The translations under genes were made by a program, and so were the position numbers. Shown one piece after another: positions 1 through 48,438 of a stretch of DNA of 48,438 nucleotides (its first letter is position 1; every line of letters starts with the position of its first letter). The notes under the pieces were generated by a model that saw only the letters and a list, made by a program, of their open reading frames with translations, had not been told where the DNA came from and searched no databases. Source of the stretch: an uncultured Pelagibacteraceae bacterium (GTDB lineage Bacteria > Pseudomonadota > Alphaproteobacteria > Pelagibacterales > Pelagibacteraceae). The stretch is taken from assembly GCA_902553695.1 (NCBI GenBank), contig CACDLR010000003.1:1-48438 (forward strand), written 5' to 3'.

Positions 1-29
1 CCTTCAAACATAATTATACAAATAAATTT

Positions 30-115
30 TGGTGCGGTCAGAGAGACTCGAACTCTCATGGGCTAGGCCCACACGGCCCTCAACCGTGCCTGTCTACCAG
101 TTTCAGCATGACCGC
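30..115 (-). tRNA. tRNA-Leu (anticodon GAG), CCA encoded
   Basis: Reverse complement GCGGTCATGCTGAAACTGGTAGACAGGCACGGTTGAGGGCCGTGTGGGCCTAGCCCATGAGAGTTCGAGTCTCTCTGACCGCACCA folds as a class II tRNA with long variable arm; anticodon loop TTGAGGG. Confidence 0.95.
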
Positions 116-173
116 TTTAAATGCGTCAGATTAAATGAATGACAATTCTATTTCAAGTTGATAAGTTTTTATT

Positions 174-1163
174 ATGGATATTTCTGCAGAAATAAAAAAA
201 GTAACTGATCCAATTTATCAGAAAATTTCTAGTACAGTGCCAGAAATTGAATGGGCAACTCATGCTCCTTACGTATATAAAATTAATAAACTAAAAAAAG
301 AAAAGAACGCTGTAATACTTGCACACAATTACCAAACTCCTGAAATTTATCATGGCATATCCGACTTTTCTGCTGACTCTTTAGCCTTAGCTGTTCAAGC
401 TGCAAAAACAAAAGCGGATATAATAGTTATGTGTGGAGTTCATTTTATGGCTGAAACAGCAAAATTAATGAGCCCAAATAAAAAGGTATTGTTACCCGAT
501 ATGAGAGCTGGCTGTTCTTTATCATCATCAATTACGGGTGAGGATGTTAGAAATTTAAAAAAAAAATATCCTGGTGTACCTGTTGTTTCGTATGTAAATA
601 CATCTGCAGATGTTAAAGCAGAAACTGACGTTTGTTGTACATCAGCTAATGCTGTAAAAATTGTCAATAGTTTAGGTGTCAAAAAAGTTATTTTTTTACC
701 TGATGACTACTTAGCAAAATATGTCGCGTCCCAAACTGATGTAGAAATTATTTCATGGAAAGGAACATGTGAGGTTCATGAACAGTTCAATGATGAAGAA
801 ATAAATGAAATAAGAAAAAATAATCCTGGAATTAAAATTATTGCACATCCAGAATGTCCCCCCGATGTAATCAAAGCAAGTGATTTTACTGGATCAACAA
901 GTGGAATGATAAAATATGTAAAAGATAAACAGCCAGAAAAAGTTATGATGGTAACAGAGTGCTCAATGAGTGATAATGTCCAAGTGGATAATCCAAACGT
1001 TAAATTTATTAGACCATGTAATCTTTGTCCACATATGAAAAAAATTACGCTTCCAAAGATTCTAGATTGTCTAGAAAATGAAAAAAATGAAATAATAATG
1101 GATGGTGCCACTATAGAAAAGGCGAGAAATTCTGTAGAGAGAATGGTCAAAATTGGTCGTTAG
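174..1163 (+). CDS. nadA: Quinolinate synthase A
   Basis: NadA motifs: AHNYQTPEIYHGISDFSADSLALA, MCGVHFMAETAKLMSPNK, VCCTSANA, CNLCPHMKKITLPKI (Fe-S cysteines). Confidence 0.95.
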   Translation: MDISAEIKKVTDPIYQKISSTVPEIEWATHAPYVYKINKLKKEKNAVILAHNYQTPEIYHGISDFSADSLALAVQAAKTKADIIVMCGVHFMAETAKLMSPNKKVLLPDMRAGCSLSSSITGEDVRNLKKKYPGVPVVSYVNTSADVKAETDVCCTSANAVKIVNSLGVKKVIFLPDDYLAKYVASQTDVEIISWKGTCEVHEQFNDEEINEIRKNNPGIKIIAHPECPPDVIKASDFTGSTSGMIKYVKDKQPEKVMMVTECSMSDNVQVDNPNVKFIRPCNLCPHMKKITLPKILDCLENEKNEIIMDGATIEKARNSVERMVKIGR

Positions 1164-1167
1164 ATCA

Positions 1168-1995
1168 ATGCAAAAGATAAATCAAAAGTATATATCCTCT
1201 GTAGTTAAAAAAGCATTATTTGAAGATTTATCTCCTAAAGGAGACTTAACAACAAATCTTATAAATTCAAAAAATAAAATAGTTACTGCAAAGATAATTG
1301 CAAAACAAAATGGAATTATTTCTGGTCTAGATTTTTGCAAGACTGCTTTTAAATTAATTGGAAAAGAAACAGTTTTTAGAAAAAAAATTAAAGATGGAAG
1401 TAGAGTAAAAAAAAATAAAGTTATTGCTGAAATTAAGGCAAAAATTAAAACAATTTTAATAGCTGAAAGGACTGCACTAAACTTTCTAAATCATTCATCT
1501 GGAATTTCAACTTTAACTAACAAATACGTAAATAAAGTTGGTAAAGAAACAAAAATTTGTTGTACTAGAAAAACTACTCCTAATTTGAGGCTCCTTGAAA
1601 AATACGCTGTTAAAAAAGGAGGTGGTTTTAATCATAGATTTAACTTGAGTGATGAAATTTTAATTAAAGAAAACCATATAAGTTCGGATAAAAACCTAAA
1701 AAAATTAATTATTAAAGCTATTAAAACAAAAAAAATAATAACAGTAGAAATAGTAAATATAAATCAACTAAGGCAAATCATGAATTACAAATTTAAAAGA
1801 ATTTTATTTGATAATATGAGTATTAAACAATTAAAAAAATGTTTAAAGCTTTGTAAAAATAAATATGAAACTGAATATTCAGGAAATGCCAGTTTAAAAA
1901 ATATAATTAAAATATCAAAGACTGGTATAAACAGAATTTCTGTAGGAAATATTACACATAGTTCTAATAGTTTTGACTCAAGTTTATTAATTTAA
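1168..1995 (+). CDS. nadC: Nicotinate-nucleotide pyrophosphorylase (carboxylating)
   Basis: EDLSPKGDLTTNL, AERTALNFLNHSSGISTLT, CCTRKTTPNLRLLEKYAVKKGGGFNHRFNLSDEILIKENH; ATG at 1168 preferred over the upstream GTG at 1153. Confidence 0.95.
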   Translation: MQKINQKYISSVVKKALFEDLSPKGDLTTNLINSKNKIVTAKIIAKQNGIISGLDFCKTAFKLIGKETVFRKKIKDGSRVKKNKVIAEIKAKIKTILIAERTALNFLNHSSGISTLTNKYVNKVGKETKICCTRKTTPNLRLLEKYAVKKGGGFNHRFNLSDEILIKENHISSDKNLKKLIIKAIKTKKIITVEIVNINQLRQIMNYKFKRILFDNMSIKQLKKCLKLCKNKYETEYSGNASLKNIIKISKTGINRISVGNITHSSNSFDSSLLI

Positions 1996-4652
1996 TTTTT
2001 TTTTAATTCAGCTTGCGCGGCCGCAAGTCTAGCTATTGGAACTCTGTATGGTGAACACGATACATAATTTAAACCAATTTTTGAGCACAAATGTATACTC
2101 TTAGGATCTCCTCCATGTTCTCCGCAAATTCCTAATTTAATTTTTTTATTTTGCTTTTTTCCTTTTTGAGATGCAATTTGGATTAAGTCACCTACTCCAT
2201 CATCAATAGATATAAAAGGATCAATATCAAAAATCTTATTCTCAATATAATCATTTAAAAACTTACCGCTATCATCTCTACTTATACCAAAGGTAGTTTG
2301 TGTTAAATCATTTGTACCAAAACTAAAAAATTCAGCATGTTTTGCTATATCATCAGCTTTTATAGCAGCCCTTGGCAATTCAATCATAGTACCAACTAAG
2401 AAATCTATTTTAGTATTATGATTATTTTGAACCTCCCTAGCAGTTCTAATTACAAGATCTTTCATGATTTTAATTTCTGCTTCAGTTGAAACTAAAGGGA
2501 TCATAATTTCTGGAAAGGCAGATTTTATTTTCTTTTTTTTTAAATCTATTAAAGCTTCAAATATTGCACGACATTGCATTTGATAAATTTCAGGGAATGA
2601 AATTCCAAGTCTACATCCTCTATGTCCAAGCATAGGATTTTGTTCATGTAGTTCTAAAATTCTAGTGTTAATTTCATTTTTTGATACATTTAATGAAGAA
2701 GCCACATCTTCTATTTCTTTTATGCTTTTGGGAAGAAATTCATGCAATGGTGGGTCCAATAATCTAACAGTGACTGGCAATCCTTGCATAATTTTAAATA
2801 TTTCAAAAAAATCATCTCTCTGATGGGGTAATAATTTATTTAAAGCACTTGCTCTATCCTGCTTAGATTTGGAGAGTATCATCTGTCTTACTGACAAAAT
2901 CCTCTCTTCATCAAAAAACATATGTTCTGTTCTACACAAACCGATCCCCTCGGCTCCAAAATCTCTTGCAACCTTGCTATCTTGCATAGTCTCAGAATTT
3001 GCTCTAACTTTTAATTTTCTATATTTATCTGCCCACCTCATTATTTTTGAAAAATCACCTGATATTTCTGGCTTTACTGTTTTTACCTCGCCAACAATTA
3101 TTCTTCCTGTAGATCCATCAATAGTTATTAAGTCACCCTCTTTAATAGTAAAATGTTTAGTTTTAAAAATTTTTTTTTCATAATCTATTTCAATCTCACT
3201 TGAGCCTGAAACACACGGACGTCCCATTCCTCTAGCTACAACGGCTGCGTGACTTGTCATTCCTCCCCTCGCTGTAAGTATTCCCTTTGCAGCATGCATT
3301 CCATGTATATCTTCCGGCGATGTTTCTACTCTTACTAATATCGTATTTTGCATCATAGAATTTAATCTTTCTGCCTCATCAGAAGTAAAAACAACTTTAC
3401 CACTAGATGCTCCAGGAGAAGCCGGCAAACCTTTGGCTATTACATTTATATTTTCTTGTTCATCTAATGTAGGATGCAATAAGGAATCTAAAGAATTAGG
3501 ATCTAGTCTTAAAACTGCTTGTTTTTTTGAAATTAGCTTTTCTTTAACCATATCCACTGCAATCTTTACTGCTGATTTTGCTGTTCGTTTTCCAGATCTT
3601 GTTTGTAACATCCAAAGGATTTTATTCTCAACTGTAAATTCAACATCTTGCATATCTTTATAATATATTTCTAACTTTAATAAATTTTGTTTTAATTTTT
3701 TGTAAACAGCAGGCATGGCCTCTTCCATAGAAAATTTTTTATCTTTAGAATTTATTCTTGCTTTTTTAGTTATATGATGTGGTGTACGAGTACCCGCTAC
3801 AACATCCTCACCTTGAGCATTTATTAGATACTCTCCATAAATATCTTTGGTTCCATCAGATGGATTTCTTGTAAATACTACTCCAGTTGCACAGTCATTA
3901 CCCATATTTCCAAAAACCATTGACTGAATATTGACAGCCGTACCCCAGTCTGAAGGAATTTGATTTAATTTTCTATAAACTTTTGCTCTATTACTTTCCC
4001 AAGAAAGAAAAACTGCATATATCGCACCAATCAACTGATCATTAACATTTTGTGGGAATTCTTTTTTTGTTTTTTCTTTAATTAAATTTTTGAAATCATT
4101 AATTAAATTATCCCAATCGAACTCATCTAAATCGGTATCTAGAAGAACTCCTTTAGTTAATTTATAATTTTCTATTAACTCCTCAAAATTATAACTTTCT
4201 ATTCCTAAAACTACACTTGAATACATTTGAATGAACCTTCGATAGCTGTCTTTTGCGAATCTGGCATTTGAAGTTTTTTTTGCCAAGGCTTGAACTGTTT
4301 TATCATTAAGACCTAAATTTAAAATTGTATCCATCATTCCTGGCATTGAAACTCTCGCTCCAGATCTGACTGAGACTAATAAAGGATTTTTTAAGTCACC
4401 AAATTTTTTTTTTGTATTCTTCTCTATAGATTTTAATTCCTTATCAATTTGTTTAATTAATTTTATATTTAATTTTTTTTTGTTTTTATAAAATAAATGA
4501 CAAACTTCTGTTGAAATTGTAAAGCCAGGTGGGACCGGTAAACCTAGCCTTCCCATTTCTGCAAGATTTGCACCTTTTCCTCCTAAAATATTTTTAGGAT
4601 GTTTCATTTTTATAGAATCTTTAGAATTAAAATTAAATATTAGTTTTTGCAT
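1992..4652 (-). CDS. ppdK: Pyruvate, phosphate dikinase
   Basis: 886 aa; GGKGANLAEMGRLGLPVPPGFTISTEVC, GGMTSHAAVVARGMGRPCVSG, LGICGEHGGDPKSI. Confidence 0.97.
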   Translation of the reverse strand: MQKLIFNFNSKDSIKMKHPKNILGGKGANLAEMGRLGLPVPPGFTISTEVCHLFYKNKKKLNIKLIKQIDKELKSIEKNTKKKFGDLKNPLLVSVRSGARVSMPGMMDTILNLGLNDKTVQALAKKTSNARFAKDSYRRFIQMYSSVVLGIESYNFEELIENYKLTKGVLLDTDLDEFDWDNLINDFKNLIKEKTKKEFPQNVNDQLIGAIYAVFLSWESNRAKVYRKLNQIPSDWGTAVNIQSMVFGNMGNDCATGVVFTRNPSDGTKDIYGEYLINAQGEDVVAGTRTPHHITKKARINSKDKKFSMEEAMPAVYKKLKQNLLKLEIYYKDMQDVEFTVENKILWMLQTRSGKRTAKSAVKIAVDMVKEKLISKKQAVLRLDPNSLDSLLHPTLDEQENINVIAKGLPASPGASSGKVVFTSDEAERLNSMMQNTILVRVETSPEDIHGMHAAKGILTARGGMTSHAAVVARGMGRPCVSGSSEIEIDYEKKIFKTKHFTIKEGDLITIDGSTGRIIVGEVKTVKPEISGDFSKIMRWADKYRKLKVRANSETMQDSKVARDFGAEGIGLCRTEHMFFDEERILSVRQMILSKSKQDRASALNKLLPHQRDDFFEIFKIMQGLPVTVRLLDPPLHEFLPKSIKEIEDVASSLNVSKNEINTRILELHEQNPMLGHRGCRLGISFPEIYQMQCRAIFEALIDLKKKKIKSAFPEIMIPLVSTEAEIKIMKDLVIRTAREVQNNHNTKIDFLVGTMIELPRAAIKADDIAKHAEFFSFGTNDLTQTTFGISRDDSGKFLNDYIENKIFDIDPFISIDDGVGDLIQIASQKGKKQNKKIKLGICGEHGGDPKSIHLCSKIGLNYVSCSPYRVPIARLAAAQAELKKN

Positions 4653-6719
4653 TTAACCTTCAATTTTTGAAAAATTAAAAAAATTATCAAAGCTTTTACA
4701 CAACAAATTTAAAAGTTCTAGTCTGTTTTTTTTAATTAACTCATTTTCGTCATTAACTTTAACATTATCAAAAAATAAATTAACGTCTTGCTTGAATTTA
4801 AAAAGCTCTTTTAAGCTATCTTCATAATTATCATTTTTATCAAAATTTAAAAAATATTTCTTTGTTTCTTGAATTTTTTTATAAAGGTTTTTTTCGAAAT
4901 CATTTTTAAATAAGCCTGTATCAACAGTATCAGTTAATTCTAATTTATTTTTATTTATTTCATAGTTCAAAATGTTTGATGAACGTTTGTAAATTTCGAC
5001 CACATCTTTTCCAAGTTCTTTTTTAATATTTCGATTAAGTATTTCGGCTTTTTTATAACCATTATAAAGTTCATCAATATCATTTGATAAAATTGAGCTC
5101 TCAATTATATCTAATCTTATATCTTTATCTTTAGAATAATTTTTTAATCTATCTAAAATAAAATTATTTAATTCTTTTATTACGATTGTGATATCAAACT
5201 CATAACCTTGTTCTTTGTATAATGTAAGAGAGTAATTAATAATACTTCTTAATTTAATTTTAATCTTGTTTTCTACAATTAGTCTAACCAATGCAATTGT
5301 ATATCGTCTTAAGGCGTAAGGATCTCTTGATCCGGTAGGTATTAAACCAAGTCCAAAAAAACCCACAAGTGTGTCCAGTTTATCACTTAAAGAAAGAGTA
5401 ATACTATAAAGATTTTTTGGAACTCTGCTATCGAGCCCACTAGGTAAATAATGTTCAGAAATTGACTGACAAACTTCTTTTTCAAAACCTTGGGCTGCTG
5501 CAAAATAACCTCCCATAATGCCCTGTAATTCAGGAAATTCTGCAACTAAATCAGATTTTAAGTCTACTTTACAAATAGAGGAAGCAATTTCTATTTTCTC
5601 TTTACTAATCATAAATTCATCAGAAATCAGTGAACCTAAATTTTTAATTCTTTGAGTTTTTTCAAAATAAGACCCAAGTCCTTTAAAAAAATTAATTTTT
5701 TTTAAATCAGATAATTGTTTAATTAAGTTTTGTGATTTATTTCTATTCCAAAAAAACTCTGCATCATTAAGTCTGGCCTCAACTACTCTCTCATTTCCTA
5801 GTTTCACATATCCTTTTAAATCCTTTGTATCTGAAACTACTAGAAAAAAATTAGTAATATTCTGATTTTTATCAAATGTTGGAATATACTTTTGATGATT
5901 TTGCATTGTGATTACTAAAATTTCTTTAGGTATTTGCAAAAATTTTTTATCGAATTCACACAAAATAATTTTAGGTTTTTCCACTATATTAGTTATTTCA
6001 TTTATTAAATTTTCTTGGACATCAATTAACAAATTATTTCTTTTAGAAATTTTATTTAATTCGTTAAGAATAAATTCTTTTCTTTTATCTTGACTTAAAA
6101 TTATTTTTTTAGATTTAAAATAAGCATTATAGGATTTAAAGTTAGTAAAACTTTTTATTTTTTCCTCAAAATCTTTATCAACAAAGGTAAAGTTCGATGA
6201 TTTTAAATGATTATAACTAAAATCAATTTTTTTCCCATCAAATATAGCTAATATTGACTTTAAAGGCCTTCCCCAAAACATTTGGTTACTTCCCCATTTC
6301 ATAGATTTATTCCAATTAATTTTATCTAAGATCATTGGGAGATTTTCTTTTAATAAATCATAAGTATTTATTTTATATTCTGGAGTATTATAAAAGTAGA
6401 ATTCTCCTTTTTCAGTTGATTTTGAATATATTTTCGATTCTTTTATTTTATGAGATTTCAAAAAACCTTTTAAAGCTTCTGGTTTTGCATTTACTGAAGG
6501 TCCTTTTATTTCCTGCGATTTTTTTAAAACATTTTTTGAAATATGCTGAAAGTTAATTATTATTCTGTTAGGTGTCGAAAATGATGCAGTAGAACCTTTT
6601 ACTTTTAATTCGTGTTCTTTAAAAAACTTATTTAGATCTAAAAATAATTTTTCTCTTGCGTTAATTTGAAGGTTTGGAGGAATTTCTTCGCTAAAAAGTT
6701 CTAAAAAAAATTCTGACAT
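4653..6719 (-). CDS. glyS: Glycine--tRNA ligase beta subunit
   Basis: MSEFFLELFSEEIPP N-terminus, MKWGSNQMFWGRPLKSILAIFDG, FPELQGIMGGYFAAAQGFEKEV, GSRDPYALRR. Confidence 0.96.
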   Translation of the reverse strand: MSEFFLELFSEEIPPNLQINAREKLFLDLNKFFKEHELKVKGSTASFSTPNRIIINFQHISKNVLKKSQEIKGPSVNAKPEALKGFLKSHKIKESKIYSKSTEKGEFYFYNTPEYKINTYDLLKENLPMILDKINWNKSMKWGSNQMFWGRPLKSILAIFDGKKIDFSYNHLKSSNFTFVDKDFEEKIKSFTNFKSYNAYFKSKKIILSQDKRKEFILNELNKISKRNNLLIDVQENLINEITNIVEKPKIILCEFDKKFLQIPKEILVITMQNHQKYIPTFDKNQNITNFFLVVSDTKDLKGYVKLGNERVVEARLNDAEFFWNRNKSQNLIKQLSDLKKINFFKGLGSYFEKTQRIKNLGSLISDEFMISKEKIEIASSICKVDLKSDLVAEFPELQGIMGGYFAAAQGFEKEVCQSISEHYLPSGLDSRVPKNLYSITLSLSDKLDTLVGFFGLGLIPTGSRDPYALRRYTIALVRLIVENKIKIKLRSIINYSLTLYKEQGYEFDITIVIKELNNFILDRLKNYSKDKDIRLDIIESSILSNDIDELYNGYKKAEILNRNIKKELGKDVVEIYKRSSNILNYEINKNKLELTDTVDTGLFKNDFEKNLYKKIQETKKYFLNFDKNDNYEDSLKELFKFKQDVNLFFDNVKVNDENELIKKNRLELLNLLCKSFDNFFNFSKIEG

Positions 6720-6720
6720 A

Positions 6721-7602
6721 TTAAATTTGCGACGCTACCCATACTTTTCCAATATTTATTGTTAGCTCTCTAATTCTAGCTATATATTCTGCCCTTTGAG
6801 CTACGCTTATAACTCCTCTTGAGTCTAATATATTAAATACATGGCTAGCTTTTAAACACTGGTCATATGCTGGTAAAGAAAGTTTTTTTTCTGTTAATGT
6901 TTTTGCTTCATCTTCAAGCATATCAAAAATTTTAAATAAATTATCAGTATTTGCATATTCAAAATTATAAGCAGAAAACTCTTTTTCCGACTGGTGGAAA
7001 ACATCTTTGTAAAGTATTCCACGATCATTCCAATTTAATTCAAATATATTTTTTTTATTTTGTATAAACATGCACAACCTTTCTAGTCCATAAGTAATCT
7101 CCACCGAAACTGGATTACATTCAATTCCAGCCATTTGTTGAAAATAAGTGAATTGAGTAATTTCCATTCCATCACACCAAACTTCCCATCCTAATCCTGC
7201 AGCACCTAAGGTAGGGCTCTCCCAATCATCTTCAACAAATCTAATATCATGTTCGTCATGTTTTATACCTAAAGATATAAGACTGTTCAGATATAATTTT
7301 TTTATATTATCTGGTGATGGTTTTATTAAAACTTGAAATTGATAATAATGCTGTAATCTGTTTGGATTGTCTCCATATCTTCCATCAGTAGGTCGTCTTG
7401 ATGGTTGAACATAGGCAGTTCTCCATGGTTTTGTACCCAGCGATCTTAACGTGGTCGCGGGATGGAACGTTCCTGCACCAACTTCTAAATCATAAGGTTG
7501 TAAAATAATGCATCCTTGTTTGCTCCAATATTTTTGTAAATTTAATATTGCATCTTGAAATGATAAAATATTTTTTTTTGAATTTTTTTTGTTAGAAACC
7601 AT
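6721..7602 (-). CDS. glyQ: Glycine--tRNA ligase alpha subunit
   Basis: [68 protein letters not shown]. Confidence 0.97.
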
Positions 7603-8401
7603 ATCTTTGCCAAATACTTCTTTCTTCTAGAATGCTAGCAATTTTTTCTACATTTTCCTCTGAAGAGGAAAGTTTTTTAGATATCCAGCTTTTTGGTTTT
7701 TCAAATTTTTTAATTATAATATCTTTTCCATATTTATCTTTTAAAACTTGGTTTATATTTCCTATTTCATCGATAAGTCCAAGTTCTTTGGCTTTTTTTC
7801 CTGACCAAAATTCTCCTGAAAATAATTCAACACCTGAATTTTTATCAAGTTTATTTTTTCTACTTTCTTCAACAACTTCAATAAAATCTTGGTGTATTTC
7901 CAATTGTATTTTTTTTAACCTTTCAATATCCTCGGGTTTCTCATCCATGAATGGGTCTAGTGTACTTTTATTTTTTCCTGCTGTGTAAACTCTTCTTTCG
8001 ACACCAATTTTTTTAATTAAATCCTTAAACCCAAAAGAAGAAAATATAACTCCTATTGATCCAATTATAGAACTTTGATTTGCATAAATCTCATCACCTG
8101 CACAAGCAATAAGATAGCCTCCCGAAGCTGCAACATCCTCAGCAAATACAATAACTTTTTTTTTATTTTCTTTCGCTTGTTCCCTTATAAAATTATAAAT
8201 AAGGTGTGATTGAACAGGAGATCCGCCTGGCGAATTGACAGTTATTGCAACAGCGGGGCTTTTTTTAATTGAAAATGCTTTTTTAATTATTTCCTCTTGT
8301 CCTGAAAAATCTAATCCTTGTCGAAATTTTCCAGCATTTCCGATTACTCCACTTAATCTTATATGAGGTATTATTTTTTTTTTTTTGAAAATAGAAAACA
8401 T
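7592..8401 (-). CDS. S49-family (SppA/SohB-like) signal peptide peptidase
   Basis: [50 protein letters not shown] catalytic region. Confidence 0.9.
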
Positions 8402-8510
8402 ATTAATGCTTAATAGATTTTATTAATAATATAAAGCTTACTTTTAGTTGAAGAAAATGGTGCGTCAATTGATAAGTGTAATAAATTCGATTATATATTA
8501 ACTTTATTCT

Positions 8511-9524
8511 ATGGGAACTGTAATCAAGTTAAGTAAAAAAATAAACAATTCTTATCTAGAATTAAAAAAATCTGTCGAAGATAAGCTTGTAATGGTTGAC
8601 GAGAGAATTGAACAGAAACTGCAAAGTAATGTTGATTTAGTCAAAAAAATGTCATCTTATCACCTTGATACAGGTGGAAAAAAATTAAGAGCTTTAATTA
8701 CTTTAGGATCTTCAAAATTATGCGGTTATCATAAAGGATCTAGAGATGTGAATTTTGCTGCTTGTGTAGAATTAATTCATTCGGCAACGCTAATGCATGA
8801 TGATGTCATTGATAATGGTGAAATCAGAAGAGGAAAAAAAACATTAAACAAAATTTGGGGAAACCAATCATCTATATTAGTCGGAGACTATCTTTTGAGC
8901 CGATGTTTTGAAATGATGGTAGAAGATGGTAATTTAGAAATATTAAAACTTCTTTCCTCTACATCTGCTTTGATATCGCAAGGTGAGATTTTACAATTAC
9001 AACATAGAGGTGATGTTGACATGTTGGAAGAGACATATCTAAAAATTATTTCCGATAAGACTGCTGCTTTATTTTTGGCTGCAGCAAAAATTGGGCCGAT
9101 AATTACTGAAAAAGAAAATAAATATAAAGATGCTTTAGAATCTTACGGTAAAAACCTTGGTCTAACATTTCAAATAGCAGATGATGCCTTGGATTATAAT
9201 TCTGATCTTAAGATGTTTGGAAAATATATTGGAAATGATTTTTTTGAGGGAAAAATTACACTCCCAATAATTTTACTTTTTCAAAAAATTAATGATAATC
9301 ATAAAAAATTACTTAAAGGTTTTTTTCTCAAAAATCATAGAACTGAAAAAGATCTTAAAATAGTCCTCGAGCTAATAAAAAATAACAATATAATTAGTGA
9401 ATGTTATAAAAAAGCTGACCACTATATAAACTTAGCATCGAATTCATTAAATATTTTTCAAAATGGGCAAGAAAAAGATATACTAAAAAATCTAACTACA
9501 TTTTCTTTGGAGAGGAATTTTTAA
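8511..9524 (+). CDS. ispB: Long-chain polyprenyl (octaprenyl-type) diphosphate synthase
   Basis: GGKKLRALITLGSSKL, LIHSATLMHDDVID (first Asp-rich motif), LTFQIADDALDY (second Asp-rich motif), GNDFFEGKITLPIILLF. Confidence 0.92.
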   Translation: MGTVIKLSKKINNSYLELKKSVEDKLVMVDERIEQKLQSNVDLVKKMSSYHLDTGGKKLRALITLGSSKLCGYHKGSRDVNFAACVELIHSATLMHDDVIDNGEIRRGKKTLNKIWGNQSSILVGDYLLSRCFEMMVEDGNLEILKLLSSTSALISQGEILQLQHRGDVDMLEETYLKIISDKTAALFLAAAKIGPIITEKENKYKDALESYGKNLGLTFQIADDALDYNSDLKMFGKYIGNDFFEGKITLPIILLFQKINDNHKKLLKGFFLKNHRTEKDLKIVLELIKNNNIISECYKKADHYINLASNSLNIFQNGQEKDILKNLTTFSLERNF

Positions 9525-10144
9525 GGATACAGAATTTGTTTTTTCCAAGAGTCTAAATGCTTTGAGTACTCTAATCTTTGATGAAGTCTTCCTTCTACAT
9601 CTTTCCAAAATTCTATTCTTTTAGGTGAAAGCAAAAAACCTGACCAATACTTTGGTCTTGGAACATTGTTTTGATCTCTAAATTTATTTTTATATTCCTC
9701 AATTTTATTTAAAAAAGCATTCCTCGTTTCCATAGGTTTTGACTGATTAGATGACCAAGCTCCTATTCTGCTTAAATAAGGTCTAGAATTAAAATATTCA
9801 TCTGCTTCTTTATCAGATATTTGAGAAATATTTCCAGAAATTCTTACTTGTCTTAATAAAGATTTCCAATGAAAACACATTGATGCTTTAGGTATTTTTT
9901 TTAAATCTGTTCCTTTTTTGCTACTTAAATTAGTAAAAAAAACAAAACCATTAATATTAAATTCTTTTAGAAGAACCATTCTAACATCTGGCTGGTTAGA
10001 CTCGTTTACCGTAGCTAATGCAACAGCATTTGGATCATTAATTTCATTTTTTTCAGCTTCAAGCATCCATTGTTTAAAAACAACAAATGGATCATCTTCG
10101 TTCATGAAACAGCTATCTAGCCCTAAATTATTTTTTTTATTCAT
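9521..10144 (-). CDS. pdxH: Pyridoxamine 5'-phosphate oxidase
   Basis: [75 protein letters not shown]. Confidence 0.95.
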
Positions 10145-10177
10145 AATTTCGACAAATTAAACTATATAACACATATA

Positions 10178-11263
10178 ATGTCATTTAATACTTTTGGAAA
10201 GATTTTTAGATTTACCACCTGGGGAGAGTCTCATGGACCGGCTATAGGGTGTATTATTGATGGTTGTCCACCAAATATACAAATTGGAGCTGCAGATATT
10301 CAGAAAGAATTAAATAAAAGAAGACCGGGTCAAAGTAAATTTGTCACTCAAAGAAAAGAAAAAGATTTAGTTCATATAATGTCAGGAGTATTTGAGGGCA
10401 AAACAACAGGAACACCAATATCATTAATAATTTATAACGAGGATCAGAAATCTAGGGACTATGAAACTATAAAATCTAAATTTAGACCAGGTCATGCAGA
10501 CTACACCTACTTTATGAAATATGGAATACGAGACTATAGAGGTGGTGGAAGACAGTCAGCTAGAGAGACAGCTGCAAGGGTTGCGGCTGGTGCAGTTGCA
10601 AAAAAAGTTTTAGAAAATAAAATCGGTAAAAAATATAAAGTTATTGGAGCTGTTACTCAGATTGGTATTTTAGGGAGTAATCCAAGTAATTGGAACGAAA
10701 AATTTATTGGAAAAAATTCTTTTTTCTGCCCAGATAAAAAAATTTTAAAACTTTGGGAAAAATACCTCTTAGCAATTAGAAAGGCTGGCTCTTCTTGTGG
10801 AGCTATAATAGAAATCAGAGTAAAAGGTATACCAACTGGTTTAGGTGCTCCAATTTATTCAAAATTAGACATGGATATAGCATCAGCGATGATGAGTATA
10901 AATGCTGTAAAAGGAGTTAATATTGGATCTGGAATGAATTCTGCTAAATTAACTGGTGAGGAAAATTCAGATGAAATTTTTAAAAAAGGTAAAAAAACAA
11001 TTTTTAAAACTAACAATGCTGGTGGAATTTTAGGAGGTATATCAACTGGGCAGGACATAATCGTTTCATTCGCAGTGAAACCAACATCATCAATTCTTAA
11101 AGAGAGAAGAACAATTGATAAAAAAGGTAAAAATACATCTATTTCTGTTAAAGGTAGACATGATCCTTGTGTTGGAATTCGTGCTGTTCCAATTGGTGAA
11201 GCAATGATGCATTGTGTATTATTGGATCACTACCTTATGAATAAAGCTCAGTGCGGAAATTAA
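10178..11263 (+). CDS. aroC: Chorismate synthase
   Basis: [66 protein letters not shown]. Confidence 0.98.
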
Positions 11264-13170
11264 TTTGTTTTTTTAAATATAACTTTTGAATTTAATGTAT
11301 CAACAACTTTGTTTTCTATAGATATTGAATCTAAACCTGCAACCTTATACATATTCTCAGGTTTATCATGATCTATAAATAAGTCAGGTAGAATCATAGA
11401 CCTGAATTTTATGCCTTTATCTAATAAATTTTTTTCATTTAAAAAATGATTAACATGTGAGCCAAAACCACCTATAGATCCCTCTTCGATTGTAATTACT
11501 ACCTCATGATTGGTAGCGATTTGCCATAGAGAATTTTCATCCAAAGGTTTTGCAAAGCGTGCATCAAAAATAGTAGGGAAAATTCCTTTTTTTGATAAAC
11601 CTTTTTCTGCAATCAAACATTCTTGAAGTCTAGCTCCAAAATTTATTAAAGCCACTTGTTTTCCTTCTTTAATAAATTTTCCTTTACCAATAATTAATTT
11701 TTCATCTTCATTTGGTAATTCTATACCAATGCCAGTTCCCCTAGGATATCTAAATGCAGATGGTCTATCATTTATTTGGACTGAGGTATTAATCATTTTA
11801 ACAAGCTCTGATTCATCGCTGGCCGCCATTACAACAAAATTTGGCAATGTAGACAAATACGTTATGTCAAATGAACCAGCGTGTGTTGGTCCATCTGCTC
11901 CAACTAGTCCAGCCCTATCAATCGCAAATCTTACTGGAAGTGATTGAATTGCGATATCATGAACTACTTGATCATAAGCTCTTTGTAAAAAAGTCGAGTA
12001 GATTGCCGCAAAAGGTTTATAACCTTGAGTTGCCAAGCCTCCAGAAAAAGTTACCGCGTGTTGTTCTGCAATTCCTACATCAAACATTCTATCAGGAAAC
12101 TTCTCAGCAAATAGGTCCATTCCGGTTCCACCTGGCATTGCGGCTGTAACTCCAATAATTTTACTATCTTTTTCTGCATGTTTAATTAATGAGTTCGCAA
12201 AAACTTTTGTATAAGAGGGAGCTAAATTTTTTCCTTTGTCTTGTTTGCCAGTTAATACATTAAATTTGGTAACTCCATGGTATTTGTCCGAAGATTTTTC
12301 AGCAAATTCATATCCTTTACCTTTTTCAGTTTTTATATGTATAAGAACTGGACCATCATATTTCATATTTTTTGCATTCTCTAAAACAGAGGTGAGAACA
12401 TCTATGTCATGACCATCTATTGGGCCAACATAATAAAATCCTAGCGAATTAAATAAAGTACCCCCAGTAACAGCAGATCTAAAAAAATCTTCAGCTTTAC
12501 CAGCTTTTTTCATAAACCTTTTTGAGAGTGAAGAAATAATTAATTTTATTGTTTCTCTTAAACTAAAGTAAATTTTACCTGATAAGATTTTAGCTAAATA
12601 AGTTCTTAAAGCACCAACTGGCTTAGCAATTGACATGTCATTATCATTTAAAATAACTATCATTTTGGTTCTTGCTGATCCAGCGTTGTTCATCGCCTCA
12701 TATGCCATACCAGCACTTAAAGCTCCATCACCTATCACTGCCACAACATCCTCAGATTTATTTGAAAGTTTATTTGCAGTTGCAATACCCAAGGCAGCGG
12801 AAATAGATGTGGAGCTATGTGCAGCGCCAAAGGGATCGTATTCACTTTCATCTCTTTTCGTAAAACCAGATAGTCCTCCTCCAGTTCTTAAAGTTTCAAT
12901 TTTATCTTTTCTTCCTGTTAGTATTTTATGGGGATATGATTGATGGCCAACATCCCAGATAATTTTATCTTTAGGTGTATCAAATACATGATGAAGTGCT
13001 ACAGTTAATTCAACAACACCTAAACCAGCACCTAAATGTCCTCCAGTTTTTGATACCGCTTGTATCATCTTATCTCTAATCTCTTTTGAAAGAACTTTTA
13101 GATCTGAATTTGATAGTTTTTTTATATCAGATGGAAAATTAATATTATTTAAAAACTTATAATCTGACAT
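11260..13170 (-). CDS. dxs: 1-deoxy-D-xylulose-5-phosphate synthase
   Basis: [82 protein letters not shown]. Confidence 0.98.
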
Positions 13171-14040
13171 TTAGCTGTTTCTTTCCATAATAAAATTTAT
13201 TGTTTCTCTTAAATCATTTGCATTATTATTTTGAGCTTTCAATTTTTTATAAATATTTTGTTTAAGCTTGTTAGCATATTTAACTGCATTTTTGTATCCA
13301 AGTAAACTAATTATAGTAGCCTTCCCTTTTTTTTTATCTTTTTGTGTTTTTTTTCCTGCAAATTTTGTTTTACCTTTATAATCAATTAAATCATCTACAA
13401 TTTGAAATAATAATCCAATATCTTTTCCTATTTTTGAAAAAGAATTTAAATTTTTTTTATTATTTTTTATTATTAATGGAGCTATACAACAAAATTCAAA
13501 AAGCTTGCCTGTTTTTTTTAATTCCATATTTAGTATTTTTTTAATAGAGACTTTCTTTTTTTCATAACTTAAATCTAAGTATTGACCACCTGCGATTCCC
13601 GTTTGACCTGAACATCTTGAGAGAATATTAATTAATTTAGATTTAATTTTGTCATCTACTTTAAAGTTTTTATCACTCAATATTTCAAATGCTGTTGTTA
13701 ACAAAGAATTGCCCGCTAATATAGCTGTAGACTCTCCAAACTTTACATGGGTAGATGGTTTGCCTCTTCTAAGTTTATCATCATCCATACAAGGTAAATC
13801 ATCATGAATTAGTGAATAAGCATGTATAGCTTCCACTGAAGCAGCCAATGTTAATAAATCTTTATTTTTAACTTTAAAAATTTTACCTATATCAAAAATA
13901 ATTTTTGATCTAATTTTTTTTCCCCCTGGAAACAAACCATATTTCATCGGCAAGATTAGTTCTGAAGTATTAAATTTTGACAAATAATTATTTAAATAAA
14001 TATTAATTTTTTTTGATAATTTTTTTAGTTTTTTTTCCAT
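13171..14040 (-). CDS. ispA: Short-chain polyprenyl (farnesyl/geranyl) diphosphate synthase
   Basis: EAIHAYSLIHDDLPCMDDDKLRRGKPSTH, LLFQIVDDLIDY; xseB-ispA-dxs gene order. Confidence 0.93.
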   Translation of the reverse strand: MEKKLKKLSKKINIYLNNYLSKFNTSELILPMKYGLFPGGKKIRSKIIFDIGKIFKVKNKDLLTLAASVEAIHAYSLIHDDLPCMDDDKLRRGKPSTHVKFGESTAILAGNSLLTTAFEILSDKNFKVDDKIKSKLINILSRCSGQTGIAGGQYLDLSYEKKKVSIKKILNMELKKTGKLFEFCCIAPLIIKNNKKNLNSFSKIGKDIGLLFQIVDDLIDYKGKTKFAGKKTQKDKKKGKATIISLLGYKNAVKYANKLKQNIYKKLKAQNNNANDLRETINFIMERNS

Positions 14041-14266
14041 TATTAATTATCTCATCAATTTTATTTTTTGTTTTTTTTGATATTGACCTTGTTTCTTGGT
14101 GAAATTTTTTTTCTATGAAATTATTTAACCTTATCAGCTCTTGATAGTCTTTTATAAAATCATTTAAGCTCTTTTTTTCTAAATTATCAATTATTTTATT
14201 TGCCAAATTATTTAATTCCTCCAATGATTTAGTTTCAATATCATCTAGTAAATTTTTATCTTTCAT
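14003..14266 (-). CDS. xseB: Exodeoxyribonuclease VII small subunit-like protein
   Basis: 87 aa helical protein with SLEELNNLANKIIDNLEKKSL...; position immediately upstream of ispA-dxs as in many proteobacteria; overlaps ispA by 38 nt. Confidence 0.7.
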   Translation of the reverse strand: MKDKNLLDDIETKSLEELNNLANKIIDNLEKKSLNDFIKDYQELIRLNNFIEKKFHQETRSISKKTKNKIDEIINNGKKTKKIIKKN

Positions 14267-14286
14267 ATATTAGTTGGTATTATTAT

Positions 14287-15219
14287 ATGAAAAACAATCT
14301 TTCAAATATTAAAAAAGCCATAAAATATCTAAATAAAAACCAATGTGTAGGAATACCTACAGAAACTGTTTATGGTCTTGCTGCAAATGCTTATTCTTCA
14401 GTTGCAACTGCTAAAATATTTAAACTAAAGAAAAGACCTAAACAAAACCCTCTTATTGTTCACTATTTTAATCTTAAAATGTTAAAAAAAGATTGTGAAA
14501 TTAATGAACTTTTCTTAAAATTATATAGGAGATATTCACCTGGTCCAATATCTTATATATTAAAACTAAAAAAAAATAGCTTAATTTCGAAAAATGTTAC
14601 AAATAAAAAAAAGACTTTAGCAGTAAGATTCCCCAGCCATCCAACAACAAGAAATTTATTAAAAAAATTAAATTATCCATTGGCAGCACCTAGTGCAAAT
14701 ATTTCTACGAAAATCAGCCCTGTTTCGAAAAAAGATGTTAAAGATGAATTTGGAAAGAAAATAAGTTTAATATTAGATGGTGGACAATCTAAAATTGGTG
14801 TTGAGTCAACTATAGTAAACTTAGTTGATAAACCTCAAATTTTGAGATTAGGGGGATTACCAAAAGAAGAAATAAAAAAATATTTAAATTTAAAAATTAA
14901 TTATGATAAAAAATCAAAATTCAAATCACCTGGACAGAGTAAAACTCATTATTCCCCTCACATAAAATTAAGATTGAATATTAAAAATCCAAATCAAAAT
15001 GAAGCATTTATTTTAATAAGAAAAAGAAAAAAATTAAATACAAACTATTTTTATTTATCAAAGAATAATAACCTTAAAGAAGCGGCAAAAAATTTATATA
15101 AAACTCTTAGATCTATAAAAAAGAATAAATTTAAAAGTATAGCTGTAGAAAAAATTCCGAATGAAGGATTTGGTGAAGTGATTAATGATAGATTAAAAAG
15201 AGCATCTAATTTTAAATGA
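14287..15219 (+). CDS. Sua5-type threonylcarbamoyl-AMP synthase
   Basis: CVGIPTETVYGLAANAYS, KKRPKQNPLIVHY, PLAAPSANISTKISP, SPGQSKTHYSPHIKL (C-terminal Sua5 domain). Confidence 0.92.
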   Translation: MKNNLSNIKKAIKYLNKNQCVGIPTETVYGLAANAYSSVATAKIFKLKKRPKQNPLIVHYFNLKMLKKDCEINELFLKLYRRYSPGPISYILKLKKNSLISKNVTNKKKTLAVRFPSHPTTRNLLKKLNYPLAAPSANISTKISPVSKKDVKDEFGKKISLILDGGQSKIGVESTIVNLVDKPQILRLGGLPKEEIKKYLNLKINYDKKSKFKSPGQSKTHYSPHIKLRLNIKNPNQNEAFILIRKRKKLNTNYFYLSKNNNLKEAAKNLYKTLRSIKKNKFKSIAVEKIPNEGFGEVINDRLKRASNFK

Positions 15220-15953
15220 CTTATTTAGTTGAGGTTAAAAATCTAAAAAAAAATTATGCTTCGAAAGAGGCAGTGAAAGATATTTCTTTTAATATAAAAG
15301 AAAATGAAATATTGGGATTATTAGGTCCAAATGGATCTGGAAAAACCACTACAATAGGAATGCTTTTAGGTCTTTTAAAGCCTTCAAACGGAGAAATCAA
15401 AATAGATAACATGAACTTTGAAAAAAATAGAATAGAGATACTAAGTAAAATAAATTTTATATCTCCTTATATTGAGCTTCCAAAAAAACTAACTGTTAAA
15501 CAAAATTTAATAGTTTATGGAAAATTATATAATATAAAAAACTTGAAGGAGCGAATAGAGTATCTAGCTGAGAAACTTAGGTTAGAGGAACTTTTAGATA
15601 GAATTACAGGCGAGCTTTCCTCTGGTCAAAAGAATAGAGCAAGTTTAGCTAAAGCACTAATCAATAAACCAAAAGTATTATTTCTTGACGAGCCAACTGC
15701 ATCACTAGACCCTGAAATAGGAGACTTTGTAAGAAGTTTTTTAGAAATTTATAAAAAAGAAAACAAAATATCAATTTTATTGGCTTCTCATAATATGAAT
15801 GAAGTTAGTAGACTATGTAAATCAGTTTTAATGATGAAAAATGGAATAATTATAGATGAAGGGACTCCATCTTCACTTATTGAGAAACATGGACGTAAAA
15901 ATTTAGAAGAGGTTTTTCTTAAGCTATCAAAGGACAAAAATGAATATAATTAG
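15216..15953 (+). CDS. ABC transporter ATP-binding protein
   Basis: Walker A LLGPNGSGKTTT, signature GELSSGQKNRASLAKAL, Walker B VLFLDEPTASLDP. Confidence 0.95.
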   Translation: MTYLVEVKNLKKNYASKEAVKDISFNIKENEILGLLGPNGSGKTTTIGMLLGLLKPSNGEIKIDNMNFEKNRIEILSKINFISPYIELPKKLTVKQNLIVYGKLYNIKNLKERIEYLAEKLRLEELLDRITGELSSGQKNRASLAKALINKPKVLFLDEPTASLDPEIGDFVRSFLEIYKKENKISILLASHNMNEVSRLCKSVLMMKNGIIIDEGTPSSLIEKHGRKNLEEVFLKLSKDKNEYN

Positions 15954-16731
15954 AGTATATGGGCTTTTTTTAAGACATTTTTATTTAATTACTAGATCAT
16001 TTCCTAGAATATTAGATTTAATTTATTGGCCGTCAATACAAATAACGCTATGGGGATTTATATCTAATTTCTTTGCCACATACAGTACATATTATAATAA
16101 TGCAGTTGGAATAATCTTAACATGTGCAATACTTTATGATTTTTTATTTAGAACAAGTATAGGATTCAACATGCTTTTTCTAGAAGAGATATGGAGTAGA
16201 AATTTTACGAATTTATTTATTTCCCCAATGAAGATAAGTGAGATAATTACTTCTCTAGTTGTTACCGCTTTAATCAGAGCTTTAATTGGCTTGGTTCCAG
16301 CAATATTATTAACTTCACCATTATTTGGTATATCGATTCTCAATCTAGGAATATATTTATTTTTCCTTTTCTTAAGTTTATATATTTTTGGAATTACTTT
16401 GGGTATATTGGTATCTGCTGGTTTACTAAGATTTGGACCATCTTTTGAAAATATTGCCTGGTCTACAATGTTTCTTATAGCCCCTTTTGGCTGTGTTTAT
16501 TATCCGGTTGATATATTGCCAGATATTTTCAAAAATATTGCATACTGCATGCCATTAGTTTACATTTTTGAGGAAGCAAGAAATATACTGATTAATCAAA
16601 CAGTTAATATTAAAAATATTTATTTAGCTTTTATGCTTAATATAACTTATTTATTAATCGCTATTAGTTTGTTTTATTATTCTTTTAATCAAGCAAGAAA
16701 AAAAGGGACGTTAATAAATATTGGAGAATAA
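15940..16731 (+). CDS. ABC-2 type transporter permease
   Basis: 263 aa polytopic membrane protein, translationally coupled to the ATPase; NLFISPMKISEIITS, YYPVDILPDIFKNIAYCMPLVYIFEEAR. Confidence 0.9.
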   Translation: MNIIRVYGLFLRHFYLITRSFPRILDLIYWPSIQITLWGFISNFFATYSTYYNNAVGIILTCAILYDFLFRTSIGFNMLFLEEIWSRNFTNLFISPMKISEIITSLVVTALIRALIGLVPAILLTSPLFGISILNLGIYLFFLFLSLYIFGITLGILVSAGLLRFGPSFENIAWSTMFLIAPFGCVYYPVDILPDIFKNIAYCMPLVYIFEEARNILINQTVNIKNIYLAFMLNITYLLIAISLFYYSFNQARKKGTLINIGE

Positions 16732-16808
16732 TGGCGCGCCCGCAAGGAGTTGAACCCTGAACCTCCAGAGCCGAAATCTGGCGCTCTATCCAGTTGAGCT
16801 ACGAGCGC
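16732..16808 (-). tRNA. tRNA-Arg (anticodon TCG), CCA encoded
   Basis: Reverse complement GCGCTCGTAGCTCAACTGGATAGAGCGCCAGATTTCGGCTCTGGAGGTTCAGGGTTCAACTCCTTGCGGGCGCGCCA forms a full cloverleaf; loop TTTCGGC. Confidence 0.95.
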
Positions 16809-16831
16809 ATTATGTATTAATATTATAATAT

Positions 16832-17809
16832 ATGAAAAATATCATTAATTTAATTGTTGAGGAAAATTCACACAAATTAAGGATTGATACCTTTATTTCT
16901 CAAAAATGTTCAGAAATAAGCAGAACTAGAATTAAAAATTTAATCATAAATAGAAAAATTAAAATTAACGGTAAAATTATTGATACACCTTCAAAAAAGA
17001 TAACTAATGGTGATAGTATTACATTTGAGTTGACTGAACCACAAAAGACTTCATTAAAACCATTTAATTTTAATTTAGATATTATTTATCAAGACAATGA
17101 TTTGATAGTAATAAATAAACCAGCAGGAATATCTATGCATCCTGGTCCTGGTAATTACGATAATACGATTGTAAATGCTTTAATAAATTATAATAATATA
17201 AAATTATCATCAATTGGGGATGAATTAAGACCAGGAATAATTCACAGAATTGATAAGGATACATCAGGTTTAGTTGTAATTGCAAAAAATAACTTAAGCC
17301 ATGAAAAGATTTCAAAACAATTCAGTAAACATTCTATTGACAGAGTATATAATGCTTTAGTTTGGGGGAAATTAAGGCCTCAGACAGGAAATATTGAAAC
17401 TCTTATAACTAGGAGTTCTAAAAATAGACAGTTGATGGATGTTAGCTTGATAAAAGGAAAAAAAGCAATAACTAAATATAAAACACTCAAAGTTTTTGAA
17501 GGGAAAACTATTCCTACACTTAGCTTATTGGAATGTAAGCTTGAAACTGGAAGAACGCATCAAATAAGAGTACATATGAATTACAAAGGTAATCAAATTG
17601 TAGGAGATAAAAAATATAAAAAAAAATATAAAAAATTAAAGAGTATAAACAAAAAGATAGATACATTAATCATTAATTTACAAAGACAATTCTTACATGC
17701 TAAAATTTTAGGTTTTAATCATCCCAAAACAGGTAAAAAACTTTATTTTGAGTCAAATTTACCAAATGATTTACAAAAAATAATAAATGTCCTCGAAAAT
17801 TCTAACTAA
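16832..17809 (+). CDS. rluD: RluD-family 23S rRNA pseudouridine synthase
   Basis: S4-like N-terminus (RIDTFISQKCSEISRTRIKNLI), IVINKPAGISMHPGPGN, GIIHRIDKDTSGLVVIAKN, LETGRTHQIRVHM. Confidence 0.93.
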   Translation: MKNIINLIVEENSHKLRIDTFISQKCSEISRTRIKNLIINRKIKINGKIIDTPSKKITNGDSITFELTEPQKTSLKPFNFNLDIIYQDNDLIVINKPAGISMHPGPGNYDNTIVNALINYNNIKLSSIGDELRPGIIHRIDKDTSGLVVIAKNNLSHEKISKQFSKHSIDRVYNALVWGKLRPQTGNIETLITRSSKNRQLMDVSLIKGKKAITKYKTLKVFEGKTIPTLSLLECKLETGRTHQIRVHMNYKGNQIVGDKKYKKKYKKLKSINKKIDTLIINLQRQFLHAKILGFNHPKTGKKLYFESNLPNDLQKIINVLENSN

Positions 17810-17857
17810 TTAGATGTTGTAAAAAAAAAATTGTTTATTAAATAATTATCTAAAATT

Positions 17858-20849
<2,992 letters not shown>

Positions 20850-20850
20850 T

Positions 20851-22182
20851 TTAATTTATAGATCGTTTTATAAGATTAATACATTTCGTCATTAGTTTTT
20901 TGTCGTTTGACTCACACATTATTCTTATTTTTGGCTCTGTACCAGAAGGTCTTACCAGAATCCTTCCTTTATTCTTTAAAATTTGTTTTGCACTAATAAT
21001 TGATTGTTTGCAATTTTTTAAATTAATAACTGATTTATCCTTAACATTTATATTAATAAGTTTTTGAGGTATTTTTCTAAAATTATTAAATAGTTCACTT
21101 GCTTTTTTTCCTTTACTCATAGAATAGAGAATTTCTAATGCAACAAGAATACCATCACCTGTAGTTGCAAAATTTCCAAGAATAATATGACCAGATTGTT
21201 CTCCACCTAAATTACATCTATTTTTTTTCATAACTTCTTTAACATACCTATCTCCTACGTTTGCTCTAATAAATTTTATTTTATTTGTTTTAAATAATTT
21301 TTCTAATCCATAATTTGACATAAGTGTACCTACAACTCCACCTTTTAAAATTTTTTTCTTTTTCCATCTTAATGCAATCATTGCAATTATTTGATCACCA
21401 TCAATTATTTTTCCTTTTTCATCACAAATTATAATTCTATCAGCATCACCATCCAAAGAAATTCCAAGGTTTACTTTTTTTTTTTTAGAAAAAAATTTGA
21501 TTTTATTTGGAAAAGTTGATCCACAATTTGAATTAATATTTAAACCATTTGGGGAAGTTCCAATATCATAAACTTTAGCACCTAATGATTTGAGTATTTT
21601 TGGCCCTGATTTATAACCAGCGCCATTAGCACAATCTATTGCTATCTTAAGACCTTTTAAAGAAAAATTTCTAGGAAAATTGCTTTTAAGAATATTAATA
21701 TATTTATCATTTGCATCCTCCAGTCTTTTTACTCTTCCAAGAACATCTGGATTAATTAAATGTTTTGAAATCTTTGTATCAATAAGTTTTTCGATTTTTT
21801 TTTCTATTTTATCTGAAAGTTTAAGTCCATCAGGACCAAAAAGTTTAAGCCCATTATCATAGAAAGGATTATGAGATGCTGTAATCATGATTCCAAGATT
21901 TGCATCCATTTTTTTTGTTAGCATTGCTAAACCATTTGTTGGCAAAGGCCCAAGAGTATAAACATGCATTCCAGCTGAAGCTAAACCAGAAACAAGTGCT
22001 GGTTCTAATGTATAGCCAGATAATCTTGTATCTTTTGCAATAATTGCTATTTGTTTTTTTTTCTTTAGATTTCTAAAGTATGTACCTGCGGCAAGACCAA
22101 ATTTAAAAAACATATCACCGTTTATTTTATACTGATTTACAGTTCCCCTTATGCCGTCTGTTCCAAAATATCTTTTGCTCAT
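20851..22182 (-). CDS. glmM: Phosphoglucosamine mutase
   Basis: RYFGTDGIRGTVN, MITASHNPFYDNGLKLFGPDG, ISLDGDADRIIICDEKG, RPSGTEPKIRIMCE. Confidence 0.97.
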   Translation of the reverse strand: MSKRYFGTDGIRGTVNQYKINGDMFFKFGLAAGTYFRNLKKKKQIAIIAKDTRLSGYTLEPALVSGLASAGMHVYTLGPLPTNGLAMLTKKMDANLGIMITASHNPFYDNGLKLFGPDGLKLSDKIEKKIEKLIDTKISKHLINPDVLGRVKRLEDANDKYINILKSNFPRNFSLKGLKIAIDCANGAGYKSGPKILKSLGAKVYDIGTSPNGLNINSNCGSTFPNKIKFFSKKKKVNLGISLDGDADRIIICDEKGKIIDGDQIIAMIALRWKKKKILKGGVVGTLMSNYGLEKLFKTNKIKFIRANVGDRYVKEVMKKNRCNLGGEQSGHIILGNFATTGDGILVALEILYSMSKGKKASELFNNFRKIPQKLININVKDKSVINLKNCKQSIISAKQILKNKGRILVRPSGTEPKIRIMCESNDKKLMTKCINLIKRSIN

Positions 22183-23234
22183 AAGTTAAAAAAAATTTTA
22201 TTAAACACTTTTATTGCTTGTTTAATTTCATTTACATCATGGACTCTCAATATTTGAACTCCTTGAAGAAGTGCATGAATACTAGATGATACTGTTCCTC
22301 CAGTTCTGGTTTTACTATCGTTAATTTTTGCAATTTCCTTAATAAAATTTTTTTTTGATATTCCTAACAATACTGGAAACCCTAATGAGTGAAAAATAGA
22401 TATTTGTTTTAATATAGTAATATTATGTTTCAAATTTTTACCAAAACCTATACCTGGATCTAAAATTATATTGTTATGTATAATTTTATTAGACCTTACA
22501 AAGTTTAATCTCTTTTCAAAATAATCATAAATATCTAAAACTACATTTTTATATTTAGGTTTTTTTTGCATAGTTTGGGGGGTTCCTTGCATATGATGAA
22601 TTACAAAAGGAATTTTGCTTTTCTTTAATATATTAATCATATCGCCATCATAATTTAATCCTGATACATCATTAAGTAGATTTATTTTTAGAGGGAGTGA
22701 TTTCTTAAGAACATAACTTTTTCTAGTATCTATTGATACAAAAAATTTAATTTTTTTTGCATATTTTATTTTTGATTTAATTCTTTTCCACTCAATTTTT
22801 AAATCTACTGTTCTTGAATTTGGACGAGTTGACTCTCCACCGATATCTATCATATCAGCTCCGTCTTTTTTTAATTTCTTAATTTGTTTATATGCTGATC
22901 TTAACTTTAAAAATTTACCACCATCAGAAAAACTATCAGGAGTTGCGTTTAATATTCCCATTAATAAAGGGAAGTTTTTAAATTTTATTTTTTTTAGATT
23001 TTTTGATTTTGTAATTTTTTTTAAATCACCATTTATTTTTTTTTTAAGTTTTGGATTTAATTTTTTTATATCTTTTAAACTAATTATTTTCTTTTTTTTT
23101 CTTGTGATAATTTCTATCTTGTCAAAAGAAATTAGTTTATTACCATTAAGAGGCAAACTTAGTTTTTTTTTTATTTTTTCTTTTGAAACTTTTCCATAAT
23201 AAAAATTACACGCTCTTGTGTAATGTTTTATCAT
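22179..23234 (-). CDS. folP: Dihydropteroate synthase
   Basis: LLMGILNATPDSFSDGGKF, MIDIGGESTRPNS, NDVSGLNYDG, ILDPGIGFGKNLKHN. Confidence 0.96.
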   Translation of the reverse strand: MIKHYTRACNFYYGKVSKEKIKKKLSLPLNGNKLISFDKIEIITRKKKKIISLKDIKKLNPKLKKKINGDLKKITKSKNLKKIKFKNFPLLMGILNATPDSFSDGGKFLKLRSAYKQIKKLKKDGADMIDIGGESTRPNSRTVDLKIEWKRIKSKIKYAKKIKFFVSIDTRKSYVLKKSLPLKINLLNDVSGLNYDGDMINILKKSKIPFVIHHMQGTPQTMQKKPKYKNVVLDIYDYFEKRLNFVRSNKIIHNNIILDPGIGFGKNLKHNITILKQISIFHSLGFPVLLGISKKNFIKEIAKINDSKTRTGGTVSSSIHALLQGVQILRVHDVNEIKQAIKVFNKIFFNL

Positions 23235-23238
23235 TCAA

Positions 23239-25146
23239 TTAATGAACTATTTTTGGTTTCAATCCAATAGACCCAAGCGCTGAGTCTTTGTTTTCATCTT
23301 CTTTTGCAAGGTCTTGCTTGCTTTCAGGATATTTATTTTTATTAATGATATCCTCAATCTCCTCACCTGTTAATGTTTCATATGTGAGTAATGCCTTGGC
23401 TATTTTATGAAGATCTTCAATTTTATCTGTTAATATTTTTTTTGCATGATTATATCCTTCATCAACAAGTTTTCTTATTTCTTTGTCAATTTTTTGGGCC
23501 ACAGCTTCAGATACACTTTGCGTTTGTGTAACAGACCTTCCGAGAAATACTTCTTCTTGATTTTCTCCATATTCAACTGGTCCCATTTCTTCGCTCATTC
23601 CATATTTTGTAACCATTGCTCTAGCTAGTTGAGTTGCCTGATTTATATCTGAACCATTTCCTCCACCTGCTCCAGTCGTAATATTATCTTTACCAAAAAT
23701 TAATTCCTCTGCAACTCTCCCTCCAAAACAAACAGCTAATCTTGCTTTAAGATATTTAATCGAATATCCATGTTTATCTCTTTCTGGTAAGTTCATAACC
23801 ATTCCTAAAGCTCTGCCTCTAGGTATTATTGTTGCTTTATGTATTGGGTCATAGTGTGGTAACATATTGTATGAAACAAGTGCATGCCCTCCTTCATGAT
23901 AAGCAGTAAGTTTTTTTTCATCTTCGGTCATTACCATTGATCTTCTTTCAGCTCCCATCATTACCTTGTCTTTAGCATCTTCAAATTCTTGATAAGTTAC
24001 AATTCTTTTATTTTTTCTTGCAGCTAATAAGGCAGCTTCGTTTACAAGATTCGCAAGGTCAGCTCCTGAGAAACCCGGTGTACCTCTAGCAACAGTTCTT
24101 AAATTTACGTCAGGCGACATATTTATTTTTTTTGCATGAACTTTTAATATCTTTTCTCTTCCAATAATATCAGGGTTAGAGACAACTACCTGTCTATCAA
24201 ATCTTCCTGGTCTTAATAGAGCCGGATCAAGAACGTCAGGTCTATTTGTTGCAGCAATTATTATCACACCCTCATTAGTATCGAAACCATCCATCTCAAC
24301 TAATAGTTGGTTTAAGGTTTGCTCTCGTTCATCGTTTCCACCACCAAGTCCTGCACCTCTGCTTCTTCCAACTGCATCTATTTCATCTATGAATATTATA
24401 CATGGAGAATGTTTTTTACCTTGCTCAAACATATCTCTAACTCTTGATGCACCAACTCCAACAAACATTTCAACAAAATCCGAACCTGAAATTGTAAAAA
24501 ATGGTACTCCCGCTTCTCCTGCTATTGCTCTAGCAAGTAAAGTTTTTCCTGTACCAGGTGGTCCTACCAATAAACAACCTCTAGGAATTTTTCCGCCTAG
24601 TCTACTAAACTTTCTTGGATCCTTTAAAAATTCAACCACTTCTTCAACCTCTTCTTTTGCTTCTTCTACACCCGCTACATCTTTAAATGTAACTTTGCCT
24701 TTTAATTCGTTCATTAGTTTAGCTTTAGATCTTCCAAAACCCATTGCTCCACCTTTTCCACCCTGCATTTGTCTCATAAAGAATATCCATACTGCAATTA
24801 GAAGTAACATTGGAAACCAGGAAAGTAGCACACCAAATAGAGAAGGCATTTTTTCTTCAAGTGGTGAAGCTGAAATACTTACTCCTCTTTCTGATAATTT
24901 TTCAATTAAATTTGGATCATTAGGCACATATGTCGAAAATTTTTGTCCATTCGAAAAAACACCGTTAACATTATTTCCTTGTATTTCAACTTGAACAACT
25001 CTGCCGTTTTCAACCTCTGATAAAAATTCTGAAAAGATTATATTATTTTTCTGATTAAATGACCCTTTAGGATTTTTAAACATATTATAAAGTCCAACTG
25101 TTAGTAAGACTATTATTGCCCACATTGCTAAATTTTTTAAATTCAT
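23239..25146 (-). CDS. ftsH: ATP-dependent zinc metalloprotease FtsH
   Basis: [38 protein letters not shown], zinc site [11 protein letters not shown]. Confidence 0.98.
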
Positions 25147-25209
25147 AAATAAATTTATATAGTAATTAAGAATTATTATAAATTAAACAAGTGTCAAATT
25201 GTGGCAAAA

Positions 25210-26280
25210 TTAACGTTTTTTTGTTTTTTCTTGCTCAAGAACTACTGAATTATGTATTTTTTTAATAATTATGCCACCTAATGTCGCTTTAATAAAGTTA
25301 TTGTTTTTTACTTGGTTTATTAAGTTAACTATTTTTCTTCCTCGAGGTGGATAGGCCCTTTTATTAAGTTTTTTTATTAAATCAGATAATGATCTGAAAA
25401 CAATTTCATCAGGAAATAAAAAAAAATTTGGTCCAATCAAGAATTTGTTTTGTTTAAAAATAACATTAGTAGAAATACTTTTTTTGACAATTTCATTCAT
25501 TGCCTTATTAGTCGAGGCTAAATTGTTTATAGAAAGGTTTAATTTTTTAAAATCTAAACCCTGTTTTTTTAGATCTGCAATTAATTTTCTCAATCTAGAT
25601 CTCTGAAATTTTTCAAATTCATTTGTTGGATCTTCTACATAAAAATTAAAAACAGAATTTGAAGTATAAACAAGATTTATCTTATCTATATTCAATAAGG
25701 GTCTAACTACTTTGATAATCTTATCTTTACAAAGAAAATTTTTTTCAAATTCAGCAAATGATGAAAGTCCTTCAGTTCCAGATCCTCTTAATAATCGACT
25801 AAAAAATGTCTCATATAAATCATCTTGATGATGTCCTGTAAAAACGGTTTTTATTCCGTCTTTAATGCATTGATTAAATATGAGCTCATAACGTTTTTGT
25901 CTAGCTATACTCTGTAAATTTGAAAGGGGCTTTTTTCCTTTCCATTTTAAAATTTTTAAGTCAATTTTTTTTAATCTTAGTTGTTCTTTAACTAATTTTG
26001 CTTCATTGGAGGATTCTTTTCTTAATCCATGATCTACCAAGTAAAAATATAGTTTAATTTTTTTGTTTCCTACAAATTTATAACAATTCAGTAAGAAACT
26101 TAAGGCCATACTGTCTGGGCCACCAGAAACCGATACGCCAGCTTTTTTAATACTATTTAAACTATTTAAATTTTTTTCAAATTTTTTATATATTTCAAAA
26201 ATCTTTTTATCTTTAAGAATTTTTCTGAAATCAAAATTATCAGGTGTTATCTTTTTTACATTCAAACTTTTTTTCTTCAT
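25210..26280 (-). CDS. tilS: tRNA(Ile)-lysidine synthase
   Basis: PP-loop AGVSVSGGPDSMALSFLLN, LVDHGLRKESSNEA, GHHQDDLYETFFSRLLRGSG. Confidence 0.93.
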   Translation of the reverse strand: MKKKSLNVKKITPDNFDFRKILKDKKIFEIYKKFEKNLNSLNSIKKAGVSVSGGPDSMALSFLLNCYKFVGNKKIKLYFYLVDHGLRKESSNEAKLVKEQLRLKKIDLKILKWKGKKPLSNLQSIARQKRYELIFNQCIKDGIKTVFTGHHQDDLYETFFSRLLRGSGTEGLSSFAEFEKNFLCKDKIIKVVRPLLNIDKINLVYTSNSVFNFYVEDPTNEFEKFQRSRLRKLIADLKKQGLDFKKLNLSINNLASTNKAMNEIVKKSISTNVIFKQNKFLIGPNFFLFPDEIVFRSLSDLIKKLNKRAYPPRGRKIVNLINQVKNNNFIKATLGGIIIKKIHNSVVLEQEKTKKR

Positions 26281-27220
26281 ATTTTGCTTTTTGAAGAATT
26301 GATTGAGACGCCTCAGGATATTCCTTTTCTAAACTTGTAATCATCATGCAACCTTGATCTTTTTCTCCAATTTGTACTAATGATACACCTAATTTTAATA
26401 AATTATCAGGTGCTTTTTCGCTCTTTGGATATTTTTGATAACCTTCTAAATAAGCTGAGGCTGCATCAACATATAATTGTCTAATTCTAAAAGTTTCAGC
26501 AAACCAATATTGAGCATTACCTGCTAGCATATGATTTGGATTTGTTTGTACAAATTCTTTTAAAGCTCTTTCTGCAGTATTGTAATCACCAACTTTTAAG
26601 AAGCTAGTCGCAAATTCATATTGCTTTTCAGGAGAGTCTTCAGGTAATAATTTTTCAGTACTCTCAACACTTTCTAAAATAACTGTTGAAGTAGAGTCCA
26701 CAGATTGTGTTTGTTGAGTTGTATCAGTGGTTGTCATATCCTTATATGAAATACTGCCTAAGTCTTGAGGTTCAGATGTTCCAGGTAATTTTTTATTTTC
26801 CTCAGAAGTATTTTCTGTCATGTTTGCAGCACCAGTGCTAACAACATTGCCCATTGTTTTCTCAACCTGTTCAAAACGTAATTGATTATCGGATTGTAGT
26901 TTTGTCAATCTATTTGAAAGTTTATCTAGTTTAAAATTAATTTCTTCGAATTTATTTGTTAAGTCTCTAAATTGATTTTCAATCTCAGATAATTTTAACA
27001 GATGTCGAGTAAGAGCTTCCTCTGAACTACTATCTAAAGAAACTTCAGAAGTACTACTTTCAATCGTATCTGAATACACGGCTCTCTCTAAAGTTTTTAT
27101 ATCTTGCTGTAAAGCCTCGATAATTTGTAAAACATTATGATTATCTGAATAAGTAATGCTAAAACTTGATACAAAAAATGTGATCAATACAAAAAAACTC
27201 AAAATATATTTCTTTATCAT
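26240..27220 (-). CDS. cpoB: Cell division coordinator CpoB / Tol-Pal system protein YbgF
   Basis: N-terminal signal and coiled coil, C-terminal TPR (SPEKQYEFATSFLKVGDYNTAERALKEFVQTNPNHMLAGNAQYWFAETFRIRQLYVDAASAYLEGYQKYPKSEKAPDNLLKLGVSLVQIGE). Confidence 0.92.
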   Translation of the reverse strand: MIKKYILSFFVLITFFVSSFSITYSDNHNVLQIIEALQQDIKTLERAVYSDTIESSTSEVSLDSSSEEALTRHLLKLSEIENQFRDLTNKFEEINFKLDKLSNRLTKLQSDNQLRFEQVEKTMGNVVSTGAANMTENTSEENKKLPGTSEPQDLGSISYKDMTTTDTTQQTQSVDSTSTVILESVESTEKLLPEDSPEKQYEFATSFLKVGDYNTAERALKEFVQTNPNHMLAGNAQYWFAETFRIRQLYVDAASAYLEGYQKYPKSEKAPDNLLKLGVSLVQIGEKDQGCMMITSLEKEYPEASQSILQKAKYEEKKFECKKDNT

Positions 27221-27257
27221 AATAATGAATAGTTTTTAGATAGAATGATGGCAAAAA

Positions 27258-27293
27258 AAAGACCCATCACTTTTTTTAAGTAATGGGTCTTTA
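27258..27293 (-). terminator. Intrinsic terminator between pal and cpoB
   Basis: Minus-strand AAAGACCCATTACTT-AAAAA-AAGTGATGGGTCTTTTTTTT: ~14 bp stem followed by T8; a rare intrinsic terminator in this window. Confidence 0.85.
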
Positions 27294-27307
27294 AATATTA
27301 TATATTT

Positions 27308-27790
27308 TTAGTTAGCCTTAACTGTAACAGATCTTCTATTTTTAGACCAAGATAAAGGATTAGAGCCAGAGTCTACAGGTCTTTCTTTTCCATAACTAAT
27401 CACAGAAATTCTATTTTCTGAAATACCGTAAGTCATCAAGTAATCTTTTGCTGCATTAGCTCTTCTCTCGCCTAATGCTAAGTTATATTCTCTTGTTCCT
27501 CTTTCATCAGCATGTCCTTCTAAAACAACATTTATATCAGAATTTTTTCTTAACCACGCTGCTTGCTTTCTTAATGTATCTCTTGAAGCAGTAGTTAAAA
27601 CTGACTCGTTAGTTGCAAAGAACACTCTGTCAGGAACTCCGTCTGCTAAATATTCAACCGTGTCTGTTCCTGTATAAACATCACCTTGGATCTGTGAATC
27701 TATTTTTGCTGCTTTTTGTGCACATGCCGATAGTAGCAAAGCAAAAATTGACACTAAAATTAAATTGTATGTTGATTTATTAAATATCAT
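27308..27790 (-). CDS. pal: Peptidoglycan-associated lipoprotein Pal
   Basis: Lipobox LLSACAQ; OmpA-like NVVLEGHADERGTREYNLALGERRANAAKDYL. Confidence 0.96.
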   Translation of the reverse strand: MIFNKSTYNLILVSIFALLLSACAQKAAKIDSQIQGDVYTGTDTVEYLADGVPDRVFFATNESVLTTASRDTLRKQAAWLRKNSDINVVLEGHADERGTREYNLALGERRANAAKDYLMTYGISENRISVISYGKERPVDSGSNPLSWSKNRRSVTVKAN

Positions 27791-27896
27791 ACTGCTCCTT
27801 AAATTCTTTTTTATATAGTATTAATTTCACAACTAAGTAAATCTTTCAAGATAAGAAATCAACCGAAATTATTAGTAAATATTACTAAAATATGTG

Positions 27897-29243
27897 CTAA
27901 TTGCTAAGCAATGAGGACCAAGATGGGTCAGATGCGTCTGTTTCGGTAATAACTTGTCTTTCATTATATCCGGTCAAATCAATAGACCAAAGTTTAGCTG
28001 AAAAACCTTTGCCTTCACTATCAGATTTTGTCTCTCTATAAAATATTAATACTCTACCATTTGGTGACCAAGAAGGTGCCTCTTGATAATAATTTTCTGT
28101 TAGCAGTCTTTCTCCAGTTCCATCTGTTCTCATAACCCCTATATAAAATTTTCCTTTATGAAGTTTAGTAAATGCAATTAAGTCACCACGAGGTGACCAT
28201 ACCGGTGTACCATATAAACCATTTCCAAATGAAACTCTTTTTACTTTCGATCCATCACTTTTCATAACATAAATTTGTTGATAGCCACTTCTGTCTGAAT
28301 TAAATGTAATAAATTTTCCATCTGGTGAATATGATGGAGATGTGTCTATAGATGGATGATTAGTTATTCTTTCAACAATTCTATTTTCTAAGTCCATTGT
28401 ATAAATATCTGAATTTCCATCTTTAGCAAAGCTCATAATAATTTTTTTTCCATCGGGAGAAAATCTTGGTGCAAAAGTCATACCTGGAAAATCGCCAACT
28501 ACTTCTTGTATTCCAGTTTCAATATCTAGCAAATATACTCTTGGAAGATTTTTGAAATATGAAAGATAGGTAACCATTTGATTTGTAGGATTAAACCTTG
28601 GTGTTAAAACTAGTTCATTACCTAAAGTTAAATACTTTGTATTGAAACCATCTTGATCCATTATAGCAAGTTTTTTAACTCTTTGAGTTTTTGGTCCCGC
28701 TTCAGATACATAAATAATTCTTGTATCAAAGTATCCTTTTTCTCCAGTTAACCTCTCGTAAATTTTGTCTGAAATAATATGTCCAATTCTTCTCCAATTG
28801 TTTGGAACAGTTGTAAAAGCTAAAGCTAACATTTCTCTGGCAGCTAAAACATCCCATAATCTAAATTCCACTCTTACCTTATCATCTTTAAATTCTACTT
28901 TACCTGTAATCAAGGCTTGAGCTTTTATTAACGACCAATCTTCAAATCTTGGTTTAAGATGTGCTACATCAGGTTTCTGCAAAAATGCTTTTTTTTCTAA
29001 TGGATTAAATAATCCTGTAGCTTTAAGATTGTTCTCAATTACGATTGAGATTTCCTCACCAATTTGATTTATTTTTAATTCTTTTTTTAAAGTTTCGGTT
29101 GTTTCTTTATCTGAATAAAGTGCTGATACTGCGATAGGCAACGGATTTAGATTTCCTCTTGTAATATCTACTTCGATTAATGCATAAATCTTTGACGGAA
29201 AAGTTATAAATAGCAATAATGTAATTATTTTTATTATTTTCAT
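27897..29243 (-). CDS. tolB: Tol-Pal translocation protein TolB
   Basis: Signal peptide, WD-like beta-propeller repeats ([54 protein letters not shown]). Confidence 0.96.
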
Positions 29244-30052
29244 TATCCTTCTAACATCTCTCTTGCATCAAAATTTAATTGGAGATCTTTCCACTTTTCA
29301 TAACCAGTCGTTGGTACTCTTAAAGGTTGGCAAAGTTGTATTGCTCTTAATGCACTTTCAGCTAAAACTTTATAAAATCCTTGTCCTGGTTTATTCATTC
29401 TTGCGTGATCTAATATTTCTGATTTAAGAACAGTTCCATCTGGTTTTAGTTTTAATTTAATTCTAACTAATAAATTTTCATTATAAGGTAACCCTAAAGG
29501 TATGCTCCAGCAACCAAAAATTTGTGCCTTTAAAGCATCTTCTTCATTTAAAGTTAAACCTGATAATTTCATTGATTCATCCTGAGACTGTGTAATTTCG
29601 TCATTTTTTATAATCGTTTCTGCAAGATTTTCTTTTGATTTATCTATAAGAGCGGCAATATTATTTGGATCAAATAATTCTTTTTTCTCAAATTCAGATA
29701 CCTGTTTAGCTTTGTTTTCCTCTATTTTAGGGTTTTGTTTATCTTTTTCTATTTCTTTGATTTTTTCAATTTCTTGATCTGGTAAGGGTATAGAGTCTGG
29801 TTTTTCTTTTTTCACCTTTTTTGGAGGTGCTTGTTCAGAAACTAACTTTTCTTTTTCTTTTTTAACTTTTTCAATTATTTTTTCTGCTTTAGGTGCAAAA
29901 GGTATGTTGGTTTGATCTGCTATTTGTATCAACTCAACTGAGACTAAAGGAGGAATATCAATTGGTTTTTTTGCTATAAATGGAAAACTAACTATTGCAG
30001 TCATAATTATAGATATATGAAATAACAAAGAAAAAAGTAAATTTTGGGGCAC
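29243..30052 (-). CDS. tolA: TolA-like protein
   Basis: N-terminal TM helix, K/E-rich middle, C-terminal TonB/TolA-like domain ([52 protein letters not shown]); position tolQR-X-tolB. Confidence 0.88.
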
Positions 30053-30055
30053 AGA

Positions 30056-30472
30056 TTACCTGTCTTTATATGGTTCAGATATCAGTGCAACTTTAGTAAA
30101 ACCAGATCCAGATAGCATTCCCATTATTTCAAGTACTCTACCATAATTTATTGCCTTATCTCCTCTAACATAAATCCTTGTATCAGTTCTATTTTTAGAT
30201 ACTGCTAAGATTTTCGCTGTCAAGCTATCAAACTCTACTTTTGCCTCTTGAATAAATATTTCTCCTTTAGAATTAATTGTTAAAGTTAGAGGCTCCTGTT
30301 CTTCAGGTAATGAGTCGGCAGAAGTTTCTGGTAAATCTACTTGAACTCCAACTGTTAAAAGTGGAGCTGTTACCATAAATATTATTAGTAAAACTAACAT
30401 TACATCTACAAAAGGTGTAACATTGATCTCACTCATAGGTTCTCTGGACGATCGACCAAATTTAAAAGCCAT
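30056..30472 (-). CDS. tolR: Biopolymer transport protein TolR
   Basis: MSEINVTPFVDVMLVLLIIFMVTAPLLTVGVQVDLPE. Confidence 0.96.
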   Translation of the reverse strand: MAFKFGRSSREPMSEINVTPFVDVMLVLLIIFMVTAPLLTVGVQVDLPETSADSLPEEQEPLTLTINSKGEIFIQEAKVEFDSLTAKILAVSKNRTDTRIYVRGDKAINYGRVLEIMGMLSGSGFTKVALISEPYKDR

Positions 30473-30474
30473 GA

Positions 30475-31149
30475 CTATATTATTGCTAAAAATCTTTTTG
30501 AAAAATCTTCTAATTTATTTGAATATCTTCTAGCATCACTATTAAATTTATTATAAGCGACTACTGCAGGAATTGCTGCTAATAAACCTAATGCAGTTGC
30601 AAACAACGCTTCTGCTATACCTGGCGCAACAATTGCTAAACTTGTATTTCTAGATATTGCAATTGATTGAAATGAATTCATTATTCCCCAAACAGTTCCA
30701 AATAATCCAATAAAAGGTGCTGTTGCTCCTACTGTAGCTAAAAAAGTAAAATTCTTTTCAATAACTGACATTTGTTTTTCAATGTTAGTTGACATTATAT
30801 TTGTTAATCGTTCACTTAAATTTGATTTAGATCTAGATTTCAAAACAGTTTGCATTGAATCTTTAAATACCATTGCCATTGGGTCATCCATTTCTGCAGG
30901 TAAATTATTATAAAAAGTTTCAGCGGATTTGGATCTCCAAAATTTTTCTTCAAATTCTATGGTTGATTGATTGATTTTTTTAAACATTCTAAATTTTTCA
31001 AATATAATCGTCCAAGAGTATATTGAAGCCGCAATAAGCATCACTATAACCAATTTTACTATAATATCTGCTCTTAAAAATAAATTTAGTATCGAGAAAT
31101 CTTCACTTGAAGTTAATCCGACAGCTTGTGTAGCTATATCTGCTTCCAT
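30475..31149 (-). CDS. tolQ: Tol-Pal system proton channel TolQ
   Basis: FTFLATVGATAPFIGLFGTVWGIMNSFQSIA, PGIAEALFATALGLLAAIPAVVAYN. Confidence 0.96.
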   Translation of the reverse strand: MEADIATQAVGLTSSEDFSILNLFLRADIIVKLVIVMLIAASIYSWTIIFEKFRMFKKINQSTIEFEEKFWRSKSAETFYNNLPAEMDDPMAMVFKDSMQTVLKSRSKSNLSERLTNIMSTNIEKQMSVIEKNFTFLATVGATAPFIGLFGTVWGIMNSFQSIAISRNTSLAIVAPGIAEALFATALGLLAAIPAVVAYNKFNSDARRYSNKLEDFSKRFLAII

Positions 31150-31203
31150 TGAACACTTCTCACACTAAATTGTGTCATGAATATGACTCTGCTGTAGGTA
31201 AAA

Positions 31204-31695
31204 TTATTCGCTTTTATAAGTATTATAATAGTAACTTGCAATTAATATTGCGTCAGCTTTATTTGAGTCTTTTTTTCTCTTTAATTTATCTGAAACTTTT
31301 GGAAATATTTCAATTGCCCTTGAGCGGCTAGCATCCTTTGAGGAATTTATTAAATTAAAGTATTTTTTCCATTTTGTAGGTCGTACAAAATGTATAGGGA
31401 GCTGCATTGCTGAACAAACTCCTTTAATTACACCAAATGATTGACCAAAATTAAACATGCTTGTTACACCTTGTCCTGGCATTGCAGTAACATGTTCAAC
31501 AACAACTCTTACTTCATCTTGATTTACTTCTGATAAATAAGACTTTATCTCGTTAAACAGTTGATTGCCGTTAACTTGTTTTTTATTTTTTTTTCCTTCG
31601 GCCATTGAGGGCATTTCAATTACATCAACAATTTTTCCATTGTTAAAAAAACAAATTGCTCCTGAAATTCCTGGGTCAATTCCAATTATATACAT
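31204..31695 (-). CDS. RuvC-like Holliday-junction nuclease, phage-type subfamily
   Basis: IIGIDPGISGAICFF (D), VRVVVEHVTAMPGQGVTSMFNFGQSFGVIKGV (E), RPTKWKKYF, SNKADAILIA (D): RNase-H fold acidic triad with the AMPGQGVTSMFNFG motif of phage RuvC-like enzymes. Confidence 0.85.
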   Translation of the reverse strand: MYIIGIDPGISGAICFFNNGKIVDVIEMPSMAEGKKNKKQVNGNQLFNEIKSYLSEVNQDEVRVVVEHVTAMPGQGVTSMFNFGQSFGVIKGVCSAMQLPIHFVRPTKWKKYFNLINSSKDASRSRAIEIFPKVSDKLKRKKDSNKADAILIASYYYNTYKSE

Positions 31696-32421
31696 TTAAC
31701 CTTTAAATTTTACATTACTATAAACATTTTGAACATCATCATCGTCTTCGAGACAGTCTAAAAAACTAATAATTTCATCTTTATCTTTGTGATTAATTTC
31801 ATTAAATATTATTGGTATCCATTCAATTCCTGTTGATATAAATGAATCTATCTTATCCTCCAATAATTTTTTTACTTTATAAATTTTTTCTTTTTCACAA
31901 TGAATTTCATGAAAATTATTTTTATATGAAATACAATCCTCTGCGCCTGAATTAAGAGCTAAATCAATTATATCTTCCTCATTAATTAAACTATACTCAA
32001 TTTTAATAACTCCAGTTTGTTTAAAATTATGTGACGAAGACCCTTGAGTTCCAAAGCTACCTCCATTTTTTTGAAACAGTGTTCTTATTGATGATGCGGT
32101 TCTATTCTTGTTGTCTGTCAGTGTATCAACAATAACAGCTATATTTTTTGGACCAAAGCCCTCATATCTAATACTTTCAAAATTGGATTGGTCTCCAGCT
32201 TCAGATTTATCTATAGCTCTATCAATATTATCGTTGGGCATATTTGCTGCTCTTGCAGATTGAATCGCCGATCTTAGTCTAGCGTTCATCTCAGGATTTT
32301 TATCACCCAATTTTGCAGCAACTGTAATTTCTCTTGAAAGTTTTGAAAACATCTTAGATCTAATTTTATCTGCTCTACCTTTTTTATGTTTAATTCCTGC
32401 CCAATGAGAATGACCTGCCAT
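31696..32421 (-). CDS. yebC: YebC/PmpR-family regulator (TACO1-like)
   Basis: MAGHSHWAGIKHKKGRADKIRSKMFSKLSREITVAAKLG. Confidence 0.96.
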   Translation of the reverse strand: MAGHSHWAGIKHKKGRADKIRSKMFSKLSREITVAAKLGDKNPEMNARLRSAIQSARAANMPNDNIDRAIDKSEAGDQSNFESIRYEGFGPKNIAVIVDTLTDNKNRTASSIRTLFQKNGGSFGTQGSSSHNFKQTGVIKIEYSLINEEDIIDLALNSGAEDCISYKNNFHEIHCEKEKIYKVKKLLEDKIDSFISTGIEWIPIIFNEINHKDKDEIISFLDCLEDDDDVQNVYSNVKFKG

Positions 32422-32430
32422 AAACTTATT

Positions 32431-33231
32431 TTATCTTTTAAATACCCCGCCAATTATAAAATTTTTAATACCTAGTGCCAAACCAGTTTCTTTACAAACA
32501 TCAACAATTACTCCAGATAGTGAAGACTCACCTTTTGAAGGAAAATGTTTTTTTGAATCCTCTTTAAAAAATCTTTTTATTGAATTATTTTTATCCATAC
32601 CAATAACAGAGTCGTAATCACCACACATTCCTGCATCAGTCATATAACCAGTTCCATTTGATAAAATTCTTGCATCATTTGTTGGAACGTGTGTGTGTGT
32701 TCCTACAACAAGTGAAGCTCTGCCATCAAAAAAATGTCCTACGGCCATTTTTTCACTTGTGATTTCTCCATGAACATCGACAACTAAACAATCAAAATTT
32801 TTTTTTAATGAATTATTCTCTAAAAAGTTTTTAATGGTAGTAAATAAATCTTCACATTTTTTCATAAAAACATTTCCCATTAAATTTAAAATACCAACCT
32901 TTAAACCTGTTCTTGAATTTAATACAATAAAGCCATTTCCTGGTAAATTTTTGCCTAAGTTTAAAGGTCTTAATAATCTTGGCTGGTCTTTTATGAAATC
33001 ATAAGTTTCTTTTTGATCCCAAATATGATTTCCACTTGTTACAACATCGACACCACAAGATAAAAATTCTTCAAGAATATTTTGAGTTATTCCCACTCCC
33101 TCGTCAGCTGCATTCTCACCATTCACGATAGTAAAGTCAATATTTTCATTCTTAATAATTTCTTTTAAATTTTGTCTAATCGCATTACATCCAGATTGTC
33201 CAACAACATCGCCTAAAAATAAAATTTTCAT
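32431..33231 (-). CDS. YmdB-family metallophosphoesterase
   Basis: MKILFLGDVVGQSG, NGENAADEGVGIT, TSGNHIWDQKE, GTHTHVPTNDARIL. Confidence 0.93.
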   Translation of the reverse strand: MKILFLGDVVGQSGCNAIRQNLKEIIKNENIDFTIVNGENAADEGVGITQNILEEFLSCGVDVVTSGNHIWDQKETYDFIKDQPRLLRPLNLGKNLPGNGFIVLNSRTGLKVGILNLMGNVFMKKCEDLFTTIKNFLENNSLKKNFDCLVVDVHGEITSEKMAVGHFFDGRASLVVGTHTHVPTNDARILSNGTGYMTDAGMCGDYDSVIGMDKNNSIKRFFKEDSKKHFPSKGESSLSGVIVDVCKETGLALGIKNFIIGGVFKR

Positions 33232-33773
33232 ATAAAAAAGTCTTTTTCAGTAATTATCATATCTAGTTTTTTATCAAATTTATTAACAGGAAGTTTTTTA
33301 ATTTTCTGAAAAGAAAAGGCAAGTCCAATCTTAACTATTTTCTTAAACTTTGAACTTTTTTCAAAATATCTATCGTAAAAACCTCCTCCATATCCAAGTC
33401 TATTTAAATTATTATCAAAACCAACTAATGGGACAAAAATTAAATCTGGCATTAATATTTTTGATAATTTCGATGGTTCAAGAATTCCTAATTTATTTAC
33501 ATAAAGAGGCTCATCAAATGAATATTTAAAAAAATCCATTTTAAAATTTTTTTTGATTACCGGCAAAGATATAAGATACTTTTTTGTTTGCAAAAGCTTT
33601 AAAAGATTTAAAGAATCATACTCAAAATTAATAGGTATATATCCACCAATTATTTTTTTATTTTTATAATTTTTATTTATAAACTCAGAGATATAATAGA
33701 TTTGCTTTTCACTTATGTCTAAGTAATTTTTTTTTCTAATGTAAATTAATTTTTTTCTTAATTTTTTTTTCAA
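33228..33773 (-). CDS. 5-formyltetrahydrofolate cyclo-ligase
   Basis: PDLIFVPLVGFDNNLNRLGYGGGFYDRYF motif. Confidence 0.92.
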   Translation of the reverse strand: MKKKLRKKLIYIRKKNYLDISEKQIYYISEFINKNYKNKKIIGGYIPINFEYDSLNLLKLLQTKKYLISLPVIKKNFKMDFFKYSFDEPLYVNKLGILEPSKLSKILMPDLIFVPLVGFDNNLNRLGYGGGFYDRYFEKSSKFKKIVKIGLAFSFQKIKKLPVNKFDKKLDMIITEKDFFI

Positions 33774-33790
33774 AAATATTCTTATTTCAA

Positions 33791-34222
33791 TTAAAAATTA
33801 TTTTTATTTATAAATTCCTCAATTTGAGTTGATGCATCTTCAATAACTTTTTCATATCCGTTATTTAAGTTATCTAATTCGCTTTTAAATCTTTCTTGTT
33901 CTTTTTGAAAATTCTGAATTTCTTTATCTTTTTCATCTTTATAATTATATACTAAAGATTTAAGTTCTTTGAATTTTGCTTTTAATTTTTCTATTTCATT
34001 CTTTTTATCTTCAATCTTTTTTTTGGTTTCAAAGTACTCATCCATTAAAGTTATAGAGGTAATTAATAATAACTTACTCTCTCCCAGATTTCCTATCTTT
34101 GATTTTAATTGATTAAATTTTTCTGTTAGGTTTTGTGATAGTTCTTCAAGATGCTCTTCTTGACCATCCTCGCATGATAATAAAAAATCTTTTCCATTAA
34201 ATTTAATATTTACGTTTGCCAT
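33791..34222 (-). CDS. zapA: Cell division protein ZapA-like
   Basis: [39 protein letters not shown]-terminal ZapA domain plus coiled coil; adjacent to 5-FCL. Confidence 0.85.
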   Translation of the reverse strand: MANVNIKFNGKDFLLSCEDGQEEHLEELSQNLTEKFNQLKSKIGNLGESKLLLITSITLMDEYFETKKKIEDKKNEIEKLKAKFKELKSLVYNYKDEKDKEIQNFQKEQERFKSELDNLNNGYEKVIEDASTQIEEFINKNNF

Positions 34223-34539
34223 TTATCTATTTCCTCAATTAAATACTCTGTCTCTTGATTTAATTCATCTATTTTTTGGTTGAATTCAATATGTTTTTCA
34301 TTATCTTTTCTTTTACTACTCTCCAGATCTTCAATTCTTTTCTGGGCCTGCTTTAATTCAAGCGATAACGCTTGGTGTCTTTTCTCTAGATTATTTTTTT
34401 CAATTTCTAATTGATTTTTTTGATCAACTAAATTCTCTATTTTTAATTGATCTTTATTTTGTATTTGAGAAACATCAAAGTTATTCAGTTTATTTAATAA
34501 CTTGTAAAGTTTTTTTTCTTTCTCCTGAAAAGATTTCAT
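34210..34539 (-). CDS. Small coiled-coil protein (DUF4164-like by context), paired with zapA
   Basis: 109 aa almost entirely heptad-like coiled coil; start overlaps zapA by 13 nt. Confidence 0.65.
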
Positions 34540-34591
34540 ATATATAACTATATTATTAAATTGTACTATCAGTGTCTACATAGGTCTAAAC

Positions 34592-36595
34592 TTGAATAAA
34601 AATAACAAAGAACTAGCAAATGCAATCAGATTTTTATCAGTAGATGCAGTTCAAAAAGCAAATTCTGGACATCCAGGAATGCCAATGGGCATGGCTGATG
34701 TGGTTACAATCCTATTTAAACATTTTCTAAGATTTGATCCAAAAAATCCTAACTGGATAAATAGAGATAGATTTATTTTATCTGCCGGCCATGGTTCGAT
34801 GCTGCTATATTCACTGCTTTATTTAACAGGTTATAAAAGTATTAGTTTAGAGGATATTAAAAACTTCAGACAACTTGATTCAATTTGTGCAGGACATCCT
34901 GAATATCATCCAAATTCTGGAATAGAAACTACAACGGGTCCCTTGGGACAAGGTATTTCAAATGCAGTAGGTTTTGCTTTAGCTGAAGAAATTTTAAAAA
35001 AGAAAGTTGGAAAGAATATAATTAATCACAAAACTTATGTTTTAGCTGGAGACGGTTGTTTGATGGAAGGAATAAGCCATGAGGCATTGAGCCTTGCAGG
35101 TCATTTGAAATTAAAAAATCTTATTTTGCTGTTCGACAATAATTCAATATCTATTGACGGGCCCACAAGTTTAGCAGTATCTGATGATCATAAAAAAAGA
35201 TTTAATAGCTATGGATGGGACTTTTTAGATATTAATGGACACAATGAAAAAGAAATATTTAAAGCTTTAAAGAAAGCACAAAATTCAAAAAAACCAATTG
35301 CTATTTCTTGTAAAACTACGATTGGATATGGATCTCCAAACAAATCTGGTAAAGCTTCTGCTCATGGAAGTCCTTTGGGTGAAGATGAAATTAAATTAGT
35401 TAGAAAAAAATTAAAATGGAAATATGAGCCTTTTGAAATACCAAAAAAAATATTAGATGATTGGAGAGCTATAGGTGTTACAGCTACAAATAAAGCCCGA
35501 TTGCACCAAAAAAATTATCAAAAAAAATTATCCTCGATGGGCTGGTTGGGTTGGTCTCTCTCAAATAATTTTAATAATAATTTTCCACCTAAAAATAATT
35601 TAATAAGAGGTCCAATTAATTCTGCAATTGAAAAGGCTAAATTAGAATATTTAAAAACTTTGGAGCCAATGGCAACTAGAAAATGTTCTGAAAAGTATTT
35701 AGAAATTGTCTCAAAAATTTCAAATTTAATTGGAGGGTCGGCAGATCTTGCTGGATCAAATAATACTAAAACTAAAAATCATAACATTATAAAGCCAGGA
35801 AATTTTTCAGGAAATTATATTCATTACGGTGTAAGGGAACATGCCATGTGTGGTGTAATGAATGGTTTAGCTTTACATAGTGGATTAATTCCGTACGGAG
35901 GGACTTTTTTAATTTTTAGTGATTATTGTAAACCCTCCATAAGACTAGCGGCCATGATGAAACAAAGAGTAATTTACGTTTTTACCCACGACTCTATTGG
36001 ACTTGGAGAAGATGGCCCAACACATCAACCTATTGAACAATTAGCTGGTTTGCGATCTATTCCAAACTTAAATGTATTTAGACCATCAGATATGATTGAA
36101 ACATTTGAATGTTGGGAGCTAGCACTTGAAAATAAGAATACACCTAGCGTGATCGCATTAACAAGACAAAAAATTGATCCTGTAAGAAAACAGAAAAGTT
36201 CCAATAATCTTTCTTCGACTGGTGCTTACGAAATTTTAAGAACAAATGATAAAATAAAGTTAACAATACTATCTTCAGGATCTGAAACTTGCTTGGCATG
36301 TGAAATTAGTCATAAATTGGCCATAGAAAATATTTATTCAAAAGTTATCTCAATGCCTTGTCTGGAATTATTTGATCAACAAACAATAGATTATCGTAGC
36401 AAAATACTAAACGAAACTGATTTAGTTGTTTCAGTTGAGGCCTCTGAAACAAGTTTTTGGAGAAAATATACTGGGGAAAGAGGATTAAATTTTGGAATAG
36501 ATAGTTTTGGGAAAAGCGCTCCATATAAAGATATATACAATAATTTTGAATTAAATTCAGAGAGTATAATTAAAAAGATTAAAAAAGAAATATGA
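34592..36595 (+). CDS. tkt: Transketolase (TTG start)
   Basis: [64 protein letters not shown]. Confidence 0.97.
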
Positions 36596-37599
36596 AAATA
36601 AAAGTTGGAATTAATGGAATGGGAAGAATTGGAAGAATGATTGTTCGTTCAATAGTAGAAAATAATTATGCTAACTTTGAAATTAAACATATTAATAATA
36701 GAACTAATACTGAGACTTGTTCAAATCTTTTAAAGTATGACTCTATACACGGCAAATTTGATGCAGAAGTTAAATTTGATCAAAACAATCTAATAGTTAA
36801 CAAAAATAAAATAACATTTAGTCAAGAGACAGATATCAATAAAATTAACTGGGAAAAATTTGGTGTTGATTATGTTTTCGAGTGCACTGGTAAATTTAAT
36901 TCCAAAGATAAATTAATGCCTCATTTAAAAAATGGTGCAAAAAAAGTTATTGTCTCTGCCCCTTGTAAAAGTGCTGATAAAACAATTGTATTTGGAGTAA
37001 ATGAAAAAGAGATCAAAGAAAAAGATAAAATAATTTCTGCAGCGTCTTGTACAACAAATTGTCTTGCTCCAATTGCATATGTTCTAAATGATAATTTTGG
37101 AATTGATAAAGGATTTATGACGACTATTCATTCATTTACCAGTGATCAAAGAATATTAGATAATTCACATAAAGATCCAAGAAGAGCAAGGTCGGCAAGC
37201 CAATCGATTGTACCTACCTCTACAGGAGCTTCAAAAACAATAGGTGAAATTATTCCCTCTCTTAAAGGTAAATTGGAAGGTGTAGCAATGAGGGTTCCAA
37301 CTCCAAATGTATCCTTGATTGAACTGGTTTTTTGCTCAAATAAAGAAGTAAGTATTGAAACAATTAATTCAGCATTTAAAAAATTTATTAAAAAACAAAA
37401 TAAAAAGATAATTGAAATAACTGAAGAAAAACTTGTATCAATTGATTTTAACCACAACTCAGCCTCATCAATTATAGACACTTCGCTTACAAACGTTGTA
37501 GGAAAAAATATGGGTAAAATTTCTGCATGGTATGATAATGAGTGGGGATTTTCAAACAGAATGTGCGATATAGCAGAATATATTCATAAAAATTCTTAA
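36592..37599 (+). CDS. gap: Glyceraldehyde-3-phosphate dehydrogenase, type I
   Basis: [45 protein letters not shown]. Confidence 0.98.
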
Positions 37600-38777
37600 T
37601 GAATTGTATCAAAGATAAAAAAGGCCTTGATGGCAAAATTGTTTTATTAAGACTCGATCTAAACGTACCAATTAAAAATGGCAAAATAACTGATGAAACA
37701 AGAATAAATAAAATTTTGCCAATTTTTAAACATCTAATTGAAAAAAAATCAAAGATAATTGTAATTTCTCATATTGGTAGGCCAAAAGGGGTAAAGACTA
37801 AGAAGCTGTCTTTAGAACCAATTTGTAAATGTTTGGAGATCAAGTTGCAAAAAAAAATAGAGCTTATTAAAGATAATATTTATGATTTAAATAAGAAAAA
37901 CTTATCTAAGAAGCTTGATAATCAAATATTAATTTTAGAAAATATAAGATTTTATAAAGAAGAAGAGGATAATGATAATAATTTTTCAAAACAGCTTGCT
38001 AGCCTTGGTGATTTGTTTGTCAATGATGCATTCTCCTGCTCACATAGAACTCATGCTTCAGTCAATAAAATTACAAAATTTTTACCCTCGTATGCAGGTT
38101 TGCAGTTAGAAACTGAAATAAACGCGTTAAAAAAAGTTACTACAGAAATTAAAAAACCGGTTACTTGTATTATAGGCGGATCAAAAATATCAACTAAAAT
38201 TCCTATTATTAAGAATTTAATTCCAAAGTTTGATAATATTGTAATTGTAGGAGGTATGGCTAACAATATACTTAAATACAAAGGTCACCCAATAGGAAAA
38301 TCAATTCAGGAAATTAATTGTGAAGAAATTATAAGTGATATATTCAAACTTTCTATTAATCACTCATGTTCTATCATTTTTCCAGAGGATGTAGTTGTTG
38401 GGAAATCAACTGAAAGTAATGCAATAATTAAAGGACTCGATGAAATAGGTAATGATGATTTAATTTTAGATATTGGGCCTAAAACAATTGAAACTATTTC
38501 TAATATAATCGAAAATAGTAAAACTATTTTATGGAATGGACCGGCAGGATATTTTGAAAATTCTAATTTTGCAAAAGGTAGTTTTGAAATTGGAAAAAAA
38601 ATTGCAAAAAAAAATAAATCAAATGAGATCTTCTCAGTTGTTGGAGGTGGAGATACGGTAGCACTTATAAATAATATAGGAATTTTAAGTTCATTTAATT
38701 TTGTTTCAACTGCTGGTGGAGCATTTTTAGAATATCTTGAAGGTAAAGAATTGCCTGGTATAAAGGCTCTTAACTAA
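37599..38777 (+). CDS. pgk: Phosphoglycerate kinase
   Basis: VLLRLDLNVPIKNGKITDETRI, ISHIGRPKG, VVGGGDTVALI. Confidence 0.98.
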   Translation: MNCIKDKKGLDGKIVLLRLDLNVPIKNGKITDETRINKILPIFKHLIEKKSKIIVISHIGRPKGVKTKKLSLEPICKCLEIKLQKKIELIKDNIYDLNKKNLSKKLDNQILILENIRFYKEEEDNDNNFSKQLASLGDLFVNDAFSCSHRTHASVNKITKFLPSYAGLQLETEINALKKVTTEIKKPVTCIIGGSKISTKIPIIKNLIPKFDNIVIVGGMANNILKYKGHPIGKSIQEINCEEIISDIFKLSINHSCSIIFPEDVVVGKSTESNAIIKGLDEIGNDDLILDIGPKTIETISNIIENSKTILWNGPAGYFENSNFAKGSFEIGKKIAKKNKSNEIFSVVGGGDTVALINNIGILSSFNFVSTAGGAFLEYLEGKELPGIKALN

Positions 38778-39781
38778 TGTCAGAACTTAATAAAATTGCT
38801 CTTAATATAATATCAAATGGTAAAGGTATCCTTGCCGCCGATGAAAGCACAGGCACAATGACTAAAAGACTTGAGGCTGTAAACGTCAAATCAAATGAAG
38901 AAAATAGACTTAATTTTAGAAAGACACTTTTTACATCTGAAAGTATGAAAAAATGTATTGGTGGAGTAATACTTTATGATGAAACAATTAAACAAACTTA
39001 TGAAAATAAAACTATCCCTGAATTAATTAATGAAAGTGGTGCTTTACCAGGAATAAAAGTAGATACAGGAGCTAAATCTTTGGCCGGTTCTCCTGATGAG
39101 AAGATAACTGAAGGTCTTGACGGTTTGAGAGAACGGTTAAAAAAATATTACAAATTAGGTGCAAGGTTTACTAAGTGGAGGGGTGTTTATACTATTTCAG
39201 ATAAATTTCCTAGTAAGTTATCAGTGCATTCTAATGCTCATGCTTTAGGAAGATATGCTGCTTTAGTTCAAGAATGTGAAATGGTTCCTATTGTAGAACC
39301 TGAAGTATTAATGGAAGGAAAGCATTCAGCGAAAGTTTGTTACGAAAAAACTTCAGAGGTAATAAAGAAATGTTTTGAAGAGTTAATACTTAATAAAGTT
39401 GATTTAACTGGGGTCATTTTAAAACCGAACATGATTTTAGATGGAATTAATTCTAAAAATAAAGTTAATAGTGAGCAAATTGCTGAACTAACTTTAAAAT
39501 GCCTAAAAGAATCAGTTCCTCAGGAAGTACCTGGAATTGCTTTTCTTTCAGGTGGGCAAAGCGAAATTGAGGCTACAGAAAATCTTAATTTGATCAATAA
39601 AACAAATTCAAGTAAATTTATTATGACATATTCATACGGTAGAGCCTTACAACAAGGTGCATTAAAACATTGGTCTAAGGACATCAAAGACTCCTCTGGT
39701 ACACAAAAAGTTTTTAATAATCGTGCTAATTTGTGTTCGCTTGCAGCTCAGGGAAAATGGTCAAGAGATCTTGAGATTTAA
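38777..39781 (+). CDS. fba: Class I fructose-bisphosphate aldolase
   Basis: GKGILAADESTGTMTKRL, ARFTKWRGVY, GVILKPNMIL, FLSGGQSE. Confidence 0.96.
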   Translation: MSELNKIALNIISNGKGILAADESTGTMTKRLEAVNVKSNEENRLNFRKTLFTSESMKKCIGGVILYDETIKQTYENKTIPELINESGALPGIKVDTGAKSLAGSPDEKITEGLDGLRERLKKYYKLGARFTKWRGVYTISDKFPSKLSVHSNAHALGRYAALVQECEMVPIVEPEVLMEGKHSAKVCYEKTSEVIKKCFEELILNKVDLTGVILKPNMILDGINSKNKVNSEQIAELTLKCLKESVPQEVPGIAFLSGGQSEIEATENLNLINKTNSSKFIMTYSYGRALQQGALKHWSKDIKDSSGTQKVFNNRANLCSLAAQGKWSRDLEI

Positions 39782-40382
39782 AGCTAAATTCATTTATTTA
39801 ATATCCCCAAACAAAATTTATTTTAATTTCTATAAAGATTTAAAAAAAATCTTAAAAACAAATAAAGTTAAGTTTTTTCAATTAAGACTTAAAAAATTCT
39901 CAAAGACTAAAATTGTTAAAATATCAAAAAAAATTAAAAAGATATGCAAAACCTCAAATGTAAAATTTATCATTAATGATGACCCCTTAATTGCAAAAAG
40001 TGTTGGTGCCGATGGATGTCATTTGGGTCAAAAAGATATGCATATTAATGATGCGAGAAAAATATTAAAAAATAAAATAATAGGTGTGACTTGTAATAAT
40101 TCATTTAAAAAAGCCAAGGAAGCTTTTAAAAATAAAGCAGATTATATTGCTATAGGAGCATTTAATTCGAGTAAAACTAAAAATGTAAAATATAAAGCTA
40201 CCATAAAAGATTTAAAAAAAATAAGGACGTTGTCAAAAATACCAATAATTGCAATAGGCGGAATAAATCAAAAAAATTATCAAAAACTTTTGTTGAATAA
40301 AGCTGACTTTTTGGCTATTTCAAACTTCATTTGGAAAAATAAAAAATTAAAACCAGAAGAGGCAATAAAAAAATTAAAATGA
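39771..40382 (+). CDS. thiE: Thiamin-phosphate synthase-like protein
   Basis: FQLRLKKF, FIINDDPLIAKSVGADGCHLGQKDM, IIGVTCNNS, DYIAIGAFNSSKTK, IPIIAIGGIN; probable TTG start at 39771 overlapping the fba stop. Confidence 0.85.
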   Translation: MRFKAKFIYLISPNKIYFNFYKDLKKILKTNKVKFFQLRLKKFSKTKIVKISKKIKKICKTSNVKFIINDDPLIAKSVGADGCHLGQKDMHINDARKILKNKIIGVTCNNSFKKAKEAFKNKADYIAIGAFNSSKTKNVKYKATIKDLKKIRTLSKIPIIAIGGINQKNYQKLLLNKADFLAISNFIWKNKKLKPEEAIKKLK

Positions 40383-40939
40383 AAATTTCGGGCAATGAAA
40401 TTAAAACTGGCATGATAATTGAGCATAATAACGACTTATGGGAAGTTTTAAAAACTCAACATGTAAAGCCGGGCAAAGGTGGGGCGTTCAATCAAGTCGA
40501 GATGAAAAGTATTAATAAAAATACAAAAATTAACGAAAGATTTAGATCTAGCGATGATGTTGAGAGAGCAATTGTTGAGGAAATAAATTATAACTTTTTA
40601 TATGAGGACAAAGGTGATTTTTATTTTATTAATAATAAAAATTTTGAACAAATTAGTTTAAAAAAAGAATTGTTAGGTGAGAAATCTAAATTTTTAACAG
40701 AAGGATTAGAAGTTAAGTTAGGTATTTACAATGATGTACCTATTAAAATAAGTCTTCCTAATCAAATCGAATGCAAAATTGAAACAACTGATGCGTCAAT
40801 TAAAGGCCAAACAGCAGCTTCATCTTATAAACCAGCTGTACTAGAAAATGGTATCAATATACTCGTACCCCCTTTTGTTGAGAGTGGTGATAGCGTTATT
40901 ATAGATACAAGATCAATGGAATATATTAAAAAAATTTAA
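40379..40939 (+). CDS. efp: Translation elongation factor P
   Basis: VLKTQHVKPGKGGAFNQVEMKSI; C-terminal ASIKGQTAASSYKPAVLENGINILVPPFVESGDSVIIDTRSMEYI. Confidence 0.97.
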   Translation: MKISGNEIKTGMIIEHNNDLWEVLKTQHVKPGKGGAFNQVEMKSINKNTKINERFRSSDDVERAIVEEINYNFLYEDKGDFYFINNKNFEQISLKKELLGEKSKFLTEGLEVKLGIYNDVPIKISLPNQIECKIETTDASIKGQTAASSYKPAVLENGINILVPPFVESGDSVIIDTRSMEYIKKI

Positions 40940-40944
40940 AAGAA

Positions 40945-41679
40945 ATGAAATCAATATCTCCAAATTTAAATTTAATGATTAAAGCATGTGAGAAATCATC
41001 AAAAGTATTAATAAGAGATTTTGGGGAAGTAGAAAATTTACAAGTATCAAAAAAAGGACCAAAAGATTTTGTAACTAATACAGATAAAAAAGTAGAAAAA
41101 ATTCTAATAAATGAATTGTCTAAAAAAAAATACTCAATAATTACAGAAGAAACTGGTATTATTTTAAAGGAAAATAATAAAGATTTTTGGATAATAGACC
41201 CAATAGATGGCACTATAAACTTTTTACATGGAATCCCACACTTTTGTATATCTATTGCATATGTAAGTAATGATGAAATTATTTCTGGAGTTATATACGA
41301 CCCAATTAAAAATGAATTATTTTTTGGAGAAAAAAATTCTGGAGCATTTTTTAACAACCAAAGAATTCGGGTATCAAAAAAAAATAGTATTGAAGAATGT
41401 TTGTTTGGTACAAATTCGGAAGGAATAAAAGATACAAATTTTAATACTAGAATAAGTGGTAGTGCGGCTCTTGATATGGCTTATGTTGCCTCAGGAAGAC
41501 TTGATGGATTTTTCCAAAAAAACTTAAATGTTTGGGATATAGCTGCTGGTATAGCAATTTTGCGAGAAGCCGGAGGTAAAATAAACAATATAAATATTAA
41601 AAATACTAAAAATCATACAGTTATCGCCTCTTCAGAAATAATTCATTCAGAATTAAACAAATTACTTGTGAACTTTTGA
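40945..41679 (+). CDS. suhB: Inositol monophosphatase family protein
   Basis: [63 protein letters not shown]. Confidence 0.94.
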
Positions 41680-41713
41680 TTGTTTTATAAAAAAGTTTTG
41701 CTATAAAACCGCT

Positions 41714-41938
41714 ATGAAAAAAAAAATTCACCCTGATTACCACAAAATAAAAGTACAAATGACTGACGGTACCCAATTTGAAACACGATCTACATGGGGA
41801 AAAGAGGGAGAAATATTGAAACTTGAAATCGATCCAAAATCTCACTCTGCATGGACAGGTGGAAAACAAAAAATACTTGATAAAGGTCGAGTAAGTAAAT
41901 TTAATAAAAAATTCCAAAACTTTAGATCATCAAAGTAA
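41714..41938 (+). CDS. rpmE: 50S ribosomal protein L31
   Basis: [67 protein letters not shown]. Confidence 0.96.
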
Positions 41939-41947
41939 TTGAATTAT

Positions 41948-42505
41948 ATGACAAATGCACCTTTAATGCCTGTTGCAACAGCTATTTGGTTGGTTGAAAA
42001 CACCTCTTTAACTTTCAAACAAATTGCTAACTTTTGTAAAATGCATGAAGTTGAAATTCAAAGTATTGCTGATGGAGAAGTTGGCAAAGGTATAGTTGGA
42101 TATAATCCAATCATTTCTGGACAATTAACTAGAGAAGAAATTGAACTATCCTCAAAAGATGAGAAAAGACCGTTAAATATTTCTCAAAATGAAATTCAAA
42201 TATCTGCTAATCAAATTAAAGAAAAAAAAAAGTATGTCCCTTTATCAAAAAGACAAGATAAGCCAGACTCTGCACTTTGGCTGCTTAAAAATCATTCTAA
42301 ATTGAAAGACTCCCAAATTGCAAAGCTCGTGGGTATTACAAGTTCGTCTGTAAAAGCTATAAGAAATAAAAGTTATTGGAATTATAACAATCTTAACCCA
42401 AAAGATCCTGTTGCGATGGGATTATTTTCTCAAAAAGAACTATTAGAATCTTTAGAAAAAGCAGATAGAAGAATTAAAAGAGAGCAAAAACAGAAATCAA
42501 ATTAA
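41948..42505 (+). CDS. trcR: DUF1013 protein (alphaproteobacterial TrcR-like transcriptional regulator)
   Basis: MTNAPLMPVATAIWLVENTSLTFKQIANFCKMHEVEIQSIADGEVGKGIVGYNPI; DSALWLLKNHSKLKDSQIAKLVG helix-turn-helix. Confidence 0.85.
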   Translation: MTNAPLMPVATAIWLVENTSLTFKQIANFCKMHEVEIQSIADGEVGKGIVGYNPIISGQLTREEIELSSKDEKRPLNISQNEIQISANQIKEKKKYVPLSKRQDKPDSALWLLKNHSKLKDSQIAKLVGITSSSVKAIRNKSYWNYNNLNPKDPVAMGLFSQKELLESLEKADRRIKREQKQKSN

Positions 42506-42566
42506 AAAAATAAAAATAGACAAAATATTTATATAGTGTTATTAGATCGTCTTTTTGGAGGTAGTT

Positions 42567-42761
42567 ATTAAAATAGAAGTCAAAGATAATAATGTTGAAC
42601 AAGCACTTAGAGTTTTAAAAAGAAAACTCCAGAAAGATGGTTTCTATAAAATAATTAAATTAAAAAATACCTACGAAAAACCATCAGAGAAAAAAAAAAG
42701 AATTTTACAAGAAAATATTAAAAGAGTTAAAAAGTTAAATAAACTTAAAAATAGAATTTAA
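42567..42761 (+). CDS. rpsU: 30S ribosomal protein S21, apparent AUU start (ORF open from TTG at 42555)
   Basis: IKIEVKDNNVEQALRVLKRKLQKDGFYKIIKLKNTYEKPSEKKKR; SD GGAGGT at 42557-42562. Confidence 0.88.
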   Translation: MKIEVKDNNVEQALRVLKRKLQKDGFYKIIKLKNTYEKPSEKKKRILQENIKRVKKLNKLKNRI

Positions 42762-42765
42762 ATAC

Positions 42766-42842
42766 CGCGGGGTGGAGCAGCCTGGTAGCTCGCAAGGCTC
42801 ATAACCTTGAGGTCGGCGGTTCAAATCCGTCCCCCGCAACCA
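42766..42842 (+). tRNA. Initiator tRNA-fMet (CAT), CCA encoded
   Basis: CGCGGGGTGGAGCAGCCTGGTAGCTCGCAAGGCTCATAACCTTGAGGTCGGCGGTTCAAATCCGTCCCCCGCAACCA; C1:A72 mismatch and A11:U24 identify an initiator tRNA. Confidence 0.96.
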
Positions 42843-42855
42843 AATTTTCAAAAAA

Positions 42856-43569
42856 ATGCGCCAAGAAGTTTATAAAAGACACATAAAAAACTATTCTGAA
42901 CATTGGTGGTTTCAAGCAAGGAAAAAAATTATTCAATCGATCATTAAAAAAAAAATAAGAAAAAAAAGTATAAAGATATTAGATTTCGGATCTGGATCAG
43001 GGGTGAATATAAATATGCTTTCTACATTTGGACAAGTAAGTATTTATGAACCTAATAAAAGTACCAAATCGTTTCTAAGAGAAAAATATAAAGGAAAAAG
43101 ATTTAAAATTATTAATAATTTTAAAAATAAAAAATATGATTTAATTGTTCTTGCCGATGTATTAGAGCATATAAAAGATGATCATGCTACAGTAAGAAAA
43201 TTAAATAAAATTTTAAATAATAAAGGCTTTATTTTAATAACTGTTCCAGCCTATAAGGTTCTTTTTTCACAGAAAGATAAAATTTTAAAACATTTTAGAA
43301 GGTATTCTAAAAATGAAATTCAAAAAGTATTTAATAAATTTAATATAATAAAATTGACATATTTCAATTTTTTTTTATTTTTACCAATTTCTACAATAAT
43401 AATCTTAATGAAAATTTTTAATATTAATTTTATAGATAAGGTTGAAAAGTCTCCAGTGAAGATTATTAATCATATTTTGTACTTTATTTTTGTAAGTGAA
43501 AGTAGACTGATTAATTTATTTAATCTACCATTTGGATTGTCTATGCTGGGTTTATTTCAAAAAAAATGA
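42856..43569 (+). CDS. Class I SAM-dependent methyltransferase
   Basis: IKILDFGSGSGVNINMLSTFG (motif I), DLIVLADVLEHIKDD, GFILITVPAYKVLFSQKDKILKHFRRYSKNEI. Confidence 0.88.
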   Translation: MRQEVYKRHIKNYSEHWWFQARKKIIQSIIKKKIRKKSIKILDFGSGSGVNINMLSTFGQVSIYEPNKSTKSFLREKYKGKRFKIINNFKNKKYDLIVLADVLEHIKDDHATVRKLNKILNNKGFILITVPAYKVLFSQKDKILKHFRRYSKNEIQKVFNKFNIIKLTYFNFFLFLPISTIIILMKIFNINFIDKVEKSPVKIINHILYFIFVSESRLINLFNLPFGLSMLGLFQKK

Positions 43570-44297
43570 TAAATTCCTTATCAATTATTTTTCCCTGCTA
43601 CAATGAAGAATATAGATTAAAAGATACAATCAAAGATTTAGAAAAATTTTGTAAAAAAAAAAAATTTAAAAAAGTAGAAATCATTTTTGTCGACGATGGT
43701 AGTACAGATTCAACATACAAAATTTTAAAAAATATCAAAAAACAAAATATTCTATTAAAAAGTAAAATTAAAGTTTTAAGCTATGTTCAGAACAGAGGAA
43801 AAGGGTATGCATTAAAATATGGTGTTAAATTTGCAAAATATGATTGGATACTCACAATTGATACTGATATATCTGTTTCTACATTACAAATTTTTGATTG
43901 GATTAAAAAATATAAAATTAGTAAAAATTATAAAATATACTTTGGTTCAAGAAATATTATAGGATCCAATATAAAGTATCAATTGCATAGAAAGTTGATT
44001 GGTTTAATATTTATTGGGATTATAAAAATTCTATTTAATATCAATTTATTTGATACCCAATGTGGATTTAAATTATATAACAAAACTGTTGCAAAAAAAA
44101 TATTTAGTAATTTGCAGTGCATGGGCTTCTCTCATGACATTGAGATTGTATTACTTGCAAAAAAATTTAATTTTAAAATCAAAGAACTTCCAGTTAAATG
44201 GATACATAAAAAAGGTAGTAAAGTTTTTTTAATTAAAGATAGTATAAATATGCTTATATCTATAATTGAAATCAAACTTAGATTTATTCTAAAATAG
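43566..44297 (+). CDS. Glycosyltransferase family 2, ALG5-like (polyprenyl-phosphate glycosyltransferase type)
   Basis: LSIIFPCYNEEYRLKDTI, IIFVDDGSTDSTY, NRGKGYALKYGV, ILTIDTDIS, FDTQCGFKLY. Confidence 0.9.
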   Translation: MINSLSIIFPCYNEEYRLKDTIKDLEKFCKKKKFKKVEIIFVDDGSTDSTYKILKNIKKQNILLKSKIKVLSYVQNRGKGYALKYGVKFAKYDWILTIDTDISVSTLQIFDWIKKYKISKNYKIYFGSRNIIGSNIKYQLHRKLIGLIFIGIIKILFNINLFDTQCGFKLYNKTVAKKIFSNLQCMGFSHDIEIVLLAKKFNFKIKELPVKWIHKKGSKVFLIKDSINMLISIIEIKLRFILK

Positions 44298-46377
44298 ATA
44301 TTGACTGTAGAATAAGAGATTTTTTTTCCCTATTTAGCCCTTTCTTTAAATCGTACTCTGATAGGGGATTTTCAATTTCAAAAATAAAATTGAATATTTT
44401 ATTTTTTTCACAATTTATTTGGATTATTACATTATCTAGTTTTTTATTACTAAAACTCGCGACGCTATTACTATTACTTTCAAGAACATTAAAATAAATT
44501 TCATTATCAAGGTCTTTATAGAAATTTTTTAAATTAAATTTTACTCTTGTTTTATCACTGCATTTTATTGTATTGAGATTTAAGACTAATCCTGAAAAGT
44601 ATCCACTAGCGATTAATTCCTTATAATTTTCTTTTTTGGTCCAGCCAATTAAAGGTATTTTGTCGTTATTTTGAAAATTAATTTGATTATCTTTTAGTAA
44701 AATCTTTGGGTTATTTAATAGTTTCGAGTCGTCTTTAATTAAGTTATTTATTTTTTCATTTGTTATAACCCAAATATCATCAACATAATAAAAGAAAAGT
44801 TTATTCTGAAACAAATATTTTAAATATAACACGTAGTTATGATTATCACTTAAAAACATAGTTCTATTAAAAATATTGAGATTTTTCTTTTTAAAATGAT
44901 TTACTAAATCATACCTAGCGTTTGTAACCTTGGCCCTATTCACTCTTGCTAAATTCACTAAATCGGTTTTTTCAAAACTTTCATTAATTAAATAGAATGA
45001 TAAATAATTGTATATATTTGACTGGTTTTTACTTTCAATTAGTCTTAAATTTAAAAATTGATTAGAAAGGTTATTCCAAAAGTTTTTACTTTTTAAATCA
45101 GAAGAATAAGTGTATTGAGAGCCAAATTTATAATTTTTAAATCCGCTATATAAATCTGTGATTTGAATAAGAAAAAGGGTTAAAAGTACTAAAATAGACT
45201 TAGATTTAAATTTTTTGAAAGTATAAATTATTCCAAAAATAAAGATAAAATAATAAACTGGCCAAATCATTCTACCACTGGCTCGAAAAATACTAAAAAA
45301 AGCATAAACGTATTTATTTAAATCAAAATGTAAAATATTGTATTGTCCAAAATTAACATTATTAGAAACTGAAACTAACAAGAATGGAACAATAATTAAA
45401 AGCCAATTCAAATTTTTAAAAAAAATAATATTTTTTTGTGTAAAAAAATTAAATATAAATAATGTAAAGAAAAATATTCCAGATATACCTAGGTATGCAA
45501 AACCTTCTGCTTCACCGTTTTGAAATTTTAAAATGTTAAAAAAACTTGACCAGGAAAAACTATAATTATTATTAAATCCGTTTGGATTAAAAAAACTGTT
45601 AAGATTAAAGTTATAATATCCATAACCCCATCCGAGACTGTCATCAAATCTTATCGAAAAATATCCTAGTACATACATGAAAAAGACCAGAGAAATTATT
45701 AAAAATATAAAGTTTTTGATAATTCCAAATACTCTTTTTCTTATAATTAAAATTTTATACAAATCTTGAAAAAAAATTAATACAATTAGCATTAATGAAA
45801 AATAAAAGTGAATTGTGCTTGATAAAATTAAATTAAAATATCTGAAGAAGTTTTTGTTTTTATGATTAGATAATTCGATATATATGCCAGATAATATAAT
45901 CCATTGACCAAATAAGCTTAGATGAATTCCAATTCTGTGAATTAAAACTGGTGTAAAAAGAAAAAAAAGACAGCCAATAGCTGCATAAATTTTATTTTTA
46001 GTTCCAAGTAAAATTATTTTAAATGAAAATAAAACTTGTAAATATAAACTTAATAATATCCAAATTGAAAAGTACTGAAAATCCTTGGGTAATAAAAAAT
46101 CAAAAACCTTAAAAAAGATTGCTAATAGCGGTATAGAGTCTGAGAAAATTATATTTGAATCAGAAAATATTCCATAATTGGGATTTAGTCCAATTGGAAA
46201 TCTCCATACATCTTCTCTGAAGTATTTCCACCCTAATTGATATGTTGTTAAATCTCCTGTGTTTAGCCAGTTAATATTTCTAGGATTAATATTCTCAAAT
46301 CCTAACAAAAAAATCCAAAATAAAGTTGATATTATAATAAGATAAATTTGATATGATGATTTATAAATTTTTTTCAC
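44284..46377 (-). CDS. Large polytopic membrane protein with C-terminal extracytoplasmic region (DUF6311-like / possible GT-C)
   Basis: 697 aa; many TM helices; NTGDLTTYQLGWKYFREDVWRFPIGLNPNYGIFSDSNIIFSDSIPLLAIFFKVF motif recalls DUF6311; family assignment from memory only. Confidence 0.7.
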   Translation of the reverse strand: MKKIYKSSYQIYLIIISTLFWIFLLGFENINPRNINWLNTGDLTTYQLGWKYFREDVWRFPIGLNPNYGIFSDSNIIFSDSIPLLAIFFKVFDFLLPKDFQYFSIWILLSLYLQVLFSFKIILLGTKNKIYAAIGCLFFLFTPVLIHRIGIHLSLFGQWIILSGIYIELSNHKNKNFFRYFNLILSSTIHFYFSLMLIVLIFFQDLYKILIIRKRVFGIIKNFIFLIISLVFFMYVLGYFSIRFDDSLGWGYGYYNFNLNSFFNPNGFNNNYSFSWSSFFNILKFQNGEAEGFAYLGISGIFFFTLFIFNFFTQKNIIFFKNLNWLLIIVPFLLVSVSNNVNFGQYNILHFDLNKYVYAFFSIFRASGRMIWPVYYFIFIFGIIYTFKKFKSKSILVLLTLFLIQITDLYSGFKNYKFGSQYTYSSDLKSKNFWNNLSNQFLNLRLIESKNQSNIYNYLSFYLINESFEKTDLVNLARVNRAKVTNARYDLVNHFKKKNLNIFNRTMFLSDNHNYVLYLKYLFQNKLFFYYVDDIWVITNEKINNLIKDDSKLLNNPKILLKDNQINFQNNDKIPLIGWTKKENYKELIASGYFSGLVLNLNTIKCSDKTRVKFNLKNFYKDLDNEIYFNVLESNSNSVASFSNKKLDNVIIQINCEKNKIFNFIFEIENPLSEYDLKKGLNREKKSLILQSISILE

Positions 46378-46444
46378 TTTAGAATTTAAATTTTACCTAA
46401 TTTATTCTCATTGAGATACAAAATCTAATAGTTTATAAAAAATT

Positions 46445-47116
46445 ATGTTTAAAAAAGAAAAATTTAAAATTCTTGATCAAAGGTATAAAACACATGCTTA
46501 TGAAGGTTTAATGGGATTTTTTATGAGATATTGTCATAAAAATCTCGAAAAAATTAAATTTCCAAAAAATATTTCAAAAGTTCTCGAAATTGGGGCAGGT
46601 GATGCTCCTCATTATAATTATATAAAGCATCCATTCGATGAATATTTCATCCTAGAAACATCAAAACATGCATTAGATATTGATCATAAAAATTCTAAAA
46701 TTAAAGTAATTGAATATGATGGGAAAATTATACCATTTAAAGATAATTATTTTGATAGAATTATTATTTCACACTGCTTAGAACACATAAATAATCCAGA
46801 AAAATTTTTATTACAAATGATGGATAAGTTAAAAATTGGTGGAGTTTTATCAATTTCATTACCAACTGATCCAGGTCTACTTTTTAGATTAGGAAGGTTT
46901 TATCTTAAAACTTTTTCAATAAAAAAAAAATATAAAATTTCAAAGGAGGATTTTGATTATATGAATGCCACTGAACATATAAATTCAATTTTTGGATTAA
47001 TTTCTATTATTAAATATCATTTTAAAAATGAAATTATAGAGGATTACTTGCCTTTTAAAATAAAAATGCCAGATTTAAACATTTTTTATAATGTTCATAT
47101 TTTCAAAAAACAATAA
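46445..47116 (+). CDS. Class I SAM-dependent methyltransferase
   Basis: KVLEIGAGDAPHYNYIK, NYFDRIIISHCLEHINNPEKFLLQMMDKLKIGGVLSISLPTDPGLL. Confidence 0.88.
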   Translation: MFKKEKFKILDQRYKTHAYEGLMGFFMRYCHKNLEKIKFPKNISKVLEIGAGDAPHYNYIKHPFDEYFILETSKHALDIDHKNSKIKVIEYDGKIIPFKDNYFDRIIISHCLEHINNPEKFLLQMMDKLKIGGVLSISLPTDPGLLFRLGRFYLKTFSIKKKYKISKEDFDYMNATEHINSIFGLISIIKYHFKNEIIEDYLPFKIKMPDLNIFYNVHIFKKQ

Positions 47117-47130
47117 ATAATTCAATCTTA

Positions 47131-48438
47131 TTATAAACTTTTGATTATATCTTCTGTCATCTTTTTTGCATCTGCAAATAACATTAAAGTATTTTCCCTG
47201 TAGAACAAGTCATTATCTATACCTGCATAGCCAGGCGACAGACTTCTTTTAACAAAAAGTACAGATTTACTTTTTTCTACATCTAAAACTGGCATACCAT
47301 AAATTGGACTTTGCGGATCTGATTTTGCCACTGGATTTGTAACATCATTTGCTCCTATAACATAAGCTACATCACAATTTGCAAAATCATTATTTATTTC
47401 CTCTAGTTCAAAAACTTCATCGTAAGGAACATTTGCTTCTGCGAGCAAGACATTCATGTGTCCTGGCATTCTTCCAGCAACTGGGTGAATAGCGTAAGAA
47501 ACTTTTACTCCGTTCTTTTTTAATGTATCTACCATTTCTCTAAGAGCATGTTGAGCTTGTGCAACTGCCATACCGTATCCTGGCACTATTATAACTGACG
47601 ATGCATTTTTCATTAAAAATGCTGCATCATCAGCATTTCCATTCTTTACTGGTTTCTGTTCTTTACTTGTGTTTACTTTAGTTTGATCTGTTCCACCAAA
47701 GCCACCTAAAATAACACTAAAAAAAGAACGATTCATCCCTTTGCACATAATATATGACAAAATAGCTCCTGAGGAACCAACAAGAGCACCCGTTATAATT
47801 AAAGCAGTGTTTTCTAAAGTGAAACCTATACCTGCTGCTGCCCAACCTGAGTATGAATTAAGCATTGATATAACAACTGGCATATCGGCTCCACCGATTG
47901 GAATAATAAGTAAAACACCAACTAAAAATGAAATTACAATTATTGTCCAAAACCAAGTATCTATCTGGGTTCTGCATAAATAAAAAATTAGACTTATTAA
48001 AATTATTCCAAGTGCTAAGTTTAAATAATGTTGACCAATAAAAGTTATTGGAGACCCAGACATAATTCCTCTCAATTTCAAAAATGCAATTATTGAACCA
48101 GTAAAAGTTATAGCTCCGATTGCAGCACCTAATGACATTTCTATTAGACTGGCAATTTTAATATCACCTGGTGAGCCTAAATTAAAAACTTGCGGATTGA
48201 GAAAAGCAGATATCGCAACAAATACAGCTGCAAGCCCCACTAAACTATGGAAACCAGCCACAAGCTCTGGCATTGCAGTCATTGGAATTTTATAAGCAAT
48301 AAATGCTCCTATCGATCCACCAACAAGAAGAAATATAAATACATAAAAAAAGCCTGTAGAATAATTTCCGATTGATAAAAAAGTGACGCATATTGCTATT
48401 CCCATTCCGAGAATTCCAAAAAAGTTACCCTGTCTTGA
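47131..48438 (-). CDS. pntB: NAD(P) transhydrogenase subunit beta, 5' end beyond window
   Basis: PGYGMAVAQAQHALREMVDTLKKNGVKVSYAIHPVAGRMPGHMNVLLAEANVPYDEV, GANDVTNPVA; frame stays open to window edge (SRQGNFFGILGMGIAI). Confidence 0.96.
   Translation of the reverse strand, partial: SRQGNFFGILGMGIAICVTFLSIGNYSTGFFYVFIFLLVGGSIGAFIAYKIPMTAMPELVAGFHSLVGLAAVFVAISAFLNPQVFNLGSPGDIKIASLIEMSLGAAIGAITFTGSIIAFLKLRGIMSGSPITFIGQHYLNLALGIILISLIFYLCRTQIDTWFWTIIVISFLVGVLLIIPIGGADMPVVISMLNSYSGWAAAGIGFTLENTALIITGALVGSSGAILSYIMCKGMNRSFFSVILGGFGGTDQTKVNTSKEQKPVKNGNADDAAFLMKNASSVIIVPGYGMAVAQAQHALREMVDTLKKNGVKVSYAIHPVAGRMPGHMNVLLAEANVPYDEVFELEEINNDFANCDVAYVIGANDVTNPVAKSDPQSPIYGMPVLDVEKSKSVLFVKRSLSPGYAGIDNDLFYRENTLMLFADAKKMTEDIIKSL

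Follow-up and report, generated by a model that had tools for sequence, protein, structure and literature searches.

An AUH start codon behind a good Shine-Dalgarno (SD) sequence at infC is the classical signature of autocontrol by IF3, and E. coli infC begins with AUU. In Streptomyces, infC starts with AUC and sigR with GTC (PMC5472188), and in Staphylococcus aureus AUA is used by infC, ccpN and citZ and AUU by cvfC1, such AUH starts giving ~10–30% of the output of AUG (PMC13009471). A sequence-only reading of the DNA studied here had confined AUU-type starts to infC and pcnB, which is too narrow in view of these Streptomyces and S. aureus genes. For rpsU, the gene for ribosomal protein bS21, the described case is that of Flavobacterium johnsoniae, where rpsU carries an extended SD and ribosomes without bS21 synthesise its product (PMC9976891, PMC10783764). 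A partial literature search returned no report of an AUU start for rpsU, or of an AUH start for any ribosomal protein gene.

The rpsU gene analysed here comes from a bacterium of the SAR11 group, whose cells are some of the most numerous in the sea. Single-cell and metagenome genomes of Pelagibacteraceae are the nearest to the source genome. The gene lies in a stretch of 48,438 nt, hereafter called the window, and the features of the locus are collected in Table 1. The S21 frame matches PF01165 with 54.5 bits against a curated cut-off of 27 (E = 8e-15), placing it within the bS21 family.

Table 1. Features of the rpsU locus, in window coordinates
Feature	Position	Strand	Details
Predicted rpsU promoter	42517-42545	+	TAGACA 42517-42522, extended TG 42537-42538, TATTAG 42540-42545
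In-frame TAG upstream of rpsU	42543-42545	+	
TTG, rejected canonical alternative start	42555-42557	+	overlaps first G of the SD; not conserved
Shine-Dalgarno GGAGG (42557-42561), inside GGAGGTAGTT	42557-42566	+	conserved; pairing with 16S tail
rpsU (bS21, 64 aa)	42567-42761	+	ATT 42567-42569, stop TAA 42759-42761; PF01165 and comparison of 107 family loci
Initiator-type tRNA-Met(CAT)	42766-42842	+	ARAGORN, Rfam RF00005; 4 nt past rpsU stop

Among 80 Pelagibacteraceae loci, a set made up by design of the closest matches, rpsU starts with ATT in 78, with ATC in L088 and with ATA in L100. Adding other genera gave 107 family loci with 104 ATT, one ATC, one ATA and one ATG (101, 1, 1 and 1 among the 104 left after removal of duplicates), counts that come from overlapping genome sets and that kinship makes dependent on one another. 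Aligning the upstream region across relatives, as the sequence-only reading had advised, thus places an ATH triplet at the ATT codon in 106 of the 107 loci; within that class the codon varies only between ATT, ATC and ATA, and it is never GTG or TTG. An assembly error at the ATT is ruled out by the presence of the same codon in independent genomes. A second family of the order, referred to here as the sister family, has ATA (33 loci) or ATC (one locus) behind an SD in its 34 rpsU loci. An AUH start that lacks a usable canonical alternative, the arrangement seen at infC, was found in 106/107 family and 34/34 sister-family loci.

Upstream of the ATT a single in-frame ATG, GTG or TTG exists, a TTG at 42555 that overlaps the SD and whose coordinates had been read correctly from the start. 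Synthesis of S21 from this codon would add four residues (M-E-V-V-I-K-I...) and is what a gene caller restricted to ATG/GTG/TTG would report; most loci also have a TTG in frame four codons ahead of the proposed start. We nevertheless consider such a start very unlikely. The TTG has only a run of T upstream of it; its counterpart is TAG in L036 and TCG in L062 and is missing in other genera, and in five other Pelagibacteraceae genera a TAG or TAA stands 2–5 codons ahead of the ATT. In 19 ATH loci of the 107, no ATG, GTG or TTG at all follows the in-frame stop before the start codon is reached; the ATG locus is the twentieth of this kind, and the same is true of 33/34 sister-family loci. In addition, the residues from TTG to ATT are variable among relatives, whereas those past the ATT are fixed.

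Conservation of the ATT is not special when taken alone, since the third codon, ATA at 42573, is equally conserved (103 of the 106 Ile codons there are ATA). This near-invariance could be taken to favour initiation at the third codon, yielding a protein two residues shorter. However, the ATA lies 11 nt from GGAGG, compared with 5 nt for the ATT, a proper spacing that had been put at 4–5 nt, and, counted from the ATT, the D-N-N motif is reached after the same length as in normally starting relatives, bearing out the view that S21 has its typical length when counted from the ATT. The single ATG relative also points to the first codon, so that a third-codon start is extremely improbable. That ATG (locus L169, from G305, of the same genus) sits exactly at the ATT codon position; a homologue with ATG at a different conserved position, which the sequence-only reading had named as evidence against an AUU start, did not appear. 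In L169 the SD is lost and the promoter-like motif and the tRNA are retained, start codon and SD having been altered together.

Relatives, near-upstream stops, the same-codon ATG relative and the ATA/ATC starts of the sister family all agree with the original proposal of an AUU start behind a strong SD, and on this comparative evidence rpsU very probably begins at AUU. The first residue is presumably methionine, with AUU decoded by fMet-tRNA. Two of the loci surveyed are irregular in other ways: on contig CACOZH010000009.1 the rpsU locus occurs twice, in inverted orientation (L033 and L034), possibly an assembly artefact, and in L167 (G373) the S21 frame is broken downstream of a normal SD-ATT start, by a frameshift or an assembly error.

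Immediately before the AUU, GGAGGUAGUU can form up to 10 bp, including two G-U pairs, with the 16S 3′ tail 5′-GGAUUACCUCC-3′; the tail reads GGATTACCTCCTTTCT in the source genome and in five relatives. At −14.9 kcal/mol this duplex is the strongest of the 46 starts in the window, most of which have no SD, so that by the standard applied to Bacteroidia the SD is exceptional among the genes of the window. Pairing of equal strength occurs in 0.05% of random 22-mers. Over the 107 loci the median duplex energy is −12.9 kcal/mol, and in about one-third of family loci a T at −3 breaks the 10-bp helix. Position −1 is U and position +4 is A in all 107 loci; A37 and U33 in the initiator tRNA can pair with these flanking nucleotides and so lengthen the codon–anticodon helix. 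The promoter prediction is based on columns from −30 to −22 that are conserved across the 107 loci, and this promoter-like motif suggests an rpsU leader of only ~15–18 nt. A structured leader RNA was considered and rejected, the fold of 42549–42626 being no better than shuffles (z 0.24), and an Rfam search gave no family at gathering score except tRNA. Elsewhere in the window, the second-strongest SD-like pairing (−11.7 kcal/mol) lies ahead of the GTG of a 269-aa frame at 29243–30052 on the minus strand.

Other genes and other lineages were used for comparison. The gene for bS20 starts with ATG in 27/27 cases in the same lineages, and 57/57 S21 genes from viral contigs carry ATG or TTG close to where a start is expected, that of phage HTVC008M starting with ATG. 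Of 30 phylum-level loci, 29 are gammaproteobacteria-like and all start rpsU with ATG; the 30th, from an alphaproteobacterium, has GTG. For 100 alphaproteobacteria outside the order, automatic classification, ambiguous in a few cases, gave 45 GTG, 22 TTG, 21 ATG, 7 ATC, 3 ATA and 2 ATT, the 12 AUH starts recurring in nine families. These counts indicate that rpsU frequently has a weak start in alphaproteobacteria; in Caulobacter, 74.3% of all starts are ATG (PMC4117421).

The prevalence of GTG and TTG bears on an explanation without any regulation by IF3 or S21, in which AUU is simply a fixed low-output setting that offsets the strong SD. Most alphaproteobacteria give rpsU a weak GTG or TTG start, for which IF3 repression is not reported (PMC5472188), and the loss of SD and weak codon together in L169 is what a balance between the two predicts. 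A fixed setting would, however, permit drift to GTG or TTG, whereas the SAR11 codon stays ATT, ATA or ATC. We regard this explanation as a serious competitor, although somewhat improbable.

The start of infC provides evidence in both directions. In the sister family (L248–L271), infC begins at ATA, has AAGGAG as its SD and is closely preceded by a stop in frame. The start of Pelagibacteraceae infC is GTG, in most cases right behind an in-frame TAA; the IF3-type start is thus found on both genes in the sister family and on rpsU alone in Pelagibacteraceae. That the sister family puts the same codon class on infC and rpsU makes IF3-type control plausible. Against such a model, the IF3 gene of Pelagibacteraceae is itself without an AUH start.

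The gene next to rpsU is also of interest. An initiator-type tRNA-Met(CAT) gene is located downstream of rpsU in 105 of the 107 scored family loci, mostly 3–7 nt past the stop, but neither genus g194 nor the sister family has it next to rpsU; 31/33 genomes of the order have exactly one gene of the initiator pattern. We infer that rpsU and the tRNA are on one transcript. If they are co-transcribed, the rpsU mRNA released by tRNA 5′ processing would end just past its stop codon. The anticodon stem contains A29:U41 (instead of G:C), G30:C40 and G31:C39, and published work on a G30:C40 variant connects this stem with the ability to discriminate against start codons that are non-canonical (PMC11497404). 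The A29:U41 tRNA was rejected as a special cause of AUH starts: the stem (≤1 mismatch) is present in 55/80 genomes, many with GTG, TTG or ATG at rpsU, and being common across the class, A29:U41 alone does not explain AUU.

The maintenance of so odd a start in >100 relatives suggests that the cell limits or controls the amount of S21. Taking infC, sigR, ccpN/cvfC1 and F. johnsoniae rpsU as analogues (PMC5472188, PMC13009471, PMC9976891), we propose that rpsU combines an AUU start with IF3-sensitive control, a joint reading to which we assign a probability of about 0.55. Strong SD pairing right up to the start, together with U(−1) and A(+4), would make the poor AUU codon usable. Output of S21 would be kept below the level set by the SD alone and would depend on IF3, on the initiator tRNA and on the condition of the 30S subunit, synthesis being held down, as proposed, because AUU is among the codons that IF3 rejects. 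The start could in this way act as a valve on stoichiometry: 30S subunits deficient in bS21, a protein situated beside the anti-SD tail, would translate the rpsU mRNA, and complete 30S subunits with IF3 would reject it. Feedback by S21 on rpsU, considered by itself, is a doubtful element. In G305, with ATG and no SD, the device is dispensable.

A broader and rather speculative reading, which we think unlikely as a whole, would have alphaproteobacteria share control of rpsU through a deliberately weak start, taken furthest, to AUH, in SAR11 and about nine further families; IF3 and bS21-free 30S subunits would set the S21 supply, the sole initiator tRNA gene of Pelagibacteraceae would be in the same transcript, and phages with their own S21 would evade the control through AUG/UUG. 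Viral S21 genes with normal starts provide a natural contrast to SAR11 rpsU, and the question of how cells set their S21 supply becomes testable with simple reporters. In practical terms, gene callers allowing only ATG, GTG and TTG will give SAR11 S21 a wrong N-terminus, or may miss the gene where no such codon is available.

Start-codon control by IF3 and SD control dependent on bS21 are usually separate ideas, and they meet at rpsU. Like E. coli infC (AUU) and other IF3-autocontrolled infC genes, SAR11 rpsU is a translation-apparatus gene with an AUH codon behind a good SD, and the sister family has the infC-type device at infC (ATA) as well; unlike infC, the product is a ribosomal protein and not IF3, and Pelagibacteraceae infC has GTG. 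With rpsU of F. johnsoniae and other Bacteroidia, where bS21 autoregulation operates (PMC9976891), it shares the gene and an exceptionally strong, extendable SD that, within the window, stands out among genes mostly without one. An AUU start is not described for Bacteroidia rpsU (PMC9976891), and the extended helix of the Bacteroidia type is taken as 9–13 bp, compared with ≤10 bp including wobble pairs in SAR11, where −3 is unpaired in about one-third of relatives. Conserved AUH codons with an extended, start-proximal SD are likewise present at S. aureus cvfC1 (AUU), ccpN (AUA) and infC (AUA) (PMC13009471); those are other genes in another phylum and are backed by experiment, whereas SAR11 rpsU is known from sequence. 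Finally, Streptomyces sigR (GTC) also has a non-canonical start, one that limits the amount of its protein (PMC5472188), but it differs in codon and gene, and the IF3 repression shown for sigR is, for SAR11 rpsU, proposed.
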